Assembly: GCA_913061095.1 (NCBI GenBank)
Contig: CAJXVM010000013.1
Location: 62,001-126,000, forward strand
Reading direction: 5' to 3'
Origin: an uncultured Ignavibacteria bacterium
GTDB taxonomy: Bacteria > Bacteroidota > Ignavibacteria > SZUA-365
Length of the DNA: 64,000 bases
The notes under the pieces were generated by a model. The model saw only the letters and a list, made by a program, of their open reading frames with translations. It searched no databases and was not told where the DNA came from. The first letter of the stretch is position 1; each line of letters opens with the position of its first letter. The position numbers and the translations under genes were made by a program. Shown piece after piece: positions 1 through 64,000 of the stretch.

Positions 1-1
1 A

Positions 2-334
2 CTGCTCATGGCAGCCACGATGTTCATTCAACAGAAAATGTCTGTAAAGGATCCGCGGCAGAAATCCATGGTATATATCATGCCGCTGATGTTCTGGTTC
101 CTTTTCAATTCTTTCCCCTCCGGACTGAACCTCTATTACTTCATGTTCAACCTTCTCTCAATCGGACAGCAGTACCTGATCAACAAGCGGCATCAGGACG
201 AACCCCTAACAAAGGTCGCCCCCAAGGGTGGAAAGAAGAAAAGCTGGTCTGAGAGAGCGATGGCTTCCATGCAGGAAAAACAGAAAGAACAGGAAAAGCT
301 CAGGAAGGCAGCAAAGAAGAATCGGAAGTTCTGA
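2..334 (+). CDS. yidC: Membrane protein insertase YidC, C-terminal part
   Basis: YidC/Oxa1 inserts and folds inner-membrane proteins, alone or with SecYEG. The gene is cut by the window edge; the reading frame is open from base 2, so the ATG at 8 is probably internal. The visible part holds the last conserved membrane segments (MAATMFIQQKMS, then YIMPLMFWFLFNSFPSGLNL and the YYFMFNLLSIGQQYLI helix), which match the end of the 60KD_IMP domain. A lysine-rich tail follows and ends KKNRKF; such a basic tail is typical of YidC and helps ribosome contact. yidC usually lies close to the replication origin, and the parS sites just after its stop agree with that. Confidence 0.93.
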   Translation: MLMAATMFIQQKMSVKDPRQKSMVYIMPLMFWFLFNSFPSGLNLYYFMFNLLSIGQQYLINKRHQDEPLTKVAPKGGKKKSWSERAMASMQEKQKEQEKLRKAAKKNRKF

Positions 335-339
335 GTTTC

Positions 340-355
340 TGTTTCACGTGAAACA
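340..355. promoter_or_regulatory. parS centromere site 1 (ParB binding)
   Basis: TGTTTCACGTGAAACA is a perfect 16-bp palindrome identical to the widely conserved chromosomal parS consensus bound by ParB. It begins 6 bp after the yidC stop codon. ParB is known to spread from such sites and to recruit SMC for origin segregation. parA and parB are not in the window. Confidence 0.92.
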
Positions 356-357
356 AG

Positions 358-383
358 CCCCCTCCCCGCGGAGGGGGTTTTTT
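358..383 (+). terminator. Rho-independent terminator of the yidC operon, between two parS sites
   Basis: CCCCCTCC (358-365) pairs with GGAGGGGG (370-377) around a CCGC loop, followed by six T (378-383). The last T is also the first base of the second parS site. It ends transcription that comes through yidC. Confidence 0.88.
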
Positions 384-398
384 GTTTCACGTGAAACA
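383..398. promoter_or_regulatory. parS centromere site 2 (ParB binding)
   Basis: A second perfect TGTTTCACGTGAAACA, 43 bp from the first site (start to start). About four helical turns separate the two sites, so they lie on roughly the same face of the DNA. The site shares its first base with the U-tract of the terminator. Confidence 0.92.
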
Positions 399-1001
399 AG
401 AGCGATCAAATACCTGTGTATTCGGGGCCTGTTTCATCTCCGCCATGATGCGACAGGTCAATTCCGGTGATTCCATCCACTAGATAGTCTGTATCATTGA
501 TGATCGGGGATATTGATCTGTGCTTCGCTACAGGACATACAGAACAGCAAAATTGAGTGTCATGAGTACATCGGAAGTTCATCACGCGTATTTCGATAAA
601 TCGTGAGATATCGATGAATGATAACCGGATGCAGTCTGGGTTGCATTCTTCGTGATAAACATCCGGTTTTGACGCAGATGCATATTTTAGATTCATGGAT
701 CGATGGATGCGATTGTGTGATGCCTCGGAATGCATAGTCTTCCCCGCTCTGGATATGAACTTTGGCGGGAAATGACGATCTGCCCGGGCAAACACCCATA
801 TATATGTTTGTTTTTATTGGGTTTAGTGTGGGATAAGGTGGGTTCTGGCGTTCTTCTTCCGGCGGGAGTTTTTCGTGAGCGAATCGTGCCGGGATTTCGT
901 ATTCCCTTGGAGATGAAACGGCATTCCATAGGTCTCGAGTGCTTTGTTCATTGGTATTCGTTTCGTAAATTTACTCTCTTGCATCATCCGAGGTGAAACT
1001 C
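399..1001. other. About 600-bp intergenic region, lower GC than its flanks
   Basis: No convincing gene is visible; the reading frames here are short and do not resemble proteins. It contains a perfect 9-bp inverted repeat, AACCGGATG (623-631) and CATCCGGTT (660-668), with four T from 667, which could be a weak terminator or an RNA structure. It also contains the TGGG repeats listed separately. The 3' end should hold the promoter of the GH2-like gene. No DnaA-box cluster is obvious, so this does not look like oriC itself. Confidence 0.6.
818..842 (+). promoter_or_regulatory. Three spaced TGGG repeats resembling an MraZ operator
   Basis: TGGG occurs at 818-821, 829-832 and 839-842. The last two are GTGGG units separated by 5 bp (ATAAG), so the repeats recur about once per helical turn. 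Direct GTGGG/TGGGN repeats with 5-bp spacers are the known binding layout of MraZ upstream of dcw (division and cell-wall) clusters. No mraZ gene follows; the next gene is the GH2-like protein at 1002. The function is inferred from motif spacing only. Confidence 0.4.
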
Positions 1002-3650
1002 ATGCTGATTTGTGATCATTTCCGTCAGACAACGCACAGCAGGCTTCTGCCAGTTCTGATCACTTTCTTACTTTTCACTGCCGCATCCCATGCGCAGCCG
1101 CAGTTTCGCGAACTCGGACGTCCCTTCCCCGGGGACGTTAGCATGGGACTGCTCGCGCCTTCGGAGTATCGCACACTGATTGATCTCAATGGCGCATGGG
1201 AGTACCGGACAACGGAGGATGAGAACTGGAGACGGGTCGCGGTTCCTTCATCCTATGAAGGAACATATAAACTCACGTTTCGCAGGGATTTCAATGTTCC
1301 CCGCGCCCTGGTGACGGCTTCCGTGTTTCAGCTCCACGCTCTCAGTATCTCGTACTACTGTGAGATCAGTATTAACGGACAGTTTGTCGGCAAGCACGCC
1401 GGACTCACATCCTTCTCACTGAAAATTGATCCCGGCATTATCAAGCCCGGACGAAATACCATCGAAGTGCTCGTCCATAATTTCCTCGATACGCATGAAA
1501 CGATCCCGCTGTACGAACAGCTCTGGGATCGTATGAATTATGGTGGGATCGTGCACGACATCGGCATCCTTGCGCATCAGGGTGTGTGGGTGCAGGAATC
1601 GTATGTCACGACTGATGTGAATGGCGAAGGACGATCGGCGGGTCTGCGCTGCAGGGCTCTTCTGAACTCCGGAGAGATATCCTCCCTCCCGAATGATACT
1701 GCGGGGACCTCGATTACGTTCGGGCGCACAACCGTCAATTACGTTGCAGAAGTACTTGACGGGATGACCGGTGCTGTGGTTGCAAGCAGTGAGATGCAGC
1801 AGGTAGAGGTCGAATCGGACCGTCTGCGCGAGGTGCGTGTTGAGGTTACCGTTCCGGCCGTGCGCCTGTGGTCGGTCGAGTCTCCGAATCTGTACGTTCT
1901 TCGTCAACGTGTAAGTCGCGGCGGCCGAGTGCTCGATGAAACAATGCAGCATATCGGTTTTCGCAGCGTCCGCATGCATGAGGGGCGCGTCCAGCTCAAC
2001 GGAACCCCGTTGTTCATAAAGGCGATGACATACATGGAAGATTCGCCCCGTCATGGACGCAGTCTCTCTCTCGATGAGCTCGAGCGCGATGTCCTCATGA
2101 TGAAGAATCTCGGCATCAATGTCGTGCGGCTTGCAGCCGGGAGCACGCATCCTGTGTTCATGTCGCTCTGCGATCGGTACGGTATTCTTGTACTGCATGA
2201 TCTGCCGCTGCATGAAGTTCCGCAGAGCATTCTTGCAAAAGAAGCCATTCAGTCGACAGCGAAGAATCTCCTGCGTGAATCTGTTGCCCGGGACTTCAAC
2301 CACCCTTCCCTGGTCGGGATTGGCATTGCCCAGGGAGTGCAGCACGGCGGGCAGGTTTTGAATCAGTATGTTTCGGACCTGCTGAATACATCCCGGCAGT
2401 TCGAGAATCTTCTGATATATGCGACCTTTCAGTCTGATATTCCGTCTGCGCTGCCCGAACAGCTGGATTTCGTCGGCATCGATGTCATGCCGATGGCGGA
2501 TGCATCAGCGGCCGAACTCCTGACGAAACTCGCGGAAGGCAATGACGGGAGTGACCTTCCTGTCGTGGTAACCGCACTTTCATATCCTGTGCAGATTGGA
2601 AATTACAACGGATACAGTGACCCTCGTTCGATTGATGCCCAGGGGCAGTTTTATCTCCGGCTTTTCAAGCTTGTCCACGAACTTGGCTACGCGGGGATAA
2701 CGATTCATTCGTTTGCGGACTGGGCGGTATCGCGTCCGATCATGTCTGTTGACCGCGTGCATCAGTATACCGCAACCGCAGGCATTGTCAATCGGTACCG
2801 TCAGAAGCGCATTGCGTATGATGTCCTGAAAGCGAATATAAACAACGAGAAACCACCGGTGCTCGTTTCGGGGAATTATGAAGTGGAGCATCCCGTCACC
2901 TTCGTTTTTCTTGGAATTCTGGCGATTCTCGTCTTTGCGATTGTATACAATCTCTTTCGCCGGTTCCGTGAAAATGTCGTGCGCTCTTTTCTTCGCCCCT
3001 ATAATTTCTATGCCGATGTACGAGATCAGCGAATGCTGTCCATATTCCAGACCTCGATGGTCGGACTTCTCGGTTCGCTGTCCGCGGCACTGCTATTTGC
3101 GAATCTTCTGTATTTCTGGCGAATGAATATTCTGGTGGAGAAGGCGCTCTCGCAGTTTGTTCATTCCACCGGTCTGAAACAGGCGCTGAATTTTGCAGCC
3201 TGGAATCCGATGGAACATGTGCTTGTGCTTACACTCGCATTTTTCATCCTTCTTGTTTTGCTTTCGCTTCTGCTGCGTGTCGCAGCATTTGTAGTTCGGA
3301 AAAAAGTCCTTCTCTTTGATGCCTACAGCGTGTCGATGTGGTCGGTTCTTCCGATGATCACTCTCGCTCCTTTCGGGATGATACTTTACCGCATCATGGA
3401 GATTCCTTTCCTGGAACCGATCACCATAGTCACCTATTTTGTGTTTCATATATGGGTGATCAGCAGAATCCTCAAGGGGACAGCCATTGTCTTCGACGTG
3501 CGCCCACTGTTCTTCTATCTCGGCGGATACGTCCTGCTCGGGGCTGCGCTTGCAGTCTGGCTGCTTTCCCTTGACGGCGAGTACGAGATATTCGCCTACC
3601 TGCGTTATTACGTCGATCTCTGGTGGATGGTAACGCAGACGGTTTCCTGA
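1002..3650 (+). CDS. Membrane-anchored GH2-like protein lacking both catalytic glutamates
   Basis: About 882 aa. It has an N-terminal signal peptide (ending ASHA), a GH2 sugar-binding jelly roll (about 50-190), an Ig-like domain, a TIM barrel (about 320-620) and a C-terminal region with several membrane helices (about 640-880). The barrel aligns well with GH2 around VARDFNHPSLV and around the GITIHSFADW strand. However, the acid/base motif (normally ...GNES) reads GIAQG, with Gly near residue 445, and the nucleophile strand (normally ...TEFG) reads VVVTALSYP, with Ala near residue 525. It is therefore probably not a hydrolase and may be a sugar-binding or scaffolding protein. The ATG at 1002 is chosen because AGGTG lies 6-7 bases upstream; a GTG at 993 is also possible. 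smc follows 25 bp downstream, so co-transcription is likely. Confidence 0.8.
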   Translation: MLICDHFRQTTHSRLLPVLITFLLFTAASHAQPQFRELGRPFPGDVSMGLLAPSEYRTLIDLNGAWEYRTTEDENWRRVAVPSSYEGTYKLTFRRDFNVPRALVTASVFQLHALSISYYCEISINGQFVGKHAGLTSFSLKIDPGIIKPGRNTIEVLVHNFLDTHETIPLYEQLWDRMNYGGIVHDIGILAHQGVWVQESYVTTDVNGEGRSAGLRCRALLNSGEISSLPNDTAGTSITFGRTTVNYVAEVLDGMTGAVVASSEMQQVEVESDRLREVRVEVTVPAVRLWSVESPNLYVLRQRVSRGGRVLDETMQHIGFRSVRMHEGRVQLNGTPLFIKAMTYMEDSPRHGRSLSLDELERDVLMMKNLGINVVRLAAGSTHPVFMSLCDRYGILVLHDLPLHEVPQSILAKEAIQSTAKNLLRESVARDFNHPSLVGIGIAQGVQHGGQVLNQYVSDLLNTSRQFENLLIYATFQSDIPSALPEQLDFVGIDVMPMADASAAELLTKLAEGNDGSDLPVVVTALSYPVQIGNYNGYSDPRSIDAQGQFYLRLFKLVHELGYAGITIHSFADWAVSRPIMSVDRVHQYTATAGIVNRYRQKRIAYDVLKANINNEKPPVLVSGNYEVEHPVTFVFLGILAILVFAIVYNLFRRFRENVVRSFLRPYNFYADVRDQRMLSIFQTSMVGLLGSLSAALLFANLLYFWRMNILVEKALSQFVHSTGLKQALNFAAWNPMEHVLVLTLAFFILLVLLSLLLRVAAFVVRKKVLLFDAYSVSMWSVLPMITLAPFGMILYRIMEIPFLEPITIVTYFVFHIWVISRILKGTAIVFDVRPLFFYLGGYVLLGAALAVWLLSLDGEYEIFAYLRYYVDLWWMVTQTVS

Positions 3651-3675
3651 TCTCCCTTCAGATAAATCTGCATCT

Positions 3676-6600
3676 ATGTATCTCAGCAAGCTCGAACTCT
3701 TCGGGTTCAAATCGTTCGCAACGAAAACCAATGTCGTGCTCAATGACGGCATAACCGCCATTGTCGGACCCAACGGCTGCGGCAAGACCAACATCGTTGA
3801 CGCTCTGCGGTGGGCGCTCGGTGAGCAGCGCTACTCGACACTCCGCAGTGACAAGATGGAAGACGTCATTTTCAACGGAACGAAAATGCGCAAGCCCATC
3901 GGTATGGCGGAAGTCTCGCTTACGATAGAGAATAACCGCGGCATCCTCCCTCTCGAATACAATGAAGTGACGATCACGCGGCGTGTCTTTCGCTCCGGCG
4001 AGAGTGAATACATGATGAACCGCACTATCTGCCGGCTGAAGGATATCCTGAATCTCTTCATGGATACCGGCATGGGTGCGAACGCGTATTCAGTAATTGA
4101 GCTGAAGATGGTGGAAACCATTCTCAGTGACAAAGTCGAGGAGCGCCGCCGTCTTTTTGAAGAGGCAGCAGGCGTAACCCGTTACAAGGTGCGGCGCAAG
4201 GAAGCACTGCGCAAACTCAGTGACGTGGAATCCGATCTGCTTCGCGTGGATGATATCATCGCGGAAGTCAGCAAGGCCGTGAACTCTCTCAATCGCCAGG
4301 CAAAGAAAGCCGAGCGGTACAACGAATACATGGAGCGACTGCGCATCCTCGAGGTGGATGTCCTGCAGCGCGATTACGACAATCTCTTCCGACGCCTCGA
4401 GCCGCTGGAGGAACGGCTTCGGCAGACGATCACCGAGCGTGACAGCATGCAGAATCACATGGAGGAAGAGGAGACACTGCTCGAGGCGTACCGCAGCGAG
4501 GAGGAGGACATCGAACAGCGGCTGCAGCTGCGGCGGAACGAACACGGTCGTATCGTCGGGAATATCAGTGAAACACGACAGGAGCTGCTCGTCAGCGAGG
4601 AGCGCGAACGCTCGCTTCTCCAGCGCGCCGACCGCCTGCGCGAAGCTATTGACGGTTATGAGATCCGAATATCCGAGTACGAGCGTGATAAGGAAGACGT
4701 CGTGGCGCGCCGGGAGTCGCTTTCCTCGGAGCTGGAAGAACGGGAGAACAAAAACGAACAGCTGCGCAGTGCGCACCATGAACTCGAGGCGCAGGTCTCG
4801 GAAAAGAAACTGCAGTCAGAAGCGCGGCAGCAGCGTCGCATGGAACTGATGCAGCAGATCTCGCTGCAGCAGAACGATCTGGAGAAACTGCATTCGCGCC
4901 GGGAAAGTGTCGAGGGAATCCTGGCCAGCCTCGAAGAAGAGGATACCGATGCAAGGGAGAATCTCGATAGCCTTCGTGGGCGCATGGAAGAACAGAGCGC
5001 CGGGCAGGAAGTGCTGTCCACAACTGTGCTGGACGCGGAAAAGGAATTTCATTCGATGGAGGAGCGCAAACAGTCGCTGCGCGGTGACATCGATACGCTG
5101 CAGAACAAGGCGTTTGAGATCCAGGGAAAGATCGGCGAGAAGATGACGCGCATCGATTTTCTCAACGGACTCGTCGACCGTCTCGAGGGATACAACGAAA
5201 GCGTGCAGCATCTGCTGCGCAACCGTGGCTGGTCGACTTCCCGCTATGGAACGGTCGCAGATGCGGTAAACACGCGTGAAGATCTGCGTGTCGCGGTTGA
5301 GGCTGCCCTGGGCGATGCGGCACATTTCATCCTGGTCAACGACGTGACGGAGGCGGTCAGCGGCCTGCACAATCTCAAGGAGCATCGCAAGGGCAAGGCG
5401 ACATTTGCAGTACTTTCGCGCCTGCCAAAGGCCGATGCAGGCAGTTTCCCGATTGCAGGAGACGGTATTCTCGGCTGGGCCATCGACCTGGTGCGCTATG
5501 AACCACAGTATCATGATCTCTTCAGCATGCTGTTGCGGAAAGTGCTGATCGTGCGCGACAGCGAAGTAGCGAATACCTGTATCCGTGAATATCCCCGCAT
5601 TCGCTGCGTGACAGTGAACGGCGACCTGTTCGACAGCAAGGGGCTCGTACGTGGCGGGAGCCACGGTCAGGAAGAGGGCAGCATGATCGGAAAGAAGGAT
5701 CAAATCGCCGCCCTCTCGAAAGAAGTTGCCCTGCTCAAGGAGGAATTGCTCCGCAATCAGCAATCTCTCGAGAAGATCAATGGTGAGTATACTGCGATCG
5801 ATCTGCGAAAGTATGCGGAAAAGATGAAGCAGACACAGCAGGAGCTCTCGGCGCATGAACGGCAGGTCGCGCAGATGATGTTCGAAATCGAGAAATTCGA
5901 GCGCATTCTGCAGAAGAATGCGGAAGAACGCGCGCGTCTCAATGATGAACTCCGTCAGCTGGAAGCACGTGAGCATGAGATTCTGCCGCAGCTCGAGGAA
6001 TTGCGAAGCCAGCAGAACAGTATCGAGGACGAAGTCCGTCGCGAGGCGGAGAACCTCAACACACTGGAGCAGTCTTACAACCGCAGCACCGAAGAACTCA
6101 ACGCTGCGAACGTCGCCGTAGTGGAAAAACGCGGTGAGATTCAGAATCTGCACAATGAGTTCGAACGACTGACGGTTTCGCTTCGTGAAACCGAACAGGC
6201 ACTCGAAAACGCGAAAGCCGAGATCACACAGTCCGAGGAATCCGCCCGCGGACTCATTGACCAGATCGCGGGACTGCGTACTCAGCTGGAAAGCATGGAA
6301 CAGGAGCAGCATCTGTCTGCCGAAACCCTGTCCTCGATCGAGACCGAGTTGGAATCAAAGCGTGCTGAGCTCCGGAAGATTGAAAAAACCCTGCACGACG
6401 ATCGACAGAAACAGAATCAGAACGTGAATCTCGTTCATGAGATCGAACTGAAAGTGACCGAGATCAAACAGCGTATAGCCAATCTCGAAGAGCACGCGCG
6501 TGAAGAATTCGAGATGGAGCTGAATCGCGGTACCGGGGATGAGGACGACGTGTTCGATCTCGCACAGGCGCGTGATGAAATCAATGACCTGCGGCAGAAA

Positions 6601-7236
6601 ATCCGTGGTCTCGGTCCGGTCAATCCCCTCGCCTTCGAGGAATGGAAGGAAGAAAAGGAGCGGCTGGATCTGCTGACTTCCCAGCGCGAAGATCTTATTC
6701 AGTCTGAGCACACGCTCAAGGATACCATTCGCGAAATCAACGAAACGGCGAAACAGAAATTCTCCGAGACCTTCACCGAGGTTCGTGCGAATTTCATCAA
6801 GATTTTCAAGTCACTCTTTGATGAGGGTGACGAAGCCGACCTGTTGCTTCAGGAGCACGAAGATCCACTGGAGGCAAAAATCGATATCGTCGCCAAGCCG
6901 CGTGGAAAGAGACCGCACTCCATTGACATGCTGTCGGGTGGAGAGAAAACGCTCACAGCGATCGCCCTGCTGTTCGCCATCTACCTGGTGAAGCCCAGTC
7001 CGTTCTGCATTCTCGATGAGGTTGACGCGCCGCTCGACGACGCAAATATCGACCGCTATATCAAAATCCTTCGTGATTTCTCGGAGAACACGCAGTTTAT
7101 CGTCGTCACGCACAACAAGCGTACGATGGCTGCGGCTGATACACTCTACGGCGTGACGATGGAGGAGGAAGGTGTGTCGAAGCTTGTCGCGGTGAACTTC
7201 AACAGGGATACCGTCGCAAAATTCGCTCAGAACTGA
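3676..7236 (+). CDS. smc: Chromosome segregation protein SMC
   Basis: 1186 aa, the normal length. The Walker A motif GPNGCGKT is at 31-38. Two long coiled coils flank a hinge (about 505-660). The C-terminal head carries the ABC signature LSGGEK (1086-1091) and Walker B CILDEVDAP (about 1111-1118). SMC works with ScpA and ScpB (not in this window) to compact and separate origins. In organisms with ParB it is loaded at parS, and two parS sites lie 3.3 kb upstream. It probably shares a transcript with the preceding GH2-like gene and converges on the aminotransferase. Confidence 0.97.
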   Translation: MYLSKLELFGFKSFATKTNVVLNDGITAIVGPNGCGKTNIVDALRWALGEQRYSTLRSDKMEDVIFNGTKMRKPIGMAEVSLTIENNRGILPLEYNEVTITRRVFRSGESEYMMNRTICRLKDILNLFMDTGMGANAYSVIELKMVETILSDKVEERRRLFEEAAGVTRYKVRRKEALRKLSDVESDLLRVDDIIAEVSKAVNSLNRQAKKAERYNEYMERLRILEVDVLQRDYDNLFRRLEPLEERLRQTITERDSMQNHMEEEETLLEAYRSEEEDIEQRLQLRRNEHGRIVGNISETRQELLVSEERERSLLQRADRLREAIDGYEIRISEYERDKEDVVARRESLSSELEERENKNEQLRSAHHELEAQVSEKKLQSEARQQRRMELMQQISLQQNDLEKLHSRRESVEGILASLEEEDTDARENLDSLRGRMEEQSAGQEVLSTTVLDAEKEFHSMEERKQSLRGDIDTLQNKAFEIQGKIGEKMTRIDFLNGLVDRLEGYNESVQHLLRNRGWSTSRYGTVADAVNTREDLRVAVEAALGDAAHFILVNDVTEAVSGLHNLKEHRKGKATFAVLSRLPKADAGSFPIAGDGILGWAIDLVRYEPQYHDLFSMLLRKVLIVRDSEVANTCIREYPRIRCVTVNGDLFDSKGLVRGGSHGQEEGSMIGKKDQIAALSKEVALLKEELLRNQQSLEKINGEYTAIDLRKYAEKMKQTQQELSAHERQVAQMMFEIEKFERILQKNAEERARLNDELRQLEAREHEILPQLEELRSQQNSIEDEVRREAENLNTLEQSYNRSTEELNAANVAVVEKRGEIQNLHNEFERLTVSLRETEQALENAKAEITQSEESARGLIDQIAGLRTQLESMEQEQHLSAETLSSIETELESKRAELRKIEKTLHDDRQKQNQNVNLVHEIELKVTEIKQRIANLEEHAREEFEMELNRGTGDEDDVFDLAQARDEINDLRQKIRGLGPVNPLAFEEWKEEKERLDLLTSQREDLIQSEHTLKDTIREINETAKQKFSETFTEVRANFIKIFKSLFDEGDEADLLLQEHEDPLEAKIDIVAKPRGKRPHSIDMLSGGEKTLTAIALLFAIYLVKPSPFCILDEVDAPLDDANIDRYIKILRDFSENTQFIVVTHNKRTMAAADTLYGVTMEEEGVSKLVAVNFNRDTVAKFAQN

Positions 7237-7318
7237 CAGATCCCACGGCAGCGACGAACGCCTGCCATTGGAATCCGGGAAAGGGAGAAACAGTACATGC
7301 CAGCGAAACGAAGACCGC

Positions 7319-8611
7319 TTACTGGATCCAATCGGCGATGCGATCCATGGCCTCAATGGTATCCGCACAGTGCACGGAAAGGAAGTCGTCCGGAAGGGGC
7401 GCATCCAGAGGGATGCCTTCACTCGCTGCAAGGGCCTCGGCACCATCAAAATTCACATAGGCGAGTCGGGCGGTGAGTTCATCGGGGGGACGACCGAAAT
7501 CCACACCGGGCAGGATGGCCACGCCGGTATCGAGAAGAAGACGCTCGGAAAGTTCTCTGCTGTCGTGTATCCCGGTTTCGCGCAGCAGGTCCGCATGCGG
7601 AGAGAAATCCGCGAACAGGTAGAACGCCCCGTTTGGATTGTGCACGCGAATGCCCGCACCCTGCAGAATGTGTGCGCATTCCATCCCCAGCTTGTGCAGG
7701 ATGCGCCGCACATGGCTGAGATACTCCTCGATCTTCCTTCCTCCCCGAAACGCATGCACCGCGGCGTATTGAATCGGTGCGCTCACCGAGGTGAATGTCT
7801 CGCTTGCCGCCACGGCCATGGCATCCATCAGCCAGGAGAGGTTCTTGGGAAATGTGAATGTACCGAGACGCCATCCCCCGGCGCCGCACCATTTCGAGAG
7901 TCCCGAACTGATGATCGTGCCCTCCGGGTAAAAGCGTGCGATGGAGAAATGTCCACCCCTGTGTGCAAGCTGTCCGTAAATCTCATCCGAGAGCAGAAGA
8001 ATTTCATATTCGCGCGCCGCTTCCGCAATGCGCTGCAGCTCCTCCATGGTATAGGTATCGCCGTCGGGATTACCGGGATAGTTGAGGATCATTAGCCGGG
8101 GACGATAGGTATCGTCTTCCTGCTCGAGGTAATCGACCATGCGCTCTGCGGTGATGCGCCAGCGCTCCTCATACGTCGTGTGAATCAGCTTGACGTTGCG
8201 TCCGATGATCTGGGCCTGTGGCATGTATGACACCCAGCAGGGCGTGGGCAGCAGGATCTCTCCGTAATACACCAGCTGCAGGAGGAACATCAGCTCCTTT
8301 GAACCGGGACCGATAAGCACACCGTCCGGTGAAGCGTTGACATGATCCTTGCGCCGATGGAAGTCGGCGACCGCCTCGCACAGATCCAGCAGTCCCTTGA
8401 CGGGAAGATAATCCTTTTCGGGAGCGTGGTGGCGCAGGGCTTCGACGATGGGTTCGGGGACGGGAAACGGCGACTGGCCCAGGCCCAGTTTGTATACCGT
8501 CTTCCCCGCGCGGCGCATTTCGTTGCAGCGCTCATTGATCGCAAGCGTCGCGGAGGGTTTGAGTCCCCGCACGTTCATGTTGAGACTGATATTCTTTCCG
8601 TTGATGCTCAT
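7319..8611 (-). CDS. PLP-dependent aminotransferase, class I/II fold
   Basis: 430 aa, fold-type I aminotransferase. The core shows the NYPGNPDG loop, the SDEIYGQL strand with the cofactor-binding Asp, and SSGLSKWCGAGGWRLG with the lysine that binds pyridoxal phosphate. The substrate cannot be read from the sequence; relatives are aspartate, alanine or branched-chain transaminases. The start is the ATG giving MSINGKN. It lies 34 bp after the PIG-L deacetylase gene on the same strand, so the two are probably co-transcribed. It converges with smc. Confidence 0.88.
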   Translation of the reverse strand: MSINGKNISLNMNVRGLKPSATLAINERCNEMRRAGKTVYKLGLGQSPFPVPEPIVEALRHHAPEKDYLPVKGLLDLCEAVADFHRRKDHVNASPDGVLIGPGSKELMFLLQLVYYGEILLPTPCWVSYMPQAQIIGRNVKLIHTTYEERWRITAERMVDYLEQEDDTYRPRLMILNYPGNPDGDTYTMEELQRIAEAAREYEILLLSDEIYGQLAHRGGHFSIARFYPEGTIISSGLSKWCGAGGWRLGTFTFPKNLSWLMDAMAVAASETFTSVSAPIQYAAVHAFRGGRKIEEYLSHVRRILHKLGMECAHILQGAGIRVHNPNGAFYLFADFSPHADLLRETGIHDSRELSERLLLDTGVAILPGVDFGRPPDELTARLAYVNFDGAEALAASEGIPLDAPLPDDFLSVHCADTIEAMDRIADWIQ

Positions 8612-8645
8612 CGTTCGCTTCCGGATGATGTGCTGGCTTCCGTTG

Positions 8646-9383
8646 TCAGGCAGTTCCCGGATCGAGACCGTGGAACAGGTCTCCGACCGGCGGTTGAAAA
8701 ACCTCCCCAAAAAAACTGAAATATTCCTGTTCCCACAACATCCAGTTGTCGAAGTTGTTTTCCTCCACATCGCGTCGAACGCTGTGATGCGCCCGCAGTG
8801 CGCGTTCCTCGGTTTCCCGCCATGCGGACACATCGATGACGGCGTCGATGCGTTCTTCCGGAGCGCCGAAAATTGCACGCGGCCATGTGTGCACCCGTTC
8901 GCGGGGCAGCACGCAGAAGCAGAGACGCTGAAGCGGCGGAATGTCCTCGCGGAGTTCAACGAACAGCCGCTTGACGATGTGATGTGTGGTAATGTGATCC
9001 GGATGCACCGAGCCCCCCTGCACATCGAACGTGCAGATGACATGGGGGCGTACCGCGCGGACTCGCTCCGCCACGTCGCGTTCGAGAATGCGCGGATCCA
9101 GGTCCCGCAATCCCCCGTCGGGATAGCTGTCGAGATACAGATGCCGGATACCGAGGATCGCGGCGGCCCGCTGCAACTCGTCGCTGCGAATCGTGGCCAT
9201 TTCTTCCGGCCGCATCTGCTGGGCCGCGGCGTTGCGGCTGTTCTCTCCGGATGTCAGCGTATGCAGCGACACCTCCGCTCGTTCGCTGAGTGCGTACGAT
9301 GCAATCGTGCCGCCCATCAGGAAGCTCTCGTCATCCGGATGCGGAAAAATACACAGCAGCCGAAATACCGGAATATCTGACAT
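8646..9383 (-). CDS. PIG-L (LmbE) family N-acetylglucosaminyl deacetylase
   Basis: 245 aa. The zinc-binding HPDDE motif is at 15-19 and HPDH near 128, the two hallmark metal sites of PIG-L enzymes. Members remove the acetyl group from GlcNAc-linked substrates, as in bacillithiol (BshB) and mycothiol synthesis or in lipid-linked sugars. The size and motifs fit BshB, but no bshA or bshC is visible, so the substrate is open. No signal peptide is seen, so it is cytoplasmic. It heads a two-gene unit with the aminotransferase. Confidence 0.88.
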   Translation of the reverse strand: MSDIPVFRLLCIFPHPDDESFLMGGTIASYALSERAEVSLHTLTSGENSRNAAAQQMRPEEMATIRSDELQRAAAILGIRHLYLDSYPDGGLRDLDPRILERDVAERVRAVRPHVICTFDVQGGSVHPDHITTHHIVKRLFVELREDIPPLQRLCFCVLPRERVHTWPRAIFGAPEERIDAVIDVSAWRETEERALRAHHSVRRDVEENNFDNWMLWEQEYFSFFGEVFQPPVGDLFHGLDPGTA

Positions 9384-9442
9384 TGAAATAATTCCCCTTG
9401 TGTCTTCGTTTCACCGCGTCTTCGTGTTCACAAGAGACAGGA

Positions 9443-12073
9443 TCATCTCAGCAGCAGCATGCGTCGCGTGGCGACGGCAGCCCCTGCTGCACGGAGCACG
9501 GTGATATAGGTGCCGCTCGGCAGATCGGCGGCATCGAAGTGGAATCGATGCGTGCCGGCGGGGAGAAATCCTTCGTACAGCCGCGCCGCCAGCCGACCGA
9601 GATGGTCGAATACATCGAGTGTCACATCCGCGTCGCGCCGGAGCATGGCATCAATGCGCGTCGAAGGATTGAATGGATTCGGACTGTTGCTGATCACGAA
9701 ATCCCGCGTCGCCTCCAGGGGATACAGGCAGTCACCCGACACCACCGCCTGCCCGTGATAGTACCGCGCCAGCACCGAGCCGCGGTTGACCGCGCTGGCA
9801 ACCGTGTCGAACTCAAGAGGAGTGATCGCCCATTTGAGGATGTCGGCACCATCACCGAAACGGACACGAAAGCGCATACGAATGAGCTCGCCTATTCCCT
9901 CCAGTGCTGCAGCGGCATTCCGCGCATGAAAGGAAACGCGGCCGCCGCTGCCACTGGCAGAAATGCTCCAGTTCTCTTCAAGCAGTGTTCCTTCGCGCTC
10001 CCAGGCGAGAAACTCGACGAGTGATTCGTCATAGGTGACGAACAGTTCGATATCTTTGATGTCTTTGTTCTGTGACTCGTCAATGAGGATGGAAGCGCTG
10101 AATTCCTTTCCATGGCGGGCGACAAGATTGCCCGGCAGCGTGAAAACGGTCACCGGCGGGATGCCGATGATGAATATCCAGTCGTCACAGATCGCGCTCA
10201 GCTCCCCGGAGCGAAATTCGACCTGTATTGTATCCAGAGATCCGTCGCGCTTCTTTTCCGGTGTCAGCTGCCAGGTGACCGTCCAGCTCGAATCCGGCGG
10301 CAGCGGACGCCCGAGGTATTTCACCGCTGACTCATTTGCCGGAAGGCTCACATTGGGAGGAAGCAGCACGGTCGCCTGCAGATCGCGCGCGGCAATGCTG
10401 CCGTTATTGAACACCGTCGCCGTCCACGTCAGCGGGTCATATTCCAGCGTCGCAATGCTGTAATGCAGTGTGTCGTCCGGTATCGTCTCCGCGGCGCAGG
10501 TCAGCTCCGGAACGAGCGCGGCGGCGATATGCACATTGCACACGGTGCTCACCGTGGGATTGTTTACGCTGATAATGCGCACGCGCAGCGCAAGATCGCG
10601 CGGCTGCTGGACGGGCAGCGGAGCGATGCGCCACTGCAGTTCCTCCTGTGCGGAGGGCAGCAGTTCCTCGGTTACGAATACACGCGTTGTTGTCGGTTGT
10701 ACAAACCGGATATCCGGATCGGCGACAATGATTTCAGCAAACACGGAATCCGCGGGATCAGTCCCGGTGTTTCGCAGCTGTACGTCGACGGTAAATTCCG
10801 AGGGCTGGTACAGGCCTGACTGCGCATCGACGCGCACAGTATCGGGAACGACCAGACAGCTCACCTCGAGATCGGGCTCGCGCACGGCCGGCAGGATGAG
10901 ACTGTCGCAGCATTCGGCCGTCCTGTTGAATTCGTCGAACACACGAACGCAGATTGCGCTGCTGTCGGCTTCGTATACGTCGCGCGCACGTACTGTCCAC
11001 TGCACCGTTTTCTCGGACTGTGGATCCATGTCGCCGATGAATATTTCCGACGAACTGCCGCCTTCCAGCACGTATGCAACAGGGAGCGCAAGGACAGCGC
11101 GCACGTTCTTTGCCCGGCTGTCACCGGTGTTGCGCACGACGACATTCCACGGGAAGGGATTCGGCACATAGCGGCCGTCTTCAAACACGATTTCGGGATC
11201 ACTGTCGCATTCGAGTTCGAACAGCACCTCCCGAGTCGGCGGAATGGTCAGATCAAAGGAACACGTACTCTCGATGATTTGATCACCGAGACCGCCCTTT
11301 CCCTGCACCTGGAACTGCAGCGCCACGGTCGTGTCGGTGCCCCGCGGCACGGCGTGCAGCATGAAGCTGCGCTCGACGTTCTCCGAAGGCTGCAGCTCGC
11401 CAATCGTGATCACTCCGCTCTGTCCATCGGCAAGTTTCAGGTCGGGTGTGGCCGCGAACAGCAGACGGGTTTCCTTCGAAGGCGCATCACCGTTATTCGT
11501 GACGACGAGGCGTACCTCGAACGGATCCGGGACGTAGCTGTTGAGTGTATCCACAAACGAGATGCTGATGCTTCCCGATTCGGGACACTGGACATCGTTG
11601 AGCGGACGATATTCCTTCTCCACCCAGATAATCCAGCTGCATTCGGTGCGGGCGCCGTCCTTTCCCGAGACCGCGATCGTGATCGTGTCGAGTCCGCTTT
11701 CGCTTCGAGGATTTACCTGCAGCGAGAAATCCGCGCGGAGGGTGTCCCCCGGCATGAAACGTGATGCGAGCAGTTTCGTCGCGGGAGGAATGATGGTGAA
11801 GCGCTGATTGGACCGCGGGAAGGCGACGACGGAATCGACCGCGATGCTGCCGGCATTGATGAGCTCCAGGTGCACGGAGAATGTTCCGGGGAGATAGCGG
11901 TTGAAATCCACCTTGTCGAAAAACACGGAATCTGGACCGATGACGCCGCAGCGCATGTCAGCGTTGCCGGTCTGTGCATCGATGTTCGCAAGAGGTGACA
12001 GCAGGAACAGCGAAAGGACCACGAGGGTCCTTCCACATTTCATAAGGATGGTGTGCAGAATTGTTGTCATCAT
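9443..12073 (-). CDS. Secreted protein with five two-cysteine repeats, a cohesin-like domain and a T9SS tail
   Basis: 876 aa. A signal peptide (ending NIDAQ) is followed by five repeats of about 115 aa. Each repeat carries an early Cys, a YxPNPF-type turn, a VxNxG strand, an LxP segment, a W-containing strand and a late Cys. A cohesin-like beta domain follows (starting near FTLPGNLVARHGKE), then a C-terminal T9SS type-A sorting domain (SPNPFNPSTR ... LPAGTHRFHF ... MLLLR). It is therefore probably exported through T9SS and attached to or released from the cell surface. Its start is 1 bp after the stop of the larger paralogue, so the two are translationally coupled. An internal ATG (MKCGRTLVV), ten codons in, would give an equally good signal peptide. 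Confidence 0.82.
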   Translation of the reverse strand: MMTTILHTILMKCGRTLVVLSLFLLSPLANIDAQTGNADMRCGVIGPDSVFFDKVDFNRYLPGTFSVHLELINAGSIAVDSVVAFPRSNQRFTIIPPATKLLASRFMPGDTLRADFSLQVNPRSESGLDTITIAVSGKDGARTECSWIIWVEKEYRPLNDVQCPESGSISISFVDTLNSYVPDPFEVRLVVTNNGDAPSKETRLLFAATPDLKLADGQSGVITIGELQPSENVERSFMLHAVPRGTDTTVALQFQVQGKGGLGDQIIESTCSFDLTIPPTREVLFELECDSDPEIVFEDGRYVPNPFPWNVVVRNTGDSRAKNVRAVLALPVAYVLEGGSSSEIFIGDMDPQSEKTVQWTVRARDVYEADSSAICVRVFDEFNRTAECCDSLILPAVREPDLEVSCLVVPDTVRVDAQSGLYQPSEFTVDVQLRNTGTDPADSVFAEIIVADPDIRFVQPTTTRVFVTEELLPSAQEELQWRIAPLPVQQPRDLALRVRIISVNNPTVSTVCNVHIAAALVPELTCAAETIPDDTLHYSIATLEYDPLTWTATVFNNGSIAARDLQATVLLPPNVSLPANESAVKYLGRPLPPDSSWTVTWQLTPEKKRDGSLDTIQVEFRSGELSAICDDWIFIIGIPPVTVFTLPGNLVARHGKEFSASILIDESQNKDIKDIELFVTYDESLVEFLAWEREGTLLEENWSISASGSGGRVSFHARNAAAALEGIGELIRMRFRVRFGDGADILKWAITPLEFDTVASAVNRGSVLARYYHGQAVVSGDCLYPLEATRDFVISNSPNPFNPSTRIDAMLRRDADVTLDVFDHLGRLAARLYEGFLPAGTHRFHFDAADLPSGTYITVLRAAGAAVATRRMLLLR

Positions 12074-12074
12074 C

Positions 12075-15000
12075 TCATCGGGAAAGGATCATTTTCCGCA
12101 CCTCGAAGCGGCCCGACGTTTCGAGCCGATAGAAATAGAGACCGGAAGGAAGATCATCGGCGATGAATTCTACCAGATGCTCCCCGGCTTCACGGAAGCC
12201 ATCGACCAGTGTGCTGATCTCGCGCCCGTGGCGATCGAATACAGTCAGGCGGACGAACGCATCCTGCGGCAGGTGGAAGGCGATTGTCGTGCGCGGATTG
12301 AATGGATTCGGACGGTTCTGCTCGAGCGCGAAATTCTCGGAGGCCAGCAGCGGTTCGAGGCACTGATTCGTTGCAATGACGCGGCCGGGTACCGTCCCGA
12401 GATCGATTTCACCGCGATTGAGCACCGACAGGCCCGAATCGATTTCCATCATGGATTCGCCGTAATCGGCACGCGCGCTGTTATCGTTGAAAATACCCTC
12501 CACCTGCAGCTTCAGCAGTACACCGGATTCTGTGGCCAGAGGCGTGCCCGTCGTGTAGTCGCTTATTTCAACATGACCGTGAGCCTTTTCCTTCAGCTTC
12601 GCGCCGACCCAGCCAATGCCTGTCAGCGTACCGGTATTGCTGACACCGAGCAGGGAAAGTACGGAGGGATCATAGTGGAACTGCAGCACATATTCTGAAA
12701 GATCCTTCCCGATCGTACGGTCGATAAACACGGGGATGTCGACTTTCTGTCCGTAGCGCAGCAGCGTGTATTCCGGAAGCGACAGTGTCACATGTTTCGG
12801 TGAACCCTGGATGAAGAGGTCGTCCATGCATTCCGCATCCGCGGCATTGTCGGCGCGGGCAACGAAACGGAACTGCCGCATCTTGTCTTCATCCGCACGC
12901 TTGGCACGGAAGCGCCAGGTCACGGAACCGCTCTCACCCGGCTTCAGCAGCGACGGAGTCACGGGTTTCTGCGTGTCCTCGCCCTCACTGAGCAGCACGC
13001 CCGACGGTACGACAAGCAGGGCGCGCACATTGCGGGCATCCACCGCGCCGTTGTTCGTGACTGTCAGCAGCAGCGTGCATTCGGGATGTTCGTAATCGCC
13101 GGTTTCCCAGTCGAAGAAGAGCGAATCTTCGGGCATGGAACTGCAGATCGCGTCGAGTTCGGGAGTCTGCATGGCCGGAACGTGTACGACCACCTGGCAT
13201 TCACGCGTGTCGTGATTGTCGGAGCGCACAGTCAGCATCATCGGGATGTCTGCCGGCGCATCGCGGCGCAGTGCCTCCACTTTCCAGGTCACGCGCGCGG
13301 AGCCGTTCGCCGTCAGCCGCCCCACCGGCTTCTCAATGTCGTCGAGGACGTTCATGAAAGATCCCAGCACGCTGATAGAGGCACGCACATTCTCCGCGTC
13401 GCCGAGACCGACGTTGGTCAGGTTCAGGATGACGTCGAATGGATTCCCGAGATACTGCCCGGTTCCGGAGTCGAGAAACAGCGTGTCGACGGACCAGCAC
13501 GATGGCATGATGATGGGATTTTCCGTCTTCGGGATGAACACATCCTGGCAGCATTGCTCGCTGATGCCGATCGAATCGATCACCTGCGCACAAACGCGGT
13601 ACGTGCCGTCATTGGCGCGCATCTCGGGATGGAGGCGCCATTCGAGGTCCACGCTCTGTCCGATCCCGAGCTCTGGGATGTATCGATCCGCGGTCTCGCC
13701 CTCCGCAAGCGATACGGAAGGCGGAACGATCAGTGTCGGAGAAAGCCCGCGTCCCGCTGCGTTGCCGCTGTTTGTCACGCGCATGGAAAAAATCAGCGGG
13801 TCGGGCTGATATCGGTTGTCCCGGTATTCGAGCGTGTCGGGGATCGAGCAGTTCAGCGTGTATTCCGGTCCCCGCACGGCGGGAACAAATACGGGAAGCC
13901 TGCACTCGGCGATCACGATCTGACGGCCCAGTCCGCCGCGGCCCATGATCTGGAAAACCAATGTGTCCCAGACCGCGGTGTGCCGCGGCAGTGCGCGCAC
14001 GGTCCACTGCTCGATGTGTTTGTCACCGATGTTCATCGTGCCGGCAGGACGCGGATTGTTTCCGACCGGTGTGAAACTCGGCGGACCGACGAACATGATC
14101 TGGCACTCTTCAGCATAGGTTTCGCCGATGTTCTCGGCGACAGTTGTCACGACAAAGGGATTCGGCACGTAGTCGTAAATCTCGTCGCTGAATTCCAGCG
14201 AGTCGTCGGGTGTGCTGCACAGCAGCGAGAATTCGGGCATCCGCACACGCTGCACCCAGATGGGATATGAGCACCAGGCGGGATTCGACTCCTCTCCCTG
14301 GATGTTGACGCGCACGGTGTCATATCCGTCGGTTTCGCGAGGATGGATTTTCACCCGGAACGTTCCGTCCGCCGATTCGGTGGGCAGCAGCACGTCGGCC
14401 AGCTGTTTGTGCGCGGGCGGAACGATGGTGAAACGCGTATCCTGCAGCAGCTGTGCGCGAACATCCTTTGTCTGTCCGCTGCCGACATTCGTCGCACGTA
14501 CCTCGATGTCGAATTCTTCGGGTTCGTAGTATTGCTCCCGGAAATAGATGGTGTCGGGGGCGCTGATGTCACAGACCAGCGCGGAGGACAACGCGGGATC
14601 CACGACGATGCGTTTCCAGCAGGCGATGGTGGGATGGTTGTCGGAGATGACCGAGAAATAGATCGGGATGGAGTCAAGGTTCTCCTGCTCCGTCGCCAGC
14701 AGTTTCCAGCGCGCCGTTGCACTGCCGCCGGGTGGAATAATTTTCGGCGTGACATCCTGCACATCCGTGGTCGGCGTGACGAGCTGTACGATGTCAGGGT
14801 CGGTCACCAGCACCGCGCGTACGTTCCACGCCTCCTTGGTGCCGGTGTTGAATACCGTCACGGAAACATCGAAGGGATTCGGCTCATAGCGTTTTTCCTC
14901 GTCGTTCCAGTTCAGCGCATCCGGCGCGGTGACTTCGCAGTTCAGGATGGGCTCGCGCGGATTGATCTTGATGCGGCCATTATGCATCTGCGGGGTCAGG

Positions 15001-16286
15001 CAGTAGGCGTGGAAATCCCAGTTGATCAAGTACAGCGGACTGTACGTCACCTTCGCCACGTCTCCCGCGCGGAAATGCAGGTAAAACAGCACACCTCCTG
15101 TTGTCTGCAGCCGGGTATGCTCCTGGATATGAACGAGTACCGATGATGTCAGCAGCTGTGCCGACACCGCGTGTCCCTCGAGAAGCGTTCCGTCCGTGCT
15201 GATGCCTGTACACTGCAGCACGTTGTGGTCGTAGCCGATGCTGACATCCGACTTGCTGAACACGGCATCCACCGGTGTCTCCAGGATGACCGGGATGATA
15301 ACTTCTTTCGTGGAACCGACTTCCGCGTCACCGATTTTCATTCCCACCGGCTTGAACTGAGTTCTGTCGAGCGGGGCGACGTAGGTGCGTGTACGCGCAA
15401 CCGCCTGGCCGCCACAGAAATCCTTCAGCACCAGCTCGACATTGCGCATGCTGCCGTCAGGACAATCGGTTTCGTAGCTGATGATGCACTCCTGGTAGGC
15501 ATCCTGCACACTCTCGCGGATCGACGCGTAGATCTGTGCGAGGTCCGCGCCGTCGGGTGAGTAATAGTATTGCCCGCCGGTTGAAAGCGCGAGATATTCG
15601 AGTGCCTGTCCGTGAATGGGCTGCTGCAGACCGTAACCGATAGTATAGACCTTGACGCCCTGCGAAATTGCGAACTGCGTCACCGCGGAGACAGTAAGGA
15701 AGTACTGACTGCTGTTATCTCCCCCGTCCGTGAGCACGATAACGGCCTTGCATCGGTTGGTCGCGGAATTGATGAGTTCCTGAATGCCGACGGCAACAGC
15801 GTCCCACAGCGCCGTGCGTCCGACCGGTTCAAAGCTGTTGATCGCATTGATCAGTGCCGGTTTGCTGCTCGTCATGCTCTGATCGAGCGAAACGATTTCA
15901 CGGAAGCTGACCACTGACGCTTCGTCACAGGGCAGTCCGTTGGGATTCATCGAATTGACAAAGGCGATGCCGCCTTCCTTGACACGCTCGATCTTTTCTC
16001 CTTGCATGCTGCCAGACCGGTCAAACACCATCGAGACCGAGACGCAGCATTCCGGCTCGGGCGGACAATATAGCGTCGCGTCCTCGACCTTGATTCCGTT
16101 TTCGTAGACTTCGTAATGTTCCGGTTGGAGGTAGTTTTCGAAGGAGCCGTCGCACGTGGCTTTGAAGGCCAGGTTGATCGTCGGGTAATTGACCTCGATA
16201 CGCTTGAAGAGCAGATTGGGCTGTGCGTTCAGAGGCTGAAAGAGGGCAACGGCGAGGAGAACAGCAAACAGGTAACGTATCACCAT
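12075..16286 (-). CDS. Large VWA, cohesin-like and two-cysteine repeat surface protein with T9SS tail
   Basis: 1403 aa. After the signal peptide (ending PLNAQ) comes a von Willebrand A domain (about 75-270) with an intact MIDAS: DRSGSM, a Thr in VGRTALWD, and TDGGDN. Next are a first cohesin-like domain (about 310-435), six two-cysteine repeats of about 115-125 aa, a second cohesin-like domain, and a T9SS sorting tail starting at RPNPFNPRTT and ending ILSR. VWA domains bind protein ligands through a metal ion, and cohesins in other bacteria bind dockerins. A role in adhesion or in a surface assembly is inference. It heads an operon with the 876-aa paralogue. Confidence 0.83.
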   Translation of the reverse strand: MVIRYLFAVLLAVALFQPLNAQPNLLFKRIEVNYPTINLAFKATCDGSFENYLQPEHYEVYENGIKVEDATLYCPPEPECCVSVSMVFDRSGSMQGEKIERVKEGGIAFVNSMNPNGLPCDEASVVSFREIVSLDQSMTSSKPALINAINSFEPVGRTALWDAVAVGIQELINSATNRCKAVIVLTDGGDNSSQYFLTVSAVTQFAISQGVKVYTIGYGLQQPIHGQALEYLALSTGGQYYYSPDGADLAQIYASIRESVQDAYQECIISYETDCPDGSMRNVELVLKDFCGGQAVARTRTYVAPLDRTQFKPVGMKIGDAEVGSTKEVIIPVILETPVDAVFSKSDVSIGYDHNVLQCTGISTDGTLLEGHAVSAQLLTSSVLVHIQEHTRLQTTGGVLFYLHFRAGDVAKVTYSPLYLINWDFHAYCLTPQMHNGRIKINPREPILNCEVTAPDALNWNDEEKRYEPNPFDVSVTVFNTGTKEAWNVRAVLVTDPDIVQLVTPTTDVQDVTPKIIPPGGSATARWKLLATEQENLDSIPIYFSVISDNHPTIACWKRIVVDPALSSALVCDISAPDTIYFREQYYEPEEFDIEVRATNVGSGQTKDVRAQLLQDTRFTIVPPAHKQLADVLLPTESADGTFRVKIHPRETDGYDTVRVNIQGEESNPAWCSYPIWVQRVRMPEFSLLCSTPDDSLEFSDEIYDYVPNPFVVTTVAENIGETYAEECQIMFVGPPSFTPVGNNPRPAGTMNIGDKHIEQWTVRALPRHTAVWDTLVFQIMGRGGLGRQIVIAECRLPVFVPAVRGPEYTLNCSIPDTLEYRDNRYQPDPLIFSMRVTNSGNAAGRGLSPTLIVPPSVSLAEGETADRYIPELGIGQSVDLEWRLHPEMRANDGTYRVCAQVIDSIGISEQCCQDVFIPKTENPIIMPSCWSVDTLFLDSGTGQYLGNPFDVILNLTNVGLGDAENVRASISVLGSFMNVLDDIEKPVGRLTANGSARVTWKVEALRRDAPADIPMMLTVRSDNHDTRECQVVVHVPAMQTPELDAICSSMPEDSLFFDWETGDYEHPECTLLLTVTNNGAVDARNVRALLVVPSGVLLSEGEDTQKPVTPSLLKPGESGSVTWRFRAKRADEDKMRQFRFVARADNAADAECMDDLFIQGSPKHVTLSLPEYTLLRYGQKVDIPVFIDRTIGKDLSEYVLQFHYDPSVLSLLGVSNTGTLTGIGWVGAKLKEKAHGHVEISDYTTGTPLATESGVLLKLQVEGIFNDNSARADYGESMMEIDSGLSVLNRGEIDLGTVPGRVIATNQCLEPLLASENFALEQNRPNPFNPRTTIAFHLPQDAFVRLTVFDRHGREISTLVDGFREAGEHLVEFIADDLPSGLYFYRLETSGRFEVRKMILSR

Positions 16287-16494
16287 GCAGGCCCGTTATT
16301 GTGGTGCATTCAGAGTTTCCGGATCAAGCCGCATGCATAATAGGAATTTTTTCCGACCATGTAAACAGCTCCGGTGTGATTCTGCCAACTTTTTATGTAA
16401 ACAAAACTTAAGAACGTTATCTCAGGAAAAACTTCAAAAGTTTTCGTTTATTCAAGAGACAAATGAATGCACCATTTGTTACACGGAGAAGACA

Positions 16495-16521
16495 CAAAAA
16501 AGGCGGGGAAATTCCCCGCCT
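16495..16521 (-). terminator. Rho-independent terminator of msrB
   Basis: On the minus strand, AGGCGGGG and CCCCGCCT form a strong stem around a 5-nt loop, followed by a run of seven T (the A-run at 16495-16501 on the plus strand). It lies about 55 bp after the msrB stop and before the promoter region of the VWA gene. The remaining sequence (16287-16494) is AT-rich and probably holds that promoter; nothing else was recognised there. Confidence 0.85.
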
Positions 16522-16575
16522 CTCGCTGAGCCTGCCAGAAGGTAGCCTGAGCCTGTCCAGGGGAGGCCGCAGGCA

Positions 16576-17136
16576 TCATTTTTTATCGTCTTTTTTCTTC
16601 TCGAACTCCAGCGACACGGAATTGATACAGTAGCGGAGTCCGGTGGGCTGCGGGCCGTCCTCGAATACGTGCCCGAGATGTCCGCCGCACTGGGCGCACA
16701 GCACTTCCTCACGCACCATTCCGTGGCTGTAATCCTTCTGGATCACGATGTTCGCCTCGCCGGCAGGCGCGTAAAAGCTCGGCCATCCCGAGCCGGAGTG
16801 ATACTTCTCGTTTGACCGGAACAGCTCGGCGCCACATCCCGCGCAGCGGTACACACCGTCATCGTCATGCTTGTAATACTTTCCGGTGAAGGCGACCTCG
16901 GTGCCCTTTTCGCGAAGGATGCGAAACTGCTGTTCGGTCAGCTCTTTCTTCCAGGTCTGATCGTCTTTCTGTATGGGAAACATTGCTGATTCTCCTTGTT
17001 CATGTGCGCGCAATTCAGTCTGCCGGCCTTCATCTCCTTCCATGAGTTCGTCGCCACAGCTCTGTGCCTGGCAGCCGGTGGTGGAAAGAAGAAAACCGAG
17101 AAACAGAGCAGGAATCGAGAGGGAAATATAATTCAT
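16576..17136 (-). CDS. msrB: Peptide-methionine (R)-S-oxide reductase MsrB, predicted lipoprotein
   Basis: MsrB reduces the R-sulfoxide of methionine in oxidised proteins. The 186-aa product has an export signal of about 21 residues ending STTGC, a relaxed lipobox, so it is probably a periplasm-facing lipoprotein rather than the usual cytoplasmic enzyme. The catalytic domain (from about residue 50) shows two zinc CxxC pairs (CAGC and CAQC), GSGWPSF, and the catalytic Cys in LRYCINSVS. The ATG of MNYISLS is chosen because it starts the signal sequence; a cytoplasmic form could start at MFPIQK. It is monocistronic with its own terminator. Confidence 0.92.
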
Positions 17137-17336
17137 GAGTGCTTCCGTTTCGTGGAACGTTCGTACTGTCTGGTCCATACAAAACAAGGAATTCACTGGC
17201 GGAAGTTCAATGGAAAAGAAAAGATACGGGTGAAGGTGCGAGGAGACTCGCGCGGTATTGAATCCAGGCGCTGTTTTTCCCTCGAGGCACAGATTGCGTA
17301 TATTATGATCTGTCGACACTGAAACACTACGGATTG

Positions 17337-18734
17337 ATGGATAAGAAATACGACGTTATTGTTATCGGAAGCGGACCGGGAGGAGAAGGCGCATCGATCA
17401 AGGCCGCCAAGGCCGGGAAATCCGTCGCCATTGTCGAACGGTATCTGGAAGTTGGCGGCGGCTGCACGCACTGGGGCACCATTCCCAGCAAAACCCTGAT
17501 TCATGTCATTCAGCAGTATGCCGAACTGAAGCAGAGCCGCCTGTTCGACAGGATCACGCGTCAGCTGCGCGCGGAGTACGATGAACTGATCGAACTTGTC
17601 GAGAGCGTCGTCGATCAGCAGGTCCGCGACCGTCAGGGATTCTATGACCGCAACGACATCGACGTGATTCACGGTGAGGCACGTTTCGTGGATGCCAGTA
17701 CCATCGAGGTTCGTGAGCATGATGATGCCCTGCGGAATTTTTCCGCGGATCACTTCGTCATCGCAGCGGGCTCGCATCCCTATCATCCCGACGATGTGGA
17801 TTTCGATAATCCCTTTGTGCTGGACAGCGATACCATTCTGAAGATGAAGCGCATCCCCGACTCCATCACCATCTACGGTGCCGGCGTGATCGGCTGCGAG
17901 TACGCCTCGGCCTTTCGCGGACTCGGTGTCAAGGTGAATCTCGTCAATACGCGGCAGCGCCTGCTGGAATTTCTCGATGACGAAATCAGCGACGCGGTCA
18001 GCTATCACATGCGGGATGAAGAGGGTGTGCTGATCCGGCAGAACGAGGAGTACGACCGGGTGGAGCCCGTCGAGGACGGGGTGATCCTGCACCTGAAAAC
18101 CGGAAAGAAGATCAAGTCCGACGTCCTGCTCTGGGCAAACGGCCGCACGGGAAATTCCGCGATGCTGAATCTCGAGGCGCTGGGTATCGAAATCGACCAT
18201 CGCGGCAATATCCGCACGAATGATGACTATCAGACCGCCGTGCCGCACATCTATGCCGTGGGCGATATCGTCGGATTTCCCAGCCTGGCCAGCGCCGCCT
18301 ACGACCAGGGACGCTTCGTGGGCACACATATCGTTGACGGCGTGTGCACTGACCACCTCGTGCACGACATCCCGACCGGGATTTACACCACACCGGAAAT
18401 CTCCAGTGTGGGAAAGACCGAGCGGGAGCTGACGGAAATGAAAGTTCCATATGAAGTTGGACGCTCGTTTTTCCGCAACCTCGCCCGCGGACAGATCACC
18501 GGAAAAACCGCCGGCATGCTGAAAATTCTCTTCCATCGCGAAACGCTCGAAGTTCTTGGTATCCACTGCTTCGGACAGAATGCCTCTGAGATTCTTCACA
18601 TCGGGCAGGCCATCATGTCGCAGGAAGGAGCGGCGAACACGATCAAATATTTCATCACAACAACGTTCAATTATCCCACCATGGCCGAAGCCTACCGTGT
18701 CGCCGCGCTGAATGGCTACAACCGACTCTTCTGA
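17337..18734 (+). CDS. sthA: Soluble pyridine nucleotide transhydrogenase SthA
   Basis: SthA moves hydride between NADPH and NAD+ and uses FAD. The FAD motif GSGPGGEGA is near residue 12, and the sequence [14 protein letters not shown] is the SthA signature. In this signature the second redox Cys of the related lipoamide dehydrogenases is replaced by Thr, which separates SthA from those enzymes. A second Rossmann motif, [10 protein letters not shown], binds the nicotinamide nucleotide. Length (465 aa) is typical. The start is the ATG at 17337; a TTG lies one codon upstream. meaB follows 26 bp later on the same strand. Confidence 0.94.
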
Positions 18735-18760
18735 CATGCGTCTGATGATTTCAGGACACC

Positions 18761-19918
18761 ATGAGCACCGACCGATCTTCTGACGATCTCGAACGCGAAG
18801 CGCACACCGGCGCTGAATCCGGTGAGGAAGGAACGTCCCGCGGCTCCGGCGGACGCATGGATGTGCGTCCCGGGGTGACGTCGCCCGGCAGCATGTCGCC
18901 GTTGCTGCAGCGCCGCGCGCGACGCGAACTGAGCATCGACGAACACGTTGAAGGCATTCTCGCGCGTGACCGTATCGTGCTCGGGAAGACGATCACGCTG
19001 ATCGAGAGTCTGCGTCCCGAGCACACACGCAAGGCGCTGGAAGTCATGGAACGCCTGCTGCCGCACACGGGGAAATCCGTGCGCGTCGGCATCACCGGTG
19101 TGCCGGGTGTGGGAAAAAGCACGTTCATCGAAGCGCTGGGATCCATGCTCACCGACGCGGGCCACCGCATCGCCGTGCTCGCCATCGATCCGAGCAGTCA
19201 GCGTTCGAGCGGCAGCATCATGGGCGATAAAACGCGCATGGAGAAGCTGTCGGTGGATGCGAATGCGTTTATTCGCCCCTCCCCTTCCGCCGGCTCGCTC
19301 GGCGGTGTTGCACGCAAGACGCGCGAGGCGATGCTTGTCTGTGAAGCGGCGGGATTCGATGTCGTCATCGTCGAGACCGTGGGGGTGGGACAGTCCGAGA
19401 CCATGGTCCATTCGATGGTTGATTTCTTCCTGCTTCTCATGCTTGCCGGAGCCGGCGATCAGCTGCAGGGCATCAAGCGCGGCATCATGGAGCTGGCCGA
19501 CGCCGTCGCCATCAACAAGGCCGACGGTCCGAACGAACAGAACGCCCGCCGGGCAAAAACCGAGTACGAGGGAGCGCTGCACCTGATGAAATATCCCGCG
19601 CCCGACTGGACGCCGCCGGTGCTCACCTGTTCCGCGCTCGCGCGCGCAGGAATCGATGAGGTGTGGAACACCATCGAGGACTTCCGCACGCGCATGAAGG
19701 CCAATGGCTGGCTGGAGAAAAAGCGTCGCGACCAGGCGCTCGCCTGGATGCACGACAGCATTGCGCAATCGCTGCAGGATCGTTTTCGCGGACACGAGGG
19801 CGTGTCGCGCCTCATGCCCGAACTGGAGAAACTCGTGGCCGCCGGGGAACTCCCCCCGTTGCTGGCCGCGCAGCGCCTGCTCGAAGCATTTTTCGACGAG
19901 CAGATATCCACACTGTAG
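18761..19918 (+). CDS. meaB: Methylmalonyl-CoA mutase-associated GTPase MeaB
   Basis: G-protein chaperone that protects and reloads adenosylcobalamin in methylmalonyl-CoA mutase. 385 aa with Walker A GVPGVGKS (113-120), the GDKTRM switch segment, ETVGVGQSE (G3) and NKADG (G4), all as in MeaB/ArgK. About 50 residues before the conserved core are polar, low in complexity and probably unstructured. The mutase genes are not in the window. Its presence implies propionate or branched-chain carbon flow through methylmalonyl-CoA. Confidence 0.92.
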   Translation: MSTDRSSDDLEREAHTGAESGEEGTSRGSGGRMDVRPGVTSPGSMSPLLQRRARRELSIDEHVEGILARDRIVLGKTITLIESLRPEHTRKALEVMERLLPHTGKSVRVGITGVPGVGKSTFIEALGSMLTDAGHRIAVLAIDPSSQRSSGSIMGDKTRMEKLSVDANAFIRPSPSAGSLGGVARKTREAMLVCEAAGFDVVIVETVGVGQSETMVHSMVDFFLLLMLAGAGDQLQGIKRGIMELADAVAINKADGPNEQNARRAKTEYEGALHLMKYPAPDWTPPVLTCSALARAGIDEVWNTIEDFRTRMKANGWLEKKRRDQALAWMHDSIAQSLQDRFRGHEGVSRLMPELEKLVAAGELPPLLAAQRLLEAFFDEQISTL

Positions 19919-19955
19919 ATCTGTCAACTGACCTCACCATTATCCCGGAGGGATC

Positions 19956-20564
19956 ATGAAATTCACATCCGCCGCTGCCATTCTGCTTGCCGTCCTTCTT
20001 GCCGCCTGCTCGGGCAGCGAGGAACAGGTCCGCATGGAAATCCCGCCACCAAAGAAGGAGGAGCCGAAGATCGCTCCCCCTCCTCCCGAGCGTGAATTCA
20101 CCTTCAATGAACGCTATTACGTGAAGAGCGCGGCGATCGACGATCCGGAGAACATCAATGACGCCCTGCAGGCGATTCGTGTCATCCAGCTGAAGGAAGG
20201 GAAAAACGAGGTGCTGGTGATATCGAGTTTCGACAAACTCGCCCAGCAGTCGATGGAAACCTGGTTCGGCATTGAAATGCCATCGTTCGCCCCCGGCAAG
20301 TACAAGCTTGCCGACGCTGAACGCATCCTTTTCTACCGCTTTTATCTCGGGGACGAGCGCAAACGGATCGACGGGGAGACTTATGAGGGCACCATCGAAA
20401 TCGAGGAACATGGTGATGGAAACCTGATCGGATATGTGGATGCCACCGTGAACGGGGTGACGAAATCCTTTGAAGAGGACTCGAAAAAGGTGCGCGTGAA
20501 GTTCAGCGGCTCCTTCCGCGTGCAGGAGGTCGCCCTCGAAAACACCATGATGAAAACGCGCTGA
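19956..20564 (+). CDS. Uncharacterised lipoprotein
   Basis: 202 aa. A clear lipoprotein signal (LLAVLLAACSG, Cys near 19) is followed by a proline- and lysine-rich linker (about 30-46) and a beta-rich domain I do not recognise. A strong Shine-Dalgarno sequence (CGGAGGG) precedes the ATG. It is 3 bp upstream of radA and may share its transcript, but the functions look unrelated. No assignment is made beyond envelope lipoprotein. Confidence 0.8.
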   Translation: MKFTSAAAILLAVLLAACSGSEEQVRMEIPPPKKEEPKIAPPPPEREFTFNERYYVKSAAIDDPENINDALQAIRVIQLKEGKNEVLVISSFDKLAQQSMETWFGIEMPSFAPGKYKLADAERILFYRFYLGDERKRIDGETYEGTIEIEEHGDGNLIGYVDATVNGVTKSFEEDSKKVRVKFSGSFRVQEVALENTMMKTR

Positions 20565-20567
20565 GCC

Positions 20568-21914
20568 GTGGCGAAACAGAAAACACGCTACGTCTGTCAG
20601 TCCTGCGGGGCGGATTTCCCGCGCTGGAGCGGAAAATGCGACGCCTGCGGGCAGTGGAATACGCTGGTCGAGGAGGTTGTACGGCAGGAAGCGAAGGGAC
20701 GCGGAGCGCGCGCATCGACCGGTGACGCACAGGTGCGGCCGATCACGCGCGTGGACGCGCGCGATGACGATCGCCTGCCCACCGGACTGCCGGAGCTGGA
20801 CCGTGTTCTCGGCGGAGGTATCGTGCCCGGTTCGATGACGCTTCTGGGCGGGGATCCCGGCATCGGAAAATCCACGCTGATGATGCAGCTCGGTCGCGGA
20901 GACGCCCGCATCCTCTATGTCAGCGGCGAGGAATCGCTGCGGCAGATCAAGTTGCGCGCGGAGCGCCTTGGCGTGGCGGGAGAGAACTTCCTCGTGCTCG
21001 CGGAGACCAATCTCGAGGCGATTCTGCATGCAGTCGACGAGCAGAAACCGCAGCTCGTGGTGGTGGATTCCATTCAGACCGTGTACCGTCCCGAGCTTGA
21101 GAGCGCGCCGGGCAGCATCTCGCAGGTGCGGGAAAGTACGGCCGTGCTGCTGCGGCATGCAAAATCCGCCGGTATCCCGATGGTCGTTGTCGGACATGTG
21201 ACGAAGGAAGGCGTGATCGCTGGTCCCCGCGTCCTCGAACACATGGTCGACACCGTACTGCAGTTTGAGGGCGATCAGCATCACACCTACCGAATCGTGC
21301 GCGGACTCAAAAACCGCTTCGGGAGCACAAACGAGATCGGCATTTTCGAAATGCGGGAAGAGGGATTGCGGGAAGTCGCCAATCCCAGTGAAGTTTTTCT
21401 CTCCGATCGTACGAGAGGAATTTCGGGATCCTGCGTCAGCGCGAGCATCGAGGGCACGCGTCCCCTGCTGCTTGAGGTGCAGGCGCTGGTGACATCGAGC
21501 AGCTACGGCATGCCGCAGCGCACGGTGTCGGGGCTGGACGCGCGGCGCGTATCATTGCTTCTTGCCGTTCTGGAGAAGCGCTATGGCCTTCGGGTCGGAC
21601 AGTATGACGTGTTCGTGAACGTCGCCGGCGGCGTACGCATCGACGAACCCGCGGTGGATCTCGCCGTCTGCGCGGCGGTGGTTTCAAGCGCCCGCGACGC
21701 AGCCATTGATCACGGGACGGCCGTGGTGGGCGAAGTCGGTCTCGGCGGTGAAGTCCGTTCCGTCGGACAGGTGGAAAAACGCGTTTCCGAGGCCGAAAAG
21801 CTCGGTTTCCACCGCATCGTCATTCCGCGCGGTGGTCTGCCCGGCAAGCGAAAACGGGAGATCGAGGTCGTCGAAGTGGATCTGCTCGCCGAGGCGATGG
21901 AGAAAATCCTTTAG
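20568..21914 (+). CDS. radA: DNA repair and branch-migration protein RadA
   Basis: RadA helps process recombination intermediates. 448 aa, the usual size. The N-terminal zinc finger uses CQSC and CDAC. The RecA-like core has Walker A GGDPGIGKST, and the RadA-specific KNRFG motif is present (LKNRFGSTNE). The C-terminal third is the Lon-protease-like domain (from about 300). The start codon is GTG, 3 bp after the lipoprotein stop. Its stop overlaps that of the convergent tlpA-like gene by 3 bp. Confidence 0.96.
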   Translation: MAKQKTRYVCQSCGADFPRWSGKCDACGQWNTLVEEVVRQEAKGRGARASTGDAQVRPITRVDARDDDRLPTGLPELDRVLGGGIVPGSMTLLGGDPGIGKSTLMMQLGRGDARILYVSGEESLRQIKLRAERLGVAGENFLVLAETNLEAILHAVDEQKPQLVVVDSIQTVYRPELESAPGSISQVRESTAVLLRHAKSAGIPMVVVGHVTKEGVIAGPRVLEHMVDTVLQFEGDQHHTYRIVRGLKNRFGSTNEIGIFEMREEGLREVANPSEVFLSDRTRGISGSCVSASIEGTRPLLLEVQALVTSSSYGMPQRTVSGLDARRVSLLLAVLEKRYGLRVGQYDVFVNVAGGVRIDEPAVDLAVCAAVVSSARDAAIDHGTAVVGEVGLGGEVRSVGQVEKRVSEAEKLGFHRIVIPRGGLPGKRKREIEVVEVDLLAEAMEKIL

Positions 21915-22384
21915 AGATATTTCTCGAACAATTTCACGAGCATGTCTTCGTTCATTGCGCCGACGTGACGATCGACGACCTTCCCATCCCTGTCGATGAT
22001 GAATGTCGTCGGGATGGAACGGACGTTGCCGTAGTCACGCGCGATCGCCGCACCGCCCAGCACGACCGGATAGTTGATTTCCCACTGCTCGACAAAAGGT
22101 TCGATCACCTTCCAGCCCTTGTGGTCGAGCGAGACGCCGAGAATTTCGACGTTCTTATCCCTGTACTGGCTGTACACTTTTTTGAAATCGGGGATTTCAG
22201 CGCGGCAGGGGGGACACCAGGTCGCCCAGAAATTCAGGACGATGACTTTTCCCTTGAGGGATTCAAGCGACCAGGTGTTGCCGTCTTTGTCCTTCAGTGA
22301 GAATTCCGGCGCAGGATCACCGACCTGTGCGGGCAGTGTCGTGGCCAGAAACAGAAAAGCGAGTATGGTGAAAGCGGTTTTCAT
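21911..22384 (-). CDS. TlpA/ResA-type periplasmic thioredoxin
   Basis: 157 aa. A signal peptide (ending TLPAQ) precedes a thioredoxin fold with the redox motif WCPPC (C57 and C60) and the cis-Pro loop SIPTTF. Proteins of this type reduce disulfides outside the cytoplasm, often for cytochrome c maturation or oxidative defence. Convergent with radA, with overlapping stop codons; no promoter partner is visible. The specific client is unknown. Confidence 0.88.
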   Translation of the reverse strand: MKTAFTILAFLFLATTLPAQVGDPAPEFSLKDKDGNTWSLESLKGKVIVLNFWATWCPPCRAEIPDFKKVYSQYRDKNVEILGVSLDHKGWKVIEPFVEQWEINYPVVLGGAAIARDYGNVRSIPTTFIIDRDGKVVDRHVGAMNEDMLVKLFEKYL

Positions 22385-22465
22385 GCGTTGTTTCCGGATT
22401 TCTGTATGGATGCTGTTGTATGATGCACATGAACTCCTCGGGGTTGCTCGTGCATCATATGCATT

Positions 22466-23200
22466 ATGAACACGAAAACGGTTTTGTTCCGTTCACTTTC
22501 CGCACTTGCTGTGATGCTGCTGATCGCGGGCATGCATGCGCACGGTCAGGTCCCGATGCCAGGAAGCCTGCGTTTTGCACCGGACGCCGCGTGGGGATCA
22601 AGCGACATCCAGGTGGATGAGCTGCGCGCGCGCTGCTGGGCATCAAATGAAACAGTCGCGCGCGCAGGTGTGCCCGCGGCGATGCAGGATCTCGGCGCAC
22701 CGCCGAAGGCTGTCGCCTGGGCGTCCCATCGCGGGGATGGTTCCTACCTCAGGATGATGGATACCAGCGGCATCGTGGATATTGCCATCGTTCATTATCC
22801 GCTCCGTGCGCAGGATGCACATGAATTACTGTTTTTGATGCCAGATGGTGAGGTTTTGAATGTCGATGACGCCCATCCCTATCCTCGTGCGGATTTGCTG
22901 CGGGATGGGGAATATGTCTCACTGCAGAAGCGTCATCCGGATCTTTCATTTCACCCCGCCGACAGGTCGCCGAACTCACTGCCGCGCATCGAGTCGCTTC
23001 CCGGCAATCGCGCGCGCGTGATTGTCGAATACCGGCTCACCGACGGGTGCCGCGCGTGCGCGCGCGCAGGGTACGCCCGCGGCGCATTCTATTTCGATGC
23101 TGAGGGGAGATTTCTGGCGAAAAAATTCCTCGGGGTTTACAGTACGCCGCCCGCCCGCCCCGAAGGAACAGCCGCCGATTGTGACACCCCGGACGACTGA
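22466..23200 (+). CDS. Secreted protein of unknown function
   Basis: 244 aa with a signal peptide (ending HAHGQ). The mature part resembles no family I know. It contains an acidic, Pro/Asp-rich central stretch, and a CRACARAGYARGAF segment near the C terminus with two close cysteines. There is no lipobox, membrane helix or T9SS tail, so a soluble periplasmic protein is most likely. It is flanked by the divergent tlpA-like gene and the convergent MFS gene. Confidence 0.65.
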   Translation: MNTKTVLFRSLSALAVMLLIAGMHAHGQVPMPGSLRFAPDAAWGSSDIQVDELRARCWASNETVARAGVPAAMQDLGAPPKAVAWASHRGDGSYLRMMDTSGIVDIAIVHYPLRAQDAHELLFLMPDGEVLNVDDAHPYPRADLLRDGEYVSLQKRHPDLSFHPADRSPNSLPRIESLPGNRARVIVEYRLTDGCRACARAGYARGAFYFDAEGRFLAKKFLGVYSTPPARPEGTAADCDTPDD

Positions 23201-23268
23201 TTCCCCCTCCGCCGCGCTACGGCGGACCGTCGGTGGCTGAGAGCCAGCAAACAACGGCCAATCGGCCA

Positions 23269-23287
23269 TAGCCTAACGGCTAATTTT
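23269..23287 (+). terminator. Weak terminator-like hairpin
   Basis: TAGCC and GGCTA form a 5-bp stem around TAAC, followed by ATTTTT. A second small hairpin (GGCCAATCGGCC) lies just upstream. It would end the unknown secreted gene and overlaps the stop of the convergent MFS gene. Confidence 0.4.
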
Positions 23288-24500
23288 TGCGTCTTCCCCG
23301 TAAAATCAGCGAACCGATGACGATCGCGGCGAGCGCCGTGAGCGATCCCCCGATGTAAAACGGCGCTGACGGACCGTAATGCTCCGCCACCCATCCCATC
23401 CACAGACTTCCCACCGGAAAAGCGGATTGAAAGGCCATGCTCAACAGGCTCATCACGCGTCCGCGCTGTTCTTCGGCGAGCTCCGTCTGCAGAGCGATAT
23501 TGATCCCGGCCATCTGAAGCATCATTCCGAAGCCGCAGATCGGTATGAAAAGCACTGCGAGTTCGAAGACCGGAATGAGCCCGAAGACAATGAGGCTCAT
23601 GCCGAAGCCAACGGCGCCGATGAAGAGCTGGCGAGCCAGCCCGCGTGTGCTGCTGCGGCTGGCGAGCAGCAGCGCGCCGATGGTTGCTCCGAGTCCGGAT
23701 GATGCCACCAGCCACGACAATCCGGCAGCACCCCGGCCGAATCCCGCCTCTGCGATGACCGGCATCAGTGTGCCGTATGGCATCCCGAACAGTGCGATGA
23801 AAAAGAAGAGCAGCAGCCAGTTGCGGATTTTCGGGGTGCGGAAGGCGTATCGCAGTCCATCAGCGATGTGGGAAATCAGGCGCTGGTGCTCATGTGCACG
23901 CGCTCGCGCCTGCAGATGCATCATCGACAGGCTCACCAGCACCGCGATGTAGGTGACAGCATTGAACAGGAAGGCTTCGCCGATCCCGAAGCTGACAATG
24001 ATCACACCGGCCAGTGCGGGACCGATCATGCGCGTGATGTTCACCGTCGTGGAATTGATGGCGATTCCGTTCGGAAGGTCATCCTTTCCGACCAGTTCCA
24101 CAACGATGGCCTGGCGCAGGGGGATATCGAATGCCGTGATCAGCGAAAGCGCAGTTTCGAGGATAAGCAGAAGCTCGATCGTTATCGTCCCGGTGATGGT
24201 CAGGACCGCAAGTATTGTTGCCTGTACCAGAAAAGACGACTGCGTGATCTTGAGAAGGCGAAGCCGATGCATGCGGTCGGTAATCGAACCGGCGAGCGGA
24301 CCCGCCAGCACGCCGGGAAAGAGCCCCGCAAACGCGGCGGCACCCACCCAGAACGGAGACTGTGTCAGTTCCCAGGCCAGCCATCCCACCCCGAGACGCT
24401 GTGCCCAGGTCCCGATCAGCGAAATCAGCTGTCCGGTGATGAACAGCCGGAAATTCCGGTGCCGGAACGCGCGGAATGTGGATCGAATATAATCGTTCAT
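23280..24500 (-). CDS. MFS exporter (DHA3/EntS-like)
   Basis: 406 aa with about 12 membrane helices. The N terminus (SLIGTWAQRLGVGWLAWELT) and the loop ITDRMHRLRLL match the MFS_3 group, which includes the enterobactin exporter EntS and macrolide exporters. It probably expels a small molecule or siderophore using the proton gradient; the substrate is not predictable. It is transcribed away from aroC with a 47-bp gap upstream, so it may be the last gene of the aro transcript. Confidence 0.85.
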   Translation of the reverse strand: MNDYIRSTFRAFRHRNFRLFITGQLISLIGTWAQRLGVGWLAWELTQSPFWVGAAAFAGLFPGVLAGPLAGSITDRMHRLRLLKITQSSFLVQATILAVLTITGTITIELLLILETALSLITAFDIPLRQAIVVELVGKDDLPNGIAINSTTVNITRMIGPALAGVIIVSFGIGEAFLFNAVTYIAVLVSLSMMHLQARARAHEHQRLISHIADGLRYAFRTPKIRNWLLLFFFIALFGMPYGTLMPVIAEAGFGRGAAGLSWLVASSGLGATIGALLLASRSSTRGLARQLFIGAVGFGMSLIVFGLIPVFELAVLFIPICGFGMMLQMAGINIALQTELAEEQRGRVMSLLSMAFQSAFPVGSLWMGWVAEHYGPSAPFYIGGSLTALAAIVIGSLILRGRRKN

Positions 24501-24547
24501 GTTCTATAGAAGGCGCGAGAGCGCATCCGAATAGGTCTATTTCATCT

Positions 24548-25570
24548 TCAGATCCGATCCAGTCTCGCTGCCAGCCAGAGATCGATGAGCACCATCGCTG
24601 TCATGCCTTCGAGGATGGGAATGATGCGCGGGATGATGCAGGGGTCATGGCGTCCCTCACGGGCCATGCTGCCGATCGTGCTGACGGGCTTGACTGCGGC
24701 GCGCAGCACGATGCGCTCGCCGTTTGTGATGCCGCCCTGTATGCCGTAGGATCGAACAGCCGTGCCGCGTGGCGCTCCTTCGACGGGAATGTGATATGCC
24801 GATCCCGGAAGGAGCGCTTCGGTGAAGGCCTCTCCGAGTGACACCCCCGTCACCGCACCGATGCTCATCAGCGCGGAGATAAGCTCGGATTTGGCCTTGC
24901 GGAAAACCGGCTCTCCGAGTCCTGCCGGAACGCCATCAATTCGTACCTCAACGATCCCTCCAACGGAATCGCCCTGCTCCTTGAGCCGCAGAAGTTCCTC
25001 GGCGATCGCCACATCGGCATCCGCATCGGGACAGCGGGATGGAAATGCATCCACTTCCGCGCGCGTGAGTGTCTCACTGACCTGCGGAGTGATAATGTGC
25101 CCGATCTGCCGGGCAAAACCCGTGATGCGCACGGATGCGGGAAGCGCGCGCTCGGCGATTGCTCCACCGATCACGCGCGCAATGGTTTCACGTCCGGACG
25201 CGCGTCCCCCGCCCCGGTAATCGCGGATGCCATATTTCTGTTCCCAGGTTTTGTCCGCGTGTCCCGTCCGGTAAAGGTCCGGATCGTAATCCCGGCTGCG
25301 CGCGTCGTGATTGCGGACGACGACCGCGATCGGTGTGCCGAGCGTACGTCCGTCGAGAACACCGCTGAGAATTTCGGGCTCATCCTCCTCTGCGCGCGCG
25401 CTTGTCAGTACCGATTGTCCGGGACGTCGGCGGCGAAGCGCCTGCGCGATGTCGGATGCGTCAAGCTGCACGCCGGAAGGGCAGCCATCCACGACGGCCC
25501 CGAGGGCCGTGCCATGTGATTCTCCGAATCCGGTCAGGACGAAGAGATTGCCGAAGCTGTTGCCACGCAT
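24548..25570 (-). CDS. aroC: Chorismate synthase
   Basis: Last step of the shikimate pathway: EPSP to chorismate, using reduced FMN. 340 aa. Diagnostic motifs are GESHG near the start, RRRPGQS, the DYRGGGRASGRET segment and GGITNGE near the C terminus. It starts 4 bp after the stop of the shikimate fusion gene, so the two are one operon and pathway steps are clustered. Confidence 0.96.
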   Translation of the reverse strand: MRGNSFGNLFVLTGFGESHGTALGAVVDGCPSGVQLDASDIAQALRRRRPGQSVLTSARAEEDEPEILSGVLDGRTLGTPIAVVVRNHDARSRDYDPDLYRTGHADKTWEQKYGIRDYRGGGRASGRETIARVIGGAIAERALPASVRITGFARQIGHIITPQVSETLTRAEVDAFPSRCPDADADVAIAEELLRLKEQGDSVGGIVEVRIDGVPAGLGEPVFRKAKSELISALMSIGAVTGVSLGEAFTEALLPGSAYHIPVEGAPRGTAVRSYGIQGGITNGERIVLRAAVKPVSTIGSMAREGRHDPCIIPRIIPILEGMTAMVLIDLWLAARLDRI

Positions 25571-25574
25571 GAAG

Positions 25575-27413
25575 TTACCTCTCTGGTTCCTGATACAATA
25601 GCGGATGTTCCTTCACCTCCGCGCATCCCCACAGGCGTCGCTGAGCGAGCGCCTGGGCCTTGAAAAACGTCATGCCGCTGAATGCATGCTTCACTCCCGC
25701 AGGCGCGCGCGACACATTCCGGTACCGAAGATCCAGCCACGTGTGCGCGCGCGGGGCATTGATGGATGCATCCGCGCGTCCCCCGGAAGCATCCACGACG
25801 AGCGTCACGGACGTATTCGCGTATTTCCCCCAGCCTTCGCGCGCGCTGATCACGTTCACCGGATCCCACCCGTGATGCTCGAGCGCGCGTCGCAGCGCAT
25901 GCGACACACCTCCGGATCCGAACACCAGTGCTGATCCTGCTTCGATACCCTGTGCCTCGATTTCTTCCAACGCAGCGTGCATGCCGTCTTCATCGGTATC
26001 GTAGAGCAGGAAGCTTCCCTTCACGTAGGCGAGCGTGTTTCCGGCCGGAAGGTCGTTTTCGCATCCCACGAAATTCGATTCCACCATGTCGGTTTTCAGC
26101 GGAGACGTGATCGAGAGACCGCGAAAACCGAGCTGCGGCAGCAGGTGCAGGCAGTTGTCGATTTCCGCGGCTGTAAGCGGGATCTTGAAATAACTGCTTT
26201 TCCCGTCGTCGGCGGCAAGACTCAGCGCCCGGTGGAAGATGTCTCCGAAGCTTTCCTCGACCGGTTTGCCGAGGACGCCGTAGAACACCTCCGGCGCCGG
26301 CTCCTGCACATGCGGAAGGAAGTAATCGATCGACGGCGGCAGATGCGAGTGTTCCCCGCAGCCGCTGGAGATGTAATTGCTCTCGTTTCCGGCGACCAGA
26401 CGCATCGCACGCACCCAGCGCCAGGACTTGCCCTGCGGCAGGAAGGTGATGCGGCCGCCCTGTTTTTCATACACCTTGTACAGCTGATAGGCGTAGCGCA
26501 GCTCGATCCAGGATTTGACGCGGGGCGCGTATTTGAGGATGATGAAATCCTTCCACTCCGGCCAGGCCTTCTCGATCCACGTCGGGAGGCTGATCAGATG
26601 ATCGAAAAACTCCTTGTACACATCGTTCGGATGCGTGCTCAGGATCAGCGGACGCGGTGCGAGCCCGCGCAGATCAAGCTTCTGCAGCAGCGATGTGTCA
26701 CAGTCGAATGCCGCCGCATCTTTCGCGCGCTGGAAAAAGCCGTCCTCATCGGTGCGCAGGGATGCAAGCCAGGGCATGTCCAATGCCGGGATATCCGTGA
26801 AGCGGTCGGAGCGAATTTCCACACCCGCCATGCCGAACAGCATGGCGTCCGCGGAACAGCGCTGAACGTCTTCGGCGTCGCGCGGCAGCATCCAGCTGCG
26901 GCGCATTCCCGCCGAGCCAACCGCGCCCTCGAGCCAGTCCGCAAGCAGAGCAAGGCGGGCAGCGGCTTCGTGCTCGCTGCAATCACGCTCAATGTGCAGC
27001 CGGCAATTCGCCGCTCGGCGATATGCCTCCTCACGCGTTTCCCGCATCCAGGTGATTTCCTCTTCAGGTGACAGATCCGGACGCAGGCGGTCACGGCTGC
27101 TGAGAGCGTCCTCCTCCCAGCCGTCGCGTGAAATCCAGATCGTGAACACACCGCTGGGGTATTCCCGCAATCCCGCACCGACAGAGATCACTGCCGGTTC
27201 TTCGCGTGAGCGTATGTCACCGAGAACGTGGATTTCCGTGTCGCGGAAATGCGATTCGTCTTCGGCGACCAGTTCAGCTGCGGTTTTGCCGACGCGGCGT
27301 TCGATTTCCAGATCGAGATCGATGTGCGGGATGCCGCGCGCGTCCGCGAGTGCGCGTCCCAGCGTGCTTTTCCCCGCTGCACGATGTCCGATGAGCAGAA
27401 AAATGTTTCCCAT
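25575..27413 (-). CDS. Shikimate-pathway fusion: shikimate kinase, 3-dehydroquinase-like and shikimate dehydrogenase-like domains
   Basis: 612 aa from the ATG of MGNIFLLIG. Residues 1-165 are a shikimate kinase: P-loop GHRAAGKS (9-16), DLDLEIE with the substrate Asp pair (32 and 34), and SVGAG (77-81). Residues about 175-365 resemble type I dehydroquinase: ILSTHPND with His261 and DFIILKYAP with the possible Schiff-base Lys294. Residues about 375-612 resemble shikimate dehydrogenase: YGVLGKPVEESFG, SPLK with Lys440, DTDEDG with Asp474, and the Rossmann motif GSGGVSHAL. The shikimate-binding SxS motif is altered. The kinase call is firm, the dehydrogenase probable, and the dehydroquinase moderately supported. 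It is co-transcribed with aroC. Confidence 0.82.
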   Translation of the reverse strand: MGNIFLLIGHRAAGKSTLGRALADARGIPHIDLDLEIERRVGKTAAELVAEDESHFRDTEIHVLGDIRSREEPAVISVGAGLREYPSGVFTIWISRDGWEEDALSSRDRLRPDLSPEEEITWMRETREEAYRRAANCRLHIERDCSEHEAAARLALLADWLEGAVGSAGMRRSWMLPRDAEDVQRCSADAMLFGMAGVEIRSDRFTDIPALDMPWLASLRTDEDGFFQRAKDAAAFDCDTSLLQKLDLRGLAPRPLILSTHPNDVYKEFFDHLISLPTWIEKAWPEWKDFIILKYAPRVKSWIELRYAYQLYKVYEKQGGRITFLPQGKSWRWVRAMRLVAGNESNYISSGCGEHSHLPPSIDYFLPHVQEPAPEVFYGVLGKPVEESFGDIFHRALSLAADDGKSSYFKIPLTAAEIDNCLHLLPQLGFRGLSITSPLKTDMVESNFVGCENDLPAGNTLAYVKGSFLLYDTDEDGMHAALEEIEAQGIEAGSALVFGSGGVSHALRRALEHHGWDPVNVISAREGWGKYANTSVTLVVDASGGRADASINAPRAHTWLDLRYRNVSRAPAGVKHAFSGMTFFKAQALAQRRLWGCAEVKEHPLLYQEPER

Positions 27414-27594
27414 GATGTCTCTCAGCAGATACACAGCATTGCATCCATTCAATATACCCTCCGCGGACCGCTTCCTCAAAAAACGTCAACGGGAGGAATT
27501 TGCCTTTAGCTGTCTGTGTTGCTATAGTATAGGGTAGTCAATTTCTTGACACACCTATGTAATAAGGATCAGATCCATCATAAGGAGGAATGAT

Positions 27595-28071
27595 ATGGCT
27601 TTACCACGTTTTGAAAAGGAATGGGAAGGATTTCGGGGACACGTAGCAGTCAAATGGGACAAGCTCAGCGAAGATGATCTTCTGAAGGTTGAAGGTAATC
27701 TCAGCGATCTCGTGAAGCTGATCGCCTCGAAGTACGGAGAACAGAAGGGTTCGGTCGAGGGAAAGCTTGCCGAGCTGTACAACAGCTATCTCGAGAACAA
27801 AGAGCGCATCGCCCAGGGTATCGCGGAAGCACGCGAGGAGATCGGCGAACGTTCACGTGATTTCGCCGACAACATCCGCCAGCGGGCCATGGACCTGCAG
27901 GAAAACGCGAAAGAACGCGTTACACGCATCCGGGAAGAGAATATCGATCCGGCCGTGCAGAAATCGGAAGAGTACATCAAGGTGCATCCGTTCTCTGCCG
28001 TGATGGGCGCATTCGGTGTCGGTATGCTGATCGGCGGAGTGATCGGACTGCTGTCGCGCAACAAGGACTGA
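27595..28071 (+). CDS. CsbD-like plus DUF883-like stress membrane protein
   Basis: 158 aa. The first 60 residues (EWEGFRGHVAVKWDKLSEDD ... ASKYGEQ) match the CsbD general-stress domain. A charged helix follows, then a C-terminal DUF883 (ElaB/YqjD-type) membrane segment with a glycine-zipper helix (FGVGMLIGGVIGLL). DUF883 proteins anchor to the inner membrane and can bind ribosomes in stationary phase; CsbD is sigma-B or stress induced elsewhere. A strong Shine-Dalgarno sequence, AAGGAGGA (27582-27589), precedes the ATG, suggesting high expression. A TTGACA at 27546-27551 might be a -35 element. Confidence 0.82.
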   Translation: MALPRFEKEWEGFRGHVAVKWDKLSEDDLLKVEGNLSDLVKLIASKYGEQKGSVEGKLAELYNSYLENKERIAQGIAEAREEIGERSRDFADNIRQRAMDLQENAKERVTRIREENIDPAVQKSEEYIKVHPFSAVMGAFGVGMLIGGVIGLLSRNKD

Positions 28072-28132
28072 CAGGCGCGACGAAGCCGCGCACGCTGCAG
28101 TCACACGAAATGACTGCGCCGTCAGTGGCAAT

Positions 28133-28154
28133 ACCGGAACAGCGTTCCGGTTTC
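28133..28154 (+). terminator. Terminator-like hairpin after the CsbD/DUF883 gene
   Basis: ACCGGAAC (28133-28140) and GTTCCGGT (28144-28151) pair around AGC, followed by a short T-run. It overlaps the end of the convergent transaminase region and may act in one or both directions. Confidence 0.5.
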
Positions 28155-29313
28155 AGCACTGCTGCAGTCGCGCGATTCCTTCGCGAAGGGTTTCGTCGGT
28201 TTTGGCGAAGCACAACCGCAGCATGCCATGTCCTTCCTCGCTTCGGCTGTAGAACACCGAAGGAGGAATGACGGCTACGCCGCGCTCGGTAACGAGACGC
28301 GTAGCGCAATCCACATCACTTATGCCCGTGTCCGCGGGCAGTGACACCATCATGAAATACGATCCTTCGGGACGGTGCGCCGTGAGCGTGCTGTCCCGAA
28401 GTCCGTTTTCGAGCAGATCCCGTTTCGACTGATACATCGCCCGGAATTCCGGGAGGTATTCCTCGAGACGGTCGAGCGCATGCGCCATGGCATGCTGCCC
28501 GGGCGTGTTGACGGCGAAGGTTGCGAACTGATGCACCGTCCGTACGGCATCGGTCAGCGGTGCCGATGCGATGGTGTAGCCGATTTTCCAGCCCGTCATG
28601 CCAAACGTTTTTCCCGTCGATGACACGGTCAGCGTGCGGTCGCGCATCCCGGGCAGGGTTGCGAAGGGGATGTGATGGCGTCCGTCGAAGGTGAGAAATT
28701 CGTATACCTCGTCGCTGATCACGAGCAGATCGTGCTTCGATGCGATGTCGGCGACCGACTGCAGTTCTTCTCGCGTGAACATGCGTCCGGTAGGATTATG
28801 CGGATTGTTGACCACGATCATCCGCGTGCGCGGGGTGACAGCGCGTTCGAGTGCATCGGCGTCAATGCGGAATTCCGGTCGATGCAGCGTCACGCAGACC
28901 GGATCGGCACCCGCAATACGGCAGTTCGCGTGATAGCTGTCGTACCACGGCTCGAAAAGGATCACTTCATCGCCGGGATTCAGCAGCGCGATCATCGATG
29001 AGAACAGGGACTCCGTCGCGCCCGCCGTCACGGTGATCTCCGTATTCGCATCCCATCCGAGATCGTAAAAACGTCGGTGATATTCCGCCACAGAGTTCCG
29101 CAGCCGTCTCGTGCCGGGCATCGGCGCGTACTGGTTTTTACCGGATTTCAGCGCCTCGGTGAAGGCCTCGACGACCCAGGTGGGACCATTGAAGTCGGGA
29201 AAGCCCTGTCCAAGGTTCACCGCGTCATGCTCGATGGCGAGCTGGCTCATGGTGGCGAAGATCGACGGCTCGATCCCGGCGATGCGCTGCGCGCGAAAAG
29301 TGCTTGCGTTCAT
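28153..29313 (-). CDS. Methionine/kynurenine-type aminotransferase (YbdL/KAT-like)
   Basis: 386 aa PLP enzyme. GQGFPDFNGP, NQYAPMPGTRRLR, NNPHNPTGRMF, SDEVYEFLTFDGR and the lysine motif SSTGKTFGMTGWKIGY are characteristic of the kynurenine aminotransferase/YbdL group, which often uses methionine or aromatic residues. It lies 26 bp after metS on the same strand; a link to methionine uptake by MetPS is plausible inference. It probably forms an operon metP-metS-transaminase. Confidence 0.88.
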   Translation of the reverse strand: MNASTFRAQRIAGIEPSIFATMSQLAIEHDAVNLGQGFPDFNGPTWVVEAFTEALKSGKNQYAPMPGTRRLRNSVAEYHRRFYDLGWDANTEITVTAGATESLFSSMIALLNPGDEVILFEPWYDSYHANCRIAGADPVCVTLHRPEFRIDADALERAVTPRTRMIVVNNPHNPTGRMFTREELQSVADIASKHDLLVISDEVYEFLTFDGRHHIPFATLPGMRDRTLTVSSTGKTFGMTGWKIGYTIASAPLTDAVRTVHQFATFAVNTPGQHAMAHALDRLEEYLPEFRAMYQSKRDLLENGLRDSTLTAHRPEGSYFMMVSLPADTGISDVDCATRLVTERGVAVIPPSVFYSRSEEGHGMLRLCFAKTDETLREGIARLQQC

Positions 29314-29339
29314 TTCTTCGGTCTCCGTTCCTGCGATTG

Positions 29340-29543
29340 TTAGTCCGTTCTGTCCGTCCCGCTGTTCTGCGAGCCGCCATCTTCCCGCGTGCCGGCATCC
29401 TCCCGCACATCGGCATCCTCATGTGATCCATCCCGGCGCGATTTCCCGGCTTCCCTGCGGAGGGCGTAAATAAGCAGCAGCATGAAGCCGCCCCAGACAA
29501 TCCCGAGGATGAGTATCATGGTGATGAGGGCGCCGCCGGTCAT
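29340..29543 (-). CDS. metS: MetS-like small subunit of an NSS transporter
   Basis: 67 aa. One membrane helix (ALITMILILGIVWGGFMLLLIY), then a hydrophilic tail rich in Asp, Glu, Gly and Arg. Its ATG overlaps the stop of the NSS transporter gene by ATGA. In Corynebacterium the MetP transporter needs a small MetS helix for methionine and alanine uptake; position, size and the MTGGALITM start fit this subunit. The long acidic tail is unusual for the family. Confidence 0.78.
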   Translation of the reverse strand: MTGGALITMILILGIVWGGFMLLLIYALRREAGKSRRDGSHEDADVREDAGTREDGGSQNSGTDRTD

Positions 29544-30991
29544 ACGCGCACCTTTCCGCGGTCGGCGCGGCGGTTCCACCAGATGAAAGCGGCAAGCACG
29601 ACGCCCCACTGCAGCAGCACGGTGCCGAGGCTCCATTCGCTGAAGGGATTCAGGGATTCGAGCCAGCCTTCGCCCGAAAGCGTCTGGCTGAGCCACCACC
29701 CGAGGAGGATCACCGCTTCGAGAAATACAAACGCCATCAGGTAACGCCACCATCCGCCGAGGCGGAAATCGCTGTCCTCCGAATCCATGAAATTGAGCCG
29801 GAAGCGGCGCGCGCCGTATTTGAGCACGGCAAAAGCGAAAAACAGTCCGGACAGCATCAATCCGATGCCCCAGACGGCGTCCTGGTTGTTGAAGAAGGCC
29901 GGACTCAGTGCCGAAGGCAGGCCGAATATCACGCCGCCCGCGCCGACAATCACCACCGCGCGCGTGCGCGCGATGCGGCGGTCGACGAGCACGCGCGTGG
30001 CGAGCTCCACGAGCGAGACCAGTGAGGTGAATGCGGCAAAGAGCAGCGCGAGGAAGAACAGCGCCATGAAATACTGTCCGGCGGGCATTTTGGCGAACAG
30101 CTGCGGTACCCAGATGAATGTGAGGCCGTTGTTGCCGGCACCGACGATATCTGCGGCGGCATCCGGCTGAATGGAAAATATCGTGGTCAGCACCAGGATG
30201 CCGGCCATGAGCGAGATGCTGTTGTTTCCAAAGCCCAGCAGGGCGGCGTTGAGGGTAGTGTCTTCACGCGCGCGCGCATAAATCGAGTACACGAGCACGA
30301 GACCCCAGCCCGCGCCCGTGTCCCACGCATTCTGCGTGAGCGCCTGAAGCCAGATTTCCGCGTCCGCGAGATCGGCCCAGTGTACGGTGAAGAGGAAATC
30401 GAGCCCGATATGCGCACCCGGAAGCGTGACGGCCCTGACAAGAAGGATGATGACGAGCAGAATCAGCGTCGGCAGCAGGATGCGCGCGATGCGTTCGATA
30501 CCGCGCACGCCGTGATAGACCAGCGCCACTGCGGCGACGACCATGGTGACATGCGTCAGCACCGCCTGGGTGCTTCCCTCGAAGCTCTGCCAGAACGCCC
30601 CGGGTACGGCATTGGGGATCTCACCGGTGAATGAGGCGACCAGGAAGCGCAGGCACCAGCCGGTGACGACGGAATAATAGAACATGATGGCCGTTGCGGT
30701 GAACGCGACCCAGAGTCCCATCCAGCGGAAACGGCTGCCGATCAGGCGTCCGAAGGCGTCGACCGGACCGGAACGGAGGGATTTCCCCATGGTGAACTCC
30801 ACCATGAGAAGGGGGATGGACCAGAGGAAAAGAAAGATCAGCCACGGGATGAGAAAGGTGCCGCCGTCGTTGGTGGCCGCGATGCGCGGGAAGCGCCAGA
30901 TGTTGCCTGTGCCCACGGCCATGCTCAGCATGGCGAGCATCATGCCCCAGCGTGAGGAGAATGTTTCTCTTCTGCCTGTCGCGGTATTCAT
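29540..30991 (-). CDS. metP: Sodium-dependent amino-acid transporter (NSS/SNF family, MetP-like)
   Basis: 483 aa with about 12 membrane helices. The NSS signature AVGTGNIWRFPRIA lies near residue 25 in helix 1, which lines the sodium and substrate site. The ATG of MNTATGRRE is chosen because the conserved core begins just after it. NSS proteins couple amino-acid uptake to sodium. Coupling to metS and the nearby transaminase suggests methionine or another neutral amino acid. Confidence 0.9.
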   Translation of the reverse strand: MNTATGRRETFSSRWGMMLAMLSMAVGTGNIWRFPRIAATNDGGTFLIPWLIFLFLWSIPLLMVEFTMGKSLRSGPVDAFGRLIGSRFRWMGLWVAFTATAIMFYYSVVTGWCLRFLVASFTGEIPNAVPGAFWQSFEGSTQAVLTHVTMVVAAVALVYHGVRGIERIARILLPTLILLVIILLVRAVTLPGAHIGLDFLFTVHWADLADAEIWLQALTQNAWDTGAGWGLVLVYSIYARAREDTTLNAALLGFGNNSISLMAGILVLTTIFSIQPDAAADIVGAGNNGLTFIWVPQLFAKMPAGQYFMALFFLALLFAAFTSLVSLVELATRVLVDRRIARTRAVVIVGAGGVIFGLPSALSPAFFNNQDAVWGIGLMLSGLFFAFAVLKYGARRFRLNFMDSEDSDFRLGGWWRYLMAFVFLEAVILLGWWLSQTLSGEGWLESLNPFSEWSLGTVLLQWGVVLAAFIWWNRRADRGKVRV

Positions 30992-31177
30992 GCTCCGCTG
31001 CTTCGTTGAGGGATGGAATATCGATGCTTCGGAAACAAGGATGTGCATCCTGCGCGTAGAAAATACTGATGATTGCAACGCGATGAAACTGGAGTGCGAT
31101 GCCATCACGGCGAGTTGCCACGAATATGCCGAGCGGGTATATTCGGTTCAATCACATCCAACGCAACGAGGAAAGTT

Positions 31178-31804
31178 ATGAGACTATTTGTTCGTCCCGG
31201 TGTTCTGCTTCTGTCGCTTCTGCTTTTCACTTCCTGCGGCGCATTGAAGAATATTCAGGATGCGGTGACCAATCTCTCCCGCTGCAAGTTCAAGCTCGAT
31301 TCCGTCAATAACTTCCAGCTCGTCGGCATCCGCCTGGCGGACAAGAAGAACCTCTCGGATCTCAGTGTGGCCGACGGTGTGAAGCTGGCGGCGGCCTTCG
31401 CCCGGGATGAATTTCCCGCCTCATTCACGCTCAACGTGGCGGCGATCAATCCCAACGACGGTACGGGCGGAACGCCGCAGGCAGCGGCAACGCTCACGAG
31501 TTTCGCATGGACACTGATCATTGACAACACGCTCACCATCAATGGCGACATCAGTGAGCCCATCAGCATTCCCGGCACCGGGCAGCAGGCCATCATTCCG
31601 CTGGAGATGAATCTCGATCTCGCGAGATTCTTCAAGGAAAAGGGGTATGAGAGTATCGTCAATTTGGCGCTGGCGATGGGCGGGATGAACGGATCACCCT
31701 CCCGCATCACCCTTCGCGCAAAGCCGCGTCTGCGGACGTCATTCGGAGAGATTACCTATCCGGGCATGATCGATATCGTGGATACGGAATTCAGAGCACA
31801 GTAA
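31178..31804 (+). CDS. Lipoprotein with LEA14/WHy-like domain
   Basis: 208 aa. The lipoprotein signal LLLFTSCG places the acylated Cys near 20. The mature domain follows the LEA type-2 pattern: a strand, a VAAINPND motif, then FAWTLIIDN and a final PLEMNLDLARFF strand. LEA14-type domains are linked to desiccation and stress, but bacterial roles are poorly known. The ATG has GAGGAAAG upstream. Convergent with the NlpC/P60 gene. Confidence 0.7.
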   Translation: MRLFVRPGVLLLSLLLFTSCGALKNIQDAVTNLSRCKFKLDSVNNFQLVGIRLADKKNLSDLSVADGVKLAAAFARDEFPASFTLNVAAINPNDGTGGTPQAAATLTSFAWTLIIDNTLTINGDISEPISIPGTGQQAIIPLEMNLDLARFFKEKGYESIVNLALAMGGMNGSPSRITLRAKPRLRTSFGEITYPGMIDIVDTEFRAQ

Positions 31805-31823
31805 CCGTGTAATCTGTCTGAAT

Positions 31824-32675
31824 CTACCGGCTGGCGTGCGTCTCTGAGACTTCCGGTTCGAGGAGCCGGCGGGCGCCGACGTATGTGCGGTTGTAGTAGG
31901 GGTGTTCGAGGCTGGAGATGACCACGCCGTACTTCGTGCTGGCGTGTGCGAACAGATGCTGTCCGATGTAAATCCCGACATGCGAGACCGGAGCACGGCG
32001 GCGGCGCGTCTTGAAAAAGACCAGATCGCCTATCTTCAGTTCATCGCGCTTGATGTTCTTACCTTCGCGGTACTGCTGGTTTGAGCTGCGCGGCAGGCGG
32101 ATGCCCAGTGCGCGGCTGTAGATCGTGCCGGTGAAAGCCGAACAGTCGAGCCCGCGCGTGGCGTCCGTACCGCCATAGCGGTAGCGGATACCCAGGAGAT
32201 TGATGATTTCCCTCATGAGCTCGGGCCGGTTCACGGCGGAATTGATTTCCGTCAGATCGTCGACGGCGCCGGCCATCGTCTGTTCAAGCACTTTGTCGGC
32301 GACACTTTCAAAGGCGGGGACTTCTTCGATATTCTCATCATCACCCTCGGCAAGCTCATCCTCGATCTCTTCGATGTCGAGCCCGACGCGGTCGTTGAAA
32401 TGCATGGTCGAGGCAATCGACTGGTTGACGATCATGCGCTGCACGTCTCCTGTGTCCTCGGGAAGCTCACTGCCGCAGGCTTCCTCCTTGATCACGGAAT
32501 AGGACGCGACAGCCGTGGGATCGATCAGATCGCGGCTCGACCGTTCCGCGTTGGGAAGCTGGTCCGGCGCAAAGGATGTGCTGGATGTGCGGAATCGAGG
32601 AAGGGGCTCAAGCGTTGAACAGCCTTCCAGAAGAATCACGGCAAGAGAAAGAAGAAGCAAGGCTCGAAAAGGCAT
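31824..32675 (-). CDS. NlpC/P60 (C40) peptidoglycan endopeptidase, lipoprotein
   Basis: 283 aa. The lipobox LLEGC puts the lipid on Cys19. An acidic middle segment (about 98-120) precedes the C40 domain. Its catalytic residues are visible: Cys178 in RGLDCSAF, His232 in VSHVGIYIG and His244 in FAHAST. Such enzymes cut gamma-D-Glu-diaminopimelate bonds in the cell wall. The start is the ATG of MPFRALL, which gives a normal lipoprotein signal. It has its own promoter region upstream. Confidence 0.9.
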   Translation of the reverse strand: MPFRALLLLSLAVILLEGCSTLEPLPRFRTSSTSFAPDQLPNAERSSRDLIDPTAVASYSVIKEEACGSELPEDTGDVQRMIVNQSIASTMHFNDRVGLDIEEIEDELAEGDDENIEEVPAFESVADKVLEQTMAGAVDDLTEINSAVNRPELMREIINLLGIRYRYGGTDATRGLDCSAFTGTIYSRALGIRLPRSSNQQYREGKNIKRDELKIGDLVFFKTRRRRAPVSHVGIYIGQHLFAHASTKYGVVISSLEHPYYNRTYVGARRLLEPEVSETHASR

Positions 32676-32913
32676 GCGTCTCGATTTCGTTGATGAACAT
32701 GCTGCAGAAGGAGACACGAGGAACTGCAGCGTTTATCCCGGAGCTGCAAATAATACTTCCGGGTTTGATAATTTATGCCGGGTCAATTCAAAATGCAAAT
32801 GAAAATCACCGATCCCTGTTCCATCCGGGATCGGCGAAAACTGTCCGCAAAACATGCGGGGCGACCGTTCGCCCGGCGCGGGAAATTATCATCGGGCAAT
32901 GGACAGAGAGTAT
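32676..32913. other. AT-rich upstream region of the NlpC/P60 gene
   Basis: No gene is visible. It contains a perfect 8-bp hairpin, CCGATCCC (32809-32816) and GGGATCGG (32827-32834). It probably holds the promoter of the minus-strand lipoprotein gene. Confidence 0.5.
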
Positions 32914-32943
32914 TGAAAAAAAGAAGCCCCTGCGTGGGGCTTC
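32914..32943 (-). terminator. Rho-independent terminator of the dnaE-trxA operon
   Basis: GAAGCCCC (32923-32930) and GGGGCTTC (32936-32943) form the stem. On the minus strand it is followed by a run of seven T. It lies 45 bp after the trxA stop. Confidence 0.87.
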
Positions 32944-32987
32944 CGGAATTTTTTCTGTCCTGATTGTGGATTGCCGGGACGCCGCTT

Positions 32988-33308
32988 TTACATCAGCGGT
33001 TTGACCTTTTCTTCGATGGCCTGCTTGGGCACGGCGCCCACGATGCGGTCGACCACCTCGCCGCCCTTGAAGACGAGCAACGTGGGAATGCTGCGGATGC
33101 CGAATTTCATCGCCGTGTTCGGATTGTTGTCCACGTCGAGCTTGCCGACTTTCAGTTTGCCGTCGTAATCCGCGGCGAGTTCCTCAACGACGGGGGCGAC
33201 GATACGGCAGGGTCCGCACCACACGGCCCAGAAGTCAATGAGTACGGGGATGTCAGACTGTTCGACTTCCTGCGCGAAGTTGGCATCGGTAATTTCCACG
33301 GGTTTCAT
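32988..33308 (-). CDS. trxA: Thioredoxin
   Basis: 106 aa cytoplasmic thioredoxin with the classic WCGPC active site (C31 and C34), [10 protein letters not shown] and the cis-Pro loop SIPTLLVF. It reduces protein disulfides with electrons from thioredoxin reductase. It follows dnaE by 22 bp on the same strand and is closed by a strong terminator, so it is probably the last gene of that operon. Confidence 0.95.
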
Positions 33309-33330
33309 GCGCGAGACTCCTTCTGATTGA

Positions 33331-36300
33331 TTATGTATCCAACGATATTCGTACGTTCGATGCGCCGAAGATACTGCGGAGTTCAAGCAGCAGCTCGCGC
33401 GTCACTTCGATACGCAGCGCCCTGCTGACAAGATTCCACTCCTGGCCGTTACCATCGCTAACATAAAAAAAGCAGGGAGAATTTCCTGAACCGCGACGTT
33501 CCTCGAGCAGGGCAATGCCGTCACGGATCTGCTTTTTCGTGGCAGCCACCGTGGAAATGGAAATGATCAGTCCTCTTGCGAGCCGGGGGATCGCACGCGC
33601 GATGTCAATGACTTCATCGGCGACGATGCGCAGGGCGTCGCCGCTGACCTCCGCTTTTCCGGTCATGACCACCGGCCGGTCTTCCGCGATGTCGGAGATG
33701 GACCGTTCGTAGGCGTCCGCGAAAACCAGACAGTCGGCCTTCCCGGTGAAATCCTCCAGTGTCACGAAGGCCATCGTGCGTCCCCGCTTGTCGATTTTCG
33801 TGCGCAGAGCCGAGATGATGCCGCTGGCGCGAATCATTGTGCCGTCGATATCGGGCGTCACATTCCCCAGCTCCACGCTGGACATCGCTTCGACCTCCAG
33901 GCGCCATTGCTGCAGCGGATGCCCCGAGACGTAGAATCCCAGCACGCTTTTCTCGCGAGAAAGCTTCACCGCCTCGCTCCAGTCGTCCATCCGCGGCAGC
34001 GACGGCTGCGTCGATGCGGTGGTGACGCTGTCGGTGGCGTCATCGAAGAGGCTCGACTGCCCGATTTCCAGTTCCTGCTGCTTCTGCAGTCCGTGTGCGA
34101 TGGCACTCTCGATCGCCGAGAACTGCTCGGCGCGGTTTCCTTCCAGCGAATCCATCGCGCCCGCCAGCACGAGACTCTCCATGGTTTTCTTGTTCACCGC
34201 ACGGGTGTTCACGCGCTCGGTGAAGTCGAACATGGTGCGGTAGGGACCGCCCTCGCTGCGTCCCTCCACGATGCTCTCCACCGCTCCGATGCCCACGTTC
34301 TTGATCGCCGCGAGACCGAAACGGATACGGTCTTTCTGCACGCTGAAATCCACCACGCTTTCGTTGACGTCGGGCGGCAGCACTTCGATGCCCAGCTTGC
34401 GGCACTCGTCGATGAGCATGACGATTTTCTCGGTCTTCGCCATTTCCGCGGTCATCAGCGCCGCCATGAACTCGGGTGTGTAATTCGCCTTGAGCCAGGC
34501 GGTCTGGTAGGCGAGAATGGAGTAGGCGACGGAATGCGATTTGTTGAAGCCGTAGTTGGCGAACTTGTCGATCATGTCGAAGATCTCGCTCGCCACCTTG
34601 CCTGAAATTCCCCGTTCCTCGGCGCCTTTCACGAAAGCCACCCGCTGCTCGGCCATCACGTCGGCTTTCTTCTTGCCCATCGCGCGGCGCATGATATCCG
34701 CCTGTGCGAGCGTGAAGCCGGCGATCGTGCTTGCGAGCTGCATCACCTGCTCCTGGAAGACGATGATGCCGTACGTGGATTTCAGGATCGGCTCCATCGA
34801 GGGATGCAGGTATTCGATCTCCTGTCGGCCGAATTTCCGGTCGATGAAGTCGCCGATGAACTCCATCGGACCCGGCCGGTACAGCGCGTTCATGGCGGCG
34901 AGGTCGTCGATGGATTTCGGCTTGAGTTTCGAAAGATACTCGCGCATGCCTGAGGATTCGAACTGGAAGACGCCGACCGTGTGTCCCTCGCCGACCATCT
35001 CGAAGGTCTTCGCGTCGTCGAGCGGGATTTCCTCGATGTCGATGTCAATGCCGCGGTTCTTCTTGACCAGTTTCACCGCGCGGTCGATGACGCTGAGCGT
35101 GATAAGCCCGAGGAAGTCCATCTTCAGCAGACCGGCCTCTTCGAGGTCGCCCATGTTGAACTGCGTCATCAGCTCGGTGTTGGGCGTCTTGTACAGCGGC
35201 ACGTAGTCGCTGGTGTCACTCGGCGCGATCACCACGCCCGCCGCGTGCATGCCGACGTTGCGGTTCAGTCCCTCGAGAATAAGGGAATACTCGATGAGCT
35301 GCTGAATCCTGGGATCATCGCTCTTGCGCACCCATTCCAGCTCCTTGATCGCCTGCCATTTCCTCGTGTCATCCTTTTCAATGCCGAAGGCGTAGCGCAG
35401 CGGCTCAACCTTGCCCATGCGCACGGGGATGTGCTTGGTGATGGACTCCACCACATTGAGCGGGATGCCCAGCACACGGCTGACATCCTTCACCACGGCA
35501 CGGGCGCTGAGCTTTCCGTAGGTGATGATCTGTGAGACGGAATCCTCGCCGTAGGTCTCGCGCGTGTAGGCGATGACCTCCTCGCGGCGGTCATCCTGGA
35601 AGTCCACGTCGATATCGGGCATCGACGTGCGGTCGGGATTCAGGAAGCGTTCGAACAGCAGGTCGTATCGCAGCGGATCGACGTTGGTGATGCCGAGGGA
35701 ATACGCCACGAGGCTGCCCGCCGCCGAGCCGCGTCCCGGACCCACACGGATGCCGCGTTTTTTTGCGGCGTTGATGAAATCCTGCGTAATGAGGAAGTAG
35801 CCCGAATAGCCCATCGACGTGATGACGCCCAGCTCGAAATCCAGGCGGTCGCGCGCATCCTGCGTGAGTGTTTTGTACCGCTGTTCGGCGCCCTCGTACA
35901 CCAGCTCGCGCAGGTACTCGTCGAGATTCGCCGCGTTCGAGCTGTCGGGAATCGGGAACTCAGGCATGTACAGCGTGCCGAGCGGCAGCTCGAAATCGAC
36001 CTTCTCCATGACCTCTATGGTGGATTCGATCGCCTGCGGGTAATCCTTGAAGAGCTCGAGCATTTCCTGCTCGCTCTTGTAATAGTACTCCGCGGTTTCG
36101 TAGCGCAGGCGCGTGATGTCCTCGGCCTCGCGCACATCGGCGATGTGCAGGTACACGTTGTGCGCGACCGCGTGATCGCGGTTGACGTAATGAATGTCAT
36201 TCGTGCAGATCAGCTTCATGCCGAGTTCGTCAGACAGCTTCTGCATGCCCTCGCGAATGATGGCTTCCCGTTCGAGTCCGTGATTCTGGATCTCGAGGTA

Positions 36301-36831
36301 TACGTCGTCGCCGAACAACCCGCGCAGCCGCACCGCCACGTCACGCGCCGATTCGTAATCCCCGATGGCAAGGTAGGTCGACACGACCCCGCCCGCACAG
36401 GCGGTCATCGCGATGAGTCCCTCGTGATGACGCTCGAGCAGCTCCCAGTCGATGCGGGGCTTGTAATAGAAGCCCTCGGTATGCCCGTAGGTGGTCAGCT
36501 TGACCAGGTTGCGGTAGCCGGTCTCGTTTTTCGCGATCAGCACCAGATGATTGTAGCCATGGCGCTTGCCTTCGGGATGCGTCTCGCTGGCGTTGCGGTC
36601 GAAGCGCGACCCGCGCGTGACCATGTACATCTCGTTGCCGATGATCGGTTTGATGCCCGCTTTGCGGGCCTTCTTGTAGAACTCCACGGCGCCGAACATG
36701 ACGCCGTGATCGGTCAGCGCGAACGCCGGCATGTTCTGCGCGACCGTGGCTTCGATCAGACTGTCGATCGTGCTCGCCGCGTCAAGAAGGGAGTAGTGGG
36801 AATGATTGTGCAGATGTATGAAATCAGCCAT
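33331..36831 (-). CDS. dnaE: DNA polymerase III alpha subunit
   Basis: Replicative polymerase, 1166 aa, full length. The N-terminal PHP domain begins [12 protein letters not shown]. The palm carries the catalytic aspartates in [11 protein letters not shown] helix-hairpin-helix region, a beta-binding domain and a C-terminal OB fold ([12 protein letters not shown] ... [10 protein letters not shown]) follow. This is the DnaE1 type. It is divergent from the TPR gene, with 214 bp between them that must hold both promoters. Confidence 0.97.
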
Positions 36832-37045
36832 TGGGCCCCGGAGTGTCGAATCTCGCGATGCATGTAAAATATATTCACTGCGGAACGAAAGGCAATCGCA
36901 TCGTGCGCGCCGGATGATGCCGCGCGGCGCTTTTTCCTTGTCCCGCTTTCACTTGCGCGGGATGCGGGGCAGGCGTTTTTCTGGAAGTCCGCGCCGGGGA
37001 TTTCGTATATTTCATTTTTTCTCATTGATTCGGCTTGCATCAAGG

Positions 37046-37924
37046 ATGAACACGGATATTGCACAGGCCCTGAAGGCCTATGAAAAGAAGGATTTCGAAT
37101 CGGCGGTCACGTTGCTCACACGGGGTATCCCCGGCGTGGAGGATATTGCCGAGCGGGTGCGTCTGCGCATCCGTCTCGCGTCCGCCTATGACGAACTCGG
37201 CCGGTACACCGAGGCGCTCGCCGAGCTGAAGGCGGTGCTGGAGGACGATGTATCCTCCGCGGCTGCGTGGAACAACATCGGCGTGATCTGCGGACGCCTC
37301 GAGCGACTCGACGAGGCGCGCGTGGCCTTCGAAAAGGCCTACCGCATCGATCCCGAAAACGCTGAGCATCTGATCAGTCTCGGGTCGGTGAGTCTGAAGC
37401 TCAGCGATCCCGGCAATGCACTGAAATATCTGCAGCTTGCGATCGAACTGGTTCCGGGTCATCCCGTGGCGCATGCCAATCTCGCACTGACGTTCGCCGT
37501 GTTCGGCCGTCTCGAGGAAGCCGAGGACGCCCTGCGCCTGGCCATTCTCTACGGCTTCGACCAGGCGGATGCCATACAGGCGAAAATAGACGCACTCAAG
37601 GAAGTACGCGAAAAGCTGCACCGGGAAGCCGAGAAGAACGTGACTGACGCGGAGAGCGGCAAGGACGAGCAGCCGCCCGCATCGGGAGGCGAAGCCGAAC
37701 TGCTTCTCCGACTGGAGCGCGAAATGTTCGCTCTTGCCGAGCAGCGCTACGGCAATGACACGAGGACGGAAAAGGAGGCGGGCGCCGCGGACATCGACGA
37801 GCGCATGCGCACGCTTCGCCAGAGCATCAGGGCGCTGCGCCGCACACTCGGGATGGAGGAAGTGACCGACAGCGATGTGGTCGCCGGGGTCAACTACATG
37901 CGCGGAGAGGATGAAACGGGATGA
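37046..37924 (+). CDS. TPR-repeat protein
   Basis: 292 aa. At least four tetratricopeptide repeats span about 1-190 (SAYDELGRYTEALAELK, NNIGVICGRLERLDEARVAF, ISLGSVSLKLSDPGNALKY, ANLALTFAVFGRLEEAEDAL). A charged C-terminal region with predicted coiled coil follows. TPRs mediate protein-protein contacts. No signal peptide is seen. The ATG of MNTDIAQ has AAGG just upstream. Its 3' end overlaps the possible start of the GAF/GGDEF-like gene, suggesting that the two products work together. Confidence 0.85.
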   Translation: MNTDIAQALKAYEKKDFESAVTLLTRGIPGVEDIAERVRLRIRLASAYDELGRYTEALAELKAVLEDDVSSAAAWNNIGVICGRLERLDEARVAFEKAYRIDPENAEHLISLGSVSLKLSDPGNALKYLQLAIELVPGHPVAHANLALTFAVFGRLEEAEDALRLAILYGFDQADAIQAKIDALKEVREKLHREAEKNVTDAESGKDEQPPASGGEAELLLRLEREMFALAEQRYGNDTRTEKEAGAADIDERMRTLRQSIRALRRTLGMEEVTDSDVVAGVNYMRGEDETG

Positions 37925-39827
37925 CGCCGTCTGTTACCTTGCCTTTCTACCCCCCGCTCCGTACTTTTTGCTTTATGCGATTTTCGCCGTCACCCATCTT
38001 CACAACCACGACTGCGCGGTGAACAAATCCAGTTTCGGTATCGGCGCCGTGATGCTTGCAGCAGCGGCGGTCTTCATTTATTTCGACGATCCGGTGTACA
38101 TCCGCATCGTTTCCGCCGTCATTTTCGTGTTTGGCGCCGTTCTGCTGTATCAGATCCTGTCGAGGACCGCTGCCTCGGATGACGACGGGGAAGCGGCTGA
38201 GGCGTCTCCGGAGGATGAGCCAGGCAGACAGCCTGCGACCGCGCATGCGGATGCGACATCCGCTCCGCCCGACAGTCGCAGCATCCCACAGCCGCCCCTG
38301 ACCGCTCCCGCCGGCGAAATCCCCCCCGAGCTCTACCGCTTCGACACCGAGTCACTGCCGCAGGAAGACCCGCGCGCGGAATTCGATTTCCTCACCAACA
38401 AGCTGCTGCAGGTGCTCCGGGAGCATGTGCTCGCGCATACGGTCGGTCTGTACTGGATCAACATGGACCGTGAGCAGATCATCATCGGTGAGTTCTGCAC
38501 CGACTCGGGGAACTTCACCACCGCGCGCCGCCTGAATCTGGGCAACGACCTGATCAGCCGTATCGCGCTCGAGCAGAGGCCGGAAATCGTCTCCGATGTG
38601 TCTGCGGCCAGCGAGTCCGATCTCGTCATCTACTATGATGCCGCGGAGGGTGTGAAATCCTTTGTCGGCGTCCCGATGTTTTTCAACGGGGAAGTTATCG
38701 CCGTGCTCGCTGCCGACAGCAAGGCTCCCGATGCGTTCGGACTCGAGACCGTCGGTTCCATCGGACAGGTGACCTCGCTGATCAACCTGCTGCTCGGCAG
38801 CTACAATCAGAAATTCGACCTCGCCGCCGATTCACGCATGCTCGGCGTGCTGGATCACATGCAGGAAGGCATCGACCGCAATCTCGATTCCTACGGCGTT
38901 GCGACCGTCACGGCCCGGGCAGTCACCGAGATCATGGACTGGGATTACGTCGCCGTGATCCTGCACAGTCCCGAACGGAAGTCCTGGGTCGTGGTGAAAA
39001 GCCTCGCCAAGGCAGCGAATCTTCCCTACATCTCCGAGGGTGTGACGGTGGACATGTCCGGCTCGGTGCTCAAGGCCGGCCTTGACAGTACGACCGGCGT
39101 CATCATTGACGCGCCGGCACCGCCCGGCTACCGTTTCCATGAGAAAGAAGCGATCAATTCGTTCGGACAGCTCTGCATCGTACCGCTGGTGACATCCCGC
39201 GCCTATTACGGACTGCTCGTCGTCGAGTATCGCGAGAATCACCAGTATGCCGATCAGGATCTCGGTATCCTGCGGCGCATTGCGGTGCGTGCCGCGACGG
39301 CGATTGAAAACGCGCGCCTGTACGAAAAGACGCGCAAGCACCTGCTGCTGGACGAAGCCACACAGACCAGCAGCCGCACCCTGCTGCTGCGGCGTCTCGC
39401 CGAAGAGCAGGAGCGCATCAAGGCGCGCGGCGACAGCGCGGTGTTTTTCCTCGTGCGCCTCGACAGTCCCGAAGAGTTGCAGCAGAAGCACGGCGCCTAT
39501 GAAATAGAGGAAATCCTCTTCAAGATCGGACGGACGCTGAAGGAGCATGTCAGCAGCTACGACGTGGTCGGGCGCTTCGATGACGTGTCGTTCGGCGTAT
39601 TGCTGCTGTACTCCACTCCCGAGGACGCCTACCTGCGCGGAGAAAAAATCCGCAAGGCCGTTGCCGGCAACGTGCTCGCGCATGGCAGTTCGAGTTATTC
39701 GATTTCCATCAGCATTGCCGGATGCACACTCAGCCAGTCGACCGATGCCGAGCACATTCTCAAGCTCGCCCAGCAGGCCATGGACCGCGCGATATCGGAC
39801 GGAGGTAATTGCGTCAAAGTGGTCTGA
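37911..39827 (+). CDS. Membrane GAF-GAF protein with degenerate GGDEF domain
   Basis: Up to 638 aa. Two N-terminal membrane helices, a Pro/Ala-rich linker, two GAF sensor domains (about 175-310 and 325-490) and a C-terminal GGDEF-like fold. The cyclase signature is lost: the position reads GRFDDVSFG, so diguanylate cyclase activity is unlikely. It may bind a nucleotide or only mediate contacts. The start is uncertain: the ATG at 37911 overlaps the TPR gene, while a GTG at 38019 begins the more convincing first helix. The coding overlap implies coupling to the TPR protein. Confidence 0.82.
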   Translation: MKRDDAVCYLAFLPPAPYFLLYAIFAVTHLHNHDCAVNKSSFGIGAVMLAAAAVFIYFDDPVYIRIVSAVIFVFGAVLLYQILSRTAASDDDGEAAEASPEDEPGRQPATAHADATSAPPDSRSIPQPPLTAPAGEIPPELYRFDTESLPQEDPRAEFDFLTNKLLQVLREHVLAHTVGLYWINMDREQIIIGEFCTDSGNFTTARRLNLGNDLISRIALEQRPEIVSDVSAASESDLVIYYDAAEGVKSFVGVPMFFNGEVIAVLAADSKAPDAFGLETVGSIGQVTSLINLLLGSYNQKFDLAADSRMLGVLDHMQEGIDRNLDSYGVATVTARAVTEIMDWDYVAVILHSPERKSWVVVKSLAKAANLPYISEGVTVDMSGSVLKAGLDSTTGVIIDAPAPPGYRFHEKEAINSFGQLCIVPLVTSRAYYGLLVVEYRENHQYADQDLGILRRIAVRAATAIENARLYEKTRKHLLLDEATQTSSRTLLLRRLAEEQERIKARGDSAVFFLVRLDSPEELQQKHGAYEIEEILFKIGRTLKEHVSSYDVVGRFDDVSFGVLLLYSTPEDAYLRGEKIRKAVAGNVLAHGSSSYSISISIAGCTLSQSTDAEHILKLAQQAMDRAISDGGNCVKVV

Positions 39828-39984
39828 CGGATTGCGTATCGACCCACCGCGGATCCTCGTTTTTCGCCCCCCCGCGCACAGATTGATCACTTGCACCTGT
39901 ATCTCATTTATTGCATATTGAAGTTTGCCCTTTCTGGCCTGTCGGCCGGGAGGGCTGTGTTCTGTTCAACACTGCGGGGTCCTC

Positions 39985-40419
39985 GTGCGCCCGCCTGAAG
40001 CATTCCTTGACACGGGCGTTCTCACGGATCTGGCTGACAGCGGGCGGGCAGCTGCCGTTTCGCTCGACCGGCTGTCTTCCGTGGCCTTTGTCGTCACCAC
40101 CGTGCTGAATGCGGCCGAGCTGCTGCACCGTGCGGCGTCTGACGGGGAGAAAGCAGCGGCGCATGGCGTGCTCACAGGCGTACATGTGCTTGGATTTCAC
40201 CAGCGCTATGCTTCCGTGATTGCGGAGGCGCTGGACGCGAATCCGCCGGGCGGTCTCCGAGCCGCGATGCTTGCAGGTTTCTGTATCAGCAACCGCGTTC
40301 CCCTGGTTACTGACGACGTGAACCACTATCGCGGCATCCCGCATCTCACGGTAGTGGATATTGCAGACCTTTCGTCCGATCCGGATGCACTTGCCAGGGC
40401 GCTCCAATTGCGGTACTGA
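39985..40419 (+). CDS. Orphan PIN-domain (VapC-like) protein
   Basis: 144 aa from a GTG. The order of motifs fits a PIN nuclease: FLDTGVLTDL with the first Asp, LNAAELLHR with the Glu, and VTDDVNHYRGIPHL with the last Asp and the usual C-terminal pattern. The middle acidic position is not clearly conserved (GLRAAMLAG). No antitoxin gene is visible on either side, so it is either a solitary PIN protein or a toxin with a lost partner. Its Shine-Dalgarno sequence is weak. Confidence 0.6.
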   Translation: MRPPEAFLDTGVLTDLADSGRAAAVSLDRLSSVAFVVTTVLNAAELLHRAASDGEKAAAHGVLTGVHVLGFHQRYASVIAEALDANPPGGLRAAMLAGFCISNRVPLVTDDVNHYRGIPHLTVVDIADLSSDPDALARALQLRY

Positions 40420-40612
40420 CAGCACACGGGCGTGACCGCAGCAGAATTCGCCCCGTCCGCATGGAATTCAATCCGATTCTGCGGTGTTGAAATCATATAG
40501 TGGTACGATTGTATCGAAACCACGCGCGATGTCCCTGCGTATTATGATGACGCGGGCAAGACGAACGACCGATAACCCGTCTCAGGAATGTTCATCACAG
40601 CAAGGTGATTGA

Positions 40613-41476
40613 GTGAGGATATCGAAACAGTATACCAACCGGGAAAGCCAGTCACTGGACAAGTATCTCCAGGAGATCGGCAAGGTTGATCTTCTGACGC
40701 CTGATGAGGAAATCGAGCTGGCCAAGAAGATCAAGGCCGGCGGCGGTGGTGCGCAGGCCGCCCTCGAAAAGCTGACCAAGGCAAATCTGCGCTTTGTGGT
40801 CTCCGTGGCGAAGCAGTACCAGAATCAGGGGCTCTCGCTCGGCGATCTGATCAACGAGGGGAACCTCGGACTGATCAAGGCGGCGAAGCGTTTTGACGAA
40901 ACGCGCGGATTCAAGTTCATCTCCTACGCGGTGTGGTGGATTCGTCAGTCCATTCTCCAGGCGCTCGCCGAGCAGTCGCGCATCGTGCGTCTGCCCCTCA
41001 ACCGCGTCGGTGCCCTCAACAAGATCGGCAAGAAATTCAGCGAACTGGAGCAGAGCTACGAGCGCGAACCCAGTGCCAGCGAACTTGCCGAAGAACTCGA
41101 CATGACGCTTTTCGAAGTGGCCGACACCCTGAAAATATCCGGCCGTCACATCTCGGTGGACGCGCCTTTCGCGCAGGGTGAAGACAACAGGCTGCTCGAC
41201 GTCATCCAGGACGACCGCCAGCCCAATCCCGACATGACGCTGATGACCGAGTCGCTGAAAGTGGAGGTCCGCCGCGCACTGGCCACGCTCAGCGAACGCG
41301 AGGCGGAAGTCATCCGCCTGTATTTCGGGCTCGACCGCGAACACTCGCTGACGCTCGAGGAAATCGGCGAGAAGTTCAATCTGACTCGCGAACGCGTGCG
41401 CCAGATCAAGGAGAAGGCCATCCGCCGTCTGCGCCACGCTTCCCGCAGCAAGCAGCTTCGTTCCTATCTCGGCTGA
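40613..41476 (+). CDS. rpoD: Primary RNA polymerase sigma factor (RpoD/SigA)
   Basis: 287 aa, short and lacking region 1.1, as in Bacteroidota and Chlorobi. Region 1.2 is [16 protein letters not shown]. Region 2 includes [20 protein letters not shown] and the melting segment [15 protein letters not shown]. Region 4 ends with the -35-recognition helix-turn-helix ([20 protein letters not shown]). The start is GTG at 40613 (MRISKQY). It has its own promoter region of about 190 bp upstream and a strong terminator downstream. Confidence 0.96.
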
Positions 41477-41502
41477 CTGCCTTTCCCGGCACTCATTCTT
41501 GG

Positions 41503-41531
41503 ACGCTCCCGGCGACGGGAGCGTTTTTTTT
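41503..41531 (+). terminator. Rho-independent terminator of rpoD
   Basis: ACGCTCCC (41503-41510) and GGGAGCGT (41517-41524) form the stem around GGCGAC, followed by eight T. Confidence 0.9.
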
Positions 41532-41638
41532 CGGGCTGCCCGGCTGTGCGGATGATTACAGTGCATGGGAATGATTTGCGCTGGAAATCGGCGCAAGAAA
41601 ATCAAGGTCATGAAAAAACGCATGCACGGAATTGGGCA

Positions 41639-41667
41639 TTGAGTCTTTGCTCAATGATGTCTATACT
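41639..41667 (+). promoter_or_regulatory. Sigma-70-like promoter of a small transcription unit
   Basis: TTGAGT (41639-41644), a 17-bp spacer and TATACT (41662-41667). It sits between the rpoD terminator and another terminator at 41923, so it would drive a transcript of about 280 nt. Confidence 0.5.
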
Positions 41668-41708
41668 GTGCCCCTGTGAATCGCTGATGTTTCACCGTGG
41701 AGTTCTGT

Positions 41709-41900
41709 ATGAGGAGAGTTGCGTTACCGTTATCAGAACGATTCACTGTTCATGCCGTCGGATTACTCAACAAGGTGCACCATGCTCACCAGTCCAAACA
41801 ACAGGACGGGCAGCTGCACACGATCCGCATGGCACGGAACATGAATTTTTCGCTGCGGCAGGCCGACGAGAAGACGCTTCAACGGCGTATCGGTCTGTAA
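41709..41900 (+). CDS. Possible small protein, or part of a non-coding RNA
   Basis: 63-codon frame (starts MRRVALPLSE, ends RRIGL) that lies entirely inside the promoter-terminator unit and stops 22 bp before the terminator stem. GGAG sits 8 bp before the ATG. The sequence is basic, has no signal or membrane helix, and resembles nothing I know. It could instead be an untranslated regulatory RNA. The rest of the gap (41532-41638 and 41955-42039) shows no gene. Confidence 0.35.
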   Translation: MRRVALPLSERFTVHAVGLLNKVHHAHQSKQQDGQLHTIRMARNMNFSLRQADEKTLQRRIGL

Positions 41901-41922
41901 ACCACCCCACCATTTTTTCATT

Positions 41923-41954
41923 CCGCTCCGCCCCTCCCGGCGGAGCGGTTTTTT
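41923..41954 (+). terminator. Strong rho-independent terminator
   Basis: A perfect 10-bp stem, CCGCTCCGCC (41923-41932) with GGCGGAGCGG (41939-41948), loop CCTCCC, then six T. It ends the small unit upstream of the YggX-like gene. Confidence 0.9.
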
Positions 41955-42039
41955 ATTATCCGGCGCGAGGGAACCGTTTCACCCCTGTTCCGGTGTTGTG
42001 TAGCTTTGAGCATCGACCATCAGGAAAGGAGATAGAAAA

Positions 42040-42315
42040 GTGCCCGTCATCACATGCTCCCGCTGCGGCGAGGAGAAAGAAGCCGTCACGAAAACAGCCT
42101 TCTACCGCGGCGAGGTGCGCGAGAAGCTGCTTGCCCATGCCTGCCAGCAATGCTGGGACGAATGGATCAAGATGCAGATCATGCTCATCAACGAATACCG
42201 CCTCAACCTCATGGATCCCGCTACCGACGAGTTCCTCAACAAACAGGTGCTCGCATTCTTCAATCTCGGCGAAGGCGACGATGCCGCCACGGTGAATTAT
42301 ACGCCACCGGAGTAG
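42040..42315 (+). CDS. YggX-like Fe(2+)-trafficking/oxidative-damage protein with two CxxC motifs
   Basis: 91 aa from a GTG preceded by AGGAAAGGAG. The second half matches YggX (WDEWIKMQIMLINEYRLNLM ... YTPPE), a small protein that protects iron-sulfur clusters from oxidation. Unlike E. coli YggX, the first half carries CSRC (C6 and C9) and CQQC (C35 and C38), which together would make a zinc- or iron-binding knuckle. It is monocistronic between a terminator and the tRNA. Confidence 0.8.
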   Translation: MPVITCSRCGEEKEAVTKTAFYRGEVREKLLAHACQQCWDEWIKMQIMLINEYRLNLMDPATDEFLNKQVLAFFNLGEGDDAATVNYTPPE

Positions 42316-42458
42316 CATCTGCTCGCAGCGCTATCCGCTCATAGTGGCATCCGGTCGCAGCGGTATCCCACCTGGAGCGGAATCCCGCCGGAATCGAATA
42401 CATCTGCCGTACGGGACATCCGCGCCTGCTCCGTGCAATCGAAATGAGTAGATAAACA

Positions 42459-42486
42459 ACGGGCCGATTCAATCGAATCGGCCCGT
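42459..42486 (-). terminator. Hairpin 3' of the tRNA gene, probable terminator
   Basis: ACGGGCCGATT (42459-42469) and AATCGGCCCGT (42476-42486) make an 11-bp perfect stem. On the minus strand it is followed by GTTGTTTATC, a poor U-tract. It lies 40 bp downstream of the tRNA and may also end the YggX-like transcript on the plus strand. Confidence 0.5.
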
Positions 42487-42525
42487 CGTGCATTCACTGC
42501 TTCCAAGAGGGTTGGGAGCAGTAAG

Positions 42526-42599
42526 TGGGCCCTGCAGGACTTGAACCTGCGACCAATGGATTATGAGTCCACCGCTCTAACCAACTGAGCTAAGGGCCC
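42526..42599 (-). tRNA. tRNA with CAU anticodon, probably tRNA-Ile2 (or elongator tRNA-Met)
   Basis: The minus strand folds as a full 74-nt tRNA without encoded CCA. The acceptor stem is GGGCCCT/AGGGCCC, the D-arm is TAGCTCAGTTGGTTAGAGC, the anticodon loop is CTCATAA, and the T-arm is GCAGGTTCAAGTCCTGC. The variable region and the GGGCCC acceptor resemble the E. coli Ile2 tRNA, whose CAU is changed to lysidine-AU by TilS. Elongator Met cannot be excluded by eye. Confidence 0.9.
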
Positions 42600-42729
42600 T
42601 GAACTTCTCAAATTACAGCCGATGCGGCCGAAATGCAATACGGATCGCGGCCAATTGCATTGCCTTGATTACACAATTTCCGTATGTTTTTCTCTGATTG
42701 AACTCACGTCCGTTGAACAGGAGTACCTC

Positions 42730-42990
42730 ATGGCTGACCAGGCGACTCTCGAAGCACAGATTGAAGATGTCCTTCATAACCAGATCCGTCCCTATATCGA
42801 GGCAGACGGCGGAAAAATCACGTTTGTCGAAATGAAAGACGGTGTGGTGTACGTCGAACTCGCCGGCGCCTGCGGTACCTGCCCCTCCGCGCAGATGACG
42901 CTGAAGGGCGGCGTCGAGGCCATCCTCAAACGCCGCTTCCCGGAAATCGTCTCGGTGGAACTCGCGCACAACGAAAACACCTGGGTCTGA
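42730..42990 (+). CDS. NifU C-terminal-domain Fe-S scaffold protein
   Basis: 86 aa made only of the NifU-C fold. The motif GACGTCPSAQMTLK holds the CxxC (C48 and C51) that carries a transient 4Fe-4S cluster, and RPYIEADGG is the usual N-terminal signature. It delivers or stores Fe-S clusters in the cytoplasm. The start is the ATG at 42730, preceded by ACAGGAG. It is followed by a good terminator, so it is monocistronic. Confidence 0.92.
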   Translation: MADQATLEAQIEDVLHNQIRPYIEADGGKITFVEMKDGVVYVELAGACGTCPSAQMTLKGGVEAILKRRFPEIVSVELAHNENTWV

Positions 42991-43097
42991 TACCGCGGAC
43001 CGCGCCGTCGGTCGGAGACCTCTGCCCTTCCTGCCGCAAAGCGTTCACACCGGCAGCCGCGCGGCTGTCAAAGCATGTGATCGTCCCGAACATCTCA

Positions 43098-43124
43098 CGC
43101 CCCTGCACGATGCGGGGGCGTTTT
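43098..43124 (+). terminator. Rho-independent terminator after the NifU-like gene
   Basis: CGCCCCTGCA (43098-43107) pairs with TGCGGGGGCG (43111-43120, one G-U pair) around CGA, followed by TTTT. Confidence 0.8.
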
Positions 43125-43145
43125 GTCAGCAGAAAGGATATTCGA

Positions 43146-43685
43146 ATGAAAGCGATCCTCTTTTTCCTGCTCCTTCCCGCGGTGTGCCTCGCGCAGGATG
43201 CGCTGCATCACGGTACGCGTCCGGTGGACTTCGACCGTCCCCAGCCGCCCACCGAACAGGCGGCCGAGCTCATCGAGCCGCTGGAGGTCGCCTATCCCGA
43301 CACCGCCATGAAGCAGGGCTGGGAGGGCGTCACCGTCGTGGCCGCGTGGATCGACCGCCGGGGTGACGTGGCCTATGCCGAAGTCGCACGCAGCAGCGAC
43401 TACGCCATGCTTGACTCCATCGCCCTGCATTCCGTGCTCCGCGGCTATTTCAAGGCCGCCCAGCGCGGAGGCCGGCCGGTCGGCTCGCGCGTCAGTATCC
43501 CGGTGGAATTCCGCCTTCGGCGGGATCGGGAAAACTACGACGCCGTGAAATCCGGCGAAGAACTGCAGCAGGAGGCCGAAGAGCTTCGCCGTGCCCGCGA
43601 CATGCTCGAAGAGGAGCGGCGGCGCCTGCAGGAGGAAATCCGGCGGCTGAAAGAAAAGCAGACCCCCGATTCACTCAGCGGGTGA
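43146..43685 (+). CDS. Secreted TonB C-terminal-domain protein without membrane anchor
   Basis: 179 aa. A cleavable signal peptide (ending CLAQ) leads directly into a TonB-C domain (about 40-125: LEVAYPDTAMKQGWEGVTVV ... VSIPVEFRL). A charged coiled coil (about 135-170) follows. Normal TonB has an N-terminal transmembrane anchor and a proline-rich spacer; both are absent, so this protein is probably free in the periplasm and cannot couple to ExbBD directly. No exbB or exbD is nearby. Its last 11 bases overlap the convergent T9SS gene. Confidence 0.8.
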   Translation: MKAILFFLLLPAVCLAQDALHHGTRPVDFDRPQPPTEQAAELIEPLEVAYPDTAMKQGWEGVTVVAAWIDRRGDVAYAEVARSSDYAMLDSIALHSVLRGYFKAAQRGGRPVGSRVSIPVEFRLRRDRENYDAVKSGEELQQEAEELRRARDMLEEERRRLQEEIRRLKEKQTPDSLSG

Positions 43686-44661
43686 GTACGATGCGCCGGG
43701 TGGTGCGCGTGCCGCTGCCCGCGATCTGCAGAAGATACACGCCCGGTGGCAGGGAGCCGGTGGACAGCGTGACGTGCTGCGTGCCGGGGGACATTGCGCC
43801 GAGATTTCGCACGGGGGATACCTCACGTCCGAGAAGATCGGTCATCCGCAGGCTGAGTGCGGCGCGGCGTTCGAGCGAAAGCACCACCGTGACCGGCGCT
43901 CCCGCCCTTGCGGGTAGGGGATGGATGTCCGAAATGCTGAATCCCGCCGGCGTGCGGACCACGGGGTGGACGGCAGTCTCCGTGCTGAAGTGAAACCAGT
44001 TGAAGCGCGCCTGCTCGGGATCGACAGTCGTGTACAGTCCGTCACCGTTCGCCGCCTGCAGTCCGATGCGCACCTGACCCGTGGGAAAATCGATGGTGTC
44101 GCTTGCCACGGCATCCCAGCCCGACCATTCTCCGCCGTTGACCTGCAGCCGGTACGCGGCCGTGAACACGTTTCCATCCCGCCGGATCAGCCGCAGCCGG
44201 TATACGAGGTCGGGTTCGTAGATCGGCAGCGGCGTCCCGAGATATTTGAAATGCGGTTCCCCGCCGGTCTCCCATTCCAGCCAGATACTGTTGCGGGCAT
44301 CGTGTATGCCTCGTGATACACGGATGTAATTGTCGTCGTCGATGTAGTAGACCAGCCCGGCGTTCTGAAACAGCCACTCGGGTTCGAAGCGCAGCTCAGT
44401 GTCCATCATGAAGTCGTCCTGATAATTCAGCGGCTGCAGCAGCATGTTGCTCACGTTGTTGAACATTGTGCCGTTCAGTGCGCCCCGTTCGGTCTGTATG
44501 CGCAGCTCTCCAGCGGACACGGTCCAGTGGGGCGGATTTTCGCGCACCCACTCCCAGCCGGACTCCAGCGCCTGGCCGTCGAATTCGTCGTTGAACTGTC
44601 CCTTCGCGGCACTGCCCAGCAGTATCAGCAGCACCGTGACGGATAGCATTCTGCGTATCAT
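43675..44661 (-). CDS. Secreted DUF1349-like (concanavalin-type) protein with T9SS tail
   Basis: 328 aa. Signal peptide ending AAKGQ. The body matches the DUF1349/beta-xylosidase C-terminal lectin-like fold: FNDEFDGQALESGWEWVREN, LLQPLNYQDDF, AGLVYYIDDDNYIRVSRG. The C terminus is a T9SS sorting domain (DLLGREVSPVRNLG ... LPPGVYLLQIAG ... IVLTR). It may bind carbohydrate at the cell surface. The start is the ATG of MIRRMLS, ahead of the signal sequence. It is divergent from the VWA gene (233 bp apart). Confidence 0.82.
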   Translation of the reverse strand: MIRRMLSVTVLLILLGSAAKGQFNDEFDGQALESGWEWVRENPPHWTVSAGELRIQTERGALNGTMFNNVSNMLLQPLNYQDDFMMDTELRFEPEWLFQNAGLVYYIDDDNYIRVSRGIHDARNSIWLEWETGGEPHFKYLGTPLPIYEPDLVYRLRLIRRDGNVFTAAYRLQVNGGEWSGWDAVASDTIDFPTGQVRIGLQAANGDGLYTTVDPEQARFNWFHFSTETAVHPVVRTPAGFSISDIHPLPARAGAPVTVVLSLERRAALSLRMTDLLGREVSPVRNLGAMSPGTQHVTLSTGSLPPGVYLLQIAGSGTRTTRRIVLTR

Positions 44662-44894
44662 GGTTCGTCCTCCGGATTGAATATGGAGCGGCGGCTCCGC
44701 GCACACCGCAGCGGCATGTGCAGTGAGCGGATGCGTTGAGTCCGCCGCAGAATGTGTGTCGTCTGGTCGACCGCATCGTAGACACCCGAGCCCGCGATTC
44801 GTTCCCAACGGCAGGGCGCCGGTTGTCACGCAGCACATGCCTCATTGTTCTGTCCCCCACTTTGGTCTTGCGGAAGAGACGGCTGTGATGTAGT

Positions 44895-46958
44895 ATGATC
44901 GATGATTGTTCCCATAACGTGATGCCGATGACACTACTTCGACGATTTCCGATACAGCTGCTTTCGGGACTTCTTCTCATCACCGCTCTTGCGCTGCCCG
45001 CGACACTCAGGGCCCAGCAGCTCGACGTGGCCATTACCGACGTGGATTTCAGCCAGCTGCCGCGCGTGACCTTCAAGGCCTGCGTGCGGGAGAACGGACA
45101 GATTGTCCGCGGCCTCGACGAGTCGATGTTCATGCTGCTCGAGAACGGCACGCCGCAGAATATCTCCATCCGCTGCCCGGATCCGACGGAGATCAATTCC
45201 GTGGCCCTGGTGCTCGACAACAGCGGATCGATCTTCGCGGCGCTTCCGAAGCTCGTCGAGGCGTCGAAGCGGCTGGTGGATTCGCTGGGCGACAACGACG
45301 AAGCGGCGATCGTCACTTTCGGTCGCAGCATCCAGATCGAGCAGGCCTTCACCACCGATAAAACCCGTCTCAAAAATGTGCTCGACGGCATGGTCGCCAG
45401 CGGGGGCACGGCCATGTTCGATGCCGCCATCGAAGCGTGCAATCAGCTCGAGCAGCGCAGCGGCAACCGGCATGCGGTGATCATTTCCGACGGAGAAGAC
45501 AATCTTTCCTCCGCCACCGTCGACGACGTGATCGAAGTGGCCAACCTGCTCGATATCAAGTTGCACACCATCGCCTTCGACATCGCTCCCGATGTGCAGG
45601 ATCAGATGCGCCGCATGGCCGTTGAGACGGGCGGCGTGTACTTCTTTGTCTCGCGGCCGAGCGAACTGACGACGGTGTATGAAAAAATCGCCGATATCAT
45701 TACCGAACCCTGCTGTATCGGGGAATATGTATCCGACAATTGTGAGTATACCGAACGGTCACTGCTGCTTACGGTCAACGATGGATCCCGCAGCGGCACG
45801 AACCAGGTGACGCTGCCCTGTCCTTGGCGCAGCGAACAGAGCACGCTCACCGTGGATGTTCCCGAAGAACTCACCCCGCTCGCCACCGGCAGGGGATACA
45901 TCGACATCGCGCCCGTTCCGTCGCTGGAGCTGAAGCTCACACTCTCGTTCACACTCGTGTACGATGAGAACCTCGTGGAAATCCCGCTTCTGCCCTTCAC
46001 GCTGGCGACGATCGCCCAGAATCAGCTGGTGGACATGAAGCGCATCAGCCCGGGACGCCTGCGCTTCACCTTATCCGAGATCGAACCGGCACTGGCGACC
46101 TCCCGGCTGGTCGGCTTTCCCATTCAGGCACTGGTGGCGGACAGCAGTAAACGTGTCTCCTTCCGCATCGAAGACCCGGAAATCGTGGGGTGTCCGACGG
46201 AATTCACGATGGTACCCGACTCCACACTGATCTGCCAGTGCTTCCGCGCGCTCGACGTGGAAATGGATTCGCTGCGCGTCTACGCGGCCAACGAGCGGAT
46301 CAGCATCCCTGTGCGCATCTCGGGTGGACTCGAGACGGGACTTCCCATGCTCGCCTCGATCGCGGTAGCACTGCCTGAAGGCGCCGATGATATTTCGGTG
46401 CTGCCCGGAACGCTGGTCAATGCGGAGGATCTCGAGTGGGAGATCAGTGGCAGCCGCCTCGATGTTGCGACGCGCGGAACGGTGCTGCCGCGGGATACCA
46501 GTGGCGTGCTGGTCCGCATCGTGCTTGGTCCCAACACCGGCAAGGATGTGCAGCAGCACCGCATCGCACTGCTCGCAAGCGAACTGTGGCAGCGCTGTTG
46601 TCCGACCGACGGCGATCTGCCCGTGCTGCGTGTGCTGCAGGACGGCAACTGCTCGGTCATCCTGCGGCGGGCCGCACCGCAGGTGGAAGTGGAGAACGCG
46701 CCCAATCCGTTTTCCGTGACCGACGGCGGAAGAACGACGGTCATCCTGCACGTGCCGGAACAGCTCAATGGCGCAGACGTGTGTCTGGACATACACGACA
46801 GCCGCGGCACGCATGTTCGGACGCTGTATCACGGTCCGTTGCCGGAAGGCGAGCATCACATTCCCTTCGACGCCGGCGACCTGCCCGCAGGCACGTATTA
46901 TGCCGTGCTCGTCAGCGGCCGGACCGTCGTCACGCGTACCATGCTCTACGTACGCTGA
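44895..46958 (+). CDS. VWA-domain surface protein with T9SS tail
   Basis: 687 aa. Signal peptide ending LRAQ. A VWA domain (about 100-270) has an intact MIDAS: LDNSGS, GGTAMFDA and SDGEDN. A cysteine-rich segment (EPCCIGEYVSDNCEY) follows, then two beta domains; the second (about 465-590) looks cohesin-like. A T9SS sorting tail (NAPNPFSV ... LPAGTYYAVLVSG ... MLYVR) closes the protein. It resembles the first third and the tail of the 1403-aa protein but lacks the two-cysteine repeat array. The ATGs at 44895 and 44922 are both possible. A role in adhesion or ligand binding is inference. Confidence 0.83.
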   Translation: MIDDCSHNVMPMTLLRRFPIQLLSGLLLITALALPATLRAQQLDVAITDVDFSQLPRVTFKACVRENGQIVRGLDESMFMLLENGTPQNISIRCPDPTEINSVALVLDNSGSIFAALPKLVEASKRLVDSLGDNDEAAIVTFGRSIQIEQAFTTDKTRLKNVLDGMVASGGTAMFDAAIEACNQLEQRSGNRHAVIISDGEDNLSSATVDDVIEVANLLDIKLHTIAFDIAPDVQDQMRRMAVETGGVYFFVSRPSELTTVYEKIADIITEPCCIGEYVSDNCEYTERSLLLTVNDGSRSGTNQVTLPCPWRSEQSTLTVDVPEELTPLATGRGYIDIAPVPSLELKLTLSFTLVYDENLVEIPLLPFTLATIAQNQLVDMKRISPGRLRFTLSEIEPALATSRLVGFPIQALVADSSKRVSFRIEDPEIVGCPTEFTMVPDSTLICQCFRALDVEMDSLRVYAANERISIPVRISGGLETGLPMLASIAVALPEGADDISVLPGTLVNAEDLEWEISGSRLDVATRGTVLPRDTSGVLVRIVLGPNTGKDVQQHRIALLASELWQRCCPTDGDLPVLRVLQDGNCSVILRRAAPQVEVENAPNPFSVTDGGRTTVILHVPEQLNGADVCLDIHDSRGTHVRTLYHGPLPEGEHHIPFDAGDLPAGTYYAVLVSGRTVVTRTMLYVR

Positions 46959-47075
46959 GTGCGGTTGCACCCTTTCTCTTTCCCGATGCGGCGCTGCCGT
47001 GGCAGCCTTCCCCCCGCAGATCGCATACAGAGGTGTTTTTGCTCCTGAAACTCCCATGCCTTAGATTTCAAGACT

Positions 47076-48872
47076 ATGGAGTTTCCGGAGAAACTCATAC
47101 CACGCATACAGGCACTGTTTCGCCGGCTGTATTTTTCGCAGCCCAAGGAATGGGGAAAGAAGCTGGGACGCTTCACGCGCAGCGAATCGGTGCTCATTCT
47201 CATCGCGGCGGGCATCGGCATCGCCGCGGGCGGCGTGATTCTTCTCTTCAACTGGATCGTTGAGTTCGCCGGGGAGTATTTTCTCGAACTCTTCGCCCTC
47301 TCCCATGAAAATGAATACTGGCAGTACCTGCTGATTCCGTTGATCCCCGCTCTGGGCGGACTCGCGGTGGGCATTCTGCAGACGTATGGATTCAAGGCCA
47401 AGCCCGGCCACGGTGTGCCCGAGGTCATCCTTGCGTCACGTTTCTCACGCGGCCGCATTCAGCGCCGCGTCATCCTGCAGAAGCTGCTCACCGGCGCGCT
47501 GTCGATCGGCTCGGGCGGCGGCGGTGGACGCGAGGGTCCGATCATCCATGTCGGCGCGGCGGTGGGCATCGCCATCGCCAATCTCTTCCGGTTGACCCGC
47601 GATCAGAGCCGCACGCTCATCGCCTGCGGCGCGGCGGCGGGCATCAGCGGCATTTTCAATGCCCCGATGGGCGGAGTCATGTTTGTGCTCGAAGTCATCC
47701 TCGGGGATTTCCGTCTGAAGACATTTACGCCGGTGGTCGTGTCATCCGTCGCCGCCACGGCGATCACACGAAACGTCTACGGCAGCTTCGCGCTTGTCAA
47801 TGCGCCGTCAGGATTCTCCATCCATCTCCCCGAGTATCTTCTTTTTGCCGTGCTCGGCGTGATCATGGGATTGATGTCCGCGTATTTCACCCGCGTCATC
47901 ATCACTGTCGAGAAGCTCAGCCAGCGGTATCTGCAGACGACGGAAGTGCTGCGTCCCGCCGTGGGCGGACTGCTTGCGGGCATCCTGATTCTTTTCCTTC
48001 CGCAGCTGATGGAGCAGACGTACACGCCCGTCAACGATGCGCTGCACGCGTCGCTTCCGATATGGCTGATGCTGGTCGTGGCCTTTCTCAAACCCTGGCA
48101 CACGGCGGTCACCACGGGTACGGGCGGTACCGGCGGCGTGTTCGCGCCCGCATTGAAAAGCGGCGCGATGATCGGTGCCGTCTTCGGTCTGATCATGATG
48201 TCGCTTTTCCCGGACCTCGTCACCACGCCGACTGCGTATGCGCTCTCGGGCATGGGGGCGATACTCGCGGGCACGATGCATGCGCCGCTGACCGGCATCC
48301 TCATTCTCATTGAGATCAGCAACGACTATTCCATCGTGCTTCCCGCGATGCTGACGGCAATTCTCGCGACGGTCATTGCCCAGCGCTTCCTGCACACATC
48401 CATCTACAACTGGTCGATTGCCAAACCCGGCACGCGCATCGGGTCCTTCGCCTACGTGCCGCTGCTCAACACCATCACCATCGATCAGATCGTCGAGCGC
48501 GGCGTGGCGCATGTTTCGCCGGGTACGCCCATCCGCGACATCCTCGTGATTTTTGAGCAGACTCGGCACGATGCCGTGCTCGTGCTTGATGCGGAGCAGC
48601 GCTATCAGGGGCTCATCGAGTTCGAGGACGTGCGCAGTTTCATTGCCGAGCGTGAGCTGGTCGAGGGACTGGTGGCCGCCGACGTGATGGTGACGTCCAT
48701 CAAGCCCGTCTATGAACACACGACGCTCGACGTGATCCTGAAGCTGTTCGATGATTACGGGTGGACCGTGCTGCCGGTGCTTTCCGACGACGAGCAGCGC
48801 CGCGCGGTGGGACTCGTGACCGCCTATGACGCGCAGACCTATTACCGGCGTTCGGTCACGCGCGAGAGCTGA
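47076..48872 (+). CDS. CLC-type chloride channel/antiporter with CBS domains
   Basis: 598 aa. The membrane domain has the CLC filter motifs: KPGHGVPEV, GGGGREGP with the gating Glu, and TGGTGGVFAPAL. The inner-gate Glu of transporters (FVLEVILGD) is kept, so H+/Cl- exchange is likely. The C-terminal 150 residues form a CBS pair (ITIDQIVERG ... VAADVMVTSI), which usually senses adenine nucleotides. Its stop is directly next to that of the convergent LiaF-like gene. Confidence 0.93.
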   Translation: MEFPEKLIPRIQALFRRLYFSQPKEWGKKLGRFTRSESVLILIAAGIGIAAGGVILLFNWIVEFAGEYFLELFALSHENEYWQYLLIPLIPALGGLAVGILQTYGFKAKPGHGVPEVILASRFSRGRIQRRVILQKLLTGALSIGSGGGGGREGPIIHVGAAVGIAIANLFRLTRDQSRTLIACGAAAGISGIFNAPMGGVMFVLEVILGDFRLKTFTPVVVSSVAATAITRNVYGSFALVNAPSGFSIHLPEYLLFAVLGVIMGLMSAYFTRVIITVEKLSQRYLQTTEVLRPAVGGLLAGILILFLPQLMEQTYTPVNDALHASLPIWLMLVVAFLKPWHTAVTTGTGGTGGVFAPALKSGAMIGAVFGLIMMSLFPDLVTTPTAYALSGMGAILAGTMHAPLTGILILIEISNDYSIVLPAMLTAILATVIAQRFLHTSIYNWSIAKPGTRIGSFAYVPLLNTITIDQIVERGVAHVSPGTPIRDILVIFEQTRHDAVLVLDAEQRYQGLIEFEDVRSFIAERELVEGLVAADVMVTSIKPVYEHTTLDVILKLFDDYGWTVLPVLSDDEQRRAVGLVTAYDAQTYYRRSVTRES

Positions 48873-49622
48873 TCAATCCTCCTCATCCTTCTCCCCTTCT
48901 TCCAGTTCCACCCAGTCTTCCCCGTCACGGATTTCCAGTGACGCGAAAGACATAGATCCCTCAAGCACAAGCTCCGGCGCGTTTCCGTTTTCCGGAGGAT
49001 TTCCCAGTGCGCGGTTGTCCGTCACCGATGCGGAGGATTTGCGCAGCTCCGGCGTCACGCGCCATGACTCCGGCACGTACAGCACGGCGCTGCTCATCCG
49101 CAGCGCGCAGTCGAGATGCATGAAGCGCGCGCCGGCCTTGCATTGCTGCAGTCCGCACTGTACCAGCGACATCGTTGCCGACAGCGATCCGCCCTCGAAG
49201 GCGGGCGCATGCACGATGATGCGGCTGCCGCGCAGCAGGTGGGAAACCTGCATGCGGTCATCCTCGATGAGGCGCTCCACGCTGGTGTTGCGCGGCTGGA
49301 TGAAGACCAGCCAGAGTCCGATGACGATCAGCGCAACCGGCCAGTACTGCGAGAGATCCCCGGGCAGCGCACCGAGCAGGAGCATCTGCAGCACCACGCC
49401 GATCATAAGGTCCTGCAGCGCGCCGCTGAATTTCCGCGTGTTGCGCGTGCGGATGCGCACGATGCCCGAGATTATGAAAATACTCGGCCAGTACAGCGTC
49501 AGCATTTCGAGCAGCCAGCCGAGGCGGAATATCTCGAAGTTGCCGAACAGCAGCAGTGCGCCAATGACAATGAGGATAACCGAAAAGGGGAAACGCGAGC
49601 GGTCGGCGGATTTCTCGGACAT
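48873..49622 (-). CDS. LiaF-like membrane protein
   Basis: 249 aa. Three to four N-terminal membrane helices in the LiaI/LiaF-like pattern (FSVILIVIGALLLFGNFEIF, LYWPSIFIISGIV, YWPVALIVIGLWLVF). A cytosolic or extracytoplasmic beta domain follows (about 130-220: LRGSRIIVHAPAFEGGSLSA ... LYVPESWRV) and an acidic tail. LiaF-type proteins modulate envelope-stress sensing in Firmicutes; in FCB bacteria the role is not known. The start is the ATG of MSEKSADRS. Confidence 0.75.
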   Translation of the reverse strand: MSEKSADRSRFPFSVILIVIGALLLFGNFEIFRLGWLLEMLTLYWPSIFIISGIVRIRTRNTRKFSGALQDLMIGVVLQMLLLGALPGDLSQYWPVALIVIGLWLVFIQPRNTSVERLIEDDRMQVSHLLRGSRIIVHAPAFEGGSLSATMSLVQCGLQQCKAGARFMHLDCALRMSSAVLYVPESWRVTPELRKSSASVTDNRALGNPPENGNAPELVLEGSMSFASLEIRDGEDWVELEEGEKDEED

Positions 49623-49777
49623 ACAGGCGGTGCGGTGTGTGGAATTCAATCCACAAATATCCGTCACACGGAAGCCAAGGTCAAGGCAGCGCAGAAAAAG
49701 CGGAATTTTATTAATTCAGAATTTTGTGAAATCTCTGAAACTTTGTAGTTTGCCCTGCGTAAGGGAATACAGGTGAG

Positions 49778-50251
49778 ATGATGAATTCACAGAAGATCAA
49801 AGAACAGCACGCATTTATCGATGAAATGGCCAGCACGATGGAGCGGGTCTTCGGACTCCCGCGCATGGGTGGCCGGCTCTGGGCCGTGCTGCTGATCACC
49901 GACAGGGAACAGCTTTCCGCTGAGGAACTCATGGAAGCTGTGCACGCGAGTCGCGGCTCGGTGAGCACCATGATACGGACCCTGGAAAGCATCGGCCTGG
50001 TGAACCGCGTGTCGCGGAGCGGCGACCGGCGCCATTATTACAAGGCCGCCGAGCCCGATGCGCTCATGCGCGCGGAGCTGGCGAGCATGAAACTGTTCAT
50101 CGAGCTGATGAACGCGGGGAAGCGGGTGATCGGTCCGGAGGACAGACGCGCCACGCAGCGGCTCGAGGACATCGTCGATCTCATGCAGTTCTTTGTGAAG
50201 GAATATGACGCGCTGTTAGAGCGCTGGCACAAACGGAAGACCCGGTCATGA
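49778..50251 (+). CDS. GbsR/MarR-family transcriptional regulator
   Basis: 157 aa. The winged helix-turn-helix (about 45-110) reads EELMEAVHASRGSVSTMIRTLESIGLVNRVSRSGDRRHYY, split here by the wing, as in GbsR proteins. GbsR factors usually repress transport operons and respond to a small ligand. It is the first gene of the six-gene export operon and overlaps the next gene by ATGA, so it probably autoregulates that operon. Confidence 0.87.
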   Translation: MMNSQKIKEQHAFIDEMASTMERVFGLPRMGGRLWAVLLITDREQLSAEELMEAVHASRGSVSTMIRTLESIGLVNRVSRSGDRRHYYKAAEPDALMRAELASMKLFIELMNAGKRVIGPEDRRATQRLEDIVDLMQFFVKEYDALLERWHKRKTRS

Positions 50252-51057
50252 ATCATTTCGGAACGTCAGGACAGAAACACATCATGAATCCCATTACAAA
50301 ACACATCGCCCATTATTTCCTGTCCGGTTGCATCGCCATCCTGCTCGCCGCCGCGCCGCTGGGCGCGCAGACGGCGAAGGAGCTGATATCCTACGGCGAG
50401 GATCAGCTCGAGGGCAAGACCAGCCGGGGCACGTACACGATGAACGTCGTGACGCCGGAATACGAACGGAACATGGAAATGAAATACTGGTGGGACGGCG
50501 AGAACGACCGCGCGCTGATCAAGACCATCGCGCCGAAAAAGGAAGAGGGAAACAAATGGCTCAAAATCGGCAACGAAATGTGGCAATACCTGAAGACGAC
50601 GGAGACGACAATAAAAATTCCGCCGTCGATGATGCTGCAGTCCTGGAACGGTTCGGATTTCACCAATGACGATCTCGCGCGGGAATCCGATGTGAGCGAT
50701 GACTACACGCACAAAATCATCGCGGAGGAGAGCAACAGGGGGGAAGCGTGCTGGAAAATCGCCTCCACGCCGAAGCCCAACGCTCCGGTGGTCTGGGGCC
50801 GCCTCTACACCTGGGTGCGAAAGAAAGACAAACTTCCATCCACCATACAGTACTACGAGGAAAACGGGAAGCTGGTGCGCACGATGGTGTACTCGGATTT
50901 CAAGATGATGGACGGCAGGAAGATCCCTGCAAAATGGACGATGTACAACAAGGTGAAAGAGGGACATCGCACCGAATTCATTGTTGAGGACGTGGACTTC
51001 AACACCGACATCCCTGACCGCATGTTCTCATTCCGCGAACTTGAACGAGGAAACTAG
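50248..51057 (+). CDS. LolA-like outer-membrane lipoprotein-sorting protein
   Basis: 269 aa. Signal peptide ending APLGAQ, then a half-barrel LolA/LppX-like fold (KTSRGTYTMNVVTPEYERNM, WLKIGNEMWQYLKTTETT, KIPPSMMLQSWNGSDFTNDD). This family carries lipid or lipoprotein between membranes. The ATG at 50248 overlaps the regulator stop; a second ATG at 50284 (MNPITKH) would give a more normal signal peptide. It sits upstream of ABC genes typical of lipoprotein or lipid export. Confidence 0.82.
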   Translation: MNHFGTSGQKHIMNPITKHIAHYFLSGCIAILLAAAPLGAQTAKELISYGEDQLEGKTSRGTYTMNVVTPEYERNMEMKYWWDGENDRALIKTIAPKKEEGNKWLKIGNEMWQYLKTTETTIKIPPSMMLQSWNGSDFTNDDLARESDVSDDYTHKIIAEESNRGEACWKIASTPKPNAPVVWGRLYTWVRKKDKLPSTIQYYEENGKLVRTMVYSDFKMMDGRKIPAKWTMYNKVKEGHRTEFIVEDVDFNTDIPDRMFSFRELERGN

Positions 51058-51059
51058 GC

Positions 51060-52289
51060 GTGAAACTGCTCGCAACCCTGGCCTGGCGCAATCTCTGGCG
51101 CAACCGCCGGCGGACGCTGATCACCGTGCTGGCCGTGATATTCGCGACATGGCTCTCGATCGCGATGCGGGGTCTTCAGCTCGGCACTTATGATCAGAAC
51201 ATCAGCTGGGCACTCAATCTCTTTTCCGGGTACATCCAGCTGCAGCACCCCGGCTTTGAGGATAACCCGTCACTGCACAAGAGCTTCCGCTTTACCGATG
51301 AGATGCGCGCGCAGCTGGACGAGGACGCGCGCGTGCGCGGATATGCGCCCAGGATCTATGCCGACGGACTGGTCAGTCACATGGATAATTCGCTCGGCAC
51401 CGCGATCTTCGGCATCGATCCGGAGGTCGAAGCCGATGTGACGCGCTTCCGCAAGAAAATCGACAACGGACGCATGATCGCCGCGCGCTCCGGCGAAGGC
51501 ATCGTGGTCGGCAGAACGCTGCTGAAAAATCTCCGCGCGTCCGTCGGCGACACGGTCGTCATTCTCGCGCAGGGCTACGACGGCGCGATGGGAAACATGA
51601 AATACCGTATTGCCGGAGCCGTCAAGACCGGCATGGCGGAATTCGACCGCGCGGCCGTCTTCATGGGCATTGACGATCTCTCCGAGCTTGTCAGCATGCC
51701 CGGGAAGATCAGCGTCGTAGCCGTGTCGCTGCATGATCTGCATGAGGTGGACGCCGTCGCGGCGGACCTCAATGCCGCGGTGGATACGTCGAAGGTGCGC
51801 GCGCTCACGTGGGAGAAGGTGATGCCGGAGATGAAGCAGTCCATTCAGCTCGACAACTACAGCGGCATGCTCATGCTGGCCATCCTCATCATCGTCGTGG
51901 CGTTCGGCATTCTCAACACCGTGCTCATGTCGGTGACCGAGCGCTTTCGCGAGTTCGGCATCCTGCTGTCGATCGGCATGCCGCAGAAGCAGCTGGTGAT
52001 GCTGGTATTCATCGAGACCATGTACATCGCGCTCGTCGGCATTCTCATCGGAAACGTGCTCGCACTCGGCGTGAACTGGTACCTCAGCGAATATCCCATC
52101 ACGTTCTCGGGCGAATACGCCGCAATGATGGAAGAATACGGCTGGCTGCCGCAGATGCACAGTGTCATCCGCCTGTCGAGCTTTTTCAATACATCGCTGG
52201 CCGTCATCATGCTGTCGCTGGTCGCGGCGTTTTATCCGCTCTACCGGGTCTACAAACTGGAACCGCTCAAAGGAATAAGGTACACCTGA
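51060..52289 (+). CDS. ABC transporter permease, FtsX/LolCE type (first)
   Basis: 409 aa from a GTG. Four membrane helices: one near the N terminus (RRTLITVLAVIFATWLSIAM) and three near the C terminus, with a large periplasmic MacB-like domain (about 50-270). This is the LolC/LolE/MacB topology, in which the permease pulls substrate from the inner membrane. It lies 2 bp after the LolA-like gene and 1 bp before the second permease. Confidence 0.88.
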   Translation: MKLLATLAWRNLWRNRRRTLITVLAVIFATWLSIAMRGLQLGTYDQNISWALNLFSGYIQLQHPGFEDNPSLHKSFRFTDEMRAQLDEDARVRGYAPRIYADGLVSHMDNSLGTAIFGIDPEVEADVTRFRKKIDNGRMIAARSGEGIVVGRTLLKNLRASVGDTVVILAQGYDGAMGNMKYRIAGAVKTGMAEFDRAAVFMGIDDLSELVSMPGKISVVAVSLHDLHEVDAVAADLNAAVDTSKVRALTWEKVMPEMKQSIQLDNYSGMLMLAILIIVVAFGILNTVLMSVTERFREFGILLSIGMPQKQLVMLVFIETMYIALVGILIGNVLALGVNWYLSEYPITFSGEYAAMMEEYGWLPQMHSVIRLSSFFNTSLAVIMLSLVAAFYPLYRVYKLEPLKGIRYT

Positions 52290-52290
52290 G

Positions 52291-53505
52291 ATGCTGCTCA
52301 CCATTGCATGGCGGAACATCTGGAGAAACCGCCGCCGCTCGATGATCGTGCTGATATCCGTCATCGTCGGAGTGGCCGCGATGATGTTTACCGACGGACT
52401 CTCGGTGGGTATGATCCACCAGATGCTCGACAACCGCATCGGCTCGCATACCTCGCACATCCAGATCCACGCGAAGGGATTCAACGACAACCGTGTCATC
52501 GGTAAAAACATCGAAAAGACGCGCATCGTCGAACATGCCATTGAACAGACGCCCGATATCCGGCACTGGAGCCGGCGCGTGGTGACCTACGGATTGCTCA
52601 GCAGTGCGCTCAGTTCATCGGGCGGACTGATCATCGGCGTCGAACCCGAACGCGAGCCGAATATCACCTCGATACGCGAATCCATCGTCGAGGGGGAATA
52701 TCTCAGCGGCGCGCCGCATGAAGTCGTCATCGGACGCAAGCTCGCCGAAAAGCTGCAGGTCGGCATCGGCGGCAAGGTCGTCGGCATGGCATCGGCCCTG
52801 AGCGGCGATGTGGGCTCGGATCTGTTCCGCGTCGTCGGCATCTACGAAACCGTGAGCTCGGAGTTCGACAAAACGCACATGTTCACCACGCTCGACAACG
52901 CGCAGAGCATGCTCGAACTCGACGACCGCGTACTTGAGTACGCCATCATCGTCGACGACATCAACCGCGTCGAAGAGGCGGCGGCGCAGCTGCGGCGGAA
53001 TCTCAGCGCCGACTACGAGGTGCTCAGCTACATTGACCTGCTGCCGCTGCTCGTCGCGCAGATGGAGATGTATGACGAGATGATGTACATCGTCTACATC
53101 ATCATCGGACTCGCGATGATCTTCGGTATCGTCAACACCATGCTCATGTCGGTATTCGAGCGCATCCGGGAATTCGGCGTGCTCATGGCCATCGGCATGA
53201 AGAACGCCTATGTGTTCAGAATGGTCATGATCGAGGCGTTCATTCTCGGCGTCATCGGAACCGCGGTGGGACTCGGGCTCGGCGCGCTGTTCATTCTTGC
53301 CACCGGGTCGGTCGGCATTGACCTGAGCATGTTTGCCGAAAGCCTGACGGCCTTCGGTGCCGGTGCAATCATCTACCCGAAGCTGACGATGACCACCGTG
53401 GTCAATGTTGTCATCATCATACCGCTGACCGCGCTTGTCGGGGCGCTGTATCCCGCCGTCAAGGCCACGCGCCTGCAGCCGGTCACGGCGATCCGCTATG
53501 TCTGA
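52291..53505 (+). CDS. ABC transporter permease, FtsX/LolCE type (second)
   Basis: 404 aa, a paralogue of the gene before it. It starts LLTIAWRNIWRNRRRSMIV, has a MacB-like periplasmic domain and ends with the usual three helices (IVYIIIGLAMIFGIVNTML ... FGVLMAIGMKN). Two different permeases imply a LolCE-type heterodimer. It is translationally linked to the first permease. Confidence 0.88.
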   Translation: MLLTIAWRNIWRNRRRSMIVLISVIVGVAAMMFTDGLSVGMIHQMLDNRIGSHTSHIQIHAKGFNDNRVIGKNIEKTRIVEHAIEQTPDIRHWSRRVVTYGLLSSALSSSGGLIIGVEPEREPNITSIRESIVEGEYLSGAPHEVVIGRKLAEKLQVGIGGKVVGMASALSGDVGSDLFRVVGIYETVSSEFDKTHMFTTLDNAQSMLELDDRVLEYAIIVDDINRVEEAAAQLRRNLSADYEVLSYIDLLPLLVAQMEMYDEMMYIVYIIIGLAMIFGIVNTMLMSVFERIREFGVLMAIGMKNAYVFRMVMIEAFILGVIGTAVGLGLGALFILATGSVGIDLSMFAESLTAFGAGAIIYPKLTMTTVVNVVIIIPLTALVGALYPAVKATRLQPVTAIRYV

Positions 53506-53615
53506 TCGCCGCAGGTACGCCGCGCCGCTGCAGGCGCTGCTGCACGCGTTGCGATCCGGCACCCGCTCGCTGCTGTTTCACTCTCACGCACATTCTCGAA
53601 ATATCGGATAGCATC

Positions 53616-54305
53616 ATGGAAGTCATTCGGCTCGAACAGATCGAAAAAATCTACTCCGACAACGGCGTGCCCGTGCACGCGCTGCGCGGCATCGACCTGC
53701 GCATTTCGCAGGGAGAATTCACGGTCATCGCCGGACCGTCGGGCTCCGGCAAGACCACGCTGCTCAACGTCATGGGGGCGCTGGACACTCCGACCGAGGG
53801 CACGGTATTTCTCGAGAACGAAGACATCAGCGAAAAATCCCGTGCGGAAATCTCGGCTTTCCGTCTCGAGAAGCTGGGCTTTGTGTTCCAGGCCTTCAAT
53901 CTCATTCCGGTACTGACGGCGATGGAGAACATCGAATTCGCCATGATGCTGCTCGGTATTGAGGAAAAGCACCGCCGCGACCGCGCGCGAGAGATCATGT
54001 CGGAACTCGGCATCGAGGAACTCGCCGGCAAGCGTCCGAATGAAATGAGCGGCGGACAGCAGCAGCGAGTCGCCGTCGCGCGGGCCATTGTCAACAATCC
54101 TTCCATCATCCTCGCGGACGAGCCCACCGCCAATCTCGATTCCGACACCGGCGCGAACCTCCTCGATCTGATGGAGAAAATGAACCGCGACCACAATCTC
54201 ACCTTCATTTTCTCCTCGCATGACCGCCAGGTCATCGACCGCGCGCATCGCCTGATCCGTCTCACCGACGGACGCATCGAAAGCGACGAGCAGGTGAAGC
54301 AATGA
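53616..54305 (+). CDS. ABC transporter ATPase, LolD/MacB type
   Basis: 229 aa. Walker A GPSGSGKTT, Q-loop VFQAFNLIP, signature MSGGQQQR, Walker B ILADEPTANLD and the switch His in FSSHDRQV are all intact. The sequence is of the LolD/MacB class that powers FtsX-type permeases. A 110-bp gap separates it from the permeases, and it overlaps the barrel gene by ATGA. Confidence 0.94.
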   Translation: MEVIRLEQIEKIYSDNGVPVHALRGIDLRISQGEFTVIAGPSGSGKTTLLNVMGALDTPTEGTVFLENEDISEKSRAEISAFRLEKLGFVFQAFNLIPVLTAMENIEFAMMLLGIEEKHRRDRAREIMSELGIEELAGKRPNEMSGGQQQRVAVARAIVNNPSIILADEPTANLDSDTGANLLDLMEKMNRDHNLTFIFSSHDRQVIDRAHRLIRLTDGRIESDEQVKQ

Positions 54306-55591
54306 AAGGAACACGCGCGCGTGCATGCGGGAAAACGTCGGCCTCGGCCGGCAGACGGGCACGGGCAATCGCATTCAGGGGGATATGCGCGCGTGCGTTC
54401 GCCATTCTCATCGTATGTCTGCTGATGCGCGCGCCCGCGCACGCACAGCCGGAGCTCGAATTCTCGGGCTACGTCATCGACCTGCCCAGCTATCAGCGCA
54501 TGCCAGACTACGCGAGCGAGCTTCCGCCGTTCATGGCGGATCAGTTTGATCTCGACCGCAACATGGGCGTGAACCTGATCCGGCTGCGTCTGCGTCCCAC
54601 CCTGCATCTCTGGGACGGCGCCAGCATCGCGCTTGAGCACGAGATCAACGAGACCGTCATGACGCAGGAGATGCTCTTCGGCGACATCCCCGACATCACG
54701 AATCGGCAGCTCGTCGATCTGCGCTGGCATCCCGTCACCGAGGATCACTGGCAGATGCAGCACTACGTCGACCGGCTGTACTTCCGGCAGAATTTCCTGT
54801 GGGGAAGCATTGTCGCAGGACGCCAGCGCATCTCCTGGGGCACCGGACGCATCTGGAATCCCACCGACCTGTTCAATCCCATCAATCCCGCCAGCTTCGA
54901 CAAGATCGAAAAGGACGGCGCCGACGCGGTGTCATTCAAGTACTATTTCGGCTCCTTCACCGACCTCCAGGTCGTGTGGAATCCACGACGCGCGCGCGGG
55001 CAGCGTGACGGCGCCCCGGACGCGCCCGACAGCAGCAACTACGGGGCGCGCTTCCGCACGAATTTCGGGGAGTTCGACCTATCCGTCATGGGGGGATGGT
55101 TCGATCGGCGCACCGTGCTGGGAGGGGATTTCGCCGGGAATCTCTTCGACGCGGGCGTGCGCGGGGAGATGATTTTCGTGATGGACGGCGACGGTTCCGG
55201 GCAGGACGGTTACGCGCGTTTCATCCTCGGGGCGGATTATCAGCTCACCGGGAAACTGTACGGTGTCGTTGAATACCTGCACAACGGTGAGGGAAAGGAG
55301 GATGCGGGCTCATACGAATTGACCCGGCTGTTCCGCGGGGAGATCCTCAACCTCGCGCGCGACTACGTCTATCTCGGCGGCACATATCAACTGCACCCGC
55401 TCGTGACCGGCAGCCTGGGCGTGATCGGCGGACTCACCGACGGCAGCGGCTTCCTGAACGCCACCGCCTCGTGGTCCTCGTCCGACAACTCCGTCGTCAG
55501 CGCGGGACTGCTCCTCCCCTACGGATCCCCCCGTGACGAATACTGGTATTACCCCTCCTCGCTCTACCTCAAAGGCGAATACTACTTCTGA
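54302..55591 (+). CDS. Outer-membrane beta-barrel protein of the export operon
   Basis: 429 aa. A long signal peptide (about 49 residues, ending PAHAQ) is followed by alternating beta strands typical of a porin-like barrel (DITNRQLVDLRWHPV, SIVAGRQRISWGTGRIWNPT, YVYLGGTYQLHPLVTGSLG). The last residue is Phe (KGEYYF), the standard BAM recognition signal. The GRQRISWGTGR segment recalls DUF1302/alginate-export-like porins. It may be the outer-membrane exit or receptor of the ABC system; that is inference from coupling. Confidence 0.83.
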   Translation: MKGTRARACGKTSASAGRRARAIAFRGICARAFAILIVCLLMRAPAHAQPELEFSGYVIDLPSYQRMPDYASELPPFMADQFDLDRNMGVNLIRLRLRPTLHLWDGASIALEHEINETVMTQEMLFGDIPDITNRQLVDLRWHPVTEDHWQMQHYVDRLYFRQNFLWGSIVAGRQRISWGTGRIWNPTDLFNPINPASFDKIEKDGADAVSFKYYFGSFTDLQVVWNPRRARGQRDGAPDAPDSSNYGARFRTNFGEFDLSVMGGWFDRRTVLGGDFAGNLFDAGVRGEMIFVMDGDGSGQDGYARFILGADYQLTGKLYGVVEYLHNGEGKEDAGSYELTRLFRGEILNLARDYVYLGGTYQLHPLVTGSLGVIGGLTDGSGFLNATASWSSSDNSVVSAGLLLPYGSPRDEYWYYPSSLYLKGEYYF

Positions 55592-55659
55592 CCAGCGAGT
55601 ACAATAAACTGACTCATCAGTTCAAAAAATGACTGGCGAGTTCATTGTACTGACTTCAT
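55592..55659. repeat. 41-bp-spaced imperfect direct repeat with nested inverted repeats
   Basis: GCGAGT-7 bp-ACTGACT occurs at 55595-55614 and again at 55636-55655. AGTACAAT (55598-55605) and ATTGTACT (55644-55651) are inverted, and ACTGA-4 bp-TCAGT (55608-55621) is a smaller hairpin. It follows the barrel gene. It may be an operator or an RNA structure; the function is unknown. Confidence 0.5.
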
Positions 55660-55664
55660 GCGAT

Positions 55665-55697
55665 AAACCTCCCAAAACAGGGTGTTTTGTGAGGTTT
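55665..55697. terminator. Bidirectional terminator-like hairpin
   Basis: AAACCTC, one mismatch, then CAAAACA pairs across a GGG loop with TGTTTTG, one mismatch, GAGGTTT. Tracts of T flank it in both directions. It separates the export operon from the convergent T9SS gene. Confidence 0.7.
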
Positions 55698-55707
55698 TGG
55701 CGATAGA

Positions 55708-57225
55708 TCACCGCATCAAAACCATCTTGCGCAACCGCACGACATTCCCCGCGGTGAGGCGGGTGAAATAGATGCCCGGGCGGAGTCCCGCCGCGTCGAA
55801 ACGCAGCGTATGTTCGCCGGCAGCGCGGAGTTCGGCATCCACCAGTCGCCGGACCTCGCGTCCCAGCGCGTCGGTGACCGTCACCGTGACCGGCATGGCC
55901 CGCGGCAGTGTGAAACGCACCGCGGCCGAAGCGGTGAAGGGATTCGGGTGCACGGGATGCAGCACGCACCGCAACGGGGTGGGCGGACCAGCTGCGCCTG
56001 TGGTCCGCACGCTCGCGATGGACAGTCGGTGAGCGCATGGGATCGGATTGAGTTCGTCGTCGAAGGCGATCACCCGAATCTCCACGTTGCTCCGCGTAAT
56101 ACGGTTCGTCACATCGATGATCCATTCGAACGTCTCTTCCTCGCCGCCGTCGAGTGACAGCTTCGGATCGAAGCTCACCGGATTCGGCGAGGCCGGATTC
56201 AGGCTCAAACCGTCCGATATCGGGAAGTAGAGGAGGACCCGATCGATCGAGCCGACCTGATGCGAAATGTTCCGGATGGTGTATCGAACTGTGAAGGGAT
56301 TCGGTTCCACCTCGGTGCCGGCAGCGTTCAGAGCGAGTGAATCCGGGATCTCGAGCAGGCAGGAATAATATGGCAGGAGTCCCGGGACCGGCACGTCGCA
56401 ACGTACCTCCACTGAATCCAGCCGCATCCCCGCTTCGTTCACACCGGTGACCAGGAAGCTGAATATCGGCCGCACGTCATACCGAAGGCGCTTCGTCCAG
56501 CGCACCGTCCATTCGAGCTCTGGAATCGGATCGCCAACCTGCCAGTGCTCCATGCTCATCGGATTGAAGTATTTTGTTTTCGGCTGACCGGGCGGATCGA
56601 GTACCACGTCCTCCGGAAGGACGATCGTCCCGGTCACGCTGTCCGCGCGCATGTTTCCCGTGTTCACGCAGGTCAGCCGCACATCAAACGGATTGGGAGC
56701 GTAGCTCCCCAGTTCATCATCGAATCTCAGTGAATCCGGCGTAACGCAGCGGGGACTGAGTATCGGCCAGGCGAGCTTCGGGATAACGACCTCCGCTTCA
56801 CAGTACGAGGAATCCGCGTTGCGCGCCCGCACCCACACGCCGACCGTGTAGCGTTTCTCCACCGATGTCGGCGGATGCTGAATCATCCACTGGGCGGTGC
56901 CGGACTGTCCGGGAAAGAGCCGCGGTTTCTGCACGAGTTTGATCACGTTGTCCGGCGCATCGGCCCCCGCGAGCCGGAGACTGCTGTGGAGGTCGTCCGG
57001 CAGTTCGATGCGCGCAGTGATCGAATCGGTGAGCTGATTGCCGATATTCTCCACCGTCACGGTCACCGGGAACGGCATCGGATCGTAGCGCAGGTTTTCG
57101 TAATCGGCCGTGATCTCCGGAACGGAGACCCCGCAGCTGAGTATCGGCTGCTGCGCTGCCGCGGGAGTGATTATACATGCAAATACTAGCGCGACCAGAA
57201 TGCCTCGTTTCGGTTGCGATCCCAT
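55708..57225 (-). CDS. Secreted protein with three two-cysteine repeats and a T9SS tail
   Basis: 505 aa. Signal peptide ending AAAQ. Three repeats of about 120-135 aa follow, of the same kind as in the 9.4-16.3 kb proteins (LSCGVSVPE ... YDPMPFPVTVTVENIG; CVTPDSLRFDDELGSYAPNP; SCLLEIPDSLALNAAGTE). A T9SS sorting tail (HPNPFTASAAV ... GIYFTRLTAG ... MVLMR) closes it. It lacks the cohesin-like and VWA domains, so it is the smallest of the three paralogues. It is encoded alone, about 40 kb from the other two. Confidence 0.82.
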   Translation of the reverse strand: MGSQPKRGILVALVFACIITPAAAQQPILSCGVSVPEITADYENLRYDPMPFPVTVTVENIGNQLTDSITARIELPDDLHSSLRLAGADAPDNVIKLVQKPRLFPGQSGTAQWMIQHPPTSVEKRYTVGVWVRARNADSSYCEAEVVIPKLAWPILSPRCVTPDSLRFDDELGSYAPNPFDVRLTCVNTGNMRADSVTGTIVLPEDVVLDPPGQPKTKYFNPMSMEHWQVGDPIPELEWTVRWTKRLRYDVRPIFSFLVTGVNEAGMRLDSVEVRCDVPVPGLLPYYSCLLEIPDSLALNAAGTEVEPNPFTVRYTIRNISHQVGSIDRVLLYFPISDGLSLNPASPNPVSFDPKLSLDGGEEETFEWIIDVTNRITRSNVEIRVIAFDDELNPIPCAHRLSIASVRTTGAAGPPTPLRCVLHPVHPNPFTASAAVRFTLPRAMPVTVTVTDALGREVRRLVDAELRAAGEHTLRFDAAGLRPGIYFTRLTAGNVVRLRKMVLMR

Positions 57226-57318
57226 GCGACCTTCAAACTGGATGAGAATATCGGATATGTCGGGAAACGATTCTCAGTCAGAGTAATACACGGATTCGCA
57301 AAAAGTTACAGCGGGATG

Positions 57319-57678
57319 TCAGGATGACTGCTTCTTGTCCTCTTCCTGCTGCCTCATCCGCTTCCAGGATTTCGCGGGATTCCAGTAGTAGAAGGCCGCG
57401 TAGAGAAGGAAGAAGACGGTGAACAGGATTCCGTACGCGGGCAGATCGACATAGAAAAAACAGAGCAGCGCGAAGGCGAGGAACATGATCATTCCCACAA
57501 TCGACATCGGACGGGAGATGGCCATCGTCCGGTTCATCCATTTCAGCGCGAACCGTCTCGTACTTTCGGGATTCCTCCGCCGCATCAGCAGGATGACGCC
57601 GGCAAGTATCAGGCCGAGGATGATTCCCCCCACGACACCGATCAGCAGCATCTCCGGAAACGAGTAACCATAGATCAT
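57319..57678 (-). CDS. Small membrane protein of unknown function
   Basis: 119 aa with three predicted helices (MLLIGVVGGIILGLILAGVI, SIVGMIMFLAFALLCFFYV and GILFTVFFLLYAAFYYW). A basic loop and a Lys/Gln-rich tail (KRMRQQEEDKKQSS) follow. No family was recognised. The ATG of MIYGYSFPE is preferred to an upstream one. Confidence 0.6.
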   Translation of the reverse strand: MIYGYSFPEMLLIGVVGGIILGLILAGVILLMRRRNPESTRRFALKWMNRTMAISRPMSIVGMIMFLAFALLCFFYVDLPAYGILFTVFFLLYAAFYYWNPAKSWKRMRQQEEDKKQSS

Positions 57679-57878
57679 GAACGATCCCCCGTCATCATAT
57701 GTACATTCCGTGTCAGTAGCGGACAACATCATCATTTTTCAGATGAAGTTCAAGTGCGGGGAGAGTGCGATCTCCGGGTTATCGTCACCGATGAAACCAA
57801 TATCATGCGTTTCGGCACGGATGGGAATTCCCCGCCGCGGCAGTATCCCGGACGGACCCACGGTGCAATCCGTTTTGA

Positions 57879-58166
57879 TTATGCAGCGAGTTCGAGCCGG
57901 ACGGTTCTGCCGATTCGCGCCTCGAGCCGGATCAGCATTTCCAGGTTGAATTTCTGCCACTTCCCCCGAACCAGATCCGACACACGCGACTGTGTGATGC
58001 CCAGCAGCTCAGCTGCCTGAAACTGCGTCAGTCCGTGCTCCTTGATATAGAGACGCAAATCAGCCATCAGGCGCGCCCGCATCTGCAGGACCCCTGCTTC
58101 GGCTTCATCGAAACCGAGAGTGGTGAATATGTTTTTGTCAGACTTATTCCGGGCGCGTTTGCTCAT
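57879..58166 (-). CDS. HigA2-type XRE antitoxin-like regulator
   Basis: 95 aa. The N-terminal FTTLGFDEAEA segment and the helix-turn-helix LTQFQAAELLGITQSRVSDL match HigA-type antitoxins that pair with Gp49/HigB toxins. The C terminus (LEARIGRTVRLEL) is also typical. The same frame extends upstream without a stop into a toxin-like fragment (see next), so the real start may be the ATG at 58262, giving a 127-aa fused product. It probably binds the palindrome just upstream. Confidence 0.8.
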   Translation of the reverse strand: MSKRARNKSDKNIFTTLGFDEAEAGVLQMRARLMADLRLYIKEHGLTQFQAAELLGITQSRVSDLVRGKWQKFNLEMLIRLEARIGRTVRLELAA

Positions 58167-58262
58167 TCTCTTTCTCCGATCAGTGTATATCGCCTGCGAG
58201 CAAGTTTCAGGAAACGACCGCAGATCGTTCAGACTTGAGCCAGGAAAAACAACCGGCTTCAT
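58167..58262 (-). pseudogene. Remnant of a Gp49/HigB-type toxin, in frame with the antitoxin
   Basis: Starting at the ATG at 58262, the frame begins KPVVFPGSSLNDLRSFPETC, which looks like the first 20-25 residues of phage Gp49-like (HigB) toxins. The remaining 80 or so residues of a normal toxin, including the catalytic region, are missing, and the frame runs straight into the antitoxin. A deletion inside the toxin gene is the simplest explanation. Confidence 0.6.
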
Positions 58263-58266
58263 TTGA

Positions 58267-58286
58267 ATATATAAAATTTTATATAT
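58267..58286. promoter_or_regulatory. 20-bp perfect AT palindrome, probable antitoxin operator/promoter
   Basis: ATATATAAAATTTTATATAT, centred 15 bp upstream of the ATG at 58262. A perfect AT-rich inverted repeat at the promoter is typical of toxin-antitoxin autoregulation. On the minus strand it could also contain the -10 element, leaving a very short leader. Confidence 0.6.
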
Positions 58287-58294
58287 GCTCCCCA

Positions 58295-58329
58295 GTGTCG
58301 CACGTTCGAATGCATCGCATGTGCGACAC
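58295..58329. repeat. Perfect 9-bp inverted repeat upstream of the toxin-antitoxin remnant
   Basis: GTGTCGCAC (58295-58303) and GTGCGACAC (58321-58329) are perfectly inverted with a 17-bp spacer that contains ATGCAT. It may be a second operator or a hairpin that insulates the module. Confidence 0.5.
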
Positions 58330-58918
58330 GATTGAGTATCCGGAATTACCGCGGTGAGATCAAGGGGAATGCTATGGGATCGATCGCACGTCCCGGTCGC
58401 TTTGCGGAATCACAATCCGGCAGATGAGTTCTCCCGCGTTCTCACCGCAGGAGCAGCATCGATCGGGCGACGCAATCATAATCGGTCGTGATCAGAGCCT
58501 GACGTTGAGCAGAAGCGCACATCCCCGGAATCCCTTTCTCTCGAACGTGGTTTCGGTGTACTCTCCAAGCGGATCGTAACTGCGTCTGTGCTCGTCAAGG
58601 GCGGGCGCGAGCACCTGGCGGTACTGGAATTCAAGGTTCCCATAGGATGTCGCCACGGTGATTCCCGCGACGGGCACCCAGAGAAACCAGCCGGCCTCCT
58701 CCATTGGAACGACACATCAGCGACGAGATTGTTCCAGAATTCCCAATTTCACCGGGCGAATCAAGAGGTGATGCCATGGTCAGGCGGTTCACCAGATAAT
58801 GTTGCTCTAAAATAGGTCTTTTAAAATCCATTGCTTCTGACAACAATCTGCGATACATTTGTGGAAGCACGATGTGCACCGTGCTGTTAACGTTTCATAT
58901 TACAGAAAGGTACCTGAG
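58330..58918. other. Region without an intact gene, containing a possible gene remnant
   Basis: About 590 bp with no complete gene. Apart from the minus-strand fragment at 58492-58704, I see nothing recognisable. The last part (58800-58918) is AT-rich and must carry the ferredoxin promoter and its ribosome binding site (GAAAGG). Confidence 0.5.
58492..58704 (-). pseudogene. Possible C-terminal fragment of an outer-membrane barrel protein
   Basis: 70 codons (GWFLWVPVAGITVATSYGNL ... YTETTFERKGFRGCALLLNV, ending VRL) with alternating hydrophobic residues and an end that looks like the final strands of a barrel. No upstream half is visible in any frame. A decayed gene is likely, but a chance reading frame cannot be excluded. 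Confidence 0.35.
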
Positions 58919-59152
58919 ATGATCGTAATCACTGATGATTGCATCAACTGTGCAGCATGCATCGATGAATGTCCGACCAACGCCATCTTCGATGCCGGTG
59001 AGTCTTATGAGCTGAACGGCGAGACCAAGCCGCCTCTGAGCGAGGACTACACCTTCAGTGTTCCCGAGATTTGCAACATGTGCGAGGGCTATTCCGACAG
59101 TCCTACGTGCATCGATGTCTGCCCGTCCGATGCCATCATCAACGAAGAATGA
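58919..59152 (+). CDS. 2[4Fe-4S] ferredoxin, Alvin/Chlorobium type
   Basis: 77 aa. Cluster I is bound by CINCAACIDECP. Cluster II is bound by CNMCEGYSDSPTCIDVCP, with 8 residues between the second and third Cys; this insert marks the Allochromatium/Chlorobium group. It is a low-potential electron carrier in the cytoplasm, with partners such as pyruvate or 2-oxoglutarate oxidoreductases. It is monocistronic with its own terminator. Confidence 0.93.
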   Translation: MIVITDDCINCAACIDECPTNAIFDAGESYELNGETKPPLSEDYTFSVPEICNMCEGYSDSPTCIDVCPSDAIINEE

Positions 59153-59182
59153 TTGGCACCTACGCATCAACACTGATGTGTG

Positions 59183-59212
59183 AACCGGAGAGTAATCCTC
59201 TCCGGTTTTTTT
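59183..59212 (+). terminator. Rho-independent terminator of the ferredoxin gene
   Basis: AACCGGAGAG (59183-59192) and CTCTCCGGTT (59198-59207) form a 10-bp stem, followed by a run of T. Confidence 0.9.
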
Positions 59213-59338
59213 ATGTCCGTTCCATCCCGGGAATTTTTTTCTCCTCCCCGCCGTTTTTCATCTCGACAGTCTTGCACAATCACCATCATTCTTGACTGTT
59301 TCATCCGATTTTCGTATGAAGCGGTTACAGGATACATC

Positions 59339-59647
59339 ATGGAATCGTACACCTATCTCGTTCTGATGGCGCTGACCGTGCTTCCGTTCATCGTGAAGTA
59401 CCGCGACCGCAACATGCCGCTGCATCGAAACGTGCGATATGCGTTCGCCGCCACCGCTATCGTGGCGGTCCCCTTTCTGGTGTGGGATGTCATCGTGACT
59501 GAGGCTGGACACTGGAGTTTCTCCGACACCTACACAACGGGAATCACGATCATCAACCTGCCGCTCGAGGAGGTGCTTTTCTTCATCGCCGTGCCCCTGG
59601 CAGCCGTGCTGGTCTGGGAAACGGTCGGATTCTATCTGAAGCGATGA
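59339..59647 (+). CDS. crtYc: Lycopene cyclase subunit CrtYc
   Basis: 102 aa with three membrane helices and the cyclase motif NLPLEEVLFF. Together with CrtYd it forms the heterodimeric lycopene cyclase known from actinobacteria and some archaea and Bacteroidota. It makes beta- or epsilon-type rings, giving gamma- or beta-carotene. It overlaps crtYd by ATGA and is the first gene of the carotenoid operon. Confidence 0.88.
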   Translation: MESYTYLVLMALTVLPFIVKYRDRNMPLHRNVRYAFAATAIVAVPFLVWDVIVTEAGHWSFSDTYTTGITIINLPLEEVLFFIAVPLAAVLVWETVGFYLKR

Positions 59648-59982
59648 CCTATACCGCAATCGTACTGATCGCCGCCGCCGTCGCGCTCGTGCTCGATGTG
59701 TTCGTGCTGCGCACGCGCCTCGTGCTGCGCCGGCGCTACTGGGTGTTCATGGCGGTGATGACGGGATTTTTTCTCATCGTCAATGGAATTCTCACGGCCC
59801 TGCCGATTGTTATGTATTCGTCGCATGCAATTATCGGACTGCGGGTGGTTACCATTCCCATCGAGGATTTCGCGTACATGTACGCATTGATTACGCCGGT
59901 GATCGCACTGTATGAATGGTTTTCCGCACGAAAGGATGAAAGAACACAGCCGCCACGGAACGGCGGGCAAGAGGAGAACTGA
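59644..59982 (+). CDS. crtYd: Lycopene cyclase subunit CrtYd
   Basis: 112 aa with three membrane helices and the paralogous motif TIPIEDFAYMYAL. CrtYc and CrtYd correspond to the two halves of the fused fungal and archaeal CarRA/CrtY-type cyclases. It is translationally coupled to crtYc and lies 3 bp upstream of crtB. Confidence 0.88.
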   Translation: MTYTAIVLIAAAVALVLDVFVLRTRLVLRRRYWVFMAVMTGFFLIVNGILTALPIVMYSSHAIIGLRVVTIPIEDFAYMYALITPVIALYEWFSARKDERTQPPRNGGQEEN

Positions 59983-59985
59983 CCC

Positions 59986-60975
59986 ATGAACATGACCTCG
60001 CCAAACGCAGACGCCTCTCTCGAGCGCATCCCGTCGCTGGCCTACGCGCGCCTGCTGACCAAAACGTTCTCGAAGAGTTTTTACATGGCGACACAGTTCA
60101 TGTCTCCTTCGCGGAAGGAGGACGTGTACGCCGTGTATGCCTTCTGCCGCTATACCGACAACATCGTGGATGCGCCACGGAGTCGGTCGAATGACGCGCT
60201 GAAAACCGAGCTCAACGAGTGGCGCCGCGAACTGCGCGCCGCCTATGCAAGCGGTGAATCCCGTCACCCCGTGCTCGGTATGTTCGTCCCCGTCATGCGC
60301 AAGCACGATATTCCCCTGCAGCTGCCGCTGGAACTGATCGACGGCGTGGAGATGGATCTGTTCTACGACCGCTACGACCGCTTCGCGCAGCTGCGGAATT
60401 TCTGCTATCACGTCGCGTCGGTGGTTGGACTGATGATGACGTATGTGTTCGGATACAAGGACCGTGCAGCGTTTCCCTACGCCGAAGCACTCGGGATCGC
60501 GATGCAGCTGACGAATATCCTGCGCGATATCGACGAGGACTGGCGGATGCGCGGCAAGGTGTACCTCCCGATGGAGGAGCTGGCCGAATACGGCGTCACC
60601 GTCGAACAGATCGCCGAACGGCGTTTCGACGATGCCATGCGGCGCTTCATCCGCGCGCAGGTGGAGCGCGCGCATCAGTACTTCGAATATGCGGACCAGG
60701 GCATCCCCCTTCTGCATCGCGAGGGACAGGCGGCAGTGCGCGCCGCGTCGTCTCTGTACCGGGAAATCCTGCGCGAAATCGAGCGCGCCGATTACAACAT
60801 CTTCACGCGCCGTCCGGTGGTCTCTACCCGACGCAAGCTCGCCGTGCTCGCGCGGATGATGCTTTCCTTTCGCCTCCCGGGCATGAAGCGCATGGGATCC
60901 ACCGCGCAGTCCGATAATCCGTCGTCCATGCCTCCAGGCGAACCCACGCTTCCACCTGTCTCTTCCATCGACTGA
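59986..60975 (+). CDS. crtB: Phytoene synthase
   Basis: 329 aa. Condenses two geranylgeranyl diphosphates to phytoene, the first committed carotenoid step. The two Asp-rich motifs are TDNIVDAPR (about 56-64) and NILRDIDEDW (about 176-185); FCYHVASVVGLMM and YLPMEELAEYG are also typical. The C-terminal 30 residues are Pro/Ser-rich and lie outside the enzyme fold. Confidence 0.95.
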   Translation: MNMTSPNADASLERIPSLAYARLLTKTFSKSFYMATQFMSPSRKEDVYAVYAFCRYTDNIVDAPRSRSNDALKTELNEWRRELRAAYASGESRHPVLGMFVPVMRKHDIPLQLPLELIDGVEMDLFYDRYDRFAQLRNFCYHVASVVGLMMTYVFGYKDRAAFPYAEALGIAMQLTNILRDIDEDWRMRGKVYLPMEELAEYGVTVEQIAERRFDDAMRRFIRAQVERAHQYFEYADQGIPLLHREGQAAVRAASSLYREILREIERADYNIFTRRPVVSTRRKLAVLARMMLSFRLPGMKRMGSTAQSDNPSSMPPGEPTLPPVSSID

Positions 60976-60987
60976 GCAGCGGAATGT

Positions 60988-62118
60988 ATGGATATTCTGC
61001 TGACAGCTGTCGCAGCGCTGCTGCTCCCCGTAAGCCTTACCGTCCTGGTCAACATGATGGTAGGTCCCTTCCTGCGTCGCCGTTCCATTCGCGCTGAGCA
61101 GGAGCTTCCCTCCTCCATTTCCATTCTCATCCCCGCACGCAACGAGGAACGCAACATCGGAATCCTGCTCGAGCATCTGCGCGCGCAGGAGGTTCGGGAT
61201 TTCAGCGTGGTGGTGCTCGATGACGGCTCCGACGATGACACCGCCGAAATCGTGCGTCGGCATGCGCGGGAGGATGCACGGATCAGGCTCATTGATGGGG
61301 AGCCGCTGCCCGCGGGGTGGACCGGAAAGAACTGGGCCTGCCATCAGCTGAGCCTTGCGGCGAACGGCGACATCCTGCTGTTCGTCGATGCGGATGTGCG
61401 TCCATCGCCACACGCCGTCGCGGACACGCTCGGCGCGTTCACCACACATGAGGCCGACGCGGTGTCCGCGTTTCCCCAGCAGATCCTGCACGGTGCCGCG
61501 GCGCGGCTGATCGTTCCCATCATGGATCTTATTCTCTACGGTTTCCTTCCGCTGCCTCTGGTGCATCGTACGCGGACGCCTTCGCTCGCCGCGGCCAACG
61601 GCCAGTGGATCGCATTTCGACGTGAGGCATATGACCGCATCGGCGGACACGCAGGAGTGCGCGCGGAGATCGTCGAGGATATCGCGCTGGCGCGGCGAGT
61701 CAAGCGGCATGGCGGCACCATGCTGCTGACCGCGGGCGCGGGCAGCGTCGCCTGCCGCATGTACGAAGGATTCGCTGAAGTGCGTGAGGGGTTTTCGAAA
61801 AATTTCTTTGCGGCTTTCGGTTTCAATCCGTATGCGTTCAGCGCGGCGCTGCTGTTCATGCTCGCCGTCTTTGTTCTTCCCTACGCGATGCTGTTCACCA
61901 CATGGTGGCAGGCGGCGCTTCCGGCCGTGGCGCTCAATCTGTTTTTCCGTCTGCTGCTCTCCTGGCGCGCGGGACACGGAGTGCTTTCTGCGCTGCTGCA
62001 TCCGATCGGTGTCCTGGGGGCCGTGTTCATCGGCATCGAAGGGATGCTGCACCGCTATCGCCGCGGTGCGGTGCGCTGGAAAGACCGGCACATCCCGGTC
62101 GGGGGGCAGCCGTCATGA
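60988..62118 (+). CDS. GT2-family glycosyltransferase of the carotenoid operon (CruG/CrtQ-like)
   Basis: 376 aa. The GT-A core has ILIPARNEERNIG, LDDGSDDDT, FVDADVRPS and EDIALARRVKRHGG, followed by three C-terminal membrane helices. Its place between crtB and a CruF-like gene suggests it attaches a sugar to a hydroxylated carotenoid, as CruG does; CrtQ-type functions are an alternative. It overlaps the next gene by ATGA. Confidence 0.82.
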   Translation: MDILLTAVAALLLPVSLTVLVNMMVGPFLRRRSIRAEQELPSSISILIPARNEERNIGILLEHLRAQEVRDFSVVVLDDGSDDDTAEIVRRHAREDARIRLIDGEPLPAGWTGKNWACHQLSLAANGDILLFVDADVRPSPHAVADTLGAFTTHEADAVSAFPQQILHGAAARLIVPIMDLILYGFLPLPLVHRTRTPSLAAANGQWIAFRREAYDRIGGHAGVRAEIVEDIALARRVKRHGGTMLLTAGAGSVACRMYEGFAEVREGFSKNFFAAFGFNPYAFSAALLFMLAVFVLPYAMLFTTWWQAALPAVALNLFFRLLLSWRAGHGVLSALLHPIGVLGAVFIGIEGMLHRYRRGAVRWKDRHIPVGGQPS

Positions 62119-63785
62119 GCGGAAGCACACGCACGAGGAGTGCCGGCAGGCTGAACCGGAAGGGCGCACCGCGGATTATGCATGAGCGGGAGGATGTCCG
62201 CGCATTGCAGGATGCCAGCGCATCGCGGGATGCCAGCGCACGTCAGGATAATGAAACGCATGAGGACGATCGCAGCCGGCGAATTGAGACGGCGATCCCG
62301 CGGGATCGTTACGACGTGATCGTCGTCGGGGCGGGCATTGGCGGACTCTCGGCCGCGGCGCTGCTGGCGCAGGACGGCGCGCGCGTGCTGCTGCTCGAGG
62401 CGATTCACTATCCGGGCGGCTGTGCGTCTTCGTACGAGAAATTCGGTGCGGTGTTCGACGTGGGCGCCACCACGTTCAGCGGCGTCGCTCCGACACAGCC
62501 GCTGGCGAAACTGTTCCGGCGCATCGGGACATTTGACGGTCTGCTTCCGGCGGATCCGCCGATGGGCATCTCAATGAACGGCCGCATGCTGATCCGGCAC
62601 GGCGACCGTGACCGCTGGATCCGCGAGGCGGAGGCGTTTTTCGGTGTGCCGCAGCGGGGGTTCTGGGAGTCGATCTCCGCCTACAGTGACGATGCCTACC
62701 GGCTGATGGACGCTGTGCCGCATCTCCCTCCGCGCAGCGTCATGGAGGTACTTCGCAACCTGCTTCACGTGCATCCACGGCTTCTGAGGCATGCGCCGCA
62801 TCTGTTTCGCACAGTTGCGACGCATCTGCACCGGCACGGTATCCGCGATGCGGATGTGCGGCGTTTCATCGATGCGCAGCTGCTGATCACCAGCCAGAGC
62901 AATTCCGAAGACGTTCCGTTTCTCGCCGGCGCACTGGGGCTGTCCTATCCCGATTACCCTGTGTATTCTGTCCGCGGCGGCATGATTCGATACGCGCGCT
63001 TTCTCGAACAGCGCGCACGCGCGGTCGGCGCCGACGTTGCCTTCCTGCAGCCCGTCACAGGCATTGTACACCAAGGCGGCGAGTGGACGGTGCACACAAA
63101 GCGCGATGCGGCGGTGCACGCCGATGCCGTGGTCACGAACATTCCGGTATTCAACCTCCCCGCAATCACCGATGGTCCCGTGCGTGCACATTTCACCCGT
63201 ATCGCCGAGGGTCTGCGCGCGCGTGATATCCCCCTGTGGGGAGCCTTCACGGTGTACGGACTCGTTGATCGCGAACTCGCCCGGGAGCTGCCGATCAACC
63301 TGCAGGTCATCCTTCCCGAACCGATGCGGCAGACCGCAGGCAGCACGCTGTTCCTGTCCTTCGCGCATCCGGACGATGACCAGCGATCGCCCGCGGGGAC
63401 GCGCACGCTGACCATCAGCACGCACGTGCGTCCCGACCGGGAGGTGTTTCTCCGCAAGGATGATGCATACCGGCAATGGAAGGATGCGGCTGTTCGCGAG
63501 ATTCTGCTTGCACTGCGCCGCGCGGTTCCGGAACTTGCGGACATGGATTTTCTGCGCAGCCAGGGCGGCACGCCGCACACCTTCGAGCGCTACACGGGCC
63601 GCGCCGACGGCATGGTCGGCGGCATCCCGCTGCATCGCAGCGTGTTTCCGTTCCGTTACCCGCAGTCCGTGACTCCTTTCAAGGGACTGCATGCTATCGG
63701 CGACACGTTTTTTCCCGGTCAGGGCATTCCCGGCGTGACGCTGGGCGCGCTGGCCGCACATCAACGGATAACGAGCAGAACATGA
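62115..63785 (+). CDS. CrtI/CrtD/CRTISO-like FAD-dependent carotenoid oxidoreductase
   Basis: 556 aa. The FAD motif VVGAGIGGLSAAALL begins near residue 76, followed by GGCASSYEKFGAVFDVGATT, as in carotenoid desaturases and isomerases. The C terminus has the second dinucleotide signature (GLHAIGDTFFPGQGIPGVTL). It could be the phytoene desaturase CrtI or a later CrtD or CRTISO step. No second desaturase is visible, so CrtI is plausible but not proven. The first 65 residues are a polar, repeat-rich extension not seen in the family. It overlaps its neighbours by ATGA on both sides. Confidence 0.82.
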   Translation: MSGSTRTRSAGRLNRKGAPRIMHEREDVRALQDASASRDASARQDNETHEDDRSRRIETAIPRDRYDVIVVGAGIGGLSAAALLAQDGARVLLLEAIHYPGGCASSYEKFGAVFDVGATTFSGVAPTQPLAKLFRRIGTFDGLLPADPPMGISMNGRMLIRHGDRDRWIREAEAFFGVPQRGFWESISAYSDDAYRLMDAVPHLPPRSVMEVLRNLLHVHPRLLRHAPHLFRTVATHLHRHGIRDADVRRFIDAQLLITSQSNSEDVPFLAGALGLSYPDYPVYSVRGGMIRYARFLEQRARAVGADVAFLQPVTGIVHQGGEWTVHTKRDAAVHADAVVTNIPVFNLPAITDGPVRAHFTRIAEGLRARDIPLWGAFTVYGLVDRELARELPINLQVILPEPMRQTAGSTLFLSFAHPDDDQRSPAGTRTLTISTHVRPDREVFLRKDDAYRQWKDAAVREILLALRRAVPELADMDFLRSQGGTPHTFERYTGRADGMVGGIPLHRSVFPFRYPQSVTPFKGLHAIGDTFFPGQGIPGVTLGALAAHQRITSRT

Positions 63786-64000
63786 CGCACAGAATTCCCG
63801 AACGGTATATCATCGCGGTTATTTACGTGTTCTTTGTCGCCGGTGCGCTGTGGAACACGCTCGGGCTCTTCCAGGGCTTCATGCGTGCCACCACGCCGTT
63901 CGTCCTCGCCGGCTCGGCGGTTGTGGCCGTCGTCCTGACCTATCGGCGGAAACCATCGACGTACATTGCGATGGGGGTCATCTTTCTTGCCACCTGGGCC
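63782..64000 (+). CDS. CruF-like carotenoid 1',2'-hydratase, N-terminal part
   Basis: Open to the window edge (73 codons). It starts THRIPERYIIAVIYVFFVAG and contains two membrane helices and the conserved GALWNTLGLFQ segment seen at the start of DUF422/CruF proteins. CruF adds water to the psi end of lycopene or gamma-carotene, giving the hydroxyl that a CruG-type glycosyltransferase would use. The ATG overlaps the desaturase stop (ATGA), so it is coupled to the operon. Confidence 0.72.
   Translation, partial: MTHRIPERYIIAVIYVFFVAGALWNTLGLFQGFMRATTPFVLAGSAVVAVVLTYRRKPSTYIAMGVIFLATWA

Follow-up and report, generated by a model that had tools for sequence, protein, structure and literature searches.

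The window, a 64,000-nucleotide stretch of DNA from an uncultured Ignavibacteria bacterium, encodes three proteins that together carry 14 copies of a cysteine-containing module of about 115 aa (five in protein A, six in protein B and three in protein C), and we consider it reasonably probable that these modules are stalk domains, stapled by disulfides, with which surface proteins exported through the T9SS present VWA and other binding heads. That the disulfides form, how they pair, and that the modules lie at the cell surface are points we infer from the evidence laid out below. The novelty is at the level of the cysteine pattern, not of the fold.

Protein B (1403 aa, 12075–16286, minus strand) consists, in order, of a hydrophobic N-terminus judged by eye to resemble a signal peptide, a VWA domain with a DRSGSM motif, a cohesin-like domain, six Cys modules, a cohesin-like region and a T9SS tail, with Pfam scores of 54.9 bits for VWA and 30.9 bits for Cohesin and a TIGR04183 score of 24.1 bits for the tail; its orthologues are 48–80% identical. 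The gene for protein A (876 aa, 9443–12073, minus strand) lies 1 bp downstream of the protein B gene, and a B-A pair was present in all 11 genomes of the same family for which the locus was retrieved. Protein A is a paralogue of residues 572–1403 of protein B (28% identity), with five Cys modules, a cohesin-like region recognized by eye and by homology to protein B, and a weak T9SS tail that scores 14.7 bits against a Pfam cut-off of 27 and gives no TIGR04183 match at E ≤ 1. Protein C (505 aa, 55708–57225, minus strand) joins a hydrophobic, signal-peptide-like N-terminus to three Cys modules and a T9SS tail (TIGR04183, 28.8 bits).

All three ORFs are present as described in the sequence-only reading, although its span of 9443–16286 covers only two of the three proteins, A and B, with C lying outside it. 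That reading combined the modules with cohesin-like and VWA domains, as the Pfam matches in protein B bear out, and held that the proteins always end in T9SS tails; the tail of A is only weakly recognized. TIGR04183 exceeds 23 bits in proteins B and C and in five of eight other module proteins. The recurrent order in module proteins is an N-terminal VWA domain, sometimes a cohesin-like domain, 1–10 modules, an Ig-like or cohesin-like domain, and the T9SS tail; in one protein (L063:1488-5285) two modules precede IgGFc_binding (188 bits) and Laminin_G_3 domains. In its own genome (G000) the protein C T9SS tail has well over 100 matching places, spread over many contigs, so the exported repertoire is very large. 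As to the surrounding genes, a methionine sulfoxide reductase B gene (SelR, 168.8 bits; 16576–17319, minus strand) lies directly upstream of the protein B gene, a class I/II aminotransferase gene (PF00155, 160.3 bits; 7319–9043, minus strand) lies downstream of the protein A gene and in the same orientation, and a 429-aa ORF with a hydrophobic N-terminus and no Pfam match at E ≤ 1e-5 (54302–55591, plus strand) is convergent with the protein C gene.

The modules, all on the minus strand, lie in protein B at 14595–14954 (B1), 14247–14588 (B2), 13878–14234 (B3), 13524–13865 (B4), 13173–13514 (B5) and 12804–13160 (B6), in protein A at 11615–11965 (A1), 11237–11602 (A2), 10883–11224 (A3), 10514–10873 (A4) and 10163–10513 (A5), and in protein C at 56776–57150 (C1), 56374–56763 (C2) and 56011–56376 (C3). 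Their mean pairwise identity is 22%, and high conservation is confined to a few sites, namely Cys, Y-x-P-x-P-F, V-x-N-x-G, W and Cys. In a MAFFT alignment of the 14 modules Cys6 and the Asn of VxNxG are present in 14/14, the Tyr and the Gly in 13/14, and the Trp column holds Trp in 11/14 and Phe in 3/14, while the late Cys falls at its aligned column in 13 of the 14, that of module C2 being a few residues off. A profile built from the six protein B modules alone was then run on proteins A and C, and it matched all five protein A modules (domain E-values of 1e-13 to 2e-18) and all three protein C modules (6e-14 to 1e-6), with zero matches to 400 shuffled copies. The count of 14 copies as 6+5+3 given by the sequence-only reading is thus recovered in full, and its description of an early Cys, a late Cys, a YxPNPF-like turn, VxNxG and a Trp strand agrees with the column counts; its single "late Cys" did not separate the further cysteines of modules such as A3 and B4, each of which has one on the penultimate strand and a CC doublet in the last.

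The fold of one repeat, as had been proposed earlier, was predicted. An AlphaFold2 model of module B4, made from a 124-sequence alignment, is all beta with a pLDDT of 97.2 and a pTM of 0.87, and places Cys6 in the first strand, Cys92 in the penultimate strand and Cys105/106 in the last. The PDB structures that resemble it belong to Ig-like E-set domains; VIA Z reaches 12.9, over 104 residues, and is 11–13 for domains of complement C3, transglutaminase and A2M and for the GH20 C-terminal domain. The fold is therefore an ordinary E-set sandwich and not new. The full-length AlphaFold2 model of protein A had a low pTM (0.35) and was left out of the work on module arrangement and fold. Short, weak matches to arrestin and GH3 Ig domains in a PDB sequence search were taken as generic Ig similarity.

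No Pfam or NCBIfam model covers the full length of the module, and CARDB, DUF11 and NEW3 match only its middle. Among 124 single modules searched at E ≤ 0.01, 13 match NEW3, 12 CARDB and 10 DUF11; the best CARDB stretches are partial (2–49 and 13–71 of 101, best single-module E-value 7e-4), and NEW3 covers 10–75 of 78 on module B4 at 20.3 bits against a cut-off of 24.4. At the level of whole proteins, CARDB (PF07705) exceeds its cut-off in A (46.3 bits) and B (42.5 bits) and falls short of it in C (14.6 against 22.7 bits), DUF11 (PF01345) scores 36.1 bits in A and 30.9 bits in B against a cut-off of 24.6, and NPCBM_assoc/NEW3 (PF10633) passes its cut-off in both A and B. Given these whole-protein scores, the ordinary E-set fold, and the Cys-free single-copy homologues found in other families, the modules are not supported as a new kind of domain; they are a Cys-stapled, lineage-expanded variant within the CARDB/DUF11/NEW3 neighbourhood. 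The sequence-only reading is in this respect partly supported: its "new-looking" holds for the paired-Cys family, which lacks a full-length model, but not for the fold, and CARDB/DUF11-type Ig folds were its own nearest idea.

What distinguishes the modules is the behavior of their cysteines. Across 498 modules the first- and last-strand Cys are both present in 443, both absent in 31 and discordant in 24 (Fisher 7e-30, with kinship not fully corrected and most Cys-free modules coming from a single orthologue family), while none of the Tyr, Trp and Gly columns is significantly coupled with the early Cys. A second, optional pair on the penultimate and last strands is coupled almost perfectly, with 90 modules having both, 350 neither and 5 only one; collapsed at 50% identity the counts are 37, 180 and 3 clusters. 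When the Cys columns are masked and a tree is built, its resolution is poor, and the 17 and 19 changes of the two sites reduce to 20 joint ones; kinship is allowed for to this extent. In module B4 the predicted disulfides are C813–C912, between the first and last strands, and C899–C913, between the penultimate and last; in the hairpin register derived by hand from the strand limits, residue 92 faces 106 if 96 pairs with 102. This co-occurrence argues for disulfides, and from the sequences and the model the first and last strands of the module are probably tied by one. Against this, cysteine is hardly enriched in the modules (1.9% compared with 1.7% elsewhere in the same proteins). The genome encodes a VKOR (69 bits), which fits the oxidation of exported proteins, as well as SprA (1003 bits).

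The Cys-bearing form is concentrated in one order. The organism's own genome has about 61 module copies, and each of the 16 genomes of the same order examined, own included, has 32–107. A wider profile (A4), run in searches that scored up to 30 or 15 candidates per genome, gave at least 30 matches in every one of these 16 genomes, at least one to three weak matches in 14 of 133 other genomes of the class, and at least one or two in 21 of 295 other genomes in the phylum sample. The named near relatives among GTDB-based contigs, searched with an orthologue alignment (A2), are uncultured MAGs labelled 'Bacteroidetes', 'Bacteroidota' or 'Ignavibacteria'. Ten modules from outside the order were read, and none had a Cys at either of the two columns. 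Such modules elsewhere in the class and phylum (L135–L143) are homologous, with TPNPF and N-x-G motifs, T9SS tails and scores of 39–54 bits, and mostly occur as a single copy per genome; at 27–36% identity they are about equally near to many Cys modules, and the tree does not set them apart. In one genome many module genes are clustered (L083/L086; G008:C1:4347000-4367000), with near-identical stretches about 9.5 kb apart that suggest a recent segmental duplication. We found no description in the literature of this domain or of Ignavibacteria with T9SS surface proteins, and searches on CARDB with disulfides returned only unrelated papers.

That Cys-free modules survive in relatives and, within the order, in a single orthologue family is also what would be expected were the modules plain CARDB/DUF11/NEW3-type spacers, in which disulfides serve general extracellular stability with no role in bearing force and the proteins are perhaps surface or matrix linkers that are not adhesins. 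The ordinary E-set fold and the above-cut-off CARDB, DUF11 and NEW3 scores of whole proteins fit this as well. However, almost every one of the roughly 500 modules carries its Cys pair on the first and last strand, and many proteins repeat a layout in which tandem modules are flanked by a VWA head and a T9SS tail. Both points speak against plain spacers, a reading we regard as unlikely while still giving it appreciable weight. The family inside the order, to which most Cys-free modules belong, is a tandem-module protein (L065:2581-5820, with orthologues in L095 and L117) whose modules, with few exceptions, have neither Cys, and it offers a natural no-disulfide comparison.

It was also necessary to consider whether the late Cys bonds not within its own module but with the early Cys of the next, stiffening junctions in place of modules. 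The two are close in sequence, about 16 residues apart, and they too tend to be present or absent together (both in 333 cases, neither in 18, only one in 15). Nevertheless, the early Cys is kept in 107 of 122 first modules, the late Cys in 109 of 122 last modules, and both in 7 of 10 isolated modules, all of which favors pairing within the module; moreover, Cys-free modules beside intact ones lose both Cys jointly, and in the predicted fold a single sandwich bears one of them on its first strand and the other on its last. Complementary single losses occur in a few proteins (L092, L102 and L122). On balance a bond between modules appears improbable. More improbable still is that the cysteines bind a metal or cofactor or link separate molecules within a cell-surface layer. 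Some modules do have an extra unpaired Cys (column 43, 34 modules), but the coupled pairs are two and separate, and no conserved set of His or acidic ligands accompanies them.

Known systems indicate what a tie within the module might do. Isopeptide or ester bonds between first and last strands make the Ig stalk domains of Spy0128 and Cpe0147 inextensible (PMC8382745). Spy0128 and the Cpe0147 C1 domain share with the present modules a covalent first-to-last strand tie (here putative), tandem Ig domains and a surface stalk, while the modules differ in using what would be a disulfide, in T9SS export and in their Gram-negative lineage; no sequence relation between the two was found. DUF11 is itself an isopeptide-clamped domain, CLIPPER, with a Lys-Asn bond and a catalytic Asp (K715, D748 and N806), and 29.7% of CLIPPER domains are reported to have disulfides in addition to this bond (PMC12617251). 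DUF11/CLIPPER (PF01345) and CLIPPER_2 (DUF7507, PF24346) are also tandem Ig-like E-set surface stalks, often with a Por_Secre_tail, but the modules have coupled Cys pairs on the first/last and penultimate/last strands in place of the isopeptide triad: among the first 30 columns Lys never exceeds 8%, and the matching places hold neither a conserved acid nor a conserved Asn. CARDB likewise forms Ig-like repeats, but the Cys strands of the modules fall outside the CARDB match.

By analogy with these clamped stalks we infer a mechanical role. The modules would build the stalks of cell-surface proteins exported by the T9SS. Each would be an Ig-like (E-set) domain whose conserved first-strand Cys bonds the conserved Cys of the last strand, with a second disulfide from the penultimate to the last strand in about one fifth of them. 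A pulling force entering a module at one end would then travel through the S-S bond to the other end, bypassing the sandwich core, and tandem modules would as a result form a protease- and force-resistant stalk, which may keep the binding heads (VWA with a MIDAS-like motif, cohesin-like, IgGFc-binding and laminin-G-like) off the outer membrane. The module proteins would, in short, be fibrillar adhesin-like stalks.

Tentatively, and with slightly less than even confidence, we suggest that one uncultured order uses one or two disulfides where CLIPPER-like adhesin stalks have an isopeptide clamp, and that it has expanded the resulting module to about 30–100 copies per genome. These proteins would then be a Gram-negative equivalent, exported by the T9SS, of the covalently clamped adhesin stalks of Gram-positive bacteria. 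The modules of this single fold with one, two or no predicted bonds would be a natural set for mechanical comparison, and with the module profile about twenty or more proteins in each genome that lack annotation can be named. If the bonds form, for which a single 115-aa domain suffices as a test, an environmental Gram-negative order would have its own chemistry for force-resistant adhesin stalks.

Follow-up and report, generated by a model that had tools for sequence, protein, structure and literature searches.

Six genes follow one another on the + strand between positions 49778 and 55591 of the window, which is the whole 64,000-nucleotide stretch of DNA that was analyzed (ORF list). The ORFs, the Pfam matches and a predicted barrel bore out the collinear set given in the original prediction, namely a GbsR regulator, a LolA carrier, two FtsX permeases, a LolD ATPase and an outer-membrane barrel. 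Overlaps or very short gaps had been described between all six genes. In gene order, the junctions are a 4-base overlap, a 2-base gap, a 1-base gap, a 110-base gap and a 4-base overlap, so the description held for four of the five junctions but not for the 110-base gap between permease B and the ATPase.

The first gene (49778-50251, 157 aa) encodes a winged-helix regulator of the MarR/GbsR type (Pfam MarR, 3.8e-9). Its best NCBIfam match was CudC, which we take to be a GbsR-type protein, at 2e-11 over the N-terminal part only, scoring 44 bits where the cut-off is 218. Just upstream of this gene, a dyad search found an imperfect 11-base dyad with a 3-base spacer (49715-49739), which was the sole match genome-wide with up to 3 mismatches. 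Although unique in the genome, this candidate operator is kept only as a lead because, of 1000 mononucleotide-shuffled versions of the gap, 54 contained a dyad as good. Downstream of the operon, where gene ends converge, a repeat search found a 15-base inverted repeat with a 3-base spacer (55665-55697). It is a possible terminator but was absent from the terminator scan output, and the promoter and terminator scans gave a yield no higher than in shuffled sequence.

The second gene (50248-51057) encodes a LolA-like periplasmic carrier, with a probable start at 50284 since this start fits its relatives better than 50248. The carrier matched Pfam LolA_like (PF17131, 3.4e-55) alone; there was no Pfam match to LolA (PF03548). 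In its structure model (mean pLDDT 90), the nearest solved folds were LolA3 of Porphyromonas gingivalis (9tp6) and a DUF1329 protein (4z48, 1.1e-19), and not canonical LolA. The carrier and DUF1329 were also alignable, with an hhalign probability of 92.7, and the LprG-PIM complex was among the fold matches.

Permease A (51060-52289, 409 aa, GTG start) and permease B (52291-53505, 404 aa) each carry FtsX (6.4e-18 and 7.8e-17) and MacB_PCD domains in Pfam. Their closest NCBIfam model was TIGR02212 LolCE, with 127.8 and 147.4 bits, below the equivalog cut-off of 362.45. The ATPase (53616-54305, 229 aa; Pfam ABC_tran, 1.4e-35) was closest to TIGR02211 LolD, with 223.8 bits and also below the equivalog cut-off (307.75). 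Direct reading of its sequence found what we take to be the Walker A, signature, Walker B and H-loop motifs, all intact.

The sixth protein (54302-55591, 429 aa) had no family in Pfam or NCBIfam. It was modelled as a barrel (mean pLDDT 85) with 18 long strands and a terminal Phe. The Foldseek matches listed were of porin, AlgE and Wzi types, with AlgE first and no Omp85 entry among them, and the predicted fold resembles export and diffusion porins of AlgE/OprD shape. The PDB sequence matches were to Cas12i, at 0.01 over 66 positions, and were judged to be due to chance. DUF1302 had no match in the window barrel, and direct profile comparison with three DUF1302 sequences was weak (52 columns, probability 17). 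Among ABC-type barrel relatives the DUF1302 matches were marginal, one genome (G297) reaching the cut-off and another (G296) falling below it, while an RND-type barrel (locus L187) matched at 2.1e-12. A distant family link between the barrel and DUF1302 may exist, by way of an intermediate and the marginal matches of the ABC-type barrels.

Relation to the Lol genes of the same genome

The permeases, the ATPase and the carrier fold belong to the same protein families as LolABCDE. The window operon has a barrel where Lol has LolB, however, and neither the LolC/E and LolD cut-offs nor a PF03548 carrier was reached by its genes. The rest of the genome was checked for a canonical lolCDE, and a separate LolCDE-like set (C8) was found, adjoining prfB. 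Its scores (292, 244 and 272 bits) are also under the equivalog cut-offs, yet it is much closer to the models than the window genes are. A canonical PF03548 LolA (C35) lies behind ftsK. These genes rule out the operon as the only lolCDE copy, and the six-gene system is therefore paralogous to the normal lipoprotein-sorting machine. They also uphold, together with the conservation of the barrel beside the ABC genes described below, the earlier claim that the operon goes beyond a Lol system.

A second Lol pathway with lipoproteins as cargo would agree with LolC/E and LolD being the best-scoring models for the permeases and the ATPase. We consider it improbable, since the window genes score far under the C8 set, the carrier is PF17131 and not PF03548, and no invariant Arg was found across the carrier family in the loop that joins predicted strands 2 and 3. 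Published work on LolA3 points the same way, for relatives that show about 26% identity in structure alignment and belong to another clade than the carrier. In that work, P. gingivalis LolA3 binds LolB only very weakly, deletion of lolA3 leaves gliding and amylase secretion (T9 secretion) unaffected, and a surface lipoprotein reporter still arrives at the surface when every LolA and LolB is missing. By analogy, the very weak LolB binding and the intact gliding and T9 secretion would argue against lipoproteins as cargo.

Conservation of the block and its neighbors

A strong LolA-class carrier was found in 66 of the 296 sampled genomes of the phylum, all 66 of which also have the barrel, and the two are linked at 62 of the 66 strong loci. 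This co-occurrence count used all 77 barrel rows and 89 carrier rows, the latter comprising all 84 that scored between 407.8 and 118.8 bits and five weaker ones near barrel matches; the other weaker carrier rows were unused, which leaves the count of 66 unaffected. Among 78 loci picked by their barrel and having enough upstream sequence, ABC genes were present at 76 and the carrier also at 69. Before counting, 10 redundant loci (barrel identity of at least 95%) were dropped from the 124 with a barrel, and both the 78-locus and the regulator counts leave out the window's own locus and 20 loci preselected as exceptions or second-class carriers. The predicted linkage of the barrel with the ABC genes is thus seen in other genomes. 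The LolA-permease-permease-ATPase-barrel block occurs in Bacteroidota, Calditrichota, KSB1, Elusimicrobia and Proteobacteria, and the recurrence of gene order and linkage in distant genomes is far above chance. One genome (G196) has the barrel and the ABC block apart.

The regulator is less constant. Upstream of the block, the TetR type is commoner than GbsR/MarR, which was seen in the window and a few other genomes. Maribellus sediminis and Mangrovibacterium lignilyticum (loci L165 and L170), for example, have the TetR form. Neither type was found at 36 of 67 loci, a figure that is an upper bound because the two profiles were small (5 TetR and 3 MarR sequences). GbsR was therefore rejected as a defining part, and the proposed built-in sensor was borne out only in part. 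Here, a protein of this type would place the operon under ligand-responsive control.

When the neighboring ORFs of the fetched loci were clustered, no family was conserved across the range except the TetR group. The second commonest family is a 303-aa gene adjoining 10 loci. No biosynthetic or catabolic genes recur beside the block, and these clusters gave no clue to the cargo. Two plasmid searches returned 6 and 5 records. Most were large replicons, one was a 23.9-kb plasmid that carries an MMPL-LolA pair, and there was no sign of mobility of the ABC form.

The lack of a conserved biosynthetic or catabolic neighbor would fit a housekeeping lipid. The operon could then serve outer-membrane maintenance by moving a lipid of the cell's own envelope (a phospholipid, a glycolipid or a terpenoid lipid), with the barrel as a device for insertion or lateral exit and not as a pore to the outside. 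LolA-fold carriers bind lipids, as in the LprG-PIM fold match, and in Flavobacterium johnsoniae another LolA/LolB pair is placed inside the flexirubin operon. Such a role is possible but doubtful, given the patchy spread within the phylum, the TetR/MarR control seen at some loci, which suggests an occasional trigger, and the published RND-type relatives, which concern terpenes and detergents.

Comparison with RND, Borrelia and MacAB-TolC systems

Carriers related to the window's also occur next to DUF1302-like barrels with an RND/MMPL pump as partner in place of an ABC pump. These RND/HAE3 (MMPL) cassettes include AmeABCD of Castellaniella defragrans, PP_0765/0766 with PP_2018/2019 of Pseudomonas putida, and the MMPL-LolA-DUF1302 genes of Prevotella nigrescens. 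As in the window, an inner-membrane pump, a LolA-fold carrier and an outer-membrane barrel are encoded or work together, and the window carrier is a LolA-superfamily periplasmic protein like that of Ame-type systems (PF17131; 4z48 fold match). The window pump is an ATP-driven type VII ABC transporter, however, and not an RND/HAE3 pump; the carrier belongs to a separate clade, and the barrel has about 430 aa compared to about 620 aa. MMPL matches in the window's own genome were weak and away from the operon.

AmeABCD lowered monoterpene toxicity and Nile Red influx, and its transport assay pointed to efflux. The four P. putida genes are required on Tween 20, and in Thalassolituus an MMPL/LolA-like protein and the product of the next gene are induced on C28 alkane. 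The requirement for PP_0765/0766 and the alkane response could instead reflect uptake, in which a hydrophobic nutrient enters via the barrel, travels inward on the carrier and is passed to the inner membrane by the ABC proteins. OprD-type and chitoporin folds, which function in uptake, were also among the barrel-fold matches. Characterized type VII ABC transporters work outward, however; with the efflux indicated for AmeABCD and no catabolic genes recurring beside the block, uptake seems quite improbable. An outward direction is also stated for BBJ26/27 of Borrelia in PMC13078400.

Borrelia BBJ23-29 likewise clusters a LolCDE/MacB-like ABC transporter, a LolA-like carrier and an outer-membrane protein, and ATP-driven movement of a non-polar ligand was proposed for it (PMC13078400). 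It has a single permease, two TPR proteins and an Omp85-family outer-membrane protein, whereas the window operon has two permeases and a barrel predicted to be porin-like with 18 strands. The window permeases share MacB-type periplasmic core domains with MacAB-TolC, in which ABC transport also runs outward, but among the six window proteins there is no HlyD-type membrane-fusion adaptor or TolC-type channel, and the ATPase is not fused to a permease.

Proposed function and its meaning

We see about an even chance that the operon is a regulated exporter that uses a carrier to take hydrophobic small molecules or lipids across the envelope, and not a lipoprotein sorter, a reading whose cargo and direction we infer. 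The published activity of the RND relatives, which concerns terpenes, Nile Red and Tween 20, favors hydrophobic export. The proteins would form a relay driven by ATP, from the inner-membrane pump over the soluble carrier to the outer-membrane pore. Judging from its fold, the LolA-like protein would take cargo into its groove and cross the periplasm. Linkage and fold further suggest that the cargo would be passed to the 18-strand barrel, which may let it out of the cell or place it in the outer leaflet. As counterpoints to export, porin-like folds serve uptake too, and ligand-sensing regulators were not found at the 36 loci noted above.

We class the operon as an ABC-powered form of a poorly known kind of system. 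Tentatively, there could well be a general class that combines a LolA-fold shuttle with an 18-strand porin-like exit, lacks the adaptor/TolC duct, and has an old ABC branch and an RND/HAE3 branch. The ABC branch of such a class would include two-permease, single, fused and doubled-permease forms.

Well-studied two-membrane export pumps mostly form a continuous duct. Here, an ABC pump has retained a soluble carrier and a porin-shaped barrel as partners in several phyla, and relatives of these two are kept with RND pumps. This joint retention suggests that shuttling is a second way to export hydrophobic cargo. If so, the common annotation "outer membrane lipoprotein-sorting protein", which implies lipoprotein sorting, would need correcting, and with the ABC branch diderm cells would have an undescribed ATP-driven exit for hydrophobic compounds or lipids.

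Composition of the block

The block at 49778-55591 is occupied by six collinear ORFs, and this gene content was established directly by ORF reading and family searches. The first ORF matched the MarR/GbsR-type regulators. The second encodes a LolA-like protein (PF17131), the carrier, with a hydrophobic N-terminal signal found by direct reading; the third and fourth encode permeases A and B (FtsX/MacB_PCD), and the fifth encodes a LolD-like ATPase whose motifs are intact by direct reading. The sixth encodes a 429-aa protein without a family match in Pfam or NCBIfam. The original prediction described six genes joined by overlaps or very short gaps. This holds for four of the five junctions, which are overlaps or 1-2-base gaps, but not for the 110 bases between permease B and the ATPase.

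The borders are a divergent LiaF-like membrane protein gene (48873-49667, minus strand) and, on the other side, a convergent gene whose product has a T9SS sorting domain (55708-57225, also on the minus strand). A 110-base gap before the operon is common to the LiaF-like gene and the block. It contains an imperfect dyad (49715-49739) that has no second match in the genome when up to 3 mismatches are allowed, yet is not rare in shuffles. A small HTH_37-type regulator (6.2e-15) is encoded at 57879-58262 on the minus strand; toxin partners are frequent for such regulators.

Linkage across genomes

Relatives of the sixth protein, the barrel, were found in 74 of the 296 genomes of the phylum sample, and carrier profile matches in 99. 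A strong carrier (at least 240 bits) was present in 66 genomes, all of which also had the barrel, compared to about 16 expected if the two were independent (66 x 74 / 296; kinship ignored). At 62 of the 66 strong-carrier loci, carrier and barrel share a contig and strand and are no more than 12 kb apart, with the barrel mostly 3.1-4.4 kb downstream; 71 of 77 barrel loci were linked to a carrier. Two exceptions were inspected, with genomes G104 and G123 left out. In G275 the block is divided over contig ends; G196 is a true exception, with the ABC block and barrel on separate contigs and other genes after the ATPase.

Loci were also picked by the barrel only (101 non-redundant, 78 with at least 6.5 kb upstream sequence). 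ABC genes were upstream in 76 of the 78, which bears out the predicted linkage with the barrel, and ABC genes plus the carrier in 69, leaving nine exceptions. Among the best 80 of 559 places encoding a barrel relative in named genomes, the block was seen in records named Ignavibacteria, Melioribacteraceae, Calditrichota, KSB1, Rhodothermales, Prolixibacteraceae, Elusimicrobia, Burkholderiales, Gammaproteobacteria and others. Vibrio campbellii NZ_CP050465 has a five-gene order identical to that of the block.

The regulator fared less well as part of a conserved unit. In 67 loci with 1.5 kb of sequence upstream of the carrier, a MarR/GbsR-type gene was found at 3, a TetR-type gene at 28 and neither at 36. 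The permeases also vary. In four Betaproteobacterial loci (L139, L145, L149, L153) the carrier gene is followed by the ATPase gene, then by one for a fused permease of about 830 aa and then by the barrel gene. Records of Elusimicrobia and Gammaproteobacteria contain forms with a single permease, although the ORF finder may have missed genes there. Five loci (L104, L105, L106, L113, L118) have doubled permease pairs between carrier and ATPase, and one ATPase may be common to the four permease genes.

Separateness from Lol, and RND-type counterparts

A separate lolCDE was sought in the genome of the window, which comprises 4.6 Mb in 42 contigs and has a listed completeness of 100%, and a LolCDE-like set was present. 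On contig C8, a permease pair adjoining prfB scored 292 and 244 bits for LolC/E, compared to 128 and 147 for the block permeases, and the ATPase there scored 272 bits for LolD versus 224 for that of the block. On contig C35, ftsK is immediately followed by a gene for a PF03548 LolA. The better-scoring C8 set and this LolA rule out the block as the only lolCDE of the genome; the block is distinct from the cell's Lol system. The block gene is the one strong PF17131 match in this genome, and two others are weak. A weak one (L086, 5218-6746, contig C21) is encoded immediately after a gene for an ABC-2 type membrane protein, perhaps as a different carrier-linked ABC system.

Counterparts with another engine were observed directly. 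Some of the weaker carriers from the phylum sample, at six loci (L180, L187, L188, L189, L190, L199), accompany a barrel-type gene together with an MMPL/RND protein of 771-966 aa; at L189 the barrel is at a distance of several genes. Weak carriers at six others (L182, L183, L184, L185, L186, L191) have ABC genes in another order. At L192 (genome G200, contig C255), window-type and second-order carrier-ABC blocks stand back to back on one strand. The L187 barrel matched DUF1302 (2.1e-12) and also the barrel profile (37 bits), so the families are linked via an intermediate. With the DUF1302 model, the ABC-type barrels of two Betaproteobacteria scored barely above the cut-off in one case and under it in the other. 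In a FastTree of 104 carriers (midpoint root), the RND-linked carriers formed a single clade of 11 (support 0.906), of which 8 were RND-only, 1 had both engines nearby and 2 had no engine detected. Since they share one clade, the ABC and RND types look from these sequences like two old branches rather than the result of frequent swapping. On Pseudoalteromonas rhizosphaerae plasmid p1 (L202, 3628-12174), an MMPL and LolA-like pair, with no barrel in between, adjoins gmtY, integrase and gmtX of a gamma-mobile-trio element.

Predicted barrel and proposed working

The barrel, single-copy in the window's genome, was modeled with AlphaFold2 from an alignment of 31 relatives, giving 18 long strands, a mean pLDDT of 85 and a terminal Phe. 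The conserved residues include the stretch GRQRI.WG....WNPTDLFNP. AlgE was the first Foldseek match (3.9e-11), and the next rows include Campylobacter MOMP and classical porins. The first 47 VIA-align rows (Z 20.0 to 23.7 over 277-329 residues) cover chitoporin, OprD/Occ, MOMP, AlgE, maltoporin and Wzi types. The predicted fold supports an outer-membrane pore role and does not indicate a cargo.

No description of an ABC-LolA-porin block was found in the accessible literature, a collection with few subscription papers and no bioRxiv preprints. In the accessible text of the reports, the nearest published ABC-LolA-barrel idea is Borrelia BBJ23-29 (PMC13078400). The groove of LolA3 is hydrophobic, neither the LolA arginine nor the LolB leucine is present in this protein, and its binding to LolB is only very weak (PMC13103446); lolA3 deletion leaves gliding and amylase secretion unaffected (PMC11885536). 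Lipoproteins are a quite unlikely cargo of the block. AmeABCD, as far as the available text describes it, joins an RND pump of the HAE3 type to a DUF1302 protein of the outer membrane and a DUF1329 protein from the LolA superfamily, and its deletion causes less monoterpene tolerance and more Nile Red influx (PMC6394551). The accessible parts of other reports state that C28 alkane raises the MMPL-plus-LolA-like TOL_3187 and the product of the next gene (PMC6304351), that iron limitation strongly raises MMPL-LolA operons in P. gingivalis and P. intermedia (PMC10434189), and that PP_0765/0766 with PP_2018/2019, predicted transport complexes, are required on Tween 20 (PMC10866462).

Outward working is most likely. 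We infer that the products would form a complex and that the ABC proteins would extract the cargo, the carrier would transfer it and the barrel would release it, with control that may respond to a ligand and induce the block. Outer-membrane lipid maintenance is a possible but rather doubtful role, and uptake by the block is very unlikely. The chance that the block serves to export lipids or hydrophobic small molecules is about even.
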